Origin: a virus
Direction: 5' to 3' (one strand)
Length of the DNA: 47,138 nt
IMG/VR virus record: IMGVR_UViG_3300048839_000431
Coordinates: 1 to 47,138 of that record
Shown here: positions 1 to 47,138 of the stretch, one piece after another
Layout of the letters: each line of letters opens with the position of its first letter
Numbering within the stretch: the first letter of the stretch is position 1
Made by a program: the position numbers and the translations under genes
Notes under the pieces: model-generated
Seen by the model: only the letters and a program-made list of their open reading frames with translations
Database searches by the model: none
Told to the model about the DNA's origin: nothing

Positions 1-177
1 TGTAGAGCATGCTGTTCGCGGTGGTCACCGCGCCCAACGTCATGCCAGCAGGCAGCGACTGCAGCGAGGAGCAGTTGTAGAGCATGCCGCTCGCGGTGGT
101 CACCGCGCCCAACGTCATGCCAGCAGGCAGCGACTGCAGCGAGGAGCAGCCATTGAACATGCCGGTCGCGTTGGTCA
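1..177. repeat. 75-bp tandem repeats coding LRR units (left end)
   Basis: Near-identical 75-bp units begin at 41 (CATGCCAGCAGGCAGCGACT) and recur at 116, with partial copies to either side. Each encodes one 25-residue LRR on the minus strand. Bases 22-94 are identical to 47066-47138. Confidence 0.9.
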
Positions 178-787
178 GTCCAGTTCCAACCACCCACCGC
201 GGTATTTTCCGCAGCGAAACAAGCCGCTGCATCGTGTATGTCATGTCGGTAATAGCCGGCATGTATAGCGAGCACTGGCGCAGATGCGGGAAATCGACAA
301 GTGAAATCGACGCGCCTGCATCAGTCCGACCGAATCGGAACACCGTCATCGACGGCGCTGAGACAGACACATCCATGATCCCGCTGGCATAGTACCCATA
401 CGGGGCAGCGGCAGGCCTGACGTGTAGCTGCAACTTAGTGATCGAGTAGGTGGCCTGCGGCGTAATGCTGATGATCGCCTGCTGTGCGCCGTCGCTCATT
501 TCCGACGCCAGCAGATCGGCGTCGTCATAGGTATAGGTGTGCTCGGCCTGCACCCCGCTCGCGAAATCCTCCGGTGCCGATCCGTCGCCCCAATCGACGG
601 TGTAGTTGCCTTGCGCATTCAGGGCGACCGTGTTGTATCCGCCATCCTCGACCCGGTACAGGATCACGGTGCGGTCGTCAGTGTCAGCCAGCGTCGGCAG
701 CGTCAGCCACTCGGCCGGGCGCGTCCAGACATCATTGGCCGCATCTGCCTGCAGCAACGCGGCGACGTACTGCGAAAACGCGCTCAT
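1..787 (-). CDS. BspA-like LRR / PKD-like virion or surface protein, N-terminal part (runs off left edge)
   Basis: The gene starts at ATG 787, overlapping the stop of the upstream gene (ATGA), and runs off the left edge; the C-terminal part is at the right edge (46758-47138). The N-terminal ~75 residues lead to a PKD-like segment with YTVDWGDGSAPEDF. This is followed by a beta-rich region, then 25-residue leucine-rich repeats of the form LQSLPAGMTLGAVT (BspA/DUF285 style). Such LRR proteins usually bind surfaces, so a receptor-binding or fibre role is plausible but inferred. It lies in an operon with a fibre-like gene between portal and protease. Reading frames at both window ends agree if the ends overlap. 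Confidence 0.8.
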   Translation of the reverse strand, partial: MSAFSQYVAALLQADAANDVWTRPAEWLTLPTLADTDDRTVILYRVEDGGYNTVALNAQGNYTVDWGDGSAPEDFASGVQAEHTYTYDDADLLASEMSDGAQQAIISITPQATYSITKLQLHVRPAAAPYGYYASGIMDVSVSAPSMTVFRFGRTDAGASISLVDFPHLRQCSLYMPAITDMTYTMQRLVSLRKIPRWVVGTGLTNATGMFNGCSSLQSLPAGMTLGAVTTASGMLYNCSSLQSLPAGMTLGAVTTANSMLY

Positions 788-1407
788 GTGCCGCTCACCC
801 CGTAGGCGTCAGACCCAGCGGCAACAACAGCGACCCCGGCCTGGTTGACTGCGCGATACCGATCGAGCGCGCCCGTGCCGCCGTTGAGCGTGGCACCCCC
901 GCTGCATGCGATCGTCACCGCGCCACCCTCCGGCGGCAGCACGATCACGGTCGGATTCGGCGACAGACCGGCGGGCCACGTGAGCGTGATCTCGGCCGTG
1001 CAACGCAGCATGTACCCGTCATCGCCAGCGGTTATCGACCGGCTGGCGCCCTCATCGGACGTGGGGAACGCTGCAGTCGCCAACAGGTCGCGCACATCGG
1101 CCACGTCGGAGGCGACGAACCCGACCACGTGGACGATGCACGCGCTCGAAAACGATTGCCGCGCGACACTCGCCCCCGAGCTGTCTGACAGCGCTCCGCG
1201 GCTCCATGTCGTCGTCGCGTGGTCATACGCGCTCTCGCATATCTCCCAGGTGTCGCCCTCGCGCACGAACAGGAACGCGGTAGCGCCGTCTTCGGCCGCT
1301 CGTGGGATGCGATAGGGGCCGGATGCGACGGCCGCGATGGCGAACCCAGAGCCGGTGCCGGGCGTGTTGCTCACCGAGAATGCGCATGCGTTGGGGAGGG
1401 TTGCCAT
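784..1407 (-). CDS. Phage fibre/virion protein with TGTG...WE...LSR-type domain
   Basis: The product is 207 aa. The N-terminal ~110 residues carry a pattern recurrent in phage virion proteins: SNTPGTGSGFAIA, then a turn with YRIP, GDTWEICESAYDHAT, TWSRGALSDSSG, and a strand IVHVVG. The C-terminal half (IVLPPEGGAVTIACSGGAT, then YRAVNQAG) resembles a small beta-domain found in fibre-like proteins. It follows the 157-aa gene and overlaps the LRR gene by 4 nt, so the two are probably translated together. A structural or receptor-proximal role is inferred from the family pattern and position. Confidence 0.65.
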   Translation of the reverse strand: MATLPNACAFSVSNTPGTGSGFAIAAVASGPYRIPRAAEDGATAFLFVREGDTWEICESAYDHATTTWSRGALSDSSGASVARQSFSSACIVHVVGFVASDVADVRDLLATAAFPTSDEGASRSITAGDDGYMLRCTAEITLTWPAGLSPNPTVIVLPPEGGAVTIACSGGATLNGGTGALDRYRAVNQAGVAVVAAGSDAYGVSGT

Positions 1408-1411
1408 ATCG

Positions 1412-1885
1412 TCAAGCCACCTGTTCGACCGACAGGATCCCGCTTGCGTGCGGAGTCACGGTCAGCGTGTCGCCGTCGGTCGTCGCGGGCACGTCGGCGG
1501 GGGTGTCGTCCCCGAGGAAATGCCCGACGATCGGATTGACCTTGCCATTCAGCGTGCCAGAGTAATACACGACACCGCGGCGCCAGGGCGGGATGCTGCC
1601 GCCCGTTGCGGTCCACACAAACGCGTTGGCCGTGAACTTCACGGCGCCACTGGTTTGCGTCAGCGCCACGCCGGACAGTGCCCCACCGCCCGTGCTGTAG
1701 CCGTTGCCGGCCGCGATCTCGGCGGCCGACGCGTCGGCCCACACCTCGTCGGCCGCGTCATCGGGCGCCCACGCGCTCGACACGAGTGCCAACTTGAAGT
1801 TCGCGGTGCTCGCCCCGAGTAGGTTCGTCGCGCTGAAGAAATTCAGCACCGCCTTGTCTGGGAATACGAATGCGCCTGCTGCCAT
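1412..1885 (-). CDS. Phage structural protein (small head/tail-fibre associated)
   Basis: The product is 157 aa, beta-rich, opening with an AGAFVFPDKAVLNF-type motif followed by FKLALVSSAW. The middle is AALSGVALTQTSGAV-like and the end is TPHASGILSVEQVA. Proteins with this 'K..L.....T.....K.ALV' layout are common among phage virion genes. It starts 6 nt after the portal stop and ends 4 nt before the next gene, so it belongs to the late operon. Its exact place in the virion cannot be told from sequence. Confidence 0.6.
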   Translation of the reverse strand: MAAGAFVFPDKAVLNFFSATNLLGASTANFKLALVSSAWAPDDAADEVWADASAAEIAAGNGYSTGGGALSGVALTQTSGAVKFTANAFVWTATGGSIPPWRRGVVYYSGTLNGKVNPIVGHFLGDDTPADVPATTDGDTLTVTPHASGILSVEQVA

Positions 1886-1891
1886 TGCGTG

Positions 1892-3898
1892 CTACTCCGC
1901 GTCTTCGCCGGTATAGGGCTCGTTGATGATTTCCGACATCTCGCCGGCCGCGTCGCGCACGATGCGTTGCCGCATCGCGACGGGCGGGGGCGGGGCTACC
2001 GCTGCGGCCTGGTGAACCGTCACCTGGGCGGGCGGGACATCGACGTGGACGTCCCCCGCCTGCACCTGCACGGGGACGGTCACTTGCGGCGCCGCGACAC
2101 TCGCCTCAAGTTGCACGAGCCCCTCGGGCATGTGGATGTGGCTGTCGCCTGCCTGCACCTCGACCGCGGCCGGGTGCACATGGGTGTCGCCCTGGTGCAC
2201 CGTGACCGCCGGGGCCGCCTGCGGGCGCGCGGCCAGCGCGGCGATAGCGCCGGCCTGCTCGTGCATCGCGGCGGCAACTGCGGCAGTGGCCTTGTCAGAG
2301 TCGTCTTGCGGTTGCGCGGGGGCACCGGCCTTCGGCGCAGGCAGCAGGTCGAGCTCTTTGAGGCGCTGCTGCTCGGCGGCCTTGGCGTCGAGCGTGGTCC
2401 ACCAGTCGGTGCCGCCCAGTTCCCACTCGGCGCGCTCGCGCGACATGAGGCGCGCGTCGATCGCGGCGACATAGGCCGCGACCTCGTCCTTCGGGTTGAT
2501 GCTGCCGGGGCTGTCGCCGTGCCAGGCTGCGCGCGTGTAGGCCCAGCGCATGAGCGGGTCGGAGAAAAAGCCGGGCGCCGCGACGCGGCCACGGATGACG
2601 GCCTCGGCCATCCATGTCTCATACGCCGGCTGGCACAGGCTGGCGGACAGCCACGACCGCATGCCGCGGAAGAACACCCAGGCGTCGAGCAGCGCGGCCT
2701 TGCTGGCGGAGTAGCTCGCGTTGAAGCGCTTGGTCAGCAGCTCGTGAGGGACGCCCAACGCCATGCCGACCTGCGTGAACAGCGCCGCGACGAACGGCTC
2801 GAAAGCCGGATTCGGGCGCTGCGGGTTGACGACGTTGGCTTTCTCACCCTTGGCCAGGCCGATGACGGCGCCTGGCCCCATGGAGATCTCGCCCTCCGAG
2901 GCGGCAACGTCTTCTTCGGTGGCCCCGAACACAGGCGCGGGGGACGGGCCGGCATCAGCAGTCTCGATGACGAGAGTCAGAAACGCGGAGACGACTGCGG
3001 CCTGGATCTCGGCCTCGGTGTAGCGACCGATCTGCTTGAGCGTGGACACCACGGGCTTGAGCCACGGAACGCCCCGGGGCTGCCCTGGGCGCATGTGCCG
3101 CATGTGGTGCAGCACGCGCAGGCGGCCGCTGGGGCCGGCGAAGTCGATCCACTCGCCGGCAAAGCGATCTCGCCCGCCGGTGAGCACGGCACCCGGGTGC
3201 GCGCGGTAGATGTGGCAGGACTGCGGCGCGCCGCCGTCACCGAAGCGCACGCCGCCGGCCTCGGTGACGGTATCGGGGCGCCCCATCGGGTTGCCAACGC
3301 GATCAGCCTCGAGCAGCTGCAGGCGCAGGCGGTACGGCTGCCCGGGAGACTGGGCATCGGGCAGCACGGTGAACGCGTCCCCGCTCTCAAGCGCTGTGCG
3401 CAGCGTCAGCGCCTGGCGCTCGTAAAAGTTCTGCGTGGACTCCATGGTGCAGTGCCGGCTGTCGGCCCACATGGAGAATTCGGTCTGCACCTGGCGCTTC
3501 CAGGCCTCGGCCTGCTCCGCAGACCAGCCCAGCGCCCGACGGTCGGGCATCGGGACCAGGGCCAGACCGGTGCCGACGACGCGGTCGACCACGGTTTGCA
3601 GCGCACCGGCGGCGATGGGGTTGTCCTGCACGAGCTCGCGCGCCTGGGCGCGACGGGTACTCAGGTCGCGCAGGGTATCGCCGGCCGCGTCGCGCGACCA
3701 CGGGCGCCACCAGCGCAGGCCGGTGTTGGGCTGGGTGCCGCCGCCGGTGAAGTCCTCGTTGCCTGAGATCGCGCTGGGCGTGAGCCCGCTCTGGCCCATG
3801 GCGCTCAGGGCCTGCACCTGCATGCGAGCCTTCAGGCGCGCGGCAACGCGTTGCGGCGCCAGCGGCAGCAGGGCTTGATCGAGGAGGGTGAGTTTCAT
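1892..3898 (-). CDS. Portal protein, lambda gpB family
   Basis: About 668 aa from ATG 3898; a TTG at 3910 in the same frame is an alternative. The portal forms the dodecameric DNA channel at one head vertex. Family signatures are an early WRPWSRDA region, RARELVQDNPIAAGALQT, VVGTGLALVP, and the hub segment ALGVPHELLTKRFNASYSAS, with AAWHGDSPGSINP later. The C-terminal ~110 residues add a repeated motif (HQGDTHVHP, QAGDSHIHMP, QAGDVHVDVP) before RQRIVRDAAGEM. It follows the DUF6148-like gene directly, as in many phages of this type. In lambda the protease follows the portal; here a fibre/LRR block intervenes. Confidence 0.92.
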   Translation of the reverse strand: MKLTLLDQALLPLAPQRVAARLKARMQVQALSAMGQSGLTPSAISGNEDFTGGGTQPNTGLRWWRPWSRDAAGDTLRDLSTRRAQARELVQDNPIAAGALQTVVDRVVGTGLALVPMPDRRALGWSAEQAEAWKRQVQTEFSMWADSRHCTMESTQNFYERQALTLRTALESGDAFTVLPDAQSPGQPYRLRLQLLEADRVGNPMGRPDTVTEAGGVRFGDGGAPQSCHIYRAHPGAVLTGGRDRFAGEWIDFAGPSGRLRVLHHMRHMRPGQPRGVPWLKPVVSTLKQIGRYTEAEIQAAVVSAFLTLVIETADAGPSPAPVFGATEEDVAASEGEISMGPGAVIGLAKGEKANVVNPQRPNPAFEPFVAALFTQVGMALGVPHELLTKRFNASYSASKAALLDAWVFFRGMRSWLSASLCQPAYETWMAEAVIRGRVAAPGFFSDPLMRWAYTRAAWHGDSPGSINPKDEVAAYVAAIDARLMSRERAEWELGGTDWWTTLDAKAAEQQRLKELDLLPAPKAGAPAQPQDDSDKATAAVAAAMHEQAGAIAALAARPQAAPAVTVHQGDTHVHPAAVEVQAGDSHIHMPEGLVQLEASVAAPQVTVPVQVQAGDVHVDVPPAQVTVHQAAAVAPPPPVAMRQRIVRDAAGEMSEIINEPYTGEDAE

Positions 3899-3915
3899 CG
3901 GCGGCGGCAACCTGG

Positions 3916-4143
3916 CTATCGGATGTAGAGCACGCGGCGGCCGCTGGTTTCGCGCGCCTGAGCGGCGCCGAGGTCCGCGCTGAGCTGGCGAATCTCGGCG
4001 CGCACCTCGGCCAGATCGGCACGGCGCAGCTTGCGAGCGGTGGAGCCGTCGCCGATGGTGTATTCCTGCCCCAGCAGGATCTTGGTTTCGGCGGCGAGAT
4101 ACAGATCGAGCCGAGCCTGGATCTGTGCGGCTGTCAGTGCCAT
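3916..4143 (-). CDS. DUF6148-like small head protein (gpW-like position)
   Basis: The product is 75 aa, helical, with LTAAQIQARLDLYLAAE, then GQEYTIGDGSTARKL and a helix LAEVRAEIRQL. The size, the 'YTIG' turn and the position between terminase and portal match the DUF6148 family, which occupies the same slot as lambda gpW. It is packed 5 nt before the portal gene and 3 nt after the gpZ-like gene. Confidence 0.7.
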   Translation of the reverse strand: MALTAAQIQARLDLYLAAETKILLGQEYTIGDGSTARKLRRADLAEVRAEIRQLSADLGAAQARETSGRRVLYIR

Positions 4144-4146
4144 GGG

Positions 4147-4872
4147 CTACCCCTTGCGGCGCGATGCGATCGCACGAGCGGCTTCAGCGAACTGCGACGG
4201 GAACTCGGCGTCAACGACCTGAGCGGCGATGGCGGCAAACGGCAGGCGCGAGCGGTACTGCGGCACCTTGCGCGAGGCAGCCATGAGCACCTGCGAGCCG
4301 GCAGCGCTCCGGCGCAGGATCAGCAGGGTCCCCGCCTTGGTGCGCACCGTGAAATGGCCACCCGCCTTGCGGCGATTTGCCGAGCCTTTGGCGGCCTTGC
4401 CTGCAGCCGGCGCGCCCTGGCCGCGCAGGGCGGACAGTACGCGCTTGATGTCGCCGCCCGACAGGTTGCCTGCGGCGTCGACCGGCCCATCCTGGCCGGG
4501 CGCCACGTATTGGTCGGCACCGATGATGCCGGAGTAGCGCAGGGCCAGCTCGAAGCGCTTGGCTCGACGTGCGCCGCCCTCGACTTCCGGCAGCAGGTAG
4601 TGCTGCGGCACGGTACCAGAGTCAGCAGAGTCCTTCACGGCCAGTCGAGCCACGAGCGCTTGCTTGGTGGCCGGCACCACGCGGGTGGAGCCCAGCGTGT
4701 AGCGCGTGGGAGACGCGAAGACACGCGGCATCTCGGCAATGATGCGCGCCTGCGCGGCCTTGGCGGTGCGATTGAGCGCCGATGCAGCGGCATATGGGAT
4801 GACGCGCTCGGGGATGTCGCGGATCTCGCGCACGACATCGGCGAGGCGACCGCTGGATTCGAGTTTGAGCAT
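4147..4872 (-). CDS. Minor tail protein Z-like (tail completion)
   Basis: The product is 241 aa, basic. The N-terminal part resembles lambda gpZ-type proteins: VIPYAAASALNRTAKAAQAR followed by Arg-rich helices. A low-complexity linker (QGAPAAGKAAKGSANRRKAGG) precedes a beta segment (FTVRTKAGTLLILRR) and a C-terminal helix. In lambda, Z lies between head and tail genes; here it lies upstream of the portal. The start at 4872 has no clear ribosome binding site, and a hairpin at 4890-4922 precedes it. Function is inferred from pattern only. Confidence 0.55.
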   Translation of the reverse strand: MLKLESSGRLADVVREIRDIPERVIPYAAASALNRTAKAAQARIIAEMPRVFASPTRYTLGSTRVVPATKQALVARLAVKDSADSGTVPQHYLLPEVEGGARRAKRFELALRYSGIIGADQYVAPGQDGPVDAAGNLSGGDIKRVLSALRGQGAPAAGKAAKGSANRRKAGGHFTVRTKAGTLLILRRSAAGSQVLMAASRKVPQYRSRLPFAAIAAQVVDAEFPSQFAEAARAIASRRKG

Positions 4873-4889
4873 CTGGGGCAGAAAGTACG

Positions 4890-4922
4890 AAGCCCCGGAG
4901 CCATTGCGGGCTACCGGGGCTT
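4890..4922. other. Inverted repeat (hairpin) upstream of the gpZ-like gene
   Basis: AAGCCCCGG at 4890-4898 pairs with CCGGGGCTT at 4914-4922; the stem continues inward with AGCC/GGCT. No T-run follows on either strand, so it is not a clear intrinsic terminator. It sits in a 254-nt gene-free stretch (4873-5126) between the cassette-like genes and the gpZ-like gene. Confidence 0.5.
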
Positions 4923-5075
4923 GCTGCGGATCCTCAAAGAGGGGGAATTTGCACGCTGCGAGGCCTGGACGGATTTACTAGACCTAGCAGAATTGGGGCG
5001 AATTTTGGGCCGATGTGTCGCATGCTGTCGACCGCTTTTTTGTCGCATCCAGGGGCGACACCTTCGGGCTTGACG

Positions 5076-5132
5076 GCGCAACGTCACGCGCGTAAAAGCC
5101 ACGGCCGCGCGGACGCTTATCTACTGTTAGGC
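5076..5132 (-). other. Degenerate attC-like site (minus-strand cassette B)
   Basis: On the minus strand GCCTAAC (5132-5126) overlaps the TAA stop of the 79-aa gene exactly as in cassettes 4 and 7. It is followed by CGTCCGCGCG, which pairs with CGCGCGTGACG with one unpaired base. It ends in GTTGCGC (5082-5076), one change from the GTTRRRY consensus. Arm spacing is unbalanced, so this looks like a decayed attC. Confidence 0.4.
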
Positions 5133-5366
5133 CCCGCGAATACGCTCTGCGGCCCGCCGCAACGCAGCGTTGTAGCCGCGTTCCACGTCTTCTGGGTCGT
5201 CGCCTGGAGGCCTAGTCTTCATCCCTTCGCAGATAGCCGCGCACCGCTCGCGCTCTGCATAAACGATCCGCGCCAGTTCCTTGTGCTGCTGCTCTCGCGT
5301 CAAGCGTTGATGCTTCAGCGTGGCTGCTACATCCTCGAAGAGGTCGTACCAATCTTGTTGGTCCAT
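5127..5366 (-). CDS. Hypothetical protein, integron-cassette-like gene B
   Basis: The product is 79 aa, acidic/helical: MDQQDWYDLFEDVAATLKHQ, then an RIVYAERERCAAICEGM segment and a C-terminal helix RRAAERIRGA. The start has a good ribosome binding site (AAAGGA, 5 nt before ATG). Its leader CCAAGCGAAAGGACAGAC closely matches leaders of the plus-strand integron cassettes. It is preceded by GTTAGCC (5404-5398) and its stop lies inside GCCTAAC, one mismatch from its expected R' partner. It therefore looks like a captured integron cassette on the minus strand. Function unknown. Confidence 0.65.
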   Translation of the reverse strand: MDQQDWYDLFEDVAATLKHQRLTREQQHKELARIVYAERERCAAICEGMKTRPPGDDPEDVERGYNAALRRAAERIRGA

Positions 5367-5411
5367 GTCTGTCCTTTCGCTTGGCGCACGCTTGCCGGGC
5401 TAACCTGGGCG

Positions 5412-5597
5412 ATGGTGCTCGGGCCATTCGGGTGGTTGCTGGTCGCACTCCTGCCCAGCGCGCACGAGGCCAAGAGCGCGCGCTGCCCGCATTGTGCGGG
5501 CGTGCTTGCCGTGGGAAGCGCGCAGTGCGGGCACTGCCGCAACCGCGTGACGTGGATCCGCGGGCGAGCGGTCAAGCCGTCGCTGCTTGCTGAATAG
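5412..5597 (+). CDS. Small membrane-anchored zinc-ribbon protein (possible)
   Basis: The product is 61 aa from ATG 5412. A short hydrophobic segment MVLGPFGWLLVALLPSA is followed by a four-cysteine ribbon, CPHC...CGHC, at about residues 26-45. This layout (one membrane segment plus double CxxC) is common in small bacterial proteins. There is no clear ribosome binding site, and it runs opposite to the late operon between two cassette-like genes. It may be a relic or an independently expressed accessory gene. The conserved cysteine pattern is the main support. Confidence 0.4.
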   Translation: MVLGPFGWLLVALLPSAHEAKSARCPHCAGVLAVGSAQCGHCRNRVTWIRGRAVKPSLLAE

Positions 5598-5646
5598 AGC
5601 CAGGAGGACGGCCGAACGAGCCGCGACCGCTTATCAACTGTTGGGC
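5565..5646 (-). other. Partial attC-like site (minus-strand cassette A)
   Basis: GCCCAAC (5646-5640, minus) overlaps the last codons of the 117-aa gene. Next comes an arm ATAAGCGGTCGC that pairs with GCGACGGCTTGACC (5583-5570). The expected GTTRRRY box beyond the second arm is not seen, so this appears to be a truncated attC. Confidence 0.4.
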
Positions 5647-5987
5647 GGCCAAAACGTCTTACAGAACGAGGCCAGCAGTTCTTCCACTTCTGCCTTGTCA
5701 TCAAAGCCAGAAAGCAACTCGAGGGCGGCGAACAATGCGCCCATACTCCAGGCTCTGCGCAATCCATCGCGGATCCAAGGCGCCCAACTCTCGCTGGAAT
5801 CGTGGAACTGCTTCGATCTGGCACGCAATTCCATGCAGCCACTTTTGAAGGCTTCGTCGTACTGTCGAGCAACTAGCTCAGCGGACCTCTTCTCGCCTGG
5901 CGACGGTTTCCGCCGCCTAACTGGCCGCTGAACCGGACCCGCGACGGCGGGGCCGAACTCTGTTCGCGCTTGGTCCTTGGTGTTCAT
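5634..5987 (-). CDS. Hypothetical protein, integron-cassette-like gene A
   Basis: The product is 117 aa. A basic N-terminus (RPVRRRKPSPGEKRSAELV) precedes a helical domain with SWAPWIRDGLRRAWSMGAL and AALELLSGFDDKAEVEELLA. The ribosome binding site is strong (GGAAAGGAACGCG before ATG), and the leader resembles those of the plus-strand cassettes. The 3' end carries GCCCAAC next to the stop, as in integron cassettes. It lies between the HTH gene downstream of the terminase and the 79-aa cassette-like gene, interrupting the late operon. Function unknown. Confidence 0.65.
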   Translation of the reverse strand: MNTKDQARTEFGPAVAGPVQRPVRRRKPSPGEKRSAELVARQYDEAFKSGCMELRARSKQFHDSSESWAPWIRDGLRRAWSMGALFAALELLSGFDDKAEVEELLASFCKTFWPPNS

Positions 5988-6023
5988 CGCGTTCCTTTCC
6001 GTTGCGAGCCGGTTAGCTCTGCG

Positions 6024-6533
6024 TCAATCCACCAGCACATCCTCAGCCTCGCGCACTCCCAGCGCTCGACGCTTGGCGGCCTCGTAGCTCAGCACGATGC
6101 GCGAGGCAGCCCATGCGCGCTCGCGGAACTGGCGCAGCAGGGTGTACCAGTGCTGGCGGCCGATGCCGAGCTCGCGCGCTGCCGCTTTGACGTTGCGCAC
6201 GCGCCAGTGGTAGTGCAGCTCGAAGACGATGCGAGACAGTGATTCGGGCTGGGCGACGATGGCGATATGGAATGCGGCGTACTCGGCGCTGCAGGGTGCG
6301 TCTGGGCCGTCTGCCACCGGCCCCAATCCGACGCGTGCAGCCAGCTTGTTCAGGCTTGCCTTGGCGTATCGCGGCGCGCCATACATGCGGCGGCTGCGCG
6401 CCCAGGCGGCCCAGCCCTCGCTGAACGCGTGCAGATGGTTGCGCTCCGGCATTTCGGATTCTTCGTCGGGCTCGCGGTCGACGGGGGCGGGGGCGGCCAG
6501 GCGGCGGGGCAGCGTGTCGGTCGATGGCGTCAT
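6024..6533 (-). CDS. HTH protein downstream of terminase (putative late regulator)
   Basis: The product is 169 aa; its start overlaps the terminase stop by 4 nt (ATGA). After a Pro/Glu-rich N-terminus there is HLHAFSEGWAAWARSRRMYG. The C-terminal part has a helix-turn-helix-like segment VKAAARELGIGRQHWYTLLR followed by another helix. The general layout resembles phage Q-like antitermination or sigma-region-4-like proteins, but I cannot assign it firmly. Unusually it lies 3' of terL rather than upstream of the late genes. It might equally act in packaging. Confidence 0.5.
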   Translation of the reverse strand: MTPSTDTLPRRLAAPAPVDREPDEESEMPERNHLHAFSEGWAAWARSRRMYGAPRYAKASLNKLAARVGLGPVADGPDAPCSAEYAAFHIAIVAQPESLSRIVFELHYHWRVRNVKAAARELGIGRQHWYTLLRQFRERAWAASRIVLSYEAAKRRALGVREAEDVLVD

Positions 6534-8605
6534 GTGGAGAGTCCTCGTGAGTAAGTGCGGCGCGCTGCCCTGGTGGAGGGAGGAGCGGCCGGCACGGGAG
6601 TGGGTTTCGGCGCGGCCACAGGCGTGACGGGCAAGGGCACTGCCACCGGAAGCCCAGCCGGGCGCTGGTCGCAGCCGCCTTGATTTGCCGCCACGACGGG
6701 GGCGGCCTCGGCAGCACGTGCGAACAGGTCAGGCGTGAGGTCGGCGGGAATGAGGCGCGCACGCAGGCGTCGCCAGTCGAGCGCCGACCATTTGTGCAAA
6801 CCGAGATAGTGCGCGACAGCCAGGTTGCCGACGGCGCAGTCCAGCACCTCGTTGCGCGCACTGTTGGGTTTGATCCACTCGCGGATGGCACGGCCCTTGT
6901 GCCACTTGGTGTGGGGACGCTCGGCGGTGAGTTGCTCGAAAAAGTCGAGCCCGAGCTTGTCATGCCAATGCATGGCGCCGGGACCGCTGGCCAGGCGCAG
7001 GCGGTTGGCGATGTGGTCCTTGGCGGTGTCGGTGCCGATCATCCACAGCTTCACGCCCTCGGGGACGCGCCGGCCCTGCCAGTCGATGTCCTGCCGGGTG
7101 GGGGCGGTTGCAAGCACGGGCTTGCCGCGCTGGCTGGCCCCCTTGGTCGCCAGGCAGCCCATGCGCTCGGCGCTGGCGGCGTAGTTGTAGACGTCCTGCG
7201 TGTTGGCGCCACCCGTGTCGATGCCGTAGGCGCTGGCATAGATGAGCGCGCCGCTGGCGTGGGGCCATGGCGTGCGGCGCAGGTCGTCGAGCTGGCGCCA
7301 CACACTACCCTGTTGCTCGGGATGGTCGGTCGGGGAGCCCCACAGCACCTGGTGGTCAAGCACCCAATGCTCAAGCCCCTCGCCCCATGCCTCCACGAGC
7401 ACCTCAAGCCGGTTGGGCTGGGTGTCGGCAAACATGGTCACGACAAGCGCCCGCTCGGGGACGACGCGCGGCGGATACGGTTCGGCGCGGGCGGCGAGTT
7501 CCTGCGCGGTAGTGGAGTTGTCGGCGGCATCGAATGGCAGACCCAGGCGCGTGTTAAAAAACACCTGCATGGCGTTGGGGTCTCCCTGCGCCTGGCGGGC
7601 CTTGGCCTGCGCATGCTGGCGGGCCAGCCGCTGCCAGCTGATAGAGCCCAGCGGGGCATAGAAAGCAGACAGGTGGACGCTGATGGTCTCGCCATCGCCT
7701 GGTGCGCTCGCCACCCAGCGGGCCTGGCCACCAAGAGCCGCATCGGGCAGCATGGTGGCCTTGTGGTGCTCGTCGATTTCGGCGCCGCATTCGGGGCACA
7801 CGAACCATGCGCGGTCGATTGGCGCGGCATCGCCGTCGTCATCGCCGCGTGGGTAGCGGAAGTTCTCGAGCACCAACTCGTGGAGATGGCCGCAATGCGG
7901 GCACGGCACATGGTAGGTCTCGCGCGTGCCACGCATGTAGAGCGTGTGGATCTTCGAGGCACCCAGGAAGGTGGGGCTGCTGACGTGATACAGCTTGGCC
8001 AGGCCCTCGTAGGTGGTCGCCCGCGCCTCAGCCAGCTCGCCGGGGTCGCCCTCACCGTTGACGGTAACCTCCATGCGATCGACCTCGTCGCAGAACACGT
8101 ACCGGGCCGGGATTTCGGCCAGGTTGGCGGCGGCGCCAGCGGTGGTGATGTAGATCGCGCCACCATCGAATTCCTTGCAGTCGATGGTGTTGCGCGCATC
8201 GCGCGATCGCGGCTTTGCGACTTTGGCGCGCACGGTGTCGCATGCGTCGATGGCCTTGCCCACGCGAGCACTCAAGCGCTTGGCGAGCTTGTCGGTGGGC
8301 TCGAGCGCCAGGATGTTGGCCGGGGCGCAGTCGATCCAACCCAAGGCGGCGTTGATGAACACTTGCGTCTTGAGCATTTGGCTGGCTGCCATGACCACCA
8401 CGCGCGCGGTGCGGCTGGTGGGCGACAGCGCCTGCAGCACCCGGCGGGCATACGGGGTGTGGGACAGCCGGTAAGGCCCGGCGAACGCGCTGCCCTTCGG
8501 CAGCACGACGTGCTCCTCGCTCCAGCGGTCGAGATGCAACTCGGGGTCGGGCTCGACGCCCTGCGCGGCGGCACGCATCACCTCGACGAAGCCGTCGGCA
8601 TTCAC
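6530..8605 (-). CDS. terL: Terminase large subunit, GpA family
   Basis: The product is 691 aa from a GTG at 8605 that overlaps the small-subunit stop (GTGA). It is the ATPase/nuclease that packages DNA into proheads. Visible features include the N-terminal RWSEEHVVLPKGSAFAGPYR, typical of GpA-family terminases, and a Walker A-like MAASQMLKTQ. Walker B is YVFCDEVDRM. Two CxxC pairs (CPHCGHL and CPECG) form a zinc site in mid-protein, and the nuclease-type segment VTMFADTQPNRLEV comes after them. The length is normal for the family. The C-terminus is Pro/Ala-rich. Confidence 0.93.
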   Translation of the reverse strand: MNADGFVEVMRAAAQGVEPDPELHLDRWSEEHVVLPKGSAFAGPYRLSHTPYARRVLQALSPTSRTARVVVMAASQMLKTQVFINAALGWIDCAPANILALEPTDKLAKRLSARVGKAIDACDTVRAKVAKPRSRDARNTIDCKEFDGGAIYITTAGAAANLAEIPARYVFCDEVDRMEVTVNGEGDPGELAEARATTYEGLAKLYHVSSPTFLGASKIHTLYMRGTRETYHVPCPHCGHLHELVLENFRYPRGDDDGDAAPIDRAWFVCPECGAEIDEHHKATMLPDAALGGQARWVASAPGDGETISVHLSAFYAPLGSISWQRLARQHAQAKARQAQGDPNAMQVFFNTRLGLPFDAADNSTTAQELAARAEPYPPRVVPERALVVTMFADTQPNRLEVLVEAWGEGLEHWVLDHQVLWGSPTDHPEQQGSVWRQLDDLRRTPWPHASGALIYASAYGIDTGGANTQDVYNYAASAERMGCLATKGASQRGKPVLATAPTRQDIDWQGRRVPEGVKLWMIGTDTAKDHIANRLRLASGPGAMHWHDKLGLDFFEQLTAERPHTKWHKGRAIREWIKPNSARNEVLDCAVGNLAVAHYLGLHKWSALDWRRLRARLIPADLTPDLFARAAEAAPVVAANQGGCDQRPAGLPVAVPLPVTPVAAPKPTPVPAAPPSTRAARRTYSRGLST

Positions 8606-9213
8606 GACGCTGGATCCTCAACAGCAGAGTCTTCGGTGGCGCAGCCATCGCCGATGTCGGAGGACAGGCTCACCAGGGTTCGCCGCGCGAATGCGTCGAG
8701 CGCATCGCGAATGGCAGACTCGATCGCCTGTTGGACGTCGCGCGGGTCAGTCTGCGCGGCGACTGTCGGCGCGATCTTGCGTCCCACGACCATGAGCGCA
8801 TCGCGCAACGATCGGAAGGCTGTGTAGGCGGCGCGCTTTGCGCCGGCGGCGTCGATGAGCTTGCGCTCCATCTCTGCCAGCTTGAGCTGGGCGATCCTGG
8901 CTTCGGCCGCCTCGCGCAGGGTTTTGGCGACGTGGTAGCTGGTGGAGTCCGGCGCCGCCCCCGTATCGGCGGCATTGCCGGCCGGTGGCAGCGATCCGAC
9001 GGAATGTCCGAGCGCGGCAGCGGTCTTACCGGAGGGGCGCACGCGATTTGCCAGCGCGACGCGCACCAGCTCGGCGTCGAGCAGGCCGTCCGCGTCTGGG
9101 CTGATGATGCCGCGACCGATCAGGTCGTGGATGGCCTGGCGCGAGACATTGAGCTCGCGGGCCATGGCAGCCTGCGTCAGCTTACGAATGCCGGTCGATG
9201 CTGCGGAGGCCAC
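8602..9213 (-). CDS. terS: Terminase small subunit (HTH, Nu1-like)
   Basis: About 203 aa from GTG 9213, preceded by GGAG with a 7-nt gap; the longer frame upstream overlaps the PLD gene and reads as shadow. The N-terminal HTH is LTQAAMARELNVSRQAIHDL. A helical coiled region (REAAEARIAQLKLAEMERK) and a C-terminal oligomerisation-type helix follow. It recognises the packaging site and loads the large subunit. Its stop overlaps the terL start by 4 nt. Confidence 0.8.
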   Translation of the reverse strand: MASAASTGIRKLTQAAMARELNVSRQAIHDLIGRGIISPDADGLLDAELVRVALANRVRPSGKTAAALGHSVGSLPPAGNAADTGAAPDSTSYHVAKTLREAAEARIAQLKLAEMERKLIDAAGAKRAAYTAFRSLRDALMVVGRKIAPTVAAQTDPRDVQQAIESAIRDALDAFARRTLVSLSSDIGDGCATEDSAVEDPAS

Positions 9214-9850
9214 GGAAGAACTCCAGGTACCAGGCCAGCAGGTCGGCGCTGGCGTGGATGGCGCTTTGCTCGATGCGCGGATTTGTGTTGACGTTGGCGC
9301 TCGACTCGATGACGAGGTTGCAGGCATCGGACTCGTTGGCCATGAGCGTGACCTTGCTGTGATTGCGCGCGATGACCATCCTGCAGCCGTAGGTCTCGCG
9401 CATGCGCAGCATCAGCTCGTACTCATCGCCGTACTGCGAAGGGAAGATCTCGCCGGCGTAGAGATCGAACTGCTCGACGCGACCGCAGTCGAGCCACCGG
9501 CCGATTTCCTCGAGGTCGGCGCGGGCGATACACCATGTGCTCATCACGAGCAGGTCGACGTGCGAGATCCCGGCCAGGAAGTGACGCACGTAGCTCAGCG
9601 CATCGATGTCCCCACGCGACATGACGTGCCAGGTGTCCCCGTCGACCACGCGAGGCGGCAGCATGTCGGCCAGCACGGCCTCAGCGTTGGCGCGGCGCAT
9701 GTGGTGGCGATGAGCAGCCCGGCACGCGCGAGATTGCACGCGCTGCTGCGAGGCTTTGGCCATGCCGTCACGGATCGCAGCGACCTGCGCAGCATCGAAG
9801 CCGGCGAACAGATCGCTGGTCGACGAGGACCCATTTTCGGCAGTCAGCAC
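9182..9850 (-). CDS. Phospholipase D-like (HKD family) protein
   Basis: The product is 222 aa from GTG 9850. The C-terminal half has the PLD-like motif NHSKVTLM followed by SSANVNTNPRIEQSAI, typical of single-motif PLD-like nucleases and related phage proteins. The usual Asp four residues after the HxK lysine is Ala here, so catalysis is uncertain. The N-terminal region is basic with RRANAEAVLADMLPPRV. It lies directly upstream of terS and overlaps it by about 30 nt, so a DNA-processing role near packaging is plausible. Confidence 0.75.
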   Translation of the reverse strand: MLTAENGSSSTSDLFAGFDAAQVAAIRDGMAKASQQRVQSRACRAAHRHHMRRANAEAVLADMLPPRVVDGDTWHVMSRGDIDALSYVRHFLAGISHVDLLVMSTWCIARADLEEIGRWLDCGRVEQFDLYAGEIFPSQYGDEYELMLRMRETYGCRMVIARNHSKVTLMANESDACNLVIESSANVNTNPRIEQSAIHASADLLAWYLEFFRGLRSIDRHS

Positions 9851-10035
9851 AGGTCACCCCCATGGGTCAAGGCGAGCGTCAAGCAACCGGCCGGGCCAGC
9901 CACTAGCGCGACGTCGGGGCCCGAATTACCCGTTCGGCGCCCTTGTCCAGGAGTACCTACAAGGGGGGCGAACAATACGGCCACACCTGGACGTCGCCCA
10001 TACGAGCGAGCGGCGCCGTGGATCGTCAGGCTCAT
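9844..10035 (-). CDS. Small hypothetical protein
   Basis: The product is 63 aa. Its ATG overlaps the upstream stop (ATGA) and its stop overlaps the GTG of the PLD gene, which fits translational coupling. The sequence is Gly/Ala-rich (VAVLFAPLVGTPG, VALVAGPAGCLTL) with no recognised domain. Overlaps on both sides are the chief support. Confidence 0.5.
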   Translation of the reverse strand: MSLTIHGAARSYGRRPGVAVLFAPLVGTPGQGRRTGNSGPDVALVAGPAGCLTLALTHGGDLC

Positions 10036-10505
10036 GGTCTGCGCACCCCCACGGTCTGGTCACCCTCCGAAGCCCAGAACGATCCGCCTGGCGTGCGCTG
10101 CTGCGCCAGCCACTGGCGCGCGGCCTCCTCGCCACGCTCAGCCACCACGGCCGCATGCCGGCGCTGCAGGGCCACGCCACAGCGGATCGCCTTATCGACC
10201 AGCTCCGCGCCCAACTCGACCCGCAACCAGTCGACGATCTCGGCGACCTTCGGCATGGCTTGCCGCTTGCTGGCCCTGCCCCCATCCGCACCATCCGCAC
10301 CGGGACATTGCAGCGGGACATTCGCCGGGACATTTGTCCCGGGACAATCGGGACATCGTGCGGGGACATCCCCCCTAAAGGGTGATGTCCCGCCGTGTCC
10401 CCCGCCGATGTCCCCGTCCCGATGTCCCGCAAAACGGGACAATTCGGGAGCCAAACGGGACAATTCGCCGGCACAGCGGGACATATCTGCAGGGCCCGAT
10501 TTCAC
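10032..10505 (-). CDS. Hypothetical protein with embedded origin-like repeats
   Basis: The product is 157 aa from GTG 10505, overlapping the helicase stop by 4 nt. The N-terminal half is low-complexity because the DNA consists of repeated GGGACA/TGTCCC words (for example MSRCAGELSRLAPELSR, then NVPANVPLQCPG). The C-terminal half is a normal helical domain, KVAEIVDWLRVELGAELVDK and AARQWLAQQRTPGGS. Position after the helicase, and repeats inside the gene, recall lambda gene O with its internal origin. No known initiator domain is visible. Confidence 0.6.
   Translation of the reverse strand: MKSGPADMSRCAGELSRLAPELSRFAGHRDGDIGGGHGGTSPFRGDVPARCPDCPGTNVPANVPLQCPGADGADGGRASKRQAMPKVAEIVDWLRVELGAELVDKAIRCGVALQRRHAAVVAERGEEAARQWLAQQRTPGGSFWASEGDQTVGVRRP
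10302..10483. repeat. GGGACA/TGTCCC repeat array, putative replication origin
   Basis: About 14 copies of the hexamer GGGACA occur in roughly 180 bp: a cluster of six in one orientation (with one inverted copy touching), then four TGTCCC, then three GGGACA. Many are extended as CGGGACAA or CGGGACAT. The array lies within a coding sequence, just downstream of the replicative helicase. This is the layout expected of iterons or initiator-binding sites. A regulatory array is the alternative. Confidence 0.55.
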
Positions 10506-12100
10506 TGTTTCGCCCCCCCCTGTCGGCTCACAACAACGATCCAGCGCACGCCCTGCGTGGGGCTCTCATCGCGAATGACTTCGATCTGCCCGGCCTCTAT
10601 GGCCGCGTGCTTGGCGCGGGCATAGGCCTTCTTTTTGGCCTCGGCCTCAAGCCCCTCGAGCTGGTCATAGAAGGCCTTGCGCAGATGGCGCTCCTCCTGC
10701 CCATTCATCTCTCGGGCCAGTTGCAACAGGGCCGACGCGCGCCCACCTCGGCCCGCCGCCTGCTCGGCACTGCGCGCCTGGTCAACCTCGTCGGCCGAGC
10801 TCAAGTGCCTGGCCACCAGGCTGGTGACGCGCTCTCCATCGTCGTCCTCGCCGATGTCAATCACACGTAGCTGGAAGACCGCGTCGTCGAATAGCTCGCC
10901 ATCCTTCTGTTTTGCGCAGGTCACCGTGGCCAGCATCTCTTTCTCGTCGCGGAATGCGCCGAGAAGGAAGTCGACATTCGCCCGGATGACCGAGCTGCCC
11001 CGTGGCCGCTCGGTGGCGTTATGCCCCGTGTGGTGCACCAGCATCACCGCGCAGGCCCACATCATCCGAAAGCGGGCCCCGAGCTCGCGCAGGTAAGCGG
11101 CCATCTCGCCGGCCGAATTTTCATCGCCCGAATAGGTCTGGCTCAGCGTGTCCACGATCACCAGCGCCGGGCACACGCCTACCGCCTGCGCCGCGTCGAC
11201 CACGCGCCACGCGTCGGCCTGAAGGTCCAGCGCGGCCGGAACGACGAAGAATGGCAGATCCCCCCATGACAAGCTGCGCGCGCGGTGCCAGGCATCGATG
11301 CGCGACCACAGCCCCGCCCCGCCCTCGGCGGCGATGTAGATCACCGGGCCCTGGCGCGTGCGCCGCCCCATCCACGGCATGCCGTGCGCCACATGCAGCG
11401 CGCAGTCGAGCATCAGGAATGACTTGAAGGTGCCCGAGCCGCCGAACATCATGCCAATGGAATCGGCCGGCACCACGCGCTTGACCAACCAGCGCACCGC
11501 CTGGGCGCTTTCGCGCAGCGCCGGCAGCGCCAAAAGCGGCACTCGACCGCCTGTGGACCCCCGGTAGTGGTCGCGGCAGATGCTGGCGATCTGCTCTGTG
11601 GCTCCATCCACCACCTCGCGCACCGAGCGTGCCCCGACGTTGAACGCCGACACCGCCACCGCATCGGCCGCAGCGATCAGTCCGCGCAGGATCGCCCGAT
11701 CGCGCACGATGTTGGCATATTGCCTCACTCCCGAGGCGCTTGGCACGCTCTGCACCAGGGCATTCAGGTACCCCAGCCCGCCGCACTCCTTGGCCTTGCC
11801 AGCGTCCTTGAGGCGCTCGTGCACTGTGATGATGTCTGGCAGCTTGCTGCCGTTGATCAGCGCAGCGATGGCGGCGAAGATCTCCCGGTTCTGCCAGACG
11901 TAGAAGTCGGCGGCGGCCACACGCTCGGCCACGTCATCCCAGACGCTCGCATCGATCAGCAAAGCGCCCAACACGCACTGTTCCGCCTCCATCGAGTGCG
12001 GAGGCACTCGCAGGCGGCTCGGGCCATCAATGTGGTCGTGCCAATCGGGCGGCAGCCCTGTGCCATCGTCGGTCATCGTCTGCGCGACATCTGCGCTCAT
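10502..12100 (-). CDS. Replicative helicase: DnaB N-domain fused to RepA-like ATPase
   Basis: The product is 532 aa. Residues ~30-150 match the DnaB N-terminal domain (PHSMEAEQCVLGALLIDASV, FYVWQNREIFAAI). Residues ~195-430 are a RepA/RecA-like hexameric ATPase with Walker A FGGSGTFKSF, Walker B ALVIVDTLSQ and VMLVHHTGHN. The C-terminal ~100 residues are helical, with ARGMNGQEERHL-like and YDQLEGLEAEAKKK segments. It would unwind DNA at the phage origin. It sits between the CII-like gene and the repeat-bearing gene. Confidence 0.85.
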   Translation of the reverse strand: MSADVAQTMTDDGTGLPPDWHDHIDGPSRLRVPPHSMEAEQCVLGALLIDASVWDDVAERVAAADFYVWQNREIFAAIAALINGSKLPDIITVHERLKDAGKAKECGGLGYLNALVQSVPSASGVRQYANIVRDRAILRGLIAAADAVAVSAFNVGARSVREVVDGATEQIASICRDHYRGSTGGRVPLLALPALRESAQAVRWLVKRVVPADSIGMMFGGSGTFKSFLMLDCALHVAHGMPWMGRRTRQGPVIYIAAEGGAGLWSRIDAWHRARSLSWGDLPFFVVPAALDLQADAWRVVDAAQAVGVCPALVIVDTLSQTYSGDENSAGEMAAYLRELGARFRMMWACAVMLVHHTGHNATERPRGSSVIRANVDFLLGAFRDEKEMLATVTCAKQKDGELFDDAVFQLRVIDIGEDDDGERVTSLVARHLSSADEVDQARSAEQAAGRGGRASALLQLAREMNGQEERHLRKAFYDQLEGLEAEAKKKAYARAKHAAIEAGQIEVIRDESPTQGVRWIVVVSRQGGAKQ

Positions 12101-12114
12101 ACCTGGCTAAACCC

Positions 12115-12525
12115 CTATGCCACCGCGCGCGGCAGCGGTCGCGCCTCGATGCGCTGGATGCGGTCGGCCATGCGCGCCAAGTCTTCCGTGGCCGCGATGA
12201 AGCGGCGGCGCAGCTCGTCGGCCTCGTCGGCGGGCTGCACGGGCACCGGAGCCTGGTAACCCAGGTCGGCGGCCAGATAGGCCATGAGCACATGGCAGCC
12301 GCGCTCGCGCGACATGCGCGCGATGTGCATGATCTCCTCGAGCGCCAGCTTTTCGTTGCGCTCCGGGTCCAGGCAGGCCGCCAGGTAGCGGCGGGCGTCC
12401 TCGAGGTTGCGTGCGGCCTTGGCGGGCCACAGCGCCGCCGCGACGGCCTTGCTGCCGCCCGTAGCGCGCACCGCCTCGATGAGCGCCTCGTGAATGGTCT
12501 CCGGCGGGGTTGTCTCTGTCGTCAT
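12115..12525 (-). CDS. Phage regulatory CII-like protein
   Basis: The product is 136 aa from ATG 12525 with AGGAAA upstream. The pattern EAVRATGGSKAVAAALWP, followed by a conserved helix EEIMHIARMSRERGCHVLMA and YLAADLGYQAP, fits the phage CII-family regulators (PF06892 type) found before replication genes. Such proteins are DNA-binding and influence early or lysogenic transcription. A perfect hairpin (12543-12571) lies just before its ribosome binding site and may control it. Confidence 0.65.
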   Translation of the reverse strand: MTTETTPPETIHEALIEAVRATGGSKAVAAALWPAKAARNLEDARRYLAACLDPERNEKLALEEIMHIARMSRERGCHVLMAYLAADLGYQAPVPVQPADEADELRRRFIAATEDLARMADRIQRIEARPLPRAVA

Positions 12526-12542
12526 CTGCTGGTTTCCTACTC

Positions 12543-12571
12543 GTTCCCACTCTTCGCAAAAGAGTGGGAAC
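12543..12571. promoter_or_regulatory. Perfect 12-bp hairpin in the leader of the CII-like gene
   Basis: GTTCCCACTCTT (12543-12554), a 5-nt loop, then AAGAGTGGGAAC (12560-12571). It ends 18 nt upstream of ATG 12525. There is no T-run, so it is more likely a translation or operator element than a terminator. Confidence 0.5.
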
Positions 12572-12760
12572 CGGTTGGATGCGCGATTCGGCCAGCGCCC
12601 GCACACTGCGGCGCATGAACATGACGCATCGAAGAAAAGCCGCCGCGGCCAGAGGCATCGAGCACTGCCGCAGCGGTAGCCATGCACAGGCGCGGGGAGG
12701 GATTCGCGCTTGTGACGTTGGCCGAAATGGGCGGGCGCCCGAACGTGGTTATGCTGGACA

Positions 12761-13228
12761 TCACCACAACGACCGGCCCACGGAGGGCGCCCATGGAAGC
12801 AGAACTTCTTCGCCGCTGCGATCGACTGGAAGCCGAGGTACTGGCCGCGCATCTGGCGATCCGTGCACTGATCCTGCTGCACGAACGGCCGCGCACTGCC
12901 GCGGCCCTGATAGCGGACCAGATCGACTCGCTCGCCATGGTGGACGATGGGTCGAGCCGCGGCAGCGCATTTGTCGACGGCGCAGCGCGGGCCCTCGCAC
13001 GGATGAAGCCGCTGCCAGCGCAGTGGCGCGTGCTTCGCGAAGGCGGTCGAACAGGCTGACGACATGCGCGTCAGCCGCCGCGCTGGCCTCCCAGTCCTCG
13101 AGGGACTCGGGGCGGGCCTTCATCTGCGCCCGCGCCGCGGCGACGGCATGTGCGCTCAGTTCGCCCAGGGCGCAGCTGGCCCAGCGCACGGGATCGCGGG
13201 GGGAGGGCAGGAGATCAGGCGGCAGCAC
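12761..13228 (-). CDS. Hypothetical early protein (minus strand, overlapped antisense)
   Basis: Up to 155 aa from GTG 13228 with a purine-rich site 6 nt upstream. The first ~60 residues look genuine (DPVRWASCALGELSAHAVAA, then SLEDWEASAAADAHVVSLFD). The later part is mostly the shadow of a plus-strand gene (12793-13059), so the functional protein may be shorter or the frame may be partly non-functional. It lies in the leftward early operon between Cro-like and CII-like genes. Confidence 0.4.
   Translation of the reverse strand: MLPPDLLPSPRDPVRWASCALGELSAHAVAAARAQMKARPESLEDWEASAAADAHVVSLFDRLREARATALAAASSVRGPALRRRQMRCRGSTHRPPWRASRSGPLSGPRQCAAVRAAGSVHGSPDARPVPRLPVDRSGEEVLLPWAPSVGRSLW
12793..13059 (+). 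CDS. Small helical hypothetical protein (plus strand)
   Basis: The product is 88 aa from ATG 12793, with GGAGG 6 nt upstream. It is helical: MEAELLRRCDRLEAEVLAAH, then AIRALILLHERPRTAAAL. Its upstream region (GGGCGGGCGCCC ... GGAGGGCGCCCATG) is repeated before the gene at 13330, so the two are likely co-regulated or duplicated units. It is antisense to the minus-strand early operon. Function unknown. Confidence 0.55.
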   Translation: MEAELLRRCDRLEAEVLAAHLAIRALILLHERPRTAAALIADQIDSLAMVDDGSSRGSAFVDGAARALARMKPLPAQWRVLREGGRTG

Positions 13229-13329
13229 GGGCGACCCCCCTTCTCGTGCAGGCGCGCACGTTGGGCGGGCGCCCTGCCCTCGGATGCACACTGGAGATCC
13301 CACAACCACCAGCCCGCGGGAGGGCGCCC

Positions 13330-13614
13330 ATGAACAACGAGGAGCAGATCATCGCGGCCATCAGGGCGCTCGATGGACGACAGACGGAACAGTTGAATCG
13401 CCTGCTGGCGTGCGAATCGCTGATGCACAGCCTGATCCAGATCCTGACTCTTCCAGCGCTGCTGGAGATTGCGCGGCACTTCGACGACTCGCTGAGCCAG
13501 GCGATGAGTCAGCTTGCTCCGCTATCCCAACGGCCCAGGGTCTGGTCAGACCTGGAGGCGACTCTGCAAGACGCGATCGAGCGGCAGCGTCGCGCCATGC
13601 GGGGCCCAGCCTGA
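13330..13614 (+). CDS. Small helical hypothetical protein (plus strand)
   Basis: The product is 94 aa, predicted all-helical: MNNEEQIIAAIRALDGRQTE, LMHSLIQILTLPALLEIAR, then a DLEATLQDAIERQRRAMR C-terminus. It has the same leader as 12793 (GGGAGGGCGCCCATG). It is fully antisense to the minus-strand frame 13361-13744. Expression from the plus strand inside the Cro-side operon suggests a lysogenic or regulatory role, but this is inference. Confidence 0.6.
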   Translation: MNNEEQIIAAIRALDGRQTEQLNRLLACESLMHSLIQILTLPALLEIARHFDDSLSQAMSQLAPLSQRPRVWSDLEATLQDAIERQRRAMRGPA

Positions 13615-13744
13615 CGCGCGAGAACGCGGCGCTGGACTCGACCATATCGCGCAGGGCCCGCAGGATCCCGCTCAGATCGACGCATTTCCGGCACCCGCAG
13701 GCGCGCCCCACGGTGGCTCGCCTGCGACGCTCACGCTGTTTCAC
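13361..13744 (-). CDS. Hypothetical basic protein following the Cro-like gene
   Basis: Up to 127 aa from GTG 13744, overlapping the Cro-like gene by 14 nt and preceded by a strong AGGAGG site (6-nt gap). The N-terminus is very basic with a CxxC-like group: VKQRERRRRATVGRACGCRK. Then comes VDLSGILRALRDMVESSAAF. Beyond about residue 45 the frame is antisense to the plus-strand gene 13330-13614 and looks less protein-like. Likely a small early gene whose 3' limit is uncertain. Confidence 0.5.
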   Translation of the reverse strand: MKQRERRRRATVGRACGCRKCVDLSGILRALRDMVESSAAFSRVRLGPAWRDAAARSRLAESPPGLTRPWAVGIAEQADSSPGSASRRSAAQSPAALEESGSGSGCASAIRTPAGDSTVPSVVHRAP

Positions 13745-14012
13745 GGTCGACCTCCTTCGGCGCCGGGTAGTCGGTGGACACAAGCTCGGGCCAGATGCGG
13801 TGCCAGTCGCTGGGGCGGAGGTCCCGCCGCGTCACCGCGCCACCTGTGAGGTGTTCGATGGCCGGGCAGCGGTCTATCGGGACGGGCCGGCCGCCCTTCA
13901 CCCACTGATTCACTGTTGGCGCACTGACGCCCAAGAGTGACGCCATGACAGACTGGCCGCCGACAGCGTCGCACGCAGCCTCGATCGCGGCGGAGTGGGG
14001 TGGAGGGCTCAT
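13731..14012 (-). CDS. Cro/YdaS-like HTH repressor
   Basis: The product is 93 aa with a clear helix-turn-helix QSVMASLLGVSAPTVNQW, followed by PIDRCPAIEHLTGGAVTRRD, as in YdaS/Cro-like phage regulators. It is the first gene of the leftward early operon and is divergent from the CI-like gene. The intervening region holds a perfect 17-bp operator inside its promoter. It probably antagonises the CI-like repressor during lytic growth. Confidence 0.8.
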   Translation of the reverse strand: MSPPPHSAAIEAACDAVGGQSVMASLLGVSAPTVNQWVKGGRPVPIDRCPAIEHLTGGAVTRRDLRPSDWHRIWPELVSTDYPAPKEVDRETA

Positions 14013-14019
14013 CCCCGCA

Positions 14020-14047
14020 ATGATAAGGCGCCGCCTTATTTCGTCAA
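14020..14047 (-). promoter_or_regulatory. Leftward early promoter with CI/Cro operator
   Basis: On the minus strand: TTGACG (-35, 14047-14042), 16-bp spacer, TATCAT (-10, 14025-14020). The spacer contains the perfect palindrome ATAAGGCG-C-CGCCTTAT (14023-14039). The same operator/-10 arrangement recurs at the rightward promoter. Confidence 0.75.
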
Positions 14048-14053
14048 GCGGAA

Positions 14054-14083
14054 TTGCCTACTCGGTGTCGCGGGCGGGATATT
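14054..14083 (+). promoter_or_regulatory. Possible CI maintenance promoter
   Basis: TTGCCT (14054-14059), 18-bp spacer, GATATT (14078-14083). The -10 ends only 5 nt before ATG 14089, so the transcript would be leaderless or nearly so, as with lambda pRM. The match to consensus is modest. Confidence 0.35.
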
Positions 14084-14088
14084 TGGCA

Positions 14089-14604
14089 ATGCTTACAGGG
14101 AAGAAACTAGGCGAGGCCATTGAGCTCGCCAGGATCGCCAAAGGGGTCACGAAGAAGGCCATGGCGCTTCATTTCGGCGTGAAGCCCCCATCCATACAGG
14201 ACTGGGTAAACCGGGGCACGATCGACAAGGAGAAGTTGCCCGCGCTCTGGGCGTACTTTGCCGCCGACGTTGGCCCGCGCCATTGGGGGCTGGAGCGCTA
14301 CCCGATAACCCCGCAGGTGGACGCCCCCGGCGGACGTGACGCCGGGCCGCCGGGCGACAACTGCGCCAGCGCTTGCCATCCCACCCTGGGCGACGCGCTT
14401 CACGTGTTCGCCACGGTAGTGAGGGATCTTTCGGTCGGCCAGTGGCAGATGGTGCGCGCCAGGCTCGACAGCCTGCCCGAACACCCGGAAACGCGAGATG
14501 AGGTGGTAGCGGACATTCTCGCGCTCGTGTCCGCGATCGCCCCCGCCGCGCCAACTGCCGCGCCTCGATCGGGCGAACAAAACCGAACCGGCACGCACGG
14601 ATGA
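14089..14604 (+). CDS. CI-like HTH repressor
   Basis: The product is 171 aa from ATG 14089. The N-terminal HTH (residues ~6-45) reads LGEAIELARIAKGVTKKAMA, then LHFGVKPPSIQDWVNRGTI and KLPALWAYF. The C-terminal part (SVGQWQMVRARLDSLPEHPE-like) lacks a recognisable LexA/S24 peptidase domain, so induction would not be by simple self-cleavage. It is divergent from the Cro-like gene. The three TAAGGCGnCGCCTTA-type sites flanking it are its likely targets. Confidence 0.8.
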   Translation: MLTGKKLGEAIELARIAKGVTKKAMALHFGVKPPSIQDWVNRGTIDKEKLPALWAYFAADVGPRHWGLERYPITPQVDAPGGRDAGPPGDNCASACHPTLGDALHVFATVVRDLSVGQWQMVRARLDSLPEHPETRDEVVADILALVSAIAPAAPTAAPRSGEQNRTGTHG

Positions 14605-14692
14605 GCCCTGAGGGTCATTCAACGCGCGCGAAGCGCGTCTCACAACTGTCAAATTGCGGAAGGGCGCCCCCTCGATCGGGCGTAGGGAGTTC

Positions 14693-14743
14693 ACAGCCGA
14701 CCACCTCGGTGGAGTGCATACACCGACGCTGGGGGCTGTTTTG
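14693..14743 (+). terminator. Possible terminator after the CI-like gene
   Basis: ACAGCC (14693-14698) pairs with GGCTGT (14734-14739), with an inner CCACC/GGTGG hairpin, and is followed by TTTTG. It would separate the repressor transcript from the rightward promoter at 14785. The stem is interrupted, so support is weak. Confidence 0.3.
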
Positions 14744-14771
14744 ATGCCAGGCTCCGGCGGGTGAAATAAGT

Positions 14772-14813
14772 TAGGCGACGCCTATTGCGTTGCGTAAGGC
14801 GTCGCCTTATCAT
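14772..14813 (+). promoter_or_regulatory. Rightward early promoter with two repressor operators
   Basis: TTGCGT (-35, 14785-14790), 17-bp spacer, TATCAT (-10, 14808-14813). Operator copies are TAGGCG-A-CGCCTA (14772-14784), upstream of the -35, and TAAGGCG-T-CGCCTTA (14795-14809), within the spacer. Centres are 24 bp apart. The promoter drives the operon that begins at 14852. Confidence 0.75.
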
Positions 14814-14851
14814 CCCCCCAACGCGCCACCCCGGCGCAGCGGAGGGATCCA

Positions 14852-15238
14852 GTGCACACGACTCCCCGGGCGCACGTCGCCCACACCCCAGGCCCCTGGC
14901 GCCTGGAACGCGACCGCAGCATTTCCGCCGTCGGCACCGACGGGCAGCTGATGTCGATCGCCGAGGTGTACAGCGGCGGCCCTGGCATCGAGCAGGCCAC
15001 CGCGAATGCCGAACTCATCGGCGAGGCGCCGCAACTGCTGCTAGCACTGGCGAGCATCGTCTTTGCTGCTCGGCGCATCGCTCCTGTCGCGCTGGCGCCT
15101 GAGATCGACGAGGCCGAGGAAGTTCTCGCCCGCATCACTGCCGCTAGGTCTACCGGTACGCACCCCGCCGCGATGGCCCTGATGCGCGCATGGCGCGACC
15201 GCGCCCGCCTGGTGGCCCGCCAGGAGTGCGACGCATGA
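14852..15238 (+). CDS. Hypothetical early protein (TPGPW family)
   Basis: The product is 128 aa from GTG 14852 with GGAGGG upstream. The N-terminus HTPGPWRLERD is a motif shared by many small phage proteins. A QATANAELIGEAPQLLLALA segment and a C-terminal basic helix follow. It is the first gene of the rightward operon, under repressor control. Function unknown. Confidence 0.7.
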   Translation: MHTTPRAHVAHTPGPWRLERDRSISAVGTDGQLMSIAEVYSGGPGIEQATANAELIGEAPQLLLALASIVFAARRIAPVALAPEIDEAEEVLARITAARSTGTHPAAMALMRAWRDRARLVARQECDA

Positions 15239-15483
15239 CTGCGCACCCCACCACCGACACCGGCCACACCGTGGTGGCCTACCTCAGCAGCGTGCTGCTG
15301 GTCATCCTGCTAGCCGCCTACGCGCCCTGGGTCCTGGCCGTCATGGCCGCAGTATGCGCCAGTGGCTCCCTGTGGTACTGCCTGAGCTGGGCCACCGACG
15401 ACGACGACATCACCGAAACCGACGCCCTGGCCGGTGACACGCACCTGGTGCGCCACGCGGCTCAGTACGGGAGCGAGCGGTGA
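15235..15483 (+). CDS. Small membrane protein
   Basis: The product is 82 aa; the ATG overlaps the upstream stop (ATGA). One long or two short membrane segments are visible: VVAYLSSVLLVILLAAY and APWVLAVMAAVCASGSLWYC. An acidic cytoplasm-type tail DDDDITETDALAGD follows. It might affect the host envelope or superinfection, but no family is recognised. Confidence 0.6.
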   Translation: MTAHPTTDTGHTVVAYLSSVLLVILLAAYAPWVLAVMAAVCASGSLWYCLSWATDDDDITETDALAGDTHLVRHAAQYGSER

Positions 15484-15635
15484 TTGCGTTAGACCAGGGC
15501 ACCGGCGGAGCCCACACCCTCACCCCCTGTTCCGACGGCGGGGCGGTTGCCATTTGTTCGTGCGCACGGGGGTTGGTCACGCCCAGTGCACGAGGCCCCC
15601 GCCCCGTCACCAACCTGTGCGGGCGTCCAGCATGA
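15480..15635 (+). CDS. Small hypothetical protein
   Basis: The product is 51 aa from GTG 15480, overlapping the previous stop (GTGA) and overlapping the next ATG. It has Cys residues spaced TPCSDGGAVAICSCARG. Tight coupling on both sides is the main support. Confidence 0.4.
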   Translation: MIALDQGTGGAHTLTPCSDGGAVAICSCARGLVTPSARGPRPVTNLCGRPA

Positions 15636-15823
15636 TGGCCCGCCTCATGCGCCTCGTGCGCCGCGTGCGCGCCGAGCTGATGCGCACGCACATCATCCAG
15701 CTGCGCCAACTGGCCGGGCTGGTGGCGCCCACCGACGCCGCCACCGCGTTGCTGCAGGCGGCGCTGTACGCCCGAGCGGCGCAGGTGCGAATGGCGCTGC
15801 ACCGGCTGGAGACGCAGCCGTGA
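15632..15823 (+). CDS. Small basic helical protein
   Basis: The product is 63 aa: MMARLMRLVRRVRAELMRTH, then IIQLRQLAGLVAPTDAATAL. It is Arg-rich and amphipathic. It overlaps both neighbours by 4 nt. Function unknown; a nucleic-acid- or membrane-interacting role is possible. Confidence 0.55.
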   Translation: MMARLMRLVRRVRAELMRTHIIQLRQLAGLVAPTDAATALLQAALYARAAQVRMALHRLETQP

Positions 15824-16137
15824 ACATCCGCGTGCAAGGTTTCATGGCCGAGCCCGCGCACACCGCGGTGGCGGCAGATGGCACGGCCTGGCTGATGGTG
15901 CGCGTGTGCATGGGCGCCCACAGCCCGCAGGCCCGCGCCGGCCTGCGCATGGGCACGGGGCATGCCGCGCAGCATGCCTGCGCCGCCGCCGCCCACCGCC
16001 TGCCCAAGGGCGCCCGGGTGGCGGTTCACGCCGCCGGCTGGCGCCTGGCGCGCGACCCGACGCACCTGGATCTGACCGACGTTTCGCTCATCGAGCCGCT
16101 CGATGCCCTGACCCACCTGGCTGCCGTGGCGGCCTGA
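15820..16137 (+). CDS. Hypothetical early protein
   Basis: The product is 105 aa from GTG 15820. It contains VQGFMAEPAHTAVAADGTAW and the segment GTGHAAQHACAAAAHRLPKG, ending with TDVSLIEPLD. The strand-turn pattern recalls small OB-like proteins, and it sits just before the dNMP kinase, but no domain can be assigned. Confidence 0.6.
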   Translation: MNIRVQGFMAEPAHTAVAADGTAWLMVRVCMGAHSPQARAGLRMGTGHAAQHACAAAAHRLPKGARVAVHAAGWRLARDPTHLDLTDVSLIEPLDALTHLAAVAA

Positions 16138-16149
16138 GCCCTCATCACC

Positions 16150-16737
16150 ATGACCCTCTTCGACGATCTCCCCGAGCCGCCGCTGCTGATCGGCCTGGTC
16201 GGCCGTGCCGGCAGCGGCAAGACCACCGTGGCCGGCATGCTGGCAGCCGAGTACGGCATGCTGCAGATGGCCTTCGCCGACCCGGTGATGGACATGATCT
16301 GCGCGCTGTTTGAGGCGGCCGACATCGACGGCGCGCATGCCGTCGAGCGCGGACTGAAGGAGCAGCCCACCGCCCTGGGCTACAGCTACCGCCACCTGGC
16401 GCAGACGCTGGGCACCGAATGGGGCCGCCACACGCTGGCGCCGGATTTCTGGGTGCGCGTGCTGGCGCGCCGCGCGCATGCGGTGCTGGCCATCGGCGAC
16501 AGCGTGGTGGTGAGTGACGTGCGCTATGACAACGAGGCGGCCTGGCTGACCGAGCGCGGGGGTGTGCTGGTGCGCGTGCTGCGCGACGACGCCGAGCCCG
16601 TGCGCGAGCACGACAGCGAGCGGGCCGCCGACACGCTGCCCGTGTCGCACACGCTGCATAACGGCGGCAGTTTCGCCACGCTGGCCGATCAGGTGAATCG
16701 GCTGATGGCCACGCTGCGCGCGCGGAGCCCTGCATGA
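16150..16737 (+). CDS. Deoxynucleoside monophosphate kinase
   Basis: The product is 195 aa. A P-loop at residues ~15-27 (GLVGRAGSGKTTVAG) is followed by FADPVMDMICALF. A segment TLGTEWGRHTLAPDFW and then VVSDVRYDNEAAWLTERGG are typical of phage dNMP kinases (T4 gp1-like). It converts dNMPs to dNDPs for phage DNA synthesis. It is placed in the rightward early operon and overlaps the next start by 4 nt. Confidence 0.85.
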   Translation: MTLFDDLPEPPLLIGLVGRAGSGKTTVAGMLAAEYGMLQMAFADPVMDMICALFEAADIDGAHAVERGLKEQPTALGYSYRHLAQTLGTEWGRHTLAPDFWVRVLARRAHAVLAIGDSVVVSDVRYDNEAAWLTERGGVLVRVLRDDAEPVREHDSERAADTLPVSHTLHNGGSFATLADQVNRLMATLRARSPA

Positions 16738-17105
16738 GCCGGCGCCGCCACCACGACGAGGCTGACGAGCCCGAAGGCGCCGAGGGCCTGAGCGGGCGGC
16801 CGGTGCGGCACTCGTACCGGGCCGACCCGTCGGCCGCCGCACCCGAGCTGGAGCCGCGCTACCTGGACCTGCTGACCAGCAGCGCCCAGCGCCGCATGAC
16901 GATGGGCACGGGCGACATGCGCCCGCCGGTGATGCGCCCCGGCTGCATGAGCAGCATGCAGCACCCGAGCCGGCGCGGCGAGCGGCTGTATTACCCAGAC
17001 GGCCGGGTGACGCTGCTGGACGGCACGCCGCTGCAGCCCGCGACCCAGGGCGAGCGCATGGCCGCCGCCCCACATGGCAAGCGCCGCGGCAAGGTGGCCG
17101 CATGA
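16734..17105 (+). CDS. Hypothetical early protein
   Basis: The product is 123 aa: an acidic N-terminus (HDEADEPEGAEGLSG), then YLDLLTSSAQRRMTMGTGDM, a Met-rich MRPPVMRPGCMSSMQ, and a beta hairpin LYYPDGRVTLLDG. No known domain. It overlaps both neighbours by 4 nt within the operon. Confidence 0.55.
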   Translation: MSRRRHHDEADEPEGAEGLSGRPVRHSYRADPSAAAPELEPRYLDLLTSSAQRRMTMGTGDMRPPVMRPGCMSSMQHPSRRGERLYYPDGRVTLLDGTPLQPATQGERMAAAPHGKRRGKVAA

Positions 17106-17914
17106 GCAGGCGCGCACGGCAGCGGGCGCACCACCCGCGCAGGGCTGGGGCCCTGAATGCGGTGGAGATCGCGATCAACGGCGCGCGCAAGTTGAGCGAC
17201 GATGATGTGCAGGGCCAGCGCCGGCTGCTCGAGCGGGCGCGCCGCGAGATGGCCTGCGGCGTGCAGTGGCGGCTGCACTGGGGCACGCTGGCCGACGCGG
17301 CGAACATGGCCGAGACGTTTGCGGCCATGGGCCTGGGCAGCGGGCCAGATGCCGAGCGCGTGATAACCGCGGCCCAGCGGGCACTGCACGATGCCCACGT
17401 GCGCCACGCCGAGCGCGGCAGCTGCGCGCTGTATGCAGATGAGATCGACGCGCTCGACTGGCTCGTGCGCGTATGCGTGCTGCAGCTCGCAAGCTGCAGC
17501 TACAGCGAGTTCGCGGCGGCGTATGACCGCACGCGCGAGCGCATCTCGCAGGCCCTGGCGGGCAATGCCACGCCCGGGGCCTGCATCGTTGTCGGGCTGG
17601 TGGGGAGCCAGCAGCCTGACGCCTGCCCGACCCTATCCACCACACCCAAAGGCAACAGCCATGACGACCAGTTAGATGGCTGGTGCCGAAGCGAAGGAAC
17701 CTATGAACCGCGTGATTTTCGGAGACTGCCGCGACACGATGCGCGACCTGAAGGCGCAGGGCGTGCGCGTGCAGTGCTGCGTGACCAGCCCGCCCTACTA
17801 CGGCCTGCGAGACTACGGGCACCCTGGACAGCTTGGGCTCGAAGACACGCCGGCCGAGTACGTTGCCGCGATGGTGGAGGTGTTCCGCCTGGTGCGCGAT
17901 GTGCTGGCCGATGA
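17102..17914 (+). CDS. Hypothetical early protein whose 3' end reads into the integron
   Basis: The ORF is 270 aa, but only residues 1-190 lie upstream of the first integron junction (GTTAGAT, 17671). The upstream part is a helical protein: NAVEIAINGARKLSDDDVQG, ERVITAAQRALHDAHVRH, then YSEFAAAYDRTRERISQAL. Past residue ~190 the frame runs antiparallel in content to nothing known and overlaps the methyltransferase out of frame. The original C-terminus was probably altered or extended by cassette insertion. It is near in layout to phage helical regulators; function unknown. Confidence 0.6.
   Translation: MSRRARQRAHHPRRAGALNAVEIAINGARKLSDDDVQGQRRLLERARREMACGVQWRLHWGTLADAANMAETFAAMGLGSGPDAERVITAAQRALHDAHVRHAERGSCALYADEIDALDWLVRVCVLQLASCSYSEFAAAYDRTRERISQALAGNATPGACIVVGLVGSQQPDACPTLSTTPKGNSHDDQLDGWCRSEGTYEPRDFRRLPRHDARPEGAGRARAVLRDQPALLRPARLRAPWTAWARRHAGRVRCRDGGGVPPGARCAGR
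17630..17677 (+). other. First integron junction / candidate attI or relict attC half
   Basis: The box GTTAGAT (17671-17677) starts cassette 1. The bases before it, TGACGACCAGTTAGAT, resemble the right end of the attC sites (CGACCGACCAGTTGGGC at 21,018-style ends, for example before 22028). No upstream R'' is seen. It could be attI, a secondary target inside phage coding sequence, or the remnant of a deleted cassette. The overlapping ATG at 17661 (AAAGG upstream) would give only MTTS before a TAG made by the junction. Confidence 0.5.
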
Positions 17915-18713
17915 CGGGGTGCTGTGGCTCAACCTTGGCGACAGCTACAGCAACGGCGGCAGGAAGACCAGAGACCCTGGACAGAGCAAATTGCACCCGG
18001 CGTTCACTGGCGACAACACCGCGGTGACCTCGTGGCGCCCCGACGATGGAGCGAAGCCGAAGGACTTGCTCGGCATTCCGTGGCGCGTGGCCTTCGCGCT
18101 CCAGGCCGATGGATGGTATCTGCGCCAAGACATCATCTGGCACAAGCCGAACCCCATGCCCGAGAGCGTGGCCGACCGCTGCACCAAGGCGCATGAGTAC
18201 CTGTTCCTGCTGACCAAGAGCGAGCGGTACTTCTGGGACGCGGAGGCGATGAAGGAGGAGGCTGTGGGCCAGAACCTGCATGACCTTACGGGGCCGGGCT
18301 ACGCCGCGCCAGGCCAGGCGCCGAACACCGGAAACCGCAGCAGGCGCGACAGCTTCAAGCGCGAGGCCAGCAAGCGTGCGGAAGTGATACCCGGGCAGAC
18401 CGTGGGCACGCACCGCGCCGACCGCGACGAGAGCGAGTACGACACCGGCAGGCGCAACCGCCGTAGCGTGTGGACGGTGCCGACTCAGCCATACAGCGGG
18501 GCGCACTTCGCGGTGTTCCATGCCGCGCTGATCGAGCCTTGCATCTTGGCAGGCAGTCGGCCCGGTGATGTAGTGCTCGATCCGTTCATGGGGTCGGGAA
18601 CAACAGCCCAGGTAGCGCAGGCGCTGGGCCGGCAATGGATCGGGTGCGAACTCAATCCAGAGTACGCACCACTACAGCAGGCACGCACGGCGCAGGCCGC
18701 GCTTGCCATCTAA
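17703..18713 (+). CDS. Orphan DNA methyltransferase (integron cassette 1)
   Basis: The product is 336 aa from ATG 17703, with leader CCGAAGCGAAGGAACCT. It is a beta-class amino-methyltransferase: catalytic motif IV TSPPYYGLRDYG (residues 28-39) precedes the SAM-binding motif DPFMGSGTT (293-301). This class makes N4-methylcytosine or N6-methyladenine; target unknown. The stop TAA lies within the R'' box ATCTAAC, whose complement GTTAGAT starts this cassette. No restriction enzyme is nearby, so protection of phage DNA against host restriction or a regulatory role is likely (inference). Confidence 0.9.
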   Translation: MNRVIFGDCRDTMRDLKAQGVRVQCCVTSPPYYGLRDYGHPGQLGLEDTPAEYVAAMVEVFRLVRDVLADDGVLWLNLGDSYSNGGRKTRDPGQSKLHPAFTGDNTAVTSWRPDDGAKPKDLLGIPWRVAFALQADGWYLRQDIIWHKPNPMPESVADRCTKAHEYLFLLTKSERYFWDAEAMKEEAVGQNLHDLTGPGYAAPGQAPNTGNRSRRDSFKREASKRAEVIPGQTVGTHRADRDESEYDTGRRNRRSVWTVPTQPYSGAHFAVFHAALIEPCILAGSRPGDVVLDPFMGSGTTAQVAQALGRQWIGCELNPEYAPLQQARTAQAALAI

Positions 18714-18794
18714 CTAGGAGTTAACCGGCGCCGCGCGCCGATGACCGCCGAAGCCCGGACTCCGTTCGGCGTCCGGTTCAACGCACAGTTGTGC
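18708..18794 (+). other. attC1
   Basis: 87 nt. R'' ATCTAAC (18708-18714), R' GTTGTGC (18788-18794). Stem GTTAACCGGCGCC pairs with GGCGTCCGGTTCAAC leaving two extrahelical bases. Confidence 0.85.
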
Positions 18795-18819
18795 ATCTGT
18801 TTCCAAAGCGAGTAAGACC

Positions 18820-19191
18820 ATGAGCGACAAACAGAACCTACTAACGAAGGCCGCCATGACCGACGATCAGCGCGCGTGCTTCGATCTGCTGTGCAGAGTG
18901 TTTCTTGGAGAGCACCACGCGCCTGAACGCATCTACGCCTGGGGCCGAGGCATCAAGTGCAACTCGGAGAGCCACCGGCTTTCGACGTTCGACTTTGACT
19001 ACCTGACGCGGCTGGTCGTGCTGGCGCACGACGCATGCGTGAGGGTGGAAATCGTCAGCAGCGGTCCGGGTCGAATTGGCCTGGTGCTGCACAAGCGGCA
19101 CACGCGGGATGGAGCCATGCACGAGCGGCACCCGACGATGGAGGAAGCCATCGAGCGCGTGCGGCCACAGCGGCTGGAGCAGGCCGCGTGA
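18820..19191 (+). CDS. Hypothetical protein (integron cassette 2)
   Basis: The product is 123 aa from ATG 18820; ATG 18856 is an alternative. Segments: MTDDQRACFDLLCRVFLGEH, FDFDYLTRLVVLAHDACVRV, VEIVSSGPGRIGLVLHKRH and HPTMEEAIERVRP. The mixed alpha/beta layout matches no family I know. The leader CCAAAGCGAGTAAGACC is a variant of the shared cassette leader. The stop lies 2 nt before the R'' box GCACAAC, the exact complement of this cassette's unusual R' GTTGTGC. Confidence 0.75.
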   Translation: MSDKQNLLTKAAMTDDQRACFDLLCRVFLGEHHAPERIYAWGRGIKCNSESHRLSTFDFDYLTRLVVLAHDACVRVEIVSSGPGRIGLVLHKRHTRDGAMHERHPTMEEAIERVRPQRLEQAA

Positions 19192-19192
19192 T

Positions 19193-19307
19193 GCACAACG
19201 TAGAGGTGAGGCGGTGACAACGGCGAGGAGATCTATGGACACCACGGACCCCGCGGGGCCAACGAGCGCTGATGCCGTTGGCACTCGCCTCGACCGACCT
19301 GTTGGGC
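19193..19307 (+). other. attC2 (contains the start of the next ORF)
   Basis: 115 nt. R'' GCACAAC (19193-19199), R' GTTGGGC (19301-19307). Stem GGTGAGGCGGTGACAACGGC pairs with GCCGTTGGCACTCGCCTCGACC with extrahelical C and A. The loop holds GAGGAG and an ATG (19235). Confidence 0.85.
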
Positions 19308-19432
19308 GGCTGGCGCCGGAGCGCGCAGAGGATGGCACGCCGATTTGCCCGTGGTGCGAGCAACCCGTATGGGACTACTGCCGAAGCCAGTACGACACGA
19401 TGACGTGCGTGTGGCGACCCATGGAGGAGTGA
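19235..19432 (+). CDS. Small zinc-binding-like protein (integron cassette 3, ORF a)
   Basis: The product is 65 aa. The ATG at 19235 has GAGGAG 6 nt upstream, but both lie inside attC2; the frame passes through the R' box (DRPVGRL) into cassette 3. The C-terminal half carries cysteines: ICPWCEQPVWDYCRSQ and TMTCVWRPMEE. If a later start is used, it must be non-ATG (for example CTG 19310). Likely a small metal-binding protein of unknown role. Confidence 0.55.
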   Translation: MDTTDPAGPTSADAVGTRLDRPVGRLAPERAEDGTPICPWCEQPVWDYCRSQYDTMTCVWRPMEE

Positions 19433-19435
19433 AGA

Positions 19436-19654
19436 TTGACCACACCTAAGCGATACGAAGGCGGCCGGATCAAAGGCGGGTGCAGCCTGCACGATGCCGA
19501 GAAGCCCGAGCTTTGCCAGAAGCACACGCACCGCTGCCCCGAGCCGCGCACGGTTGACTGCTGCGGCGTGGTTGACGAACACGACATCGTGGAGTGCCAC
19601 CGCTGCGGCAAGCAGTGGACCGTGCCTTGCAGCTTTGACGAGGACTACTCATGA
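19436..19654 (+). CDS. Small Cys/His-rich protein (integron cassette 3, ORF b)
   Basis: The product is 72 aa from TTG 19436, 3 nt after ORF a. It is Cys/His-rich: GGCSLHDAEKPELCQKHTHR, then TVDCCGVVDEHDIVECHRCG and WTVPCSFDEDYS. The two CxxC-type groups suggest zinc binding. The CGKQW..PCSFDEDY ending is seen in small phage proteins. Its stop overlaps the next ATG (ATGA), so the cassette is a mini-operon. Confidence 0.65.
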   Translation: MTTPKRYEGGRIKGGCSLHDAEKPELCQKHTHRCPEPRTVDCCGVVDEHDIVECHRCGKQWTVPCSFDEDYS

Positions 19655-19887
19655 TCTACGCCTGGCTGGTGGAGAACTTCACCCCGGAAGGCCAGAGCAC
19701 CGGGCTCTACATGGCCTGCCAAGTGAACATGACGTTGACCGCCGACGTGAACGCGGCGCGCAAGTTTCGCCGGCAGCGCACGGCCGAGTTCCGAGCGGCG
19801 GACATGCGCGAAGCGAGGCGCGGCGACTGGCGAGCCGTTGAGCACGGCTTCGATGACAGCAAGACGCCCAACGCAAAGCTAACTTGA
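19651..19887 (+). CDS. Hypothetical protein (integron cassette 3, ORF c)
   Basis: The product is 78 aa. It begins with a beta strand segment IYAWLVENFTPEGQSTGLYM, followed by MTLTADVNAARKFRRQRTAE and a basic helix ending WRAVEHGFDDSKTP. It overlaps ORF b by 4 nt. Its 3' end extends into attC3 (the PNAKLT codons cover GCCCAAC). Function unknown. Confidence 0.65.
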   Translation: MIYAWLVENFTPEGQSTGLYMACQVNMTLTADVNAARKFRRQRTAEFRAADMREARRGDWRAVEHGFDDSKTPNAKLT

Positions 19888-19983
19888 CCGCCACGGCGCG
19901 CGCGCCACAACCAAAGGAAAACGAGATGAACGATGCAGACAACAGGCCCGCCGTGGTGGGTCAAGTTGAGCGGCCTGTTAGGC
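19866..19983 (+). other. attC3 (contains the start of the next ORF)
   Basis: 118 nt. R'' GCCCAAC (19866-19872), R' GTTAGGC (19977-19983). Stem GCTAACTTGACC and CCACGGCG pair with CGCCGTGG and GGTCAAGTTGAGC. The loop holds AAAGGAAAACGAG and ATG 19926. Confidence 0.88.
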
Positions 19984-20306
19984 CCCGCGCGTGGGCGTGT
20001 GTGTGGCCTGCCGATGACGGGTGCGGAGGCGGCGGGTTCACGACGCTGGACGAGCGCGCGGCGCTGAACTACATGGCTGGCGCGAACGAGAGCGCAGACA
20101 GCGGGCGCAGCAAGTGCCGTCCCGCGCTAGTGACGCTGTACGACGCACAAGCCGTGGAAGCGCTTGTGCGGGCCGCCGTTGAATGCGCGGTTGAGGTGTG
20201 CGCCGCGAGCACCGGACAGCACCGCACCATTGCTGCCTACGTGAACAAAGCCGACCTAGGCAACAAGGTGCTGGCGATGGCTGACGGCCTCGGGTTCGGG
20301 GCCTAA
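19926..20306 (+). CDS. Hypothetical protein (integron cassette 4)
   Basis: The product is 126 aa from ATG 19926, which lies in the loop of attC3 with a strong AAAGGA site; the frame reads through R' as ERPVRPR. The body has CVWPADDGCGGGGFTTLDER, ALVTLYDAQAVEALVRAAVE and CAVEVCAASTGQHRTIAAYV. 'YDA..V..L..A' plus a helix is a pattern of small phage accessory proteins. The stop TAA lies in R'' GCCTAAC. Function unknown. Confidence 0.65.
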   Translation: MNDADNRPAVVGQVERPVRPRAWACVWPADDGCGGGGFTTLDERAALNYMAGANESADSGRSKCRPALVTLYDAQAVEALVRAAVECAVEVCAASTGQHRTIAAYVNKADLGNKVLAMADGLGFGA

Positions 20307-20356
20307 CGCCAAAGTAAGCGGCGCCGAAGGCGTCGCGCTTGACTGACCTGTTGGGC
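20301..20356 (+). other. attC4
   Basis: 56 nt. R'' GCCTAAC (20301-20307), R' GTTGGGC (20350-20356). Stem AGTAAGCGGCGCC pairs with GGCGTCGCGCTTGACT leaving three extrahelical bases. Confidence 0.92.
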
Positions 20357-20384
20357 GTCTTTGTCCGAAGCGAAAGGAACGACG

Positions 20385-20768
20385 ATGACCGAGCAAGATA
20401 CCGACCTGCTGCTGATGGCTGGCTCCGCTGCGGGACTAGATGTCGGCGTGATCCACCAGCGCCCGCACCGGCGATGCGCCGAAGGGTGGACACCGTGGGA
20501 CCAGCTCACCGACGACGGTGATGCACACCGGCTGGCCGCCGAATTGCGCCTGTCGATCTGCCACCACCACAAGGACGACAGCCCTGCCGTTTCGGCGCTG
20601 GCTCCGATGGAGTGGCACGGGGAGTACAGCGAGTGCCACGAGGCGCACGGCGCAGACGTGAGCGCAGCTACCCGGCGCGCCATCACGCGCTGTGCTGCTG
20701 CAGTGGCGACGCGCATGACGCCCAACGACCAGCATAACCGGACGCCGCGTAGCGGCGGTCCGGGTTGA
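20385..20768 (+). CDS. Phage ABA-sandwich-like protein (integron cassette 5)
   Basis: The product is 127 aa from ATG 20385, with leader CCGAAGCGAAAGGAACGACG. The pattern EGWTPWDQLTDDGDAHRLAA, then a variable stretch, then AATRRAITRCAAAVATR resembles the small phage 'ABA sandwich' proteins. It is a paralogue of the cassette 9 product, which shares the W.PLT.ed.A and ATRRAIT.CAA blocks. The C-terminus is encoded by attC5 itself. Role unknown. Confidence 0.7.
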   Translation: MTEQDTDLLLMAGSAAGLDVGVIHQRPHRRCAEGWTPWDQLTDDGDAHRLAAELRLSICHHHKDDSPAVSALAPMEWHGEYSECHEAHGADVSAATRRAITRCAAAVATRMTPNDQHNRTPRSGGPG

Positions 20769-20782
20769 TGCGCCAGTTGGGC
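20720..20782 (+). other. attC5
   Basis: 63 nt. R'' GCCCAAC (20720-20726), R' GTTGGGC (20776-20782). Stem GCATAACCGGACGCCGC pairs with GCGGCGGTCCGGGTTGATGC leaving three extrahelical bases. Confidence 0.92.
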
Positions 20783-20792
20783 GCGAGCCGCG

Positions 20793-20939
20793 ATGACAAC
20801 CATTGACCGCAAGCCTGAAACAAAAACGAAATGCCCCTACTGCGGCGGAAAACACTCAGCCAATCAAAGGTGCAACCCAGTTGCGACGGTTCAGGACCAC
20901 GACCTAGATCACATAAAGCAAAGGAGCAAAAAAAGATGA
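20793..20939 (+). CDS. Small zinc-knuckle-like protein (integron cassette 6, ORF a)
   Basis: The product is 48 aa from ATG 20793. It has KTKCPYCGGKHSANQRCNPV, a CxxC...H...C knuckle-like pattern, then a basic tail HIKQRSKKR. The DNA is A-rich, unlike the GC-rich phage backbone, which suggests transfer. The stop overlaps the next ATG (ATGA). No obvious ribosome binding site upstream. Confidence 0.55.
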   Translation: MTTIDRKPETKTKCPYCGGKHSANQRCNPVATVQDHDLDHIKQRSKKR

Positions 20940-21208
20940 ACGTTATTGACCAAATTACCGCTGAAGTGGCCCGAGCCACGGTGAAGTTCCCGACCTGGCC
21001 TACCGACCCGCTGCACGCCCTGGCTGTACTGGGCGAGGAATACGGCGAGCTGACAAAGGCCATGCTGCAACTGACCTACGAGCCGCACAAGACGACGCCC
21101 GAGGAGGTAAGGGCGGAAGCCATTCAGACTGCTGCGATGGCGCTGCGCCTCGCCATGAGCCTGGAGCGGTACGAATACCGACAGTGCGATCAGCACGCGC
21201 AATCGTGA
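20936..21208 (+). CDS. MazG-like protein (integron cassette 6, ORF b)
   Basis: The product is 90 aa from ATG 20936 with AAAGGAGC upstream. The segments DPLHALAVLGEEYGELTKAM and AEAIQTAAMALRLAMSLERY have the EExxE-type helix pairs of MazG-like nucleotide pyrophosphohydrolases. The family would hydrolyse NTPs or dNTPs; short versions like this are common in phages. It is coupled to ORF a. Base composition is lower in GC than in the flanking phage genes. Confidence 0.6.
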   Translation: MNVIDQITAEVARATVKFPTWPTDPLHALAVLGEEYGELTKAMLQLTYEPHKTTPEEVRAEAIQTAAMALRLAMSLERYEYRQCDQHAQS

Positions 21209-21209
21209 C

Positions 21210-21263
21210 GCCCAACGCAGAAGTGAGGGGCGCGTAGCGTCCCGCTCGACTGCCCTGTTAAAC
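21210..21263 (+). other. attC6
   Basis: 54 nt. R'' GCCCAAC (21210-21216), R' GTTAAAC (21257-21263). Stem AGTGAGGGGCG pairs with CGTCCCGCTCGACT leaving extrahelical C, C and A. Confidence 0.92.
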
Positions 21264-21294
21264 CGAGTTTTTAATACACACAAAGGACACGAAT

Positions 21295-21540
21295 ATGAGT
21301 GAACAAAAGCAGAGCCTGAACACACAACTTGCAAACGCTGTGGCTGCTGTGGCTTCGGCACAGGATTACCTTGGCCGGATGTGCGAATTGACAGCACGCG
21401 CTCGGAACAGTGAAACCGACGCACGCAACAAGGTGAACGAAGCGCAAAAGCATTTCGATGAACTGGTGGCGCTGGTTAAGAAGTCGGCCCCGCGAGACAC
21501 CGACTGGACGCGCCATTTTGTCGTGCCGGTTGACGCTTAA
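21295..21540 (+). CDS. Small coiled-coil protein (integron cassette 7)
   Basis: The product is 81 aa from ATG 21295 with AAAGGA upstream. It is a mostly helical, heptad-like sequence: NTQLANAVAAVASAQDYLGR, TARARNSETDARNKVNEAQK, HFDELVALVKKSAP. It looks like a short coiled coil. The stop TAA is inside R'' GCTTAAC, one mismatch from the complement of its R' GTTAAAC. Function unknown. Confidence 0.75.
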   Translation: MSEQKQSLNTQLANAVAAVASAQDYLGRMCELTARARNSETDARNKVNEAQKHFDELVALVKKSAPRDTDWTRHFVVPVDA

Positions 21541-21595
21541 CCCCAGCGGTAAGGGGCGGCCACTTGTGGACGTCCCCTTGACCAACGTGTTAGGC
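21535..21595 (+). other. attC7
   Basis: 61 nt. R'' GCTTAAC (21535-21541), R' GTTAGGC (21589-21595). Stem GGTAAGGGGCG pairs with CGTCCCCTTGACC leaving extrahelical C and A. Confidence 0.9.
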
Positions 21596-21693
21596 CTGTG
21601 GCGCGAAGCCCAGGGCCTGACCACAACCACAAGCCGACCCGCAAGGGTGGGCGTTTTCAACGAGCCGGGCGAGGCCTGGCGGAAAGGTACGAG

Positions 21694-21936
21694 ATGAGCA
21701 AGTGCGAATTGTGCGGAGAACCAATGCCGCAAGGCGAAGAGATGTTCAAGTTCCACGGCTACAGCGGCGAATGCCCAAAGCCGCCACTGCCGCGTGACAA
21801 CGGCATCGAAGGGGTGAAGCGCCTGTTCAAGAGCGCGACCGGTGTCGATGTTGAGGTGCGGGTGGAGAACGGCGAGTTCATCGTGATCGACCCGAACGGC
21901 CAAGAGTTCCGCTCGGGCCTGGTGCGGAAGCATTGA
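21694..21936 (+). CDS. Small CxxC protein (integron cassette 8)
   Basis: The product is 80 aa from ATG 21694 with GGAAAGG upstream. The N-terminus is a Cys motif, SKCELCGEPMPQGEEMFKFH, then SGECPKPPLPRD. The C-terminal part is a small alpha/beta unit, GVKRLFKSATGVDVEVRVEN. This CxxC opening is common in small phage zinc proteins. It is the only ORF of cassette 8; the frame extends upstream to 21598 but without a good start. Confidence 0.7.
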   Translation: MSKCELCGEPMPQGEEMFKFHGYSGECPKPPLPRDNGIEGVKRLFKSATGVDVEVRVENGEFIVIDPNGQEFRSGLVRKH

Positions 21937-21937
21937 G

Positions 21938-22034
21938 GCCTAACGTTGGAGGTGAGGCGCGCCTTGCGGCGCACCAGCCTTCGCAGACCACAACCGCGAC
22001 GCCGCAAGGCGTCGCCTCGACCGACCAGTTGGGC
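21938..22034 (+). other. attC8
   Basis: 97 nt. R'' GCCTAAC (21938-21944), R' GTTGGGC (22028-22034). A long stem: GGTGAGGCGCGCCTTGCGGC pairs with GCCGCAAGGCGTCGCCTCGA(CC), extrahelical C and A. Confidence 0.92.
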
Positions 22035-22063
22035 GGCAGGGTCCGAAGCGAGAAGGATTGAGC

Positions 22064-22429
22064 ATGAAAGACGAACTGTTGATGCGTGCAGCACAGGCCA
22101 ACGGCCACGCCTATCCGTGGGTGATGCCGAGCGGCTTTGGCGAGCGGCCGTGGAACCCACTGACCAACAACGAAGACGCTTTTGTGCTGGCGGTACGTAT
22201 CGGGCTGCAGGTGACCGCGTACCCGATGTACGACGAGCCAAAGCATTCGGTGATCGTGCGCAAGCCGGTATGGGACCACGATGCTCAGGAAGGCGACGGC
22301 GTGGAAGTGGTGGAGCCCTACGGCACAGATGCCCTGGCAGCCACTCGACGCGCCATCACGATGTGCGCCGCAGAGCTGGCGCGCCGCAAGACGCCCAACG
22401 CGAATTCGACCGCCAAACCCGCGGCGTAA
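22064..22429 (+). CDS. Phage ABA-sandwich-like protein (integron cassette 9)
   Basis: The product is 121 aa from ATG 22064, with leader CCGAAGCGAGAAGGATTGAGC. The pattern ERPWNPLTNNEDAFVLAVRI, followed by AATRRAITMCAAELARRK, resembles phage ABA-sandwich proteins and the cassette 5 product. The stop lies beyond an R'' GCCCAAC at 22393-22399. Only 12 nt separate it from intI. Role unknown. Confidence 0.7.
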   Translation: MKDELLMRAAQANGHAYPWVMPSGFGERPWNPLTNNEDAFVLAVRIGLQVTAYPMYDEPKHSVIVRKPVWDHDAQEGDGVEVVEPYGTDALAATRRAITMCAAELARRKTPNANSTAKPAA

Positions 22430-22441
22430 CACCGCTCCACC
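22393..22441 (+). other. Truncated attC9 at the integron integrase boundary
   Basis: R'' GCCCAAC (22393-22399) is the exact complement of the cassette 9 R'. No matching right arm or GTTRRRY box is found before or shortly after the intI start; the only GTT nearby (GTTACGC in intI) does not fit. The site therefore appears cut off. Confidence 0.6.
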
Positions 22442-23503
22442 ATGAGCGTCACCCTCGCACCGCCCACCTGTACGGCCGTTACGCGCCGCGCTGCGACCTG
22501 CGCGCCTGGGGCTGTACCGCAGCCCGGCGAGCCCGGGCACCTGCGGCATGCACTGGTCAGCGCCATCCGCACCCGCCACTACAGCCGCCGCACCGAGCAG
22601 GCGTACTGGCATTGGACGCGGCAGTTCGTCTTGTGGGCCGGCAAGCGCCACCCGCTCGAGATGGGCGCGCCGGAGATCGGCCAGTTCCTGAGCCATCTCG
22701 CCACCGAGCGGGATGTATCGGCCAGCACGCAGCGCCAGGCGCTGGCCGCGCTGCTGTTCGTGTACCGCGAAGCGCTCCAGGTCGATCTGCCGTGGGTCGA
22801 CGGCATCGTGCGCGCCAAGCAGGCGCAGCGCCCGCCGGTGGTGCTCACGCGCGACGAGGTGGCGCGGCTGTGGCGCCAGATCCCGCAGTCCAGCGTGCGC
22901 GGCCTGGTGCTGCGGTTGCTCTACGGCACCGGCATGCGGCTGATGGAGGGGCTGCGCCTGCGCGTGCAGGACGTCGACTTCGCGGCCGGCGCGATCACCG
23001 TGCGCGAGGGCAAGGGCAACAAGGACCGCACCGTCATGCTGCCGCGCTTGCTGGCATCCCAGCTTGGCGAAGTTATCGAGCAGCGGCGCGCGCTGCATCA
23101 GCTCGACGTGGCCGCCGGCCGCGCCGACGTGGAACTGCCGCACGCCCTGCACGCCAAGTACCCGCGCGCCGGCCAGGACATCCGGTGGCAGTGGGTGTTC
23201 GCCACCGACGCTTACGTCACCTGCCCGCGCACCGGGGCGATTCGACGGCACCACCTGCACGAGGACGGCATCCAGCGCCTGATGGCGCGCGCCGTGCGCC
23301 AAGCCGGCATTCTCAAGCGGGCGACGCCGCACACGCTGCGGCATTCGTTCGCGACTCACCTGCTCCAGGACGGCTACGACATCCGCACGATTCAGACCCT
23401 GCTGGGGCACGCGGATGTCGAAACGACGATGATCTACACCCACGTTCTGCCCGCGACCCAGGGCGGGCGAGGTGTGCGCAGTCCGCTGGATGCCCCCGCA
23501 TGA
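22442..23503 (+). CDS. intI: Integron integrase IntI
   Basis: The product is 353 aa, full length for the family. It is a tyrosine recombinase that joins attI and attC sites on folded single strands. Segments: RTRHYSRRTEQAYWHW at ~44-58, ASTQRQALAALLFVYRE, catalytic Arg166 (YGTGMRLMEG), Lys in EGKGNKDR, His297 and Arg300 (TPHTLRHSF), His323 (LGHADVETT) and Tyr332. The IntI-specific insert is LPHALHAKYPRAG plus RWQWVF and RTGAIRRHHL (about 232-271). It ends GVRSPLDAP, as class 1 integrases do. No clear ribosome binding site precedes ATG 22442; its stop overlaps the next ATG. Confidence 0.95.
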   Translation: MSVTLAPPTCTAVTRRAATCAPGAVPQPGEPGHLRHALVSAIRTRHYSRRTEQAYWHWTRQFVLWAGKRHPLEMGAPEIGQFLSHLATERDVSASTQRQALAALLFVYREALQVDLPWVDGIVRAKQAQRPPVVLTRDEVARLWRQIPQSSVRGLVLRLLYGTGMRLMEGLRLRVQDVDFAAGAITVREGKGNKDRTVMLPRLLASQLGEVIEQRRALHQLDVAAGRADVELPHALHAKYPRAGQDIRWQWVFATDAYVTCPRTGAIRRHHLHEDGIQRLMARAVRQAGILKRATPHTLRHSFATHLLQDGYDIRTIQTLLGHADVETTMIYTHVLPATQGGRGVRSPLDAPA

Positions 23504-23859
23504 GCCGCACGCTCACGCTGGACGAAGCAGCCGCGGTGCTCAAGACCACCGCGGAGACGGTTAGCGACTGCATCCACAATCGCGGCTTACCGGCGGCCAA
23601 GGTCGGCCGCGCTTTCGTCCTCGTCGAGGATGACGTCGTGACTTGGCTGCGGCAACAGTACGGCAAATTTCGGGAGGCTCCATGCGGCTCTATCAGCGCG
23701 GCAAACGAGGCACGTGGTGGGTTGACCTCGGCGAGGTCGCAGGCCAGCGCGCTCGACGCAGCACTGGCACCTCGGACCACTCCGAGGCGAAGGAATACGC
23801 CGCCACCCTTGCGCGCGATCTCTGGCGCGCCAGGAGGCTCGGCGAAGCCCCGTCCGTAA
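23500..23859 (+). CDS. Excisionase-family HTH protein
   Basis: The frame is 119 aa, of which the first ~60 residues form the recognised part: LTLDEAAAVLKTTAETVSDC, then IHNRGLPAAKVGRAFVLVED and VVTWLRQQYG, a MerR/AlpA-like winged HTH typical of Xis proteins. The 3' part overlaps the integrase by ~180 nt in another frame and is low-complexity. It starts inside the intI stop (ATGA), which couples it to IntI, and likely controls excision direction. Confidence 0.75.
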   Translation: MSRTLTLDEAAAVLKTTAETVSDCIHNRGLPAAKVGRAFVLVEDDVVTWLRQQYGKFREAPCGSISAANEARGGLTSARSQASALDAALAPRTTPRRRNTPPPLRAISGAPGGSAKPRP

Positions 23860-24965
23860 CCTGGGACCAGGCCGTCGTGGCATGGCTCGGCGAGCACGAG
23901 CATCGCAAGAGCATTGAGGAGATCAAGCGCGTGCTGCGCTGGCTCAGCGTTTACCTGCAGGGGAAGCTGCTGACCGAGATCACCGATGATCTGATCCGCC
24001 GGCTGGTCAAGGCGCGCCGCGCACAGCCGGTCAACGCCCGCGAGATCGCACGCGCCCACGCCGCCAAGCGGCCTGCGCCCGAGCCGAAGGCGACCAGCGG
24101 CGCGACGGTCAACCGCCACATGGCTCAGCTCAGCGCGATCCTGCACTACGCGCACCGCCGCGGCTGGCTCGCGGCGGTGCCGCCGATCGCCAAGGCTGAC
24201 GAACCGACCAAGCGCGTCGCATGGCTCACCCGCGAGCAAGCGGCCGGCCTGCTCGCCGAGCTACCCCCCCACCTGCAGGCAATGGCCAGGTTCGCGCTGG
24301 CGACGGGGTTGCGCGAAAGCAACGTCCGGCTGCTGACGTGGCAGCAGATCGACCAAGCTCGCGCGCTGGCGTGGTTCGAGGCCGCCGAGATGAAAGCCGG
24401 CCGCACGCATACCGTGCCGCTGAACGCCGAAGCTCTGGCGGTGCTCGCCAGCCAGACGGGGCAGCACAGGCGCTGGGTCTTCCCGGTCGAGCACTGGCAG
24501 CGGCTCGACGACGGGGCTTGGGCCAAGGCGGTGGGACCGACCGGAAAGGTCAGCAATCACGCATGGCGCAAAGCCTGCGAGCGCGCTGGCGTGCCGTGGC
24601 TGCGATTCCACGACCTAAGGCACACCTGGGCGAGCTGGCACGTCCAGGCCGGCACGCCGCTGCCGGTGCTGCAAGAGCTCGGCGGCTGGGCCAGTCTCGC
24701 GATGGTGCAGCGCTACGCGCACCTGGGGCTCAGCCACATCGCGGAATGGGCCGGGAACGTGCCGGCCACCGGCACAACTCTGGCACAACCGTCGCGCGCG
24801 GCGGGCAACGAAACCGGCCCCGAAGTGCCCCTCTCAGAGGGGAATTCGGTGGGGTGGCTGATGGGACTCGAACCCACGACGACCAGAATCACAAGACGTT
24901 CCGGTCGTCACGGCGCGTGTGAAATCAAGGACTTGCGCGCGGCGCCACGACGGAAATCGGCCTAG
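23682..24965 (+). CDS. int: Phage integrase (tyrosine recombinase)
   Basis: The product is 427 aa from ATG 23682. The N-terminal arm-binding domain has GTWWVDLGEVAGQRARRST. The core-binding region is ~60-165. The catalytic domain has Arg211 (ATGLRESNVR), His310-x-x-Arg313 (HDLRHTWASWH), Trp336 in place of the usual His (LGGWASLAM) and Tyr345 (QRYAHL). It would integrate the phage into a tRNA-His gene. The attP core lies within the coding region from about residue 390, so the last ~38 residues would be replaced by host sequence after integration. Confidence 0.93.
   Translation: MRLYQRGKRGTWWVDLGEVAGQRARRSTGTSDHSEAKEYAATLARDLWRARRLGEAPSVTWDQAVVAWLGEHEHRKSIEEIKRVLRWLSVYLQGKLLTEITDDLIRRLVKARRAQPVNAREIARAHAAKRPAPEPKATSGATVNRHMAQLSAILHYAHRRGWLAAVPPIAKADEPTKRVAWLTREQAAGLLAELPPHLQAMARFALATGLRESNVRLLTWQQIDQARALAWFEAAEMKAGRTHTVPLNAEALAVLASQTGQHRRWVFPVEHWQRLDDGAWAKAVGPTGKVSNHAWRKACERAGVPWLRFHDLRHTWASWHVQAGTPLPVLQELGGWASLAMVQRYAHLGLSHIAEWAGNVPATGTTLAQPSRAAGNETGPEVPLSEGNSVGWLMGLEPTTTRITRRSGRHGACEIKDLRAAPRRKSA
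24850..24894 (-). other. attP core: 3' half of tRNA-His(GTG)
   Basis: Read on the minus strand the 45 bases give the anticodon (GTG, 24892-24890), the T-loop GGTTCGAGTCC and the acceptor end CAGCCACCCCA, matching the 3' half of bacterial tRNA-His. The 5' half of a tRNA is absent, so this is an attachment core and not a tRNA gene. Confidence 0.85.
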
Positions 24966-25026
24966 ACCCGGCACAGAACCGGCACAGGGATGGCCGGACG
25001 TGCGCACATGCGGCACGCGACCCAGA

Positions 25027-25377
25027 TTACTCGACGTCCGCCCACGCACTCGCGCCGGGCGACGCGAACCGATGCGCGAGCGCGCGCACGTCGATCCGCA
25101 CCGTGCCATCCCCCTGGTCCACGCCCCCGGGCAGCACGTGCCCCTCGGCCCGTTGAGCGCGCACGGTGTGCACACCCAGGTCGACCAGCAGGCACAGCAG
25201 TTCCCGCAGTGTGCGCCGGCTGAGCCGTCCCTTGAGGGCCTTCACCCACACGACGCGCGGCGCATCCCATTCGAGCACGCACACGGCGTCGATCGGCGGC
25301 ATGCTGCCGGCTGGGTCGGTCTCATAGACGCGCGCGATCTGCGCAGCGCCGTGGATCGACTCCAGCGTGATTGTCAC
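25027..25377 (-). CDS. Hypothetical protein between attP and the accessory operon
   Basis: The product is 116 aa from GTG 25377, with GGGAAAA upstream. Segments: CVLEWDAPRVVWVKALKGRL, RRTLRELLCLLVDLGVHTVR, RIDVRALAHRFAS. The alpha/beta layout is not assignable to a known family. It is divergent from the promoter at 25402. Some similarity in position to genes next to attP suggests an accessory role, but no function is claimed. Confidence 0.55.
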   Translation of the reverse strand: MTITLESIHGAAQIARVYETDPAGSMPPIDAVCVLEWDAPRVVWVKALKGRLSRRTLRELLCLLVDLGVHTVRAQRAEGHVLPGGVDQGDGTVRIDVRALAHRFASPGASAWADVE

Positions 25378-25401
25378 GGGTTTTCCCTATGCGAAAACCG
25401 C

Positions 25402-25430
25402 TTGCACTCACGCATTGCGTGCGATATAGT
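25402..25430 (+). promoter_or_regulatory. Strong promoter with palindromic operator
   Basis: TTGCAC (-35, 25402-25407), 17-bp spacer, TATAGT (-10, 25425-25430). The spacer holds a perfect palindrome CACGCA-T-TGCGTG (25409-25421), different from the CI operator. It drives the plus-strand genes at 25491, 25740 and 25960. Confidence 0.75.
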
Positions 25431-25490
25431 GTCTCCATCGCAGCAATACCGCTGCGACCCGGGCCCCGGGAAGCGGGCGGGAGAATCGAC

Positions 25491-25721
25491 ATGACAACAG
25501 CGACCGAAGTTCTTCGCCATTACGGCATGGCCATCGGCACAGCCAGCAAGCGCGAGGTACTCGCCGCGTGGAATGCGGCCGACGACGAAGGCACGATCCA
25601 GGCGACCGATGCGCTCCGCCTGTTCGGCGCTGGCTCGCCAGAGCGGCACACGTGCATGAACCTCCGCACGGCCCTGGGCTACCTCGGCTGCGTCGAGACC
25701 CAGAAACACGAAGCCATCTGA
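25491..25721 (+). CDS. Small hypothetical protein
   Basis: The product is 76 aa from ATG 25491 with leader GGGAGAATCGAC. It is helical: TATEVLRHYGMAIGTASKRE, VLAAWNAADDEGTIQATDAL. A C-terminal segment MNLRTALGYLGCVE follows. The same leader precedes the gene at 25740. It is the first gene downstream of the operator-bearing promoter. Function unknown. Confidence 0.65.
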   Translation: MTTATEVLRHYGMAIGTASKREVLAAWNAADDEGTIQATDALRLFGAGSPERHTCMNLRTALGYLGCVETQKHEAI

Positions 25722-25739
25722 TCGATAGGGAGAATCGAC

Positions 25740-25955
25740 ATGAGCACCATTCATTTCGAGGTCCATTGGGCGCGGGCGAACAGCGCCGACCAACTTAGTG
25801 GGCTGCGCACCGGCCCCGTCACGCGGCACTCGACCCGCGCCGCGGCAGAGGCCGAGGCGCGCTCGTTGCGGAGTGGACCAGCACCGTCCGGGCGCGCCAT
25901 CAACCCGTATTACGGGCACGTGGTGCCGATCGTCGTCGAGGTGCGGCGCGGTTGA
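25740..25955 (+). CDS. Small hypothetical protein
   Basis: The product is 71 aa from ATG 25740, with GGGAGAATCGAC directly before it. The sequence alternates strand and helix: TIHFEVHWARANSADQLSGL, TRHSTRAAAEAEARSLRS, then HVVPIVVEVRRG. No family recognised. It shares its leader with the preceding gene, so translation of the two is likely balanced. Confidence 0.6.
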   Translation: MSTIHFEVHWARANSADQLSGLRTGPVTRHSTRAAAEAEARSLRSGPAPSGRAINPYYGHVVPIVVEVRRG

Positions 25956-25959
25956 CGGC

Positions 25960-26229
25960 ATGACCAACCACCCAAACCGCAAGACTCGGGTGGCGGCATC
26001 CCCCCCGCCCGAGCTGATCGCCGATGTCCGCATCGGCGTACTGCAGACCCAGGCCCAGGCAGCGGCGGAGGTGTACGCCACCGCGCGCACCTGGCAAGAT
26101 TGGGAGGCCGGGCGCAGGCGGATGCCGCGCGCGGCGTGGGAGCTCTTCCTCGTCGCCCACTGCGCCGCGGGCCACCTGCGCGCGCAGGACTGGCGCGAGT
26201 GGGTCAGGCCGGCGCTCCAGCCTCGGTGA
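25960..26229 (+). CDS. HTH-like small protein
   Basis: The product is 89 aa. The core LQTQAQAAAEVYATARTWQD, then WEAGRRRMPRAAWELFLVAH, matches a small XRE-like HTH family found in phages of beta-proteobacteria. It may regulate the palindromic promoter at 25402. It ends 4 nt before the stop of the opposing late operon, so transcripts converge without space for a terminator. Confidence 0.65.
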   Translation: MTNHPNRKTRVAASPPPELIADVRIGVLQTQAQAAAEVYATARTWQDWEAGRRRMPRAAWELFLVAHCAAGHLRAQDWREWVRPALQPR

Positions 26230-26233
26230 GCCA

Positions 26234-27274
26234 CTACCGCCCCGGCCAGCTCGCAGCGCCCACGCGGGCATCGCCCTGCCGCGACACATGCGGCGCAGGC
26301 ACCGACAGCCCGACCCGCGTGGTCAACCGCCCATCCTCGCCGCACTCCAGCACGCGGGTGCGCGGCTTGCCTCCGGGGCCGATGCTCCCCTCGACCTGAG
26401 TGAGCGTCACCCGCTCGCCCGGATTCAGGGCCGGTGCGTCGCCGCGGTAGACACGTCGATCGCGGGTGTACTGCTGCACCCACTGGTGCGGCGGCTGGCA
26501 CTGTGGCGCGACCACCCAGCGCCCGGCATCGCACCGCACGCGCAGCGTCGTGCCGTCTGCGGCGGTGGCCTGCGCGTAGCCGCCCAGCGGCACCTCGGCG
26601 CCCTGCCGGCGCCCGTTGTAGCTGTACGTCCGGCCATCGCGCATCACCGTGATGGCGGTGTCGCACTGCATGGCCGGCGCGCATGTCTGGCCGGTCACCC
26701 GGCGCACGCCGTCGTCGCAGCGCTCGATGTGCTGCCCGCGCATCGAGCCGTCCCACTGCGCCCAGTAGCCGGTTTGCCCATGTGCAAGCGATCGGTCGGG
26801 GTCGCCCACGCATGTGCGCCCGTCGACAGTCCACGCCTTCGGCCGCGGAGTCATTGCAGGGGCCAGGCACGGGCGGTCACACTCGGCCCAACGGCCGTTG
26901 TCGTCCACGCGCCAGCCAGGCCGCGCCCAACGATACGTGCCGCCGGTCGGGGAGATTCCCACGCCGTCGGCGCCGCAGGCCGTGCCCGGGGTCGGCACGA
27001 GCACGCAGTGCCGCCAGTAGCCGTCGGGGCCGACCTCCAGCCCCGCGGCATCGGACGCAGCGAGCGACACCGGCTCGGCCGTACCGACGCGCTTGCCCGT
27101 AGCAGCCGCACCGCAGGCGCTGCCGCAGTCGATGCCGGCCGGGCAGGCGCTGGCCGGGGCGGATGCCTGGGCCTGGGCCACGCCAGGCCACAGCAACGCC
27201 CACATCAGCCAGATGGCGCACGCCGCGGCGGCAGCAACCAGCCGGGTCACGATCGGTTCATCTCGTAGTCTCAT
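26234..27274 (-). CDS. Exported Cys-rich hypothetical protein at the end of the lysis genes
   Basis: The product is 346 aa. The N-terminus is a signal peptide: TRLVAAAAACAIWLMWALLW then PGVAQAQA, with cleavage near AQA. The mature protein has about a dozen Cys and repeated Trp motifs (GYWRHCVLVP, GRWAECDRPC, GYWAQWDGS, GRWVVAPQC), suggesting disulphide-bonded repeats outside the cytoplasm. It overlaps the end of Rz by 17 nt. It could assist lysis, adhesion or exclusion; no family recognised. Confidence 0.65.
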   Translation of the reverse strand: MRLRDEPIVTRLVAAAAACAIWLMWALLWPGVAQAQASAPASACPAGIDCGSACGAAATGKRVGTAEPVSLAASDAAGLEVGPDGYWRHCVLVPTPGTACGADGVGISPTGGTYRWARPGWRVDDNGRWAECDRPCLAPAMTPRPKAWTVDGRTCVGDPDRSLAHGQTGYWAQWDGSMRGQHIERCDDGVRRVTGQTCAPAMQCDTAITVMRDGRTYSYNGRRQGAEVPLGGYAQATAADGTTLRVRCDAGRWVVAPQCQPPHQWVQQYTRDRRVYRGDAPALNPGERVTLTQVEGSIGPGGKPRTRVLECGEDGRLTTRVGLSVPAPHVSRQGDARVGAASWPGR

Positions 27275-27770
27275 TGGTATCCCCGGTCAACGAGTCGTAG
27301 GCGCGCTCGCAGGCGAGCCCGGCGGCAATGGCGCGGTCTGCGGCTGCAGCCACGCCTCGATACTGGTCTGCGCACGCTGCGAGTGCGTCGCCGAGTCGGT
27401 CTGCCGCGCCTGCGCCGGCAGCGGCGGGATGGCTGGCGCGGGCGTTGGCCTGGACAGCGGCAATGCGCTGCCGCAGGCGGCCAGCAGCATCGGCAGCAGC
27501 GGCAGCGTCAGCACGCGCGCGAGACGCGGCAAGGTCAGCAGCATGGGCAATCTCCTGTTGCGCCTTCAAGCGGCGCTGGGTCTCGGCGATGGACGCTTGC
27601 AACGCGGTCTCGCGCTCGGCGGCGGCCGCTGCCTGGGCGTGCTGCAGCGCGGCGGCAGCGGAGGTGGCGCGGTGCCGCTGCCAACCGCCCCAGGCGAGGC
27701 AGGCGGCCAGTGCCCAGGCCCACACCGGAACGGCGCGCAAGACGCCCAGGACCGGCGCCAGCGGTATCAC
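27258..27770 (-). CDS. Rz: Rz-like inner-membrane spanin (i-spanin)
   Basis: The product is 170 aa from GTG 27770 that overlaps the lysozyme stop (GTGA). An N-terminal membrane anchor (AVPVWAWALAACLAWGGW) is followed by a long Ala/Arg/Gln coiled coil (ALQASIAETQRRLKAQQEI). The C-terminal region has DALAACADQYRGVAAAADRA. With the nested lipoprotein it would span the periplasm and fuse the membranes at lysis. Confidence 0.8.
   Translation of the reverse strand: MIPLAPVLGVLRAVPVWAWALAACLAWGGWQRHRATSAAAALQHAQAAAAAERETALQASIAETQRRLKAQQEIAHAADLAASRARADAAAAADAAGRLRQRIAAVQANARASHPAAAGAGAADRLGDALAACADQYRGVAAAADRAIAAGLACERAYDSLTGDTNETTR
27287..27550 (-). CDS. Rz1: Rz1-like outer-membrane lipoprotein spanin, nested in Rz
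   Basis: The product is 87 aa in another frame inside Rz. It has a lipobox: LTLPLLPMLLAACGSALPLS (cleavage before Cys). The mature protein is Pro-rich (RPTPAPAIPPLPAQ), as in Rz1. The nested layout is that of lambda Rz/Rz1. Confidence 0.78.
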   Translation of the reverse strand: MPMLLTLPRLARVLTLPLLPMLLAACGSALPLSRPTPAPAIPPLPAQARQTDSATHSQRAQTSIEAWLQPQTAPLPPGSPASAPTTR

Positions 27771-28525
27771 GCCCGCCCCTCGCGCCGCTGCGTCAGACGC
27801 CAGCGCACCACCAACACGCCCGCGGCGATCAACACCGCCGGCAAGATCCACTGAGGCGGCACGCCCAGCGTGTCGACCAACACGCCGCGCGCAGCGTCCA
27901 GCGGCCCGCGGATGCCGCCCACACTCTCGCCGATCTGGCGCAGGCCCTCGATCACCCCAGCACCGGCCGCGACCACGCCGCCGCGCGCGATCGGGCTCGT
28001 GGCAAGGGTCGTTTCGGCCTCGACAGCCTGCGGCATCGGCGCTGGGTCCGCGTCGCCCTGCAGGTACATCGCAGCCTCGCGGGCGCGGCGCGCTGTCAGA
28101 CCGGGCAGCGTGGTTAGCACGCCGTTGACGCGCGCCTTGTCCCATAGACCGAAGGCGCGCGCCGCGGCTTCGCGGTCGCCGGCGTTGTGCTGACGCAGCA
28201 CCGTCGAGCGCTGGAACCCGGCCAGGCCGATGTTGTACGCGAGCGAGACCAGCGCCCCGAGCTCGGCCGGCGACGGCTCGACAGTGCACAGCGCTCGCAC
28301 GGCGCGGGCGCGGTCGGTCACGTCCTCGCACAGCCAACGGTCGGCCTGCTCGCGCGTGCATGTGTCGCCAGGGTGCACGCCGTCAGTCTCGCCCCATCCG
28401 ATCGTCCAGACGCCGGCCGGGCAGCGGTACGCGCGCAGCCGCAGCCCTTCGCTCTCCGCGATCAGGGCGACCGCCTCGAGCGGGATCGGCCACGGTAGCG
28501 CGGGGTCGGGCAGCGGGGCGCTCAC
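27767..28525 (-). CDS. Endolysin, GH24 lysozyme with C-terminal membrane segment
   Basis: The product is 252 aa from GTG 28525 overlapping the upstream stop. The catalytic region ESEGLRLRAYRCPAGVWTIG, then WGET, gives the family pattern: Glu26 acid, Cys35 in the Asp/Cys position and Thr41. The second part has LVSLAYNIGLAGFQRSTVLR. After ~residue 165 the protein carries an extra region and a C-terminal hydrophobic segment WILPAVLIAAGVLVVRW, which would anchor it. It degrades peptidoglycan at lysis. Confidence 0.85.
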   Translation of the reverse strand: MSAPLPDPALPWPIPLEAVALIAESEGLRLRAYRCPAGVWTIGWGETDGVHPGDTCTREQADRWLCEDVTDRARAVRALCTVEPSPAELGALVSLAYNIGLAGFQRSTVLRQHNAGDREAAARAFGLWDKARVNGVLTTLPGLTARRAREAAMYLQGDADPAPMPQAVEAETTLATSPIARGGVVAAGAGVIEGLRQIGESVGGIRGPLDAARGVLVDTLGVPPQWILPAVLIAAGVLVVRWRLTQRREGRA

Positions 28526-28839
28526 GCGGCACCCACGCTACGCAAGTGTGAACGGTCCGACTTACGTCGCCGGTGCAGTCGCGCTCGCTTGCGCTGCCGC
28601 AGCCAGTACCCGCCGGCCACCACGATTGCGCCACCGTGGATGAGCAACAACGCATTGTTGAGCGCCCACATGCGATCGTCTGCGATCGATGCCGCGGTGC
28701 CGACGAAGCCCAAAGCGCAGCAGATCAGCCCCAGTTTGATGACGAGGCCGTCCTGCACTGACGAGGACATGACGGCCCACGTGATCGCGCAGGCGATGGC
28801 CAGGCAGGCGACGACGTTGATGGTAGACACGACAGCCAC
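28522..28839 (-). CDS. Small three-segment membrane protein (holin/antiholin-like)
   Basis: The product is 105 aa from GTG 28839 with GGAGGTG 5-7 nt upstream. Hydrophobic stretches: NVVACLAIACAITWAVM, LVIKLGLICCALGFVGTAAS and LLLIHGGAIVVAGGYWL. A very basic tail (RQRKRARLHRRRKSDRSH) stays in the cytoplasm. It lies between the holin and the lysozyme, so a second holin or antiholin is likely. Confidence 0.65.
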   Translation of the reverse strand: MAVVSTINVVACLAIACAITWAVMSSSVQDGLVIKLGLICCALGFVGTAASIADDRMWALNNALLLIHGGAIVVAGGYWLRQRKRARLHRRRKSDRSHLRSVGAA

Positions 28840-28843
28840 GACA

Positions 28844-29161
28844 TCACCTCCGCGAAATCCAGCCACGGATCACGTCCCCCCACCCCACGACGCGCACGGC
28901 CTCGACCAGCGCCGCCGCCAGGCTCAGCCCGAACAGCCCGACGAGGAACGCGGCGCCCGACTGCGCCATGGCGCTGGTCAGATGCAGGTATTCGCACAGC
29001 GGCGGCGCCACAAACCCGGCCGATAGCGCCCCGCACAACACGTTGAACGCCCGCTCGCCCCAGGTCATGCCCGGGGCGAACTTCAGGGCCACGACGCTGC
29101 CAAGCGCGCCCGCGGCCCACGGGCTGCGCATGGCGCGCTCGGGGTCGAACTCGATTGGCAT
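28844..29161 (-). CDS. Putative holin
   Basis: The product is 105 aa from ATG 29161 with AAGGAG 8 nt upstream. Hydrophobic segments: WAAGALGSVVALKFAPG, AFNVLCGALSAGFVAPPL and GAAFLVGLFGLSLAAALVEA. The size, three membrane segments and position directly before another membrane gene and the lysozyme fit a phage holin. It would form holes in the inner membrane at lysis. Confidence 0.7.
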   Translation of the reverse strand: MPIEFDPERAMRSPWAAGALGSVVALKFAPGMTWGERAFNVLCGALSAGFVAPPLCEYLHLTSAMAQSGAAFLVGLFGLSLAAALVEAVRVVGWGDVIRGWISRR

Positions 29162-29262
29162 CGGGCAGTCTCCTTGTCGTGGTGTCGCTCGCGCGCCTCG
29201 CGCGCGCGCAGGAATCCTAGCGCGCGAACAGCGCGCCAGGGCAACTAATGTGTCGCATGGGG

Positions 29263-29487
29263 TCAGACGTCGATCAACTCGACCGGGAGCGTCGGCGCGG
29301 GCCCCTCGATTAGGCCGTCGCGCACGTAGACCATGGCGCCGATGGATCCGGTACCGCGCACGGTCATCTGCCCGCCTCCAGGCAGTTCGACCACCGCCTG
29401 GCCGCCCGCAGTTGAGATCACCTCGGCCGCCTGCAGTGGATACGTGGGCAGCAGTCGCCGGAACTGCACATAGAGGTTAGTCGCCAT
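29263..29487 (-). CDS. Small tail-tip-associated protein
   Basis: The product is 74 aa, beta-rich: YVQFRRLLPTYPLQAAEVIS, then AVVELPGGGQMTVRGTGSIG and YVRDGLIEG. The strand pattern resembles small OB-like tail proteins. It overlaps the hub-like gene by 11 nt. It is the last structural gene before the lysis block. Confidence 0.55.
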   Translation of the reverse strand: MATNLYVQFRRLLPTYPLQAAEVISTAGGQAVVELPGGGQMTVRGTGSIGAMVYVRDGLIEGPAPTLPVELIDV

Positions 29488-31369
29488 GGGTCGTCACCGC
29501 GATGGTTTGCCAGAGTTCGGGCCATTGGTGCTCGACGCTCACGCCGCGCACCAGCCCGAGCCGACTGGTTGCGCCCTCGGTGTAGCGCACCAGTGCGCCA
29601 GGGCGGATGATTCCGGTTGCAGTGAGCACTGGCATGCGCAGCTGCACGAGCGCCTGGCGGCCGGTGTCCGACAAGATTGCGCGACCTCGCTGGCGAGCCG
29701 CATCGGCATGCGTGATCAGGGGGTCGGTCACCATTGGGGCGATGACATCGCCCGCAGTCCCGCCGCGGGTCACCTGCCCCAGCACGCCCGAAGCCTGGCC
29801 GGCGACGAACACGCGGTTGTATTCGGCCTTGTCCGCCCACTCGATGCCCTCGACCGTGGCCACATCGGCCGGGATCTCGTAGTCCGGGGTAAGCGCGCCC
29901 CAGTCCCACGGAGCGCTTGGGTAGCGGTGGCGCACGATGAGGGCATCGTCGGTGTCGTGCGGCTGGACATAGCCGCCGGCCGCCGACGCGATGGACACCA
30001 CGGCCGAGATGTGCGACCCCTGGTGCGACCAGACTCCGGCGGGCACCAGCCAATCGGTCAGAGACGACGAGACCGACCAGCCAATGGGAACGCCGTTGAT
30101 CATCAGCGCGTCGTTCATGAGCTGCTCGGCGGTGCGGGCCAGCGCCGCATTGTCGAACTGCAGCACCGGGGCATACGGCGAATCGAGCAGCGCGGTCTTG
30201 CCGCGCCCTGACACGCGCAATGTAGTGGCCCCGAACGTGCGATCTCGAGCGATTTTTTCGGCCAGCAGCCGGATGGCCGTGCCGTTGATCGTGGCCACCA
30301 GCAGCGCCGGATCGCCCCCGACGCCAGGCATGACCAGCGACTGGTCGGCCGCATGGATCGACGCAGACCATCCCCAGGCCCAGGAATCTGCATCGAGGGA
30401 CAGGCGCAGGTTTTCGGCTCGGATCGGCGCTCCTGTATCGACGCGCGCGAGCGTAACGGTGTTGATCACGTAGTACACCCTTCGAACCGGGACAACAACG
30501 GTCGCGACCGGTGGGTCGCCGCCCCCACCCTCACCGCGGCACGTGAACAGCAGCGCCGTGTCGAGCGACCACGCGGCGCGGAACAGCAGATCGGCGTCGG
30601 GCGTGTAGCACCCGCCGCCGGGCGGCACGACGGGAGGGATCCACATGCCCGCGGGCGGGCGGATCGCCTCGCGCCACTCCACATCGAGCGGCCGGCGCAC
30701 GGGTAGCGCCGTACCGGTGGATCCGGTCGTGCCGCGGCGCAGCGCATCTGCCGGGCCCCACGGGGAGCGGATCGCGGGCCGGCGGTCACGGTAGCGCTCC
30801 TGCCAGTCCGTCGACCGCGAGACGCGCCGCGCGTCGGCCGGTCCCCACGGGGCCGCCAGGCTGGGCCGCCGGTCTCGAAGCATCGCGCGCCATGGCGCCT
30901 GCCGCTGCCCTGCCTGCACCTGCTGGGCCTCGCGGTAGCTGCCCGTGCGCTGCTGGCGCACCCGATCGCCGTCGCCCCAACTGCCAGCCAGCGCGGCACG
31001 CACCCCAAACGCCGGCCCGTAGGCGGCAGCAGCACCGGTGCGCAACGCAACGCCCAGGCGATGCCACGAGGCCGATCCAGTCACGCGCGCGTCGGCCTCG
31101 CCCCACTGCCCATGCGTCGCGGCCACGGTGGGGCGGTCGGTGCGGCTCGCGTAGTACACGGCCGACGTCACTGTCGGCCCCGGCAGCGCCACGCCGCTGA
31201 CTGTGGCCGTCCAGTGCTCGGCCACCCACGCGGCGAGCGTCGGCGGCGGCAGCGTGAGTTCGATCGTCGCAGTGGCGTCCGTCGAGCCACCCGGCGCAGC
31301 CCCGAACAGCAGGTCGACCGGCGGGCCGCTGGCCGGCCCCTCGACGAACAGCAGCGCGACGGTCGGCAC
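29477..31369 (-). CDS. Tail tip / baseplate hub-like protein
   Basis: The product is 630 aa. The first ~290 residues are a beta-domain plus a low-complexity Arg/Pro linker with repeats (DRRPSLAAPWGPADARRV and DRRPAIRSPWGPADALRR). The second half resembles hub proteins: ARTAEQLMNDALMINGVPIG, then VEGIEWADKAEYNRVFVAGQ and ALVQLRMPVLTATGIIRPGA. It probably forms part of the tail tip. It lies after the large tail protein and two small genes. Confidence 0.65.
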   Translation of the reverse strand: MPTVALLFVEGPASGPPVDLLFGAAPGGSTDATATIELTLPPPTLAAWVAEHWTATVSGVALPGPTVTSAVYYASRTDRPTVAATHGQWGEADARVTGSASWHRLGVALRTGAAAAYGPAFGVRAALAGSWGDGDRVRQQRTGSYREAQQVQAGQRQAPWRAMLRDRRPSLAAPWGPADARRVSRSTDWQERYRDRRPAIRSPWGPADALRRGTTGSTGTALPVRRPLDVEWREAIRPPAGMWIPPVVPPGGGCYTPDADLLFRAAWSLDTALLFTCRGEGGGGDPPVATVVVPVRRVYYVINTVTLARVDTGAPIRAENLRLSLDADSWAWGWSASIHAADQSLVMPGVGGDPALLVATINGTAIRLLAEKIARDRTFGATTLRVSGRGKTALLDSPYAPVLQFDNAALARTAEQLMNDALMINGVPIGWSVSSSLTDWLVPAGVWSHQGSHISAVVSIASAAGGYVQPHDTDDALIVRHRYPSAPWDWGALTPDYEIPADVATVEGIEWADKAEYNRVFVAGQASGVLGQVTRGGTAGDVIAPMVTDPLITHADAARQRGRAILSDTGRQALVQLRMPVLTATGIIRPGALVRYTEGATSRLGLVRGVSVEHQWPELWQTIAVTTHGD

Positions 31370-31372
31370 CCA

Positions 31373-31771
31373 TCACCCCATCACAGCGGAGGTGAGCGAC
31401 ACCTCGCCGCCCGCGTAGACTGTGGCCGCCGACACCTTGACCGCCGCGCTGCTGGCCGGGCCGCCGGCATCGGTGTCCTGCACCCATGCGCCGCTCCCAT
31501 TGATCCAACGCGACCACGTGGGCGCGCCGGTGGCGAGCACCATCGCCACGCCCGCGGCAGTCACGTCTGCAGTGCCTGACATGACGCTGCCCGGGGGCGA
31601 CGTCAGCACGAACTCAAACAGCTTGACCTGCGTGGTGACCGCGTCGCCTGGCGGCGGCTTGATCCCGTCGTACACCTCGATGCGCCCGGCAGACGGGCCG
31701 TCGTCGATGAAATCGAGCGACCCCTGGAGACGCCACTCGTTATGCGCGGTAGAAATGTCGACTTGCGCCAT
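31373..31771 (-). CDS. Small tail-region structural protein
   Basis: The product is 132 aa from ATG 31771 (one-base overlap TAATG with the upstream stop). Beta-rich: NEWRLQGSLDFIDDGPSAGR, VKLFEFVLTSPPGSVMSG, then VQDTDAGGPASSAAVKVSAA. No recognised family, but the position among tail genes supports a virion role. Confidence 0.55.
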   Translation of the reverse strand: MAQVDISTAHNEWRLQGSLDFIDDGPSAGRIEVYDGIKPPPGDAVTTQVKLFEFVLTSPPGSVMSGTADVTAAGVAMVLATGAPTWSRWINGSGAWVQDTDAGGPASSAAVKVSAATVYAGGEVSLTSAVMG

Positions 31772-32139
31772 TACATCGGGTCCGGGGTGAGGTTGTCGGC
31801 GACCACGGCGCGGTAAGCCCCCGTGTAGTCGTAGGCCAGCACGGTGTAGCGCTCCGCCGGGTCGACGTACTCGAACGAATAAGCCCCCGTGACTGGGTCG
31901 CTCCACGTCTCACCCACGCACACCGCGTCTCGGTCGCGGAAGCACCGCACCTTGCGGTGCACCGGGTAGTCTGGCGACGAGTCGACCTTGACGGTGCCGT
32001 CGATGCGCCCGAGTCCACAATGAAAGCGCCACGGCTCGACGGGGCCGGAAACCACGGTCTTCGTCAGCGTGACGCCCGGCGACACCACCGCGATCGGCAG
32101 CGGATCGACCACGTTGGCGGCTGTGTGGGTCTGCGCCAT
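31771..32139 (-). CDS. Small tail-region protein with Ig-like/regulatory-like fold
   Basis: The product is 122 aa. The segment LGRIDGTVKVDSSPDYPVHR, then KVRCFRDRDAVCVGETWSD and PVTGAYSFEYVDPAERYTVL is the pattern of small beta-sandwich domains that follow tail proteins in many phages. It is packed between genes with 1- and 5-nt spacing. Probably virion-associated. Confidence 0.55.
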   Translation of the reverse strand: MAQTHTAANVVDPLPIAVVSPGVTLTKTVVSGPVEPWRFHCGLGRIDGTVKVDSSPDYPVHRKVRCFRDRDAVCVGETWSDPVTGAYSFEYVDPAERYTVLAYDYTGAYRAVVADNLTPDPM

Positions 32140-32144
32140 CTACC

Positions 32145-33308
32145 CTACCTCCAGGGGCCGGTCACGTCGAACAGGGCAACCGCGCTAGACCCTGAGTCGA
32201 CGAAGGCCTTGAGCGTGCGGCCGGTCAGCCCGGTGACGCCAGTCACGCTGTCGCGCTTTGCGAACACTGCCGCGCTCACGACGTTTTGCGGCACGTACCA
32301 TAGGCCGGGCAAGGTGCCCCGCCAGTTCACCCCGGACGCGCCCTCCCCGACTGACACGGGGGCGACCAGCAGTGCGTTGTTCACGGGGTCGGGGTACGCC
32401 ATGGACCACGCCGAACTCCCACTCATTGCCGACTGCGGAGCGGTCGGCGACACGGGGAACCGATAGACCGCCGCAGATGACCCGATGTTGCTGGCCTGCC
32501 GTGGCACCCACTGCGATCCCGACGAGTTGCCAGCGTAGATGCACGACGCCCCCGACGGGGCGGAGCTTACGATGTTTGATCCCGGTGCCTGAAGCGTGCA
32601 CGCGTACGCATCGCTCGCCTTGCGGCTCAGAATGTCCCCGAACGCCGACACGCAAGCATTGTTTGAGCCGCTGTGCACGGTCTGCATGTAGAACGTGCGC
32701 TCGTCGCCCACAATCTGCCAGTAGCGGGCCGTGGCATCAGTGGTGTAGGACTTCGGCCAGTACGTACCGCCCGACACCTGGGCCGCGGTCGGGAACGGCC
32801 CGGTGCCGGTGTTCACGTCCGACATCGTCTCGTATCCGACGACGCGAGCGTTGCTGGTGCCGGTGTCATCCACGCGCATCAAGCACAGCGTTGACGCCGG
32901 ATCGCCGCTCTTGTACGCCGCAAGGTTCGTCCCGCTGTACGCCTTCACCCAGCCCAGCGGCGGCACCTTGTGCGTGATCGTCCCCGTTGCGGTCTGATCC
33001 GCAAGCCCAGTGGCGTCAAACGTGTACGTCGTGGCCGTGGTCGACAGCACGCGGTGTTCGCCATTGATGGTGCCGCCAGTGACGGTTGCGTCGGCGATCA
33101 ACGCCACGCCCGCCACCTCGAACGGGTGCCCGCCCGCACGCGTGACGGTGGCCACCCCGGACGCGATGACGACCGAGTCAACGGTCGCCAGCCCCCAGCC
33201 ATTGACCAGCACGGCGTCCAGCACGTCGATGAGTTTGCCGGCCTGCCCGGTCAGCACCGCGGCCCCGGTCATCTGTGAGTGGTAGAACTTGACGGAGGTT
33301 GCGCTCAT
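32145..33308 (-). CDS. Conserved phage virion protein (tail region)
   Basis: The product is 387 aa. The opening VKFYHSQMTGAAVLTGQAGK, then LIDVLDAVLVNGWGLATVDS is a recurrent opening in phages of this type. GWVKAYSGTNLAAYKSGDPA and a long Ser/Gly/Ala-rich region follow. It probably forms part of the tail tip or side structure; position after the 1221-aa tail protein supports this. Confidence 0.65.
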   Translation of the reverse strand: MSATSVKFYHSQMTGAAVLTGQAGKLIDVLDAVLVNGWGLATVDSVVIASGVATVTRAGGHPFEVAGVALIADATVTGGTINGEHRVLSTTATTYTFDATGLADQTATGTITHKVPPLGWVKAYSGTNLAAYKSGDPASTLCLMRVDDTGTSNARVVGYETMSDVNTGTGPFPTAAQVSGGTYWPKSYTTDATARYWQIVGDERTFYMQTVHSGSNNACVSAFGDILSRKASDAYACTLQAPGSNIVSSAPSGASCIYAGNSSGSQWVPRQASNIGSSAAVYRFPVSPTAPQSAMSGSSAWSMAYPDPVNNALLVAPVSVGEGASGVNWRGTLPGLWYVPQNVVSAAVFAKRDSVTGVTGLTGRTLKAFVDSGSSAVALFDVTGPWR

Positions 33309-33320
33309 GTTGCCCTCGGG

Positions 33321-36300
33321 TTATGGGTGATCGACGTCGCCGCGAATGAGCAGCGTGAACTCGTCCTGGTCTACGGTCTCGGGACCCTGCTGGATCGTCC
33401 GGGCCACCCACACCGGCGCGATCGTGCCGACGGTGTTGAAGCGCAGGCAATTCCCGATGCTCCAGCCGCCGCCCCAGCCCAGCGCTGGAATGGAGAAATA
33501 CGGCGTGCCCGTCGCGGGGTTCGTCGGCTCGCAGTCAGTGCTGGTGTTCCCCGTGGCGATCACGCCCACGTGCTCGCCGATCACCTGGAACGTGGTCGTG
33601 TTCGTGAACTGGATCAGCCACCGCTCGGTCACCGTGCCGGTGTTCGTCAGATCGATCGGGTACGAAATGGCGTTGAACGTGCCGGTGGCGGCCCCGCCGA
33701 TCTGCGCATCCGACCAGACCGACGTCCACGTCGTCTGGTCGAACATGGTCGGCACGTAGGTTTCCATGTCCCCGACGACCATCGCGCTCGATACCATGCT
33801 GCCGGGGACCGGGTAGTCATGGCTGATCTGCCGCGTGAACGACAGCCGGCCATTGATTTGCACCTCGGCGACCATCGCCATATCCTCGATGCGGTGCTCG
33901 ACCGTCACGGGTTGCGAGTAGCCCGACACGTCGACGAACGTGACAGTGCCTGCATCGAGGTCTGTCGTGTACCCGGTGTTGATGACCAACCCGTCGTTGC
34001 CGATCACCCGCACCCGTGACAGCCGCACTCGGCCGCAGCTCACCACCTGGGCGTTCGTGACGGTGGCCGGCGCGACCGTGTCGGTGTGGCCGACAACCGC
34101 GAACCCGCCTGGCCGGAAGATCGGCACGCGGCCATCCTGCGGCAGGCGAACCGGGTCCAAGCCCAGGATCGACGCGTCCAGCGGCAGGTAGAAGTAGGCC
34201 ACCGCAGAGTACCGCAGGGTCTCGGGGTCGACCGGCCACGGGCGCCAAATCTTGCCGTCGCCCGTCCGCACGTTGTCGGCGTCGTACCACCATTGAGCCT
34301 TCTCCTCGGCGGTCAGCCCCGAGTCGAGCACGTAGTCGCCGAACTGCATCTCGACCAGGCCCGACTCATAGTCGATTTTCCCGTGCGTGTGCGGGCCAGT
34401 CACTTCGCCGGCGAGGTTCGCCGTCGACAACAACTGCACTCCCTCGACGTCCAGCACGCTCACGGTGAGCCCAGTGGGCTTGATTGGCGCCAGCGACGTC
34501 GAGAACGTCACATTGGCGATGTGCTCGCGCGCCTTGCGCGTCCACAGGGATTGCACCGTGAGTGATGTCGGCGAGCCGCTGACCACGTAGTCGCTCATGC
34601 CCGCCACGCCCGAGGTGTAGTTGACCACCCCCGACACGATGCCGGGATCCCCGACGGTGCGACCGCGGTAGAGGATGCCCTCATAGTCCTCGTAGACCGT
34701 GCCCATCCACGTGAATTTCACGCTGCCGGGGACGATGATGTCCGTCGTGTAGGGGCACAGGTCGATGGTCACGCCGGGGGGCGTGTAGTTCTCGCTATGC
34801 GCCGTCGGGGTCGGTGAGCCGGTCTTGTAGCGCACCACCAGACTGTTCGTCCCGAAAACCTCTTTCTGCGCCTCCGACCCGAAAGACCCGCCTTTTGCCG
34901 AGGTACTGCCGCCGCCGCCCTCGGTTGTCGTCGGGGGCGTGCCGCCGCCCACCGTGGCCGTCGGCTCGCTCGTGGCGTTCAGCGACTCGAACGTGCCGGC
35001 GTCCTCGAAGTTGCTCGAGAACGCCGTCTCCGTCCAATCGCCCTGCACTTTGAGGGTGTAGGACTTGCCGACGTAGTTCGCGGTGCCCAGCGCCCCGAAG
35101 AAAGCGCCCGCGCCGTCGTCAGTCACCAACTTGGCGACCGTGACGCTGGCCTTGCTCGACTGCGACGACGTCTCGGAGTACATCGACGAGTCGCTCGACG
35201 AGAACGAACTCGTCGACACGACCGGCGACCGAGTGGTAACGACGTAAGCGCCGTCCGCGAAATACTGGTACGTCGGTGCGCCCGGGTGCAGGTTCTGCAC
35301 CGTCACCTCTTCGACCGGCGCGGAGTACGCAGCCGACACGTCGCTGGTCCACGTCGGGTAGGTTTTTGTCGTGTCGACCATCGCGACCGACGTCGCGGAT
35401 CCGCTGGCCTTGGTCGCATTGCCGCGTGACGACGTGACGCCCGATGACTCGGACGTCTCGCGCGCGACCATCCACTGCACCTCCAGCGTGCCGGGCGTCG
35501 GCTCGCTCACCGTCGTGAACGCCACGGTGCCGGTGCCGTCAGGCGTGAGGCCGGTCTTCGCCTCTTCGACCACGGTCGCCCACGTGTAGTCGATCTGGAA
35601 CTGGCCGCCCGGGTCGATCATGGCCGTTGGCCGCAGATGCACGAGGCCGGTCATGTGCACGACGTTGCCGGTGGCGTCGCCTGAGAGAACGCCCTGACTG
35701 TTCGCGGTCGCGGTCTTGCCCACCCCGCCCGATGTCCACGTGATCGACACGCTGCCGGGGGTCACGCCCGTGTGCGCCAGATCAAACACGAACTCGGGCA
35801 TGCGGTAGCCGGTGGCGCCCGAGCGGTCGGTGTAGGCGGTCTTCGGGCCCCAATAGAACATCACGGCCGACCTGTCGTCTGGCAATGCCTCGAGCGTGAC
35901 GCTGATGCTGCCCGTGAGGTAGTTGACGGTGCCGCTGCCGCTGCCGGTGAGGTTGCCCAGGCCGTCGTCGGACAGGGAGTAGTTGTTGCCCAGGGCACGG
36001 AACGTCACCCGCACGCTGCCGGGCGCAGGAAGCGGCGACACGATGGTGACGTAGTTGTACCCTCGGTTTTCCTGACCCACCCGCACACGCTGCGAGAACG
36101 GGGCGCCGCCCACCACCACCTCACGCGGGGAGGTGGCCAGGGTGTGCAGGTACGCGGTCGAATGTCGCTGGTCCAGGATCGACGTCTCGGTCTGCGCGCT
36201 GGGAACGAGCTGCGAGTAGACCGACTCGACCATCGCCACCGCGTCGCCCGTCGTGATCGCCACGTCGAGCGGCGTCACACCGTAGTAGGTCGCCGCATCG

Positions 36301-36986
36301 GCCACGACAGTGTCGCGGGTGATGGTCTTGTCGGATCCGCGCGCGAACGACCGATTGGCAGCGGTGCCTGGGAAATCGTAGCGCAGTGCGTCGCTGATGT
36401 CGCACGTGCAGACCTTGGCGACATAGTCGACGTACTCGGCGCCCACTGCGTAGCTGTAGGTGCGTTCCTCGTACTGCACGCGGGTGAGGCGCACGTACTG
36501 CTCGGTCTGGTCCTCGTAGCCCTCGCGTTTGCGCAGCAGCAGCGTGCGCCCGACGGGAGGCGGCTCGACATTGGTGCGGCACATCAGTTGGATCGCACGC
36601 TGCCCCGTGATGTGGTTCTCGTAGAGGAACCACGGGCCTTCGGGGCCGGCGTTCAGGTATGCCTCGACGCGGTTGGCCGCGTCGGATCGCTGATCGAAGA
36701 CATCGCCCGTGGAGAAGATCGTCACGCTCACGTTCTGGTCAGTCGGCCCGGATGCCACGATCACGTTCGCCCCGAAAAGCCCGTCGACGTTGGCGGTCTG
36801 CACGTGGGCGAACACCTTGCGCAGATTGACGCGCCCGCCAGCGCGGTCGAGTTCGCTGATGTCCGGGAAGATCGCGTTTTGCACCGCGTCCGCGATGATG
36901 GTGGGGGTAGGTGCGCCGCCGCCACTGGGGACGTCGGACATCACCTGGCTTGCCACCAGCTTGATATCGCCTGCGAGGATCGTCAT
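33321..36986 (-). CDS. Large tail structural protein with repeated beta modules
   Basis: The product is 1221 aa from ATG 36986, overlapping the preceding stop (ATGA); the longer upstream frame is the shadow of the 133-aa gene. The N-terminal ~230 residues (GPEGPWFLYENHITGQRAIQ, VGAEYVDYVAKVCTCDISDA) are followed by repeated units of the type PGSVRVTF...NGTVNYLTGS, PGSVSITW...GNVVHMTG and PGSVKFTW...GVVNYTSG. It is larger than typical lambda tip proteins. Probably forms the tail tip or a tail spike. Confidence 0.65.
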   Translation of the reverse strand: MTILAGDIKLVASQVMSDVPSGGGAPTPTIIADAVQNAIFPDISELDRAGGRVNLRKVFAHVQTANVDGLFGANVIVASGPTDQNVSVTIFSTGDVFDQRSDAANRVEAYLNAGPEGPWFLYENHITGQRAIQLMCRTNVEPPPVGRTLLLRKREGYEDQTEQYVRLTRVQYEERTYSYAVGAEYVDYVAKVCTCDISDALRYDFPGTAANRSFARGSDKTITRDTVVADAATYYGVTPLDVAITTGDAVAMVESVYSQLVPSAQTETSILDQRHSTAYLHTLATSPREVVVGGAPFSQRVRVGQENRGYNYVTIVSPLPAPGSVRVTFRALGNNYSLSDDGLGNLTGSGSGTVNYLTGSISVTLEALPDDRSAVMFYWGPKTAYTDRSGATGYRMPEFVFDLAHTGVTPGSVSITWTSGGVGKTATANSQGVLSGDATGNVVHMTGLVHLRPTAMIDPGGQFQIDYTWATVVEEAKTGLTPDGTGTVAFTTVSEPTPGTLEVQWMVARETSESSGVTSSRGNATKASGSATSVAMVDTTKTYPTWTSDVSAAYSAPVEEVTVQNLHPGAPTYQYFADGAYVVTTRSPVVSTSSFSSSDSSMYSETSSQSSKASVTVAKLVTDDGAGAFFGALGTANYVGKSYTLKVQGDWTETAFSSNFEDAGTFESLNATSEPTATVGGGTPPTTTEGGGGSTSAKGGSFGSEAQKEVFGTNSLVVRYKTGSPTPTAHSENYTPPGVTIDLCPYTTDIIVPGSVKFTWMGTVYEDYEGILYRGRTVGDPGIVSGVVNYTSGVAGMSDYVVSGSPTSLTVQSLWTRKAREHIANVTFSTSLAPIKPTGLTVSVLDVEGVQLLSTANLAGEVTGPHTHGKIDYESGLVEMQFGDYVLDSGLTAEEKAQWWYDADNVRTGDGKIWRPWPVDPETLRYSAVAYFYLPLDASILGLDPVRLPQDGRVPIFRPGGFAVVGHTDTVAPATVTNAQVVSCGRVRLSRVRVIGNDGLVINTGYTTDLDAGTVTFVDVSGYSQPVTVEHRIEDMAMVAEVQINGRLSFTRQISHDYPVPGSMVSSAMVVGDMETYVPTMFDQTTWTSVWSDAQIGGAATGTFNAISYPIDLTNTGTVTERWLIQFTNTTTFQVIGEHVGVIATGNTSTDCEPTNPATGTPYFSIPALGWGGGWSIGNCLRFNTVGTIAPVWVARTIQQGPETVDQDEFTLLIRGDVDHP

Positions 36987-37384
36987 GGGGTCACATCCAG
37001 GAATCGGAAGGTGGCCAGGTAGTAGTCGCCTGGGTCGGTGTCGTCGTAGTGCACGATCGGGGTGGAGCTGATGGCGCGCTCGCTGTGCCGCCAGATGACG
37101 GTGCGCGTCACGCCGCGCAGCACCAGGGTCAACTCCTGGCCGGGCGTCGACGCCCAGGCCTGCGCCTGCTCTAGCACCGAGCGGGCGCACCAGGCGCAGT
37201 CGTCGCGCTCGGGCTGCAGGGTGATCGGCCGCCCGCCCAGCCTGGCAGCCGAGCTCACCACCAGCGCCCCGGTGATGGTTCGCCGCTCGGTCTGCTCGAC
37301 GGGGAGCCAGTCGAACTCGTCAGCCCACAGCAGGTCCGCCGGCAGGTTGATGGTTGTCGCGCCGACGGTCAGGGTAATGGCCAT
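36983..37384 (-). CDS. Small minor tail protein
   Basis: The product is 133 aa: MAITLTVGATTINLPADLLW, then QTERRTITGALVVSSAARLG and TLQPERDDCAWCARSV. It ends with GDYYLATFRFLDVTP. It follows the tape measure gene by 4 nt and is translationally coupled to the large tail protein. Its position corresponds to distal-tail or minor-tail proteins. Confidence 0.6.
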   Translation of the reverse strand: MAITLTVGATTINLPADLLWADEFDWLPVEQTERRTITGALVVSSAARLGGRPITLQPERDDCAWCARSVLEQAQAWASTPGQELTLVLRGVTRTVIWRHSERAISSTPIVHYDDTDPGDYYLATFRFLDVTP

Positions 37385-37388
37385 GTGC

Positions 37389-40300
37389 TCATGCTCCGGC
37401 GCGCGCAGCCGCGGCGCCTATCTGTGCCAGCAGCGACTCCAGGGCGGAAGCATCAGTGTCGCTGGCCACGGTCACGCGGGTGGTCTGGCCGTTCAGGTTG
37501 ATGTTGATGGTGCGCGCGCTGCCGCTGCTCGAGCTGGCCACGGGGGTAGCCGCAGCCGACCCCGCCGCCGAGGTCCCCGTGGTACCGCCGCCCCCGCCTC
37601 GTACGGTGCCGCTGGACGTGCCATTGCCACCGCCCAGGCCACCAGCGCCGGCGCCGGTGCCGGGGTTCACGCTGGGCGACTGCAGGGAGTCGACGATCTG
37701 CTGCAGGGTGTTGACCCACTGCTGGGCGTCCGGCACCGCGGCGAACGACGAGAACTGCGATGAGCCGGTGAGGTAGGCCGACTCCTTCGCCGCGGAGAGC
37801 GCGGCCAGCGCAGCGGCCAGGTCGCCCGGGGTCAGAGTTCCCGCCTGGTACTTCTCGCGCAGCACGAATGGCAGCGAGTTGTCGACGCCCGTCGTGTTGC
37901 CGGCCAGCGCGTCGATCTGCGCCTGGGTGCGACCATAGGGGTCGCCCGCGACCTTGTCGCCGCCTTTTGGGTCGAGCTTGTACTTGCCAGAGTCACCGCT
38001 GAAGCTGCCGGCGGCGGCGTTGCGCTGCTCGGTCAGGGCCTGGGTGACGGCGCGGGTCGACTGCTCGGCCTTGCTCATCGAGCGGACGTATTCTTCTCCC
38101 AGACCCTTGACGCGAGCCTGAGTCTCGATGATCTGGCGCTGCAGCCTCAGCTCGGACGATTCGACGCCGCCGTTGGCCTCGACCGCCGCAGCGTGGTAGC
38201 GCTGGAAGGCGGCGATCTTTTGCTGAATGGTCGCGTCGTTGTTGTCGCGAATGACCTCCCAGGCGCGCCGGAACGTGTCGGCGGTCAGCGTGAGCTCCTC
38301 ACGGCTCTTGAGGCCCAGCGTCTTGAACGCTTCGGCGAGGGAGCTTATGCCGGGCTTGAGTTCGTCGGCCTTGGCCCGGATCTTGGCGAGGGCCGCGGCC
38401 CCTTCTGCGCCAAGCTCGGGGAAGCGCTTCGTCAGTTCGATCACTCGCTGCTCGACCTGCTTGAGCGCCGCCTCTGTCTTGCCGGCCTCGATTTCCTTCG
38501 ACAGGCTCTTGGCCAGCAACTCGCCAGCTCGCGTGCCGGTGATGCCCAGGTCGTCGAGCGTCTTGGACAAAGCGTCGGTATCGTTCATCGCGCCGGTCAT
38601 GGCGGCACTGAAACCGGTGCGCAATTCCTCCACGCTGGTGCCGGCGCGGCGCAACGATTCGTCAGCGATCGCCGCGATCGCGCCGCCGAGTTTCTCGGCC
38701 TCATTGGCCGAGCCCGAGAATGCCGCGCGCGCCTGGGTCTCGAATGCACGCAGATCACGCCCGTTGAGCGCCAGGGCCCAGGCGCGCTGCACGTCCTCGG
38801 CCGACGCCTCACCGATGACCCGCAGCTTGTCGAGCGCGGCCCCGGCGTCGGCGATGCCCTGCAGCGAACCAAGGTCGAGCGACTTGGCGAGCTCCGCCAG
38901 CGCCTGCGCCGTCGCCTTGCCCTTCTGGCGCATTTCCTGGAAGTCGGCCACGAGTGCCTTTGACCGCTCGGACAGCCCCAAGGCGGCATCGCGCGCGCGC
39001 TCGGTCTGCTGGTCGAGTTCGGCCTGCGCAGCCTTTGCGGCTTTGGCGGCTTCTGCCCGCGCCTTCTCCCGCGACGCCACATCGGTCGTGGCATCTCGAT
39101 AGCCTTGCAGCTTGGCGATGCCCTCGCCAATCCACGTGCCGGCGGCCTTGAATGCGTCGACAGCGAGCCCGCCGAACGCAGCCACGGCCACGCCGACAGC
39201 CCCGAAGACCCCGGCCAGCCGTCCGACTGTCCCGAGGATGCCGGCGACGCCCGTGGCGGTGGAGGCAGTGGCCGCCGCTGTGGCAGTAGCCGACGCGCGC
39301 GCCGCCACGGCGTTGGCGGCCTGCGCGGTGGAATTGGCCGCAATGGTCGCGGTGTTGGCCGCCTTGGCCGCCGTGTTGGCCGTAGTCGCTGCGGTGCCGG
39401 CGGCAGTAGCGACGGTGGCCGCGCCGGTTGCGCTGGCGTGGCTGAGCAGCGTCGATGCGATGTCCAGCGCCCTGAACCCAAGCCAGGCCTGGCCAGCCGC
39501 CACCAGCGCGGTACCCAAGCCCTGCAGGTTGTCCGCCACCAGCGTGATGGCCTTGGCCGCGGTCGCCGTCACGCCGTAGGCTTGATCGGTCTGGCCGATG
39601 TACTCCTGCCACGACGTTTGCAGCGCTGACAGCGCGCGGCCCACCGTAGGCGGCAGCTTCGAGAACTCGGACTCGATGATGTTGGCCTGGCCCTGCAGGG
39701 CGCCAATCACCACCTGGCTGGTCAGGGCGCCGGCCTGCGCCATCTTGCGCAGCTCACCCGTGGTCACGCCCAGCCCGTCGGCCAGTGCCTGAGCCAGGCG
39801 TGGCGACTGCTCCATCACGGAGTTGAATTCCTCGCCACGCAGCGCGCCGCCCTGCAGGCCCTGAATGAGCTGCGTCACGGCCGCGTCGGACGCCTGCGCG
39901 CTGGCACCGCTGACCTGGATGGCCTTGTTTATGGTTTCGGTCAGGGCCAGCGCTTCCTGATTGCCCAAGCCGATTTGCTTGCCGGCCTGCGCCAGGCGCG
40001 TGAAGAGGGTGCCCGTCTGCTCAGCAGCCACACCGGTGCGGCGCGCGACGTCATAGACGCCCTCAAAGGCCGACGCGAACTCCGCGCCCTCTCCGGTCAC
40101 CAATCGAATGCGCGCGCCCAGGCCGTTGTAGGCGTCGGCGGTCTTGGCCACATCGAAGGCCATCTGCGTGAACGCATTGCCGCCGATGGCCGCCAGCGAC
40201 AGGGTTTGCAGCCGCTGCAGTTGCTGCGAGATCGACTGCACGCCATCACCGATCTGGCGGTGCGATCGCGACTGCACCGCCGCGGAAGCGGCCGACGCGG

Positions 40301-40829
40301 CGGCCTGGTCCTGGTACGAGCCGGTGATGCTGCGCCCGAGCTGCACGAGCTCGCGCTCGCGCTGGGTCAGCAGCACCTTCTTTCCAGCCAGCCCCTCGGT
40401 CTCGACACCTGCGGCGATCATCGCGCGGCGATGCATCTCGAGCGATGTCGCGTTGGCGGAGTGCTCGGTCTTGGCTGCGCGAGCCGCGTCGATGAGTTTG
40501 GCCAGTTGCCCGATCTGTGCGCGCGTGGGCTCGACCGACGCGGCCATCTCGCGCTTGTGCGCCGCGATGGCGCCTTGCGCCTGCTGCAGGGCGGCGGCCG
40601 ACGCTGCGGTCGCATCCTTCAGGCGGACGAACTCCGCGATGGATGTCTTTTGCTCGCCCAGCGTGCGCAACTCACCAGCGACGCCGCGGGCGCGCTCGGC
40701 CAGCGCGGGGTCGATGGACGCATCGAGCCGTTCGAGATCGGCCGCCAGCGCCTGGACGGACTGCCCGCCCGTGGCGTTGGCCTCGATGTCGTATCGGATC
40801 TTGGGGTCGGTCACCGCCGGTGCTCCCAC
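37389..40829 (-). CDS. Tape measure protein
   Basis: The product is 1146 aa, the longest helical protein here. The N-terminal part is a coiled coil (QALAADLERLDASIDPALAE). A tape-measure-type domain ATRTGVAAEQTGTLFTRLAQ-like (about residues 190-400) is followed by an Ala/Thr/Val-rich hydrophobic stretch (TVGRLAGVFGAVGVAVAAFG). More coiled coil (REKARAEAAKAAKAAQAELD) and a Gly-rich region follow. It sets tail length: at about 0.15 nm per residue it suggests a ~170-nm tail. It follows the tail tube gene but no G/GT chaperone genes are seen between. Confidence 0.88.
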   Translation of the reverse strand: MGAPAVTDPKIRYDIEANATGGQSVQALAADLERLDASIDPALAERARGVAGELRTLGEQKTSIAEFVRLKDATAASAAALQQAQGAIAAHKREMAASVEPTRAQIGQLAKLIDAARAAKTEHSANATSLEMHRRAMIAAGVETEGLAGKKVLLTQRERELVQLGRSITGSYQDQAAASAASAAVQSRSHRQIGDGVQSISQQLQRLQTLSLAAIGGNAFTQMAFDVAKTADAYNGLGARIRLVTGEGAEFASAFEGVYDVARRTGVAAEQTGTLFTRLAQAGKQIGLGNQEALALTETINKAIQVSGASAQASDAAVTQLIQGLQGGALRGEEFNSVMEQSPRLAQALADGLGVTTGELRKMAQAGALTSQVVIGALQGQANIIESEFSKLPPTVGRALSALQTSWQEYIGQTDQAYGVTATAAKAITLVADNLQGLGTALVAAGQAWLGFRALDIASTLLSHASATGAATVATAAGTAATTANTAAKAANTATIAANSTAQAANAVAARASATATAAATASTATGVAGILGTVGRLAGVFGAVGVAVAAFGGLAVDAFKAAGTWIGEGIAKLQGYRDATTDVASREKARAEAAKAAKAAQAELDQQTERARDAALGLSERSKALVADFQEMRQKGKATAQALAELAKSLDLGSLQGIADAGAALDKLRVIGEASAEDVQRAWALALNGRDLRAFETQARAAFSGSANEAEKLGGAIAAIADESLRRAGTSVEELRTGFSAAMTGAMNDTDALSKTLDDLGITGTRAGELLAKSLSKEIEAGKTEAALKQVEQRVIELTKRFPELGAEGAAALAKIRAKADELKPGISSLAEAFKTLGLKSREELTLTADTFRRAWEVIRDNNDATIQQKIAAFQRYHAAAVEANGGVESSELRLQRQIIETQARVKGLGEEYVRSMSKAEQSTRAVTQALTEQRNAAAGSFSGDSGKYKLDPKGGDKVAGDPYGRTQAQIDALAGNTTGVDNSLPFVLREKYQAGTLTPGDLAAALAALSAAKESAYLTGSSQFSSFAAVPDAQQWVNTLQQIVDSLQSPSVNPGTGAGAGGLGGGNGTSSGTVRGGGGGTTGTSAAGSAAATPVASSSSGSARTININLNGQTTRVTVASDTDASALESLLAQIGAAAARAGA

Positions 40830-40849
40830 GCTGGGGTTAGGATCGCGCC

Positions 40850-41074
40850 ATGCGCGCGACGAATTCGGGCCGCTGCAGCATGCTGCAAGCGGCGGTGGTT
40901 CTGGCGATCGGCGCAGCCGTCGCCTTCTTTGGACGCTGGCCAGCCTGGGCCCCTGTGGGCATGGCCGTCGGCTGCGTTGCCATGTGCGCCGCAGCAGCTG
41001 CGATCAGCCTGCGGCACATGCTGTGCGGGCGGGCCCGGCGCGAGCCGGGCCGGGGCATCAGCGCTGGCGGATGA
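40850..41074 (+). CDS. Possible small membrane protein opposed to the tail genes
   Basis: The product is 74 aa from ATG 40850 with an AGGAT 6 nt upstream. Two hydrophobic segments, MLQAAVVLAIGAAVAFFGRW and MAVGCVAMCAAAAAISL, and a basic C-terminus. It runs opposite to the tail operon in the gap where tail-assembly chaperones are usually found. The two alternative minus-strand frames there are Arg/Ala-rich without protein-like pattern. Could be a moron or a chance frame. Confidence 0.4.
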   Translation: MRATNSGRCSMLQAAVVLAIGAAVAFFGRWPAWAPVGMAVGCVAMCAAAAAISLRHMLCGRARREPGRGISAGG

Positions 41075-41813
41075 CGAATGGCTCGCTCTTGGACGGCGGC
41101 GTCTTGAGCTTGCCGGTGAGCTCGATCGAGTTCCAGTCGTCCTTCATGAAGTCGAACTCCCCCGACGGCGTCAACACGACCTCATAGAACTCGGCCAGGT
41201 ACAGCGAGTCATCGACCTTGTTCAGACCATCGAGCTTCATGTAGACGCGAAGCTGCGGCTGCACGTTGCCGCGGATGGCCGCGCCGGTGAACGTGTTACT
41301 GACATAGTCGATCTTGCAGGACTGCGCGTCGGAGATGGCGCCGCCAGTGATGGCACGGACCATGCCGGTACGGCGGTTGATCTCGTAGTCGGTGCCCTCG
41401 ACGTAGGTCGGGGTGCCGCTGGTGTGCGTGAGCGTCACCGTCGCCTGCAGGTCCTCGGCGGCGAGCTGGACCCAGCCGTCCAGGCGCATGACCACGACCT
41501 CGTCGACGACGGTCGCACCGGTCTGGGTGTAGGTGGCATCTTCACCCATGACGCAGTAGCGCAGGTTGTCGCGGTTGACGGTTTCGAGCGTGACGCTCAG
41601 TTCACCGGGCTCCTGCAGCGCCACGGTCTCGAGGATCTGGCCGTAGGTGTCGCGCCGGCGCGACTTCTGCTCCTTGATCGTCGAGTTTGGCTTGATCGAG
41701 AACTTGGTGCAGTTGCCCACGTTCTTCATTAGACCCAGGTCGCCATTGCTGGCGATGGGGGCCATCAGCACGTCGAACGCGCCGATGAAACCCTGTGCAT
41801 TGGACAGAGACAT
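41058..41813 (-). CDS. Major tail (tube) protein
   Basis: The product is 251 aa: SNAQGFIGAFDVLMAPIASN, FSIKPNSTIKEQKSRRRDTY, then VTLETVNRDNLRYCVMGEDA and GTDYEINRRTGMVRAITGGA. The segment LYLAEFYEVVLTPSGEFDFM near the end is typical of phage major tail proteins. It polymerises into the tail tube. It comes after the tail terminator-like gene, as in siphophages. Confidence 0.8.
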   Translation of the reverse strand: MSLSNAQGFIGAFDVLMAPIASNGDLGLMKNVGNCTKFSIKPNSTIKEQKSRRRDTYGQILETVALQEPGELSVTLETVNRDNLRYCVMGEDATYTQTGATVVDEVVVMRLDGWVQLAAEDLQATVTLTHTSGTPTYVEGTDYEINRRTGMVRAITGGAISDAQSCKIDYVSNTFTGAAIRGNVQPQLRVYMKLDGLNKVDDSLYLAEFYEVVLTPSGEFDFMKDDWNSIELTGKLKTPPSKSEPFVIRQR

Positions 41814-41843
41814 GATGGTTCCTTGAAAAAGGGAAGGAAGGGG

Positions 41844-42278
41844 TCAGGGCACGGCCGGGTAGACCTGGCGATAGTCGATCTCATAGGCGCTGAGCAGCAG
41901 CGCGCCGCTGGCACCGGAGTCGCGCAGTTCGGGCTCGACCTCGGTTTCGCGCACGGTGTGCGCCTCCTCGGCGAGGTCTTTGCTGCACAGCGCCTGGATG
42001 GCCATACGGGCGGCGAAGTGCAGCTCGTCGACCTCCGCGTGCGCGTCTGTCGTCGACACCAGCGCGCCGAGCACGAAGCGACAGCGCCGCTTCTCTCGCT
42101 GCTGCGGCTGCTCGAGAAGGCGGTCGCCACGATCGAGCAAGAACAGCGTGCGACTCGACTGCGGCCTGGCCAGCGGCAGCGGCGGATTGAAGACCGCCGC
42201 CGCGCTGTTGGCCGTGGCCACAGACGAGACCACGCCAAACAGCGCCTGCCCGATGGTGTAGCGGGTGCTTTGGGTCAT
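41844..42278 (-). CDS. Tail terminator-like protein
   Basis: The product is 144 aa: MTQSTRYTIGQALFGVVSSV, RTLFLLDRGDRLLEQPQQRE, KRRCRFVLGALVSTTDAHAE, and a C-terminal LLLSAYEIDYRQVYP. The position before the tail tube gene and the 'R.FvLGa......a..e.d.lh' pattern fit the gpU/terminator group. It overlaps the head-closure-like gene by 4 nt. Confidence 0.6.
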   Translation of the reverse strand: MTQSTRYTIGQALFGVVSSVATANSAAAVFNPPLPLARPQSSRTLFLLDRGDRLLEQPQQREKRRCRFVLGALVSTTDAHAEVDELHFAARMAIQALCSKDLAEEAHTVRETEVEPELRDSGASGALLLSAYEIDYRQVYPAVP

Positions 42279-42568
42279 GCTGAGATCACCAAGACAGCTT
42301 CGGCCTCGCTACCCTCGACGCGCAGTTCCACCCGCTCGACGAGCCAGGACGAGACCCCATCGGTGATGGTGTCGCCGGCCTGGACATCGTGCGCCGCGGC
42401 GAACCGCAGGCGACGCATGGTCACGGTGGCGTGCGAGTCGAAGACATGCTCATCGACGACGCCGAGGATGCCCGGGAACACGAGATCGGCCGCAGCGGCG
42501 CGAGCCCTCGTGAACTCCCGCGCGAACTCGTCGACATCGAAGAACGTGGCGAGGTCGGCATCGATCAC
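42275..42568 (-). CDS. Head-tail joining (head closure)-like protein
   Basis: The product is 97 aa from GTG 42568, overlapping the upstream stop. It is beta-rich: IDADLATFFDVDEFAREFTR, GVVDEHVFDSHATVTMRRLR, then GDTITDGVSSWLVERVELRV. The 'aGD.i.....wlV.......G' layout is that of lambda FII-like connectors. It sits between capsid and tail genes as expected. Confidence 0.65.
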   Translation of the reverse strand: MIDADLATFFDVDEFAREFTRARAAAADLVFPGILGVVDEHVFDSHATVTMRRLRFAAAHDVQAGDTITDGVSSWLVERVELRVEGSEAEAVLVISA

Positions 42569-42795
42569 TGCGCCACCTCGCCGGCCGCGGCGGACTCCGC
42601 GGTAGCGGACGGTTCGTCGGCGTCGACGCGGATGGCCGCGCCCAGGTCGATCAGGCGCTGCGCATCTGCCTGTTCCACGCTGGCCTGGCTGCCTGCGTGG
42701 TAAGTCTGCGGCGCATCTGCACTGCCCAGCACCACGGAGCAGCGCATCTGCACGCACACCAGGCCGGGCGCGGCGGGTCTTGCGGTCTTGGCCAT
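42565..42795 (-). CDS. Small head-region protein
   Basis: The product is 76 aa: GLVCVQMRCSVVLGSADAPQ, a beta hairpin, then VEQADAQRLIDLGAAIRVD and an Ala/Glu tail. Similar short genes commonly follow the major capsid gene. The function is not known; it may contribute to head completion. Confidence 0.5.
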   Translation of the reverse strand: MAKTARPAAPGLVCVQMRCSVVLGSADAPQTYHAGSQASVEQADAQRLIDLGAAIRVDADEPSATAESAAAGEVAQ

Positions 42796-42808
42796 GTCCA
42801 GGCTCCGG

Positions 42809-43834
42809 TCAGAGGACGGTGGCGCGGAACGTGGCGTTCACGCGTTCGGGGACCAACAGCGGCGCGGACTGCATGAGCAGGTAGCGCAACGACGGATCCT
42901 GCTCGACCCAGCTCTTGGTGAAATACTCCACCGCTTGCAGGCTGTCGACATCGAGGATGGCGCCGAAGTGGCGGGTGCCCTCGACGTAGGCCGGGCCAGC
43001 CGCACCGATGACGGTGCCCGCCGGCAGGATGGAGCCCTCGATGTCGGTCAACGGGTCGACCACCCAACCGCTGTACGTGTAGATCGCGAACTGGTCGACC
43101 ATGCCCTGGAACACGAGGCCCTCGCGCTGGTGCGCGTCGGTCTGCATGGTGCTGTTGCCGCGCCAGCGGGCCAGGCGGTCTTTCACGTCCGAATCGGCGC
43201 GGAAGATCTTCCACACGTCGACCGTCATCGCGACCTCTGTCATGGCCACACCGGTCTTCTGGACCATCGTGTCCGACCAGTCCTGGAGGTCATCGAGTGG
43301 CTTGATGCCGGCCTGGCCCCAGCGGTTGCCACCGACCTTGACGACGGTGAGACCCGCGTCGCGGCCGAAGTCGACCGCGACGGTGGGGTAGTCCTCGCCG
43401 GTGATGGTGACAGCGCCTGAGTGCATGGCTTGGGCGGCCATCCACTCGATGCGGCGCTCGAGCATGTCGAGCTGGTCTTGCAGGTCCTGGGCCACCAGCA
43501 GCTGCAGGCGCTCTTCGGGGCTGTATTGGCCACCGCCGACGCGCTCACCCATGGCGCGCTTGATGGAGCGGCCCGGGTGAAAAACGCGCTTGTCCTTGAT
43601 GTACGCGGGCTTGAACGTCTTGGCGGCGAAGCCGCGGCTGCGCACCACCTTGCCGCCCACGAGGGGCGACACGAAGGGGCTCATGCGGCGAGGCTTGGAG
43701 TCGACATCGAAGTGGATTTCCTCGGTGTCGCAGGTCTGGACGTTCGTGAAGTAGCGACCGGCCAGGCCATTGGCCGGCATGCGCAGGTCTTCGACGATGG
43801 CGGCCAGGGTATCGGTGCTGAACAGGTCGGCCAT
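42809..43834 (-). CDS. Major capsid protein, lambda gpE family
   Basis: The product is 341 aa. Family patterns: LADLFSTDTLAAIVEDLRMP-type opening, DTEEIHFDVDSKPRRMSPFV, RGFAAKTFKPAYIKDKRVFH, and the later segment AGTVIGAAGPAYVEGTRHFG. It ends with APLLVPERVNATFRATVL. The lambda gpE-type capsid shell has this size. It lies after the decoration protein gene, as in lambda (C-Nu3-D-E). Confidence 0.9.
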   Translation of the reverse strand: MADLFSTDTLAAIVEDLRMPANGLAGRYFTNVQTCDTEEIHFDVDSKPRRMSPFVSPLVGGKVVRSRGFAAKTFKPAYIKDKRVFHPGRSIKRAMGERVGGGQYSPEERLQLLVAQDLQDQLDMLERRIEWMAAQAMHSGAVTITGEDYPTVAVDFGRDAGLTVVKVGGNRWGQAGIKPLDDLQDWSDTMVQKTGVAMTEVAMTVDVWKIFRADSDVKDRLARWRGNSTMQTDAHQREGLVFQGMVDQFAIYTYSGWVVDPLTDIEGSILPAGTVIGAAGPAYVEGTRHFGAILDVDSLQAVEYFTKSWVEQDPSLRYLLMQSAPLLVPERVNATFRATVL

Positions 43835-43836
43835 GA

Positions 43837-44217
43837 TCAGGCGCCCCCTTGGGTCAGGTGAATGAAGATGCCGGCGTCCTTGAGCGCGGCAGCGATGCTG
43901 GTCAGGGTGTGCCCGGCGCCCAGCGTGAGTCCGGCGTCCTGGAAGTCGCCGCGCGTGTAGACCAGCGTCACCTTGTCGCCGGCGCTGGCGTCGCAGTCGT
44001 CGACGAGGATGGCCACCGGGGTCTGCGAGCCGTCAACGGCCGCCGACGCGCTCAGCGTGTACTTGCCGCTGGCGGTGATCTTGCCGAGCACGGCGCCGCG
44101 GGTCAGGTTCTGGCCGGAAACGAGGGTGATTTGCTCCGAGAAGAGCAGATGGGCGTTGCCCGCGACCAGCTGGTCGGGGGTGAAGCCATCGGAGCGGAAG
44201 GTCGCCATGAAAGCCAT
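43837..44217 (-). CDS. Head decoration protein, lambda gpD-like
   Basis: The product is 126 aa; a second ATG gives 123 aa. Segments: FTPDQLVAGNAHLLFSEQIT, LVSGQNLTRGAVLGKITASG and GDKVTLVYTRGDFQDAGLTL, matching the gpD-like stabiliser. It trimerises on the expanded head. It sits between protease/scaffold and capsid genes. Confidence 0.88.
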   Translation of the reverse strand: MAFMATFRSDGFTPDQLVAGNAHLLFSEQITLVSGQNLTRGAVLGKITASGKYTLSASAAVDGSQTPVAILVDDCDASAGDKVTLVYTRGDFQDAGLTLGAGHTLTSIAAALKDAGIFIHLTQGGA

Positions 44218-44229
44218 GGTGCGTTCTCC

Positions 44230-44613
44230 TTACTTGGTGGGGCGGATACCGTCGAGCAGCGCGACGGCGCTCTTGGCGATGGAGCGTGCATCGCGCGGCG
44301 CATCGGACGGGGCAGCGGCCGCCGGGGCAGGCGCTGGAGCGTCGGCCTGGTGGGCTGCGGCAGCGGCCTGGCGAGCGGTGCGCTCGGCGGCCAGCACCGC
44401 GGCGGCCGCTTCGGGGCCGGTGGTGCGGCCATCCATGGCCAAGCGGTCGATGAGGGCCTCGTGGCCCGGGAGCGCCTGCTGGCGCACGGCGTCGATGCGC
44501 GCGCGCTCCTGCGCGGCACCTTCGGCCAGGAAGTCGGAGCGCAGGGCCGCCATGAGCGGCGCGTGGTCGCACTCCAGAGACTCACGCGTGAGGTTGGCAT
44601 CTGCCGGTGGCAT
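44230..44613 (-). CDS. Nested scaffold protein (Nu3-like), in frame within the protease gene
   Basis: 127 aa from the internal ATG 44613, preceded by AAAGGA with an 8-nt gap. It begins MPPADANLTRESLECDHAPL and ends KSAVALLDGIRPTK. A ribosome binding site at this position and the scaffold-like composition support independent translation, as for lambda Nu3. Confidence 0.65.
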   Translation of the reverse strand: MPPADANLTRESLECDHAPLMAALRSDFLAEGAAQERARIDAVRQQALPGHEALIDRLAMDGRTTGPEAAAAVLAAERTARQAAAAAHQADAPAPAPAAAAPSDAPRDARSIAKSAVALLDGIRPTK

Positions 44614-45675
44614 GATGTCGGTCCTTTCAGTGGTCGGTGGATCCGCGGGCGCATCACCGGCGACCGCTGGGCAATTCCCTTCGACCCGCGCGTCACCGGC
44701 GCAGGCCTCGGGCACGGAGGCAGCATCGGCGTCGGCGCGGGGGCCCCGGGCGCTGCGGCGCTTCGGAGATCCCGGGCGGCGCGTCACGCTGCCGGGGTCA
44801 GCGGCCATCTGGGCCACCAGCGCGTCGAGCGTGGAAACACCGTCCACGAGCCCCGCGTCGATGGCCTGCTGGCCGATGAAGACACGGCCATCGGCCATGT
44901 CAGAGAGCACCTGTTCGGTCGACACGCCGCGGTGCTGGGCCACGGCATCGACGAACAGGCTGTAGTAGTAGTCGACCTGCGCCTGCATGTAGGCGCGGCC
45001 CTCTTCCGTGAGGGGGCCGGCATCACTGGCGATCCGCTTGTAGGCCCCGGCGGTGATCTCGGTCACGTCGGGCCGGTTGGCGTTGATGTGGCGGGCGACG
45101 ACGCCGATCGAGCCCACCATCACGGTGGGGCCGGAGTTGTAGACCGCCCCAGCGGCGCTGCCGATCCAGTACGCGGCCGAGGCCATCAGGCCGTCGGTGT
45201 GGGCGACGATGGGCTTGGTGTCGCGCGCTGCGAAGACCTGGGCGGCCAGGTCGGGCGAGCCGAAGACGGAGCCGCCGGGGCTGTCGATGGCCAGCACGAT
45301 GGCCGAGACCCGCGGGTCCGCCATGGCGGTGGCCAGATCTCGTTGCAGCAGCTGCGCAGAGGCGCCGCCGCTGATTTGGGTCATGAGGTTCGCCTTGGGC
45401 GAGATGACACCCTGCACTGGCAGGACAGCGACGCCGTCGACCACATCGAAACTACGCTGCTGATTGGCCAATGGCCGGCCGATGCTGGCCTCGACGGCGC
45501 GCAGGTCGATTTTTTCGCCACGCAGGTGCGTGCAGTAGACCGCCTGCAGTTCGTCGAGCATGGCAGGCGTGAGCGCCCAGGGGCCCACGACCAGGTCGAA
45601 CAGGCGCGAGGCGCCGTGAGCAGGCCCAAAGGACGAACCCCGCCGGGTGGCGGGGCTCTGGAGGGAGACATTCAT
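44230..45675 (-). CDS. Prohead protease, S49 (lambda gpC-like) with scaffold domain
   Basis: The product is 481 aa. The S49 fold has IVLAIDSPGGSVFGSPDLAA. The nucleophile is Ser166 (DGLMASAAYWIG) and the general base Lys213 (GAYKRIASDAGPLTEEG). After ~residue 290 comes a linker and a C-terminal scaffold-like helical region with QALPGHEALIDRLAMDGRTT. The internal start at 44613 makes a separate scaffold, as with lambda C/Nu3. It processes the prohead before packaging. Confidence 0.9.
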   Translation of the reverse strand: MNVSLQSPATRRGSSFGPAHGASRLFDLVVGPWALTPAMLDELQAVYCTHLRGEKIDLRAVEASIGRPLANQQRSFDVVDGVAVLPVQGVISPKANLMTQISGGASAQLLQRDLATAMADPRVSAIVLAIDSPGGSVFGSPDLAAQVFAARDTKPIVAHTDGLMASAAYWIGSAAGAVYNSGPTVMVGSIGVVARHINANRPDVTEITAGAYKRIASDAGPLTEEGRAYMQAQVDYYYSLFVDAVAQHRGVSTEQVLSDMADGRVFIGQQAIDAGLVDGVSTLDALVAQMAADPGSVTRRPGSPKRRSARGPRADADAASVPEACAGDARVEGNCPAVAGDAPADPPTTERTDIMPPADANLTRESLECDHAPLMAALRSDFLAEGAAQERARIDAVRQQALPGHEALIDRLAMDGRTTGPEAAAAVLAAERTARQAAAAAHQADAPAPAPAAAAPSDAPRDARSIAKSAVALLDGIRPTK

Positions 45676-45684
45676 GTTGCGTCC

Positions 45685-45918
45685 TCAATGCACGAGTAGG
45701 CCCAGCAGGACCAACTCTTCCTCTTCGCGGCGGCGCCGCTTTGGCCGGCGGCCCGGGTCCGCCGGCACAACAAACACAGCGCCCGATCCACCGGTACCAG
45801 CGGCGATGTGGATCGGATACGGCCCGAACTCAATCGCCGCGAACCCCTGCACCGCCGCAGCGCGCGCGCCCAGGCCTGCCCCGACGCCCTGCGTGGCGAT
45901 CGAGCGATGGTTGAGCAT
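45685..45918 (-). CDS. Small hypothetical protein before the protease
   Basis: The product is 77 aa: MLNHRSIATQGVGAGLGARA, AAIEFGPYPIHIAAGTGGSG, then a charged GRRPKRRRREEEELVLLGLL tail. Its start is 3 nt after the upstream stop. No family recognised. Part of the block between the LRR gene and the protease. Confidence 0.55.
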   Translation of the reverse strand: MLNHRSIATQGVGAGLGARAAAVQGFAAIEFGPYPIHIAAGTGGSGAVFVVPADPGRRPKRRRREEEELVLLGLLVH

Positions 45919-45920
45919 GG

Positions 45921-46277
45921 TCAGACCCGCTCGACCGTGACCGTGCCGCCGGCCTCGATGATGGACTGCGAGACGCTACCGGCCGTGCGGCTGGTGGGCG
46001 TGACGACGAGGGGCACGCCGGGCAGGAGGGCGTGCAGGCCGGCGAGGTCGGTGATCCACGGCAGCGCCGCGTGGATCGCCACCAGCGTCTGCTCGGCCGT
46101 CAGCCCGTTGGCCAGCACGTGGGCCCACACATCCGTCGCGACGCGCGACACCTGGCGCACTGTCGGCGCGTGCCCTGTGATCGCGATCGTGCCGACGCCA
46201 GGGGTAACCGCGTGGGTGACCCACACCAGCTCGGTGCTGGCCGGCGGCGTGCCGAGCGGGTGGATTCCGTAGGTCAC
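45921..46277 (-). CDS. Hypothetical protein
   Basis: The product is 118 aa: TYGIHPLGTPPASTELVWVT, GVGTIAITGHAPTVRQVSRV, then LTAEQTLVAIHAALPWITDL and a beta end SVSQSIIEAGGTVTVERV. Compact alpha/beta layout. It lies in the block between the LRR gene and the protease; possibly a virion accessory. Confidence 0.55.
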   Translation of the reverse strand: MTYGIHPLGTPPASTELVWVTHAVTPGVGTIAITGHAPTVRQVSRVATDVWAHVLANGLTAEQTLVAIHAALPWITDLAGLHALLPGVPLVVTPTSRTAGSVSQSIIEAGGTVTVERV

Positions 46278-46283
46278 GGGGGA

Positions 46284-46754
46284 TTACCCGGCGAGTTCTG
46301 CCGCCTGCATCGCTCGCGCCGCTCCGAACAACGCATCGACCGATTTCTCATCCATCCCCTTGACAGCGGCGATGATGGCCACTAGCGGATTGTCGCGGTG
46401 GATCTCCGGCGCACGGTGCCACGACAGGATCGCCACTGGCTTATGCGTGTCGGGCATCACCTCGGGCGGCAGGGCCTGGATGATGGCCTCGATAGCGGCG
46501 TCCATCTGCGACGGCGTTTTGACGTCGGGGCCGAGCATCCCGCTTGCCAAGATCGCAGCCGCCCCGAACCGGAACGGCACGACATCGACGGATGTTTGCA
46601 GCAGCGGAATAGCGGCGTCCAGATCAGGCGCCCACCACCAGCCGTCGACCGGGTAGGTGTGCGCAGCGTGGTCGTCCTCGGTGAGCGTGTGGCCTGGGCC
46701 GTAGACACTGCCCGCCGTGATGATTGTGTCGCGCTCGCGCTTGAAGAATGGCAT
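46284..46754 (-). CDS. Hypothetical protein following the LRR gene
   Basis: The product is 156 aa: DTIITAGSVYGPGHTLTEDD, HTYPVDGWWWAPDLDAAIPL, then SQMDAAIEAIIQALPPEVMP and a C-terminal helical part. The start is 3 nt after the LRR stop. It may be a fibre-assembly or chaperone-like partner for the LRR protein, but this is inferred from position only. Confidence 0.55.
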   Translation of the reverse strand: MPFFKRERDTIITAGSVYGPGHTLTEDDHAAHTYPVDGWWWAPDLDAAIPLLQTSVDVVPFRFGAAAILASGMLGPDVKTPSQMDAAIEAIIQALPPEVMPDTHKPVAILSWHRAPEIHRDNPLVAIIAAVKGMDEKSVDALFGAARAMQAAELAG

Positions 46755-46757
46755 ATC

Positions 46758-47138
46758 TCAACTCCCGGCAACGGTCCAGCCCTTGGCCGTCGCGATAGAT
46801 GGGGTGTCGCCGCTAGTGCCTGGGTTGCCGGTCACAGTGAGGGTCTTGCCAGTAACCGTTGGCAATGCGGTATAGAGCGCATCCAGTGCCGCGGCGTCGA
46901 AGTTGCATGAGGCGATGGAGAAAGATTCGGGGATTGCCATGCCATCGGCCGCTTGCAGGGACGTACATCCGCTAAATGCGCTCGTCGTCGTTGTGCATGC
47001 CGCCAACGTCATGCCAGCTGGCAGCGACTGCAGCGAGGCGCAGCCGTAGAGCATGCTGCTCGCGTTGGTCACCGCGCCCAACGTCATGCCAGCAGGCAGC
47101 GACTGCAGCGAGGAGCAGTTGTAGAGCATGCCGCTCGC
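46758..47138 (-). CDS. BspA-like LRR protein, C-terminal part (continues from the left edge)
   Basis: This is the 3' portion of the LRR gene that begins at 787. It holds at least two more 25-residue repeats (LQSLPAGMTLGAV, with LAACTTTTSAFSGC as a diverged copy), then a cap with ALDALYTALPTVTGKTLT, and ends TVAGS-stop. Frame positions at 47138 and at 94 are both first codon bases, so joining the two ends over their 73-nt identical overlap keeps one open frame. The exact number of repeats is unknown because the window is cut inside near-identical repeats. Confidence 0.75.
   Translation of the reverse strand, partial: ASGMLYNCSSLQSLPAGMTLGAVTNASSMLYGCASLQSLPAGMTLAACTTTTSAFSGCTSLQAADGMAIPESFSIASCNFDAAALDALYTALPTVTGKTLTVTGNPGTSGDTPSIATAKGWTVAGS
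47000..47138. repeat. 75-bp tandem repeats coding LRR units (right end)
   Basis: Copies begin at 47010 and 47085 with the same 75-bp period as at the left edge. The last 73 bases are identical to 22-94, which indicates circularity, circular permutation, or an assembly break in the repeat. Confidence 0.9.

What the first reader, a model, noticed from the sequence alone, without database searches (positions are those of the whole stretch)
19193..19983. Two cassette ORFs start inside the attC of the preceding cassette
attC2 and attC3 are longer (115 and 118 nt) and hold a ribosome binding site plus ATG in the loop; the frame passes through R' in the same phase (RPV-G/R). Translation of a newly placed cassette could be driven by the upstream attC, so attC would act as a mobile expression signal.
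Basis: partly seen in the sequence, partly recalled or inferred. Interest (0 to 1): 0.62.

Follow-up and report, generated by a model that had tools for sequence, protein, structure and literature searches.

The report
Phage gene starts inside recombination sites
In many phages the recombination hairpin (attC) of a mobile gene cassette also carries the ribosome-binding site and start codon of the gene beside it, so one short DNA element both moves the gene and starts its protein.

Summary
The window is a phage contig with a true integron integrase, an attI and nine gene cassettes. In attC2 (19193-19307) and attC3 (19866-19983) a Shine-Dalgarno and an ATG lie in the variable loop, and the frame runs through the terminal box into the gene.

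The same design recurs across phage contigs. Of 105 phage attCs of at least 85 nt, 60 hold such a start, against 16 expected. The attC start phase and the gene phase, each read from its own side of the box, agree in 38 of 41 cases (19.6 expected) and in 11 of 12 in a second set.

The extrahelical base, the attI and a natural junction at 19872 show that the attC top strand is minus while the genes are plus. The attC sits at the 5' end of the gene, so the start lies in the cassette's own attC, not the preceding cassette's. Phage arrays are mostly reversed in this way (95 of 110 scored genes); chromosomal Burkholderiales arrays are not (6 of 49).

On longer time scales attC cores and genes do separate, with the phase kept. 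Translation from these ATGs is inferred, not measured. I rate this a new variant of integron cassette.

The parts
18708..18794 (-). attC1 (5' part of the c2 cassette; gene 18820-19191 has its own SD+ATG)
   Evidence: arm pairing and extrahelical base
19193..19307 (-). attC2, 115 nt; canonical top strand is minus; canonical crossover expected between 19198 and 19199 (GCACAA|C); + strand 3' box GTTGGGC at 19301-19307
19225..19230 (+). Shine-Dalgarno GAGGAG in the loop of attC2
   Evidence: sequence; SD statistics
19235..19432 (+). gene c3a, 65 aa CPWC-type protein; ATG inside attC2, frame leaves through the 3' box in phase 0
   Evidence: same gene behind a different in-phase attC in L062
19436..19654 (+). 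gene c3b (TTG start) in the same cassette
19651..19887 (+). gene c3c, overlaps c3b by ATGA and ends inside attC3; homology to L013 and L003 ends at the box 19866-19872
19866..19983 (-). attC3, 118 nt; canonical top strand is minus; canonical crossover expected between 19871 and 19872 (GCCCAA|C); + strand 3' box GTTAGGC at 19977-19983
19914..19918 (+). Shine-Dalgarno AAGGA in the loop of attC3
   Evidence: sequence; kept in L063, L064 and L072
19926..20306 (+). gene c4, 126 aa; ATG inside attC3, phase 0; no SD-equipped start after the box
20301..20356 (-). attC4, 56 nt, no start; next gene (20385-20768) has its own SD+ATG
22389..22441 (-). attI: box GCCCAA|C followed by a conserved AATTCGACCGC...CGGCGTAACACC block directly before intI
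   Evidence: same block before intI in L003, L004, L005, L011, L013 and L039, with different genes to its left
22442..23503 (+). integron integrase IntI, same strand as the cassette genes
   Evidence: TIGR02249 426 bits, cut-off 265

Best explanation
This is a phage-borne integron whose cassettes carry their genes reversed relative to attC. The attC therefore lies at the 5' end of its gene and forms the 5' leader of the mRNA. Where the attC is long (about 100 nt), its variable loop holds a Shine-Dalgarno and ATG. Translation starts in the loop, runs through the 3' arm and the terminal box in phase 0 (G|TT codon) or phase 1 (break at a codon boundary), and continues as the cassette protein, adding about 10-25 attC-coded residues. 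Phase 2 is nearly absent because the GTTRRRY box then reads TRR, usually a stop. Cassettes with short attCs have their own SD+ATG, commonly about 20-45 nt after the box. Genes and intI lie on one strand, so they can be read from a phage promoter and need no Pc. Shown computationally: anatomy, frame matching, gene reversal, junction positions. Inferred: translation from these ATGs, IntI activity on these sites, transcription from the phage side.
For: Starts in long attC loops 60/105 against 16 expected; short attCs 4/78 against 5.2. Phase agreement 38/41 against 19.6, permutation P < 1e-5; 51 fusions fall in 47 unrelated protein clusters; second set 11/12. attCs with a start precede start-less genes, those without precede self-starting genes: odds ratio 10.5, P = 5e-10; again 10.8, P = 8e-5. 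In-phase ATGs have SDs at textbook spacing. Known protein families begin at or just after the box, not in the leader: phrog_12600 at profile position 1 right after it, phrog_1273 and phrog_24928 within 1-4 residues. Orientation: extrahelical base on the + strand 3' arm in 8/8 window attCs, scorer calibrated on an aadA attC; it marks the R''-L'' arm (PMC2727003). Phage genes 95 antiparallel, 15 parallel; chromosomal 6 and 43. attI beside intI. Gene c3c joined to attI in L013 and to attC3 in the window at the same box.
Against: No protein or transcript data. The leader amino acids are not clearly conserved: near-identical leaders differ at silent and non-silent sites alike, and part of the sequence is fixed by the hairpin. 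The SD/ATG region is not significantly more open in predicted RNA folds than the rest of the loop. attC hairpins in class 1 integrons hinder ribosomes (PMC8876359). In 17 gene pairs the same gene lies behind a different attC core, which simple canonical cassette movement does not predict. The second-set phase test is only P = 0.018. 11 of 89 start-less junctions offer no in-phase start in the attC. c4 itself has no homolog in the phage collection.
Confidence: 0.77

Rival explanations
1. One reading: crossover at the + strand 3' box, so the attC belongs to the preceding gene and starts whatever cassette is inserted behind it.
For: Same gene with 94-96% identity starting exactly at the 3' box behind different in-phase attCs: window c3a and L062; L051 and L072. 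The attC3 core (92-95% identical) stands before four different genes in window, L063, L064 and L072.
Against: Extrahelical base on the wrong arm for this. attI and c3c junctions are at the other box. Recent exchanges (at least 97% identity) keep attC with the following gene (L033/L034, L072/L062, L345/L383) and break at the 5' box (L074/L192, L345/L383, L304/L378).
Confidence: 0.12
2. The real proteins start after the box at weak or non-canonical codons and the open frame through the attC is incidental.
For: GC-rich DNA gives long open frames; some genes have GTG/TTG codons after the box; attC arms are rarely stopped in phases 0 and 1.
Against: Independent phase agreement 38/41 and 11/12; SD enrichment only at in-phase ATGs; lack of SD-equipped starts after the box in these cassettes.
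Confidence: 0.07
3. The ATG opens a short attC peptide that helps the downstream gene by termination-reinitiation, as proposed for short ORFs in class 1 attC and attI1 (ORF-11).
For: Known mechanism in class 1 integrons (PMC8876359).
Against: Here the frame does not stop at the box but continues for 40-200 codons as the only coding frame. ORF-11 uses phase 2, which gives a TAG stop; phase 2 is nearly absent here.
Confidence: 0.04

Closest known systems
attI1 ORF-11 / ORF-17 / ORF-18 of class 1 integrons (PMC8876359)
   Same: SD and ATG inside an integron recombination site that help start-deficient cassettes; ORF-11 crosses the crossover point.
   Different: Sits in attI1 only, makes a short peptide that stops in the cassette box (phase 2, TAG), works by translational coupling. 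Here the start is in attC, phases 0/1, and the result is a fused protein.
Short ORFs within class 1 attC sites (termination-reinitiation, reviewed in PMC8876359)
   Same: An ORF inside attC influences expression of the next gene.
   Different: Separate short ORF behind the preceding gene; no frame fusion to the next gene; normal gene orientation.
Phage-borne integrons and CALINs (Qi et al. 2023, PMC9892861)
   Same: Integron integrases, attC sites and methyltransferase cassettes in phage genomes; phage attCs recombine with IntI1.
   Different: A keyword search of that paper shows no mention of start codons in attC or of genes reversed relative to attC.
Fused cassettes such as blaGES-1/aacA4 (PMC4670013)
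   Same: A second gene relies on upstream signals.
   Different: Fusions there arise by loss of attC; here the attC is intact and is itself the start.

Membership tests
Integron (intI-attI-attC array) | Integron integrase above family cut-off | tested here: met
   TIGR02249 426 bits, cut-off 265
Integron (intI-attI-attC array) | attC sites with R''/L''/L'/R' pairing and extrahelical base | tested here: met
   8 attCs in the window, detector null 0.002 per kb
Integron (intI-attI-attC array) | attI next to intI | tested here: met
   conserved block 22389-22441 with varying neighbours across phages
Integron (intI-attI-attC array) | IntI-catalysed movement of these cassettes | not testable with these tools
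   only natural junctions seen
Canonical gene cassette | Gene on the attC top strand with attC at its 3' end | tested here: not met
   window attCs 8/8 top = minus with + strand genes; phage genes 95 of 110 antiparallel, chromosomal 43 of 49 parallel
ORF-11-type translational coupling | Leader stops in the box (phase 2) | tested here: not met
   phases 0 and 1 in 37 of the 38 matched cases
Translation start in attC | Protein N-terminus coded by the attC | not testable with these tools
   needs proteomics or fusions; only sequence statistics here

The most novel reading that the evidence does not exclude
attC cores in phages are exchangeable translation-start modules. Cores and genes reassort with breaks at both boxes under a reading-frame phase rule like that of exons, so that recombination creates new N-termini and only same-phase combinations are expressed and kept.
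Probability: 0.35. Interest if true: 0.85.

Novelty: new variant of a known kind. Interest (0 to 1): 0.72.

Why it matters
attC is regarded as a non-coding hairpin at the 3' end of a cassette gene that, if anything, blocks ribosomes. Here one DNA segment must fold as a recombination substrate, serve as ribosome-binding site and code for protein, and the cassette genes are turned around. It shows how phages without the integron promoter can express captured cassettes. It predicts that cassette gene finders mis-place starts in phage integrons, and it gives a natural test of whether recombination sites can be used to swap protein N-termini.

Tried and rejected
Calibration on an aadA attC and on chromosomal arrays showed that strand is the canonical bottom strand. 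The phase statistics do not depend on this; the meaning of 'preceding cassette' does. (2) The comparison with chromosomal arrays (TIR plus open frame 2% against 22%) is not a fair control, because chromosomal genes lie on the other strand; I do not use it as evidence. (3) First counts of same-gene/different-attC pairs were biased by de-duplication; one search is the corrected count. (4) Start accessibility in RNA folds: not significant. (5) Purifying selection on leader residues: looked at by eye in a few near-identical leaders, too few changes to tell. (6) Phage-collection homologs of c4 and of the L195 fusion: none. (7) Chance open frames, ORF-11-type coupling and fused cassettes were considered and ranked low. 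(8) R. pictus attCs carry ATGs in their loops too (33/52 in the genome contigs), but these are copies of one attC type and their phase agreement is no better than permuted (6/10).

Full report
Setting. The window is a 47-kb viral record with tail, head and packaging genes on the minus strand, an integron integrase at 22442-23503 + (TIGR02249, 426 bits, cut-off 265) and a cassette array at about 17.67-22.4 kb whose genes are all on the plus strand. Cassette genes include an N6_N4 DNA methyltransferase. Phage-borne integrons are known (PMC9892861).

The observation. attC2 and attC3 hold SD+ATG in the loop, and their frames pass the 3' box as ...RP|VG/R. Both following genes lack an SD-equipped start in the same frame after the box. 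The description is correct.

Generality. An integrase search, protein searches and attC-arm patterns that do not depend on a start codon gave phage loci with 183 distinct attC-gene junctions (false attCs in shuffled DNA 0.002 per kb). Long attCs carry SD+ATG open to the box in 60/105 cases against 16 in loop shuffles; short attCs 4/78 against 5.2. I read the start phase only from DNA before the box and the gene phase only from DNA after it: 38/41 agree (permuted 19.6 +/- 3.1), over 51 fusions in 47 protein clusters. Start-bearing attCs precede genes without their own start (41 open, 14 self-starting); others precede self-starting genes (19 and 68); P = 5e-10. A second set from 5'-arm patterns repeated this: 11/12 in phase (P = 0.018) and odds ratio 10.8, P = 8e-5. 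In-phase loop ATGs have an SD of at least 4 matching bases in 51/72 cases, out-of-phase ones in 6/27, with spacing peaking at 6 nt; start-bearing attCs have median length 102 nt, attCs before self-starting genes 68 nt.

Where the known protein begins. In fusions that match PHROG families the match starts at or just after the box (L015, residue 26 = profile 1, box codon 25; L132, residue 28 = profile 2, box codon 25; L195, residue 17 = profile 6, box codon 16). The MT-A70 domain of L051 starts at residue 34, box codon 25. The leader is an addition to otherwise ordinary phage proteins.

Phase rule. In phase 0 the Val codon GTT is split G|TT at the break point of the box; in phase 1 the break falls between codons; in phase 2 the box reads TRR, a stop unless TGG. 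Phases 0 and 1 account for 37 of the 38 matched cases. Class 1 attI1 ORF-11 is the reverse case: it uses the stop.

Whose attC is it? In attC the extrahelical bases lie on the R''-L'' arm and fix strand choice (PMC2727003). My scorer, calibrated on the known aadA attC sequence and on an aadA attC in L542, puts the top strand of all eight window attCs on minus. Relative to intI this is the normal integron layout, shared by most chromosomal Burkholderiales arrays, but the genes are turned round: phage genes 95 antiparallel and 15 parallel, chromosomal 6 and 43. A conserved block between the array and intI (22389-22441) is present in other phages with a different gene to its left in each, joined at RYYYAA|C; this is attI. 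The c3b-c3c gene pair is 88% identical in L013, with homology ending at 19872: there the box leads into attI, here into attC3. So attC3 plus c4 is one inserted unit, and c4's start codon lies in its own attC.

Exchange of cores. With an unbiased count, recent events (at least 97% identity) keep the attC with the following gene and break at the 5' box. In 17 pairs with 70-96% gene identity the attC core differs, as in window c3a against L062 and L051 against L072. In six start-less gene pairs looked at, both leaders are in phase 0 (window/L062, L051/L072, L015/L064, L134/L511, L072 twice, L074 twice). In a seventh (L063/L048) both leader and gene sit in different phases but agree within each phage. 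The attC3 core itself (92-95% identical) is followed by four unrelated genes in window, L063, L064 and L072, all in phase. How cores are replaced is not settled; use of the other DNA strand, with a break at R'', is one candidate, since weakening the first extrahelical base shifts strand choice.

Mechanism judged most likely. Phage transcription reads the array toward intI; upstream genes end in or near the 5' box; ribosomes start in the attC loop and read through the 3' arm into the gene. Transcription, initiation and IntI activity are inferred. Confidence 0.77.

Limits. The records are metagenomic contigs, mostly fragments. Only 3 of 24 phage records with start-bearing attCs have an integrase over the cut-off, so many arrays depend on another integrase or are no longer mobile. 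The literature check covers open-licence papers only; none of those found describes starts in attC that fuse to the gene. The paper on phage integrons was checked for orientation and start codons by keyword only.

Noticed in passing
window 17671-22441 and many phage loci: Cassette genes in phage integrons are reversed relative to attC (95 of 110 scored), unlike chromosomal arrays; genes and intI lie on one strand.
   Followed up: yes
L195:1059, L015:9374, L064:6649, L051:8499: Some cassettes have the box GTTATGC, so that an ATG lies inside the box itself and the leader reads V-M-...; departs from GTTRRRY.
   Followed up: partly
L132:3637: A leader attC with the SD-led ATG in phase 1, while the usual phase 0 leader sequence (RPAVGAPVERP) is still readable in the other frame; the gene behind it is in phase 1, which suggests a compensated frameshift.
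   Followed up: partly
window 20385-20768 and 22064-22429: Two cassettes of the array encode paralogs of the same family (phrog_5086).
   Followed up: no
window 19235-19887: Cassette 3 carries three small genes in a tight operon (stop 19432, TTG 19436, ATGA overlap at 19651), unusual for a cassette; the b-c pair recurs in L003 and L013.
   Followed up: partly
window 17600-17703: Left end of the array looks like the right half of an attC (TGACGACCA-GTTAGAT, matching ATCTAAC at 18708) joined to phage DNA; the methyltransferase is the outermost cassette.
   Followed up: partly
window 23643-24965: A second, phage-type tyrosine integrase follows intI directly.
   Followed up: no
L087 (Pelomonas MAG contig, 4165 bases): The only start-bearing attC with a long in-frame gene found in a bacterial genome contig by the GTTGAGCGNCCTGTTRGGC pattern; may be prophage.
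   Followed up: no
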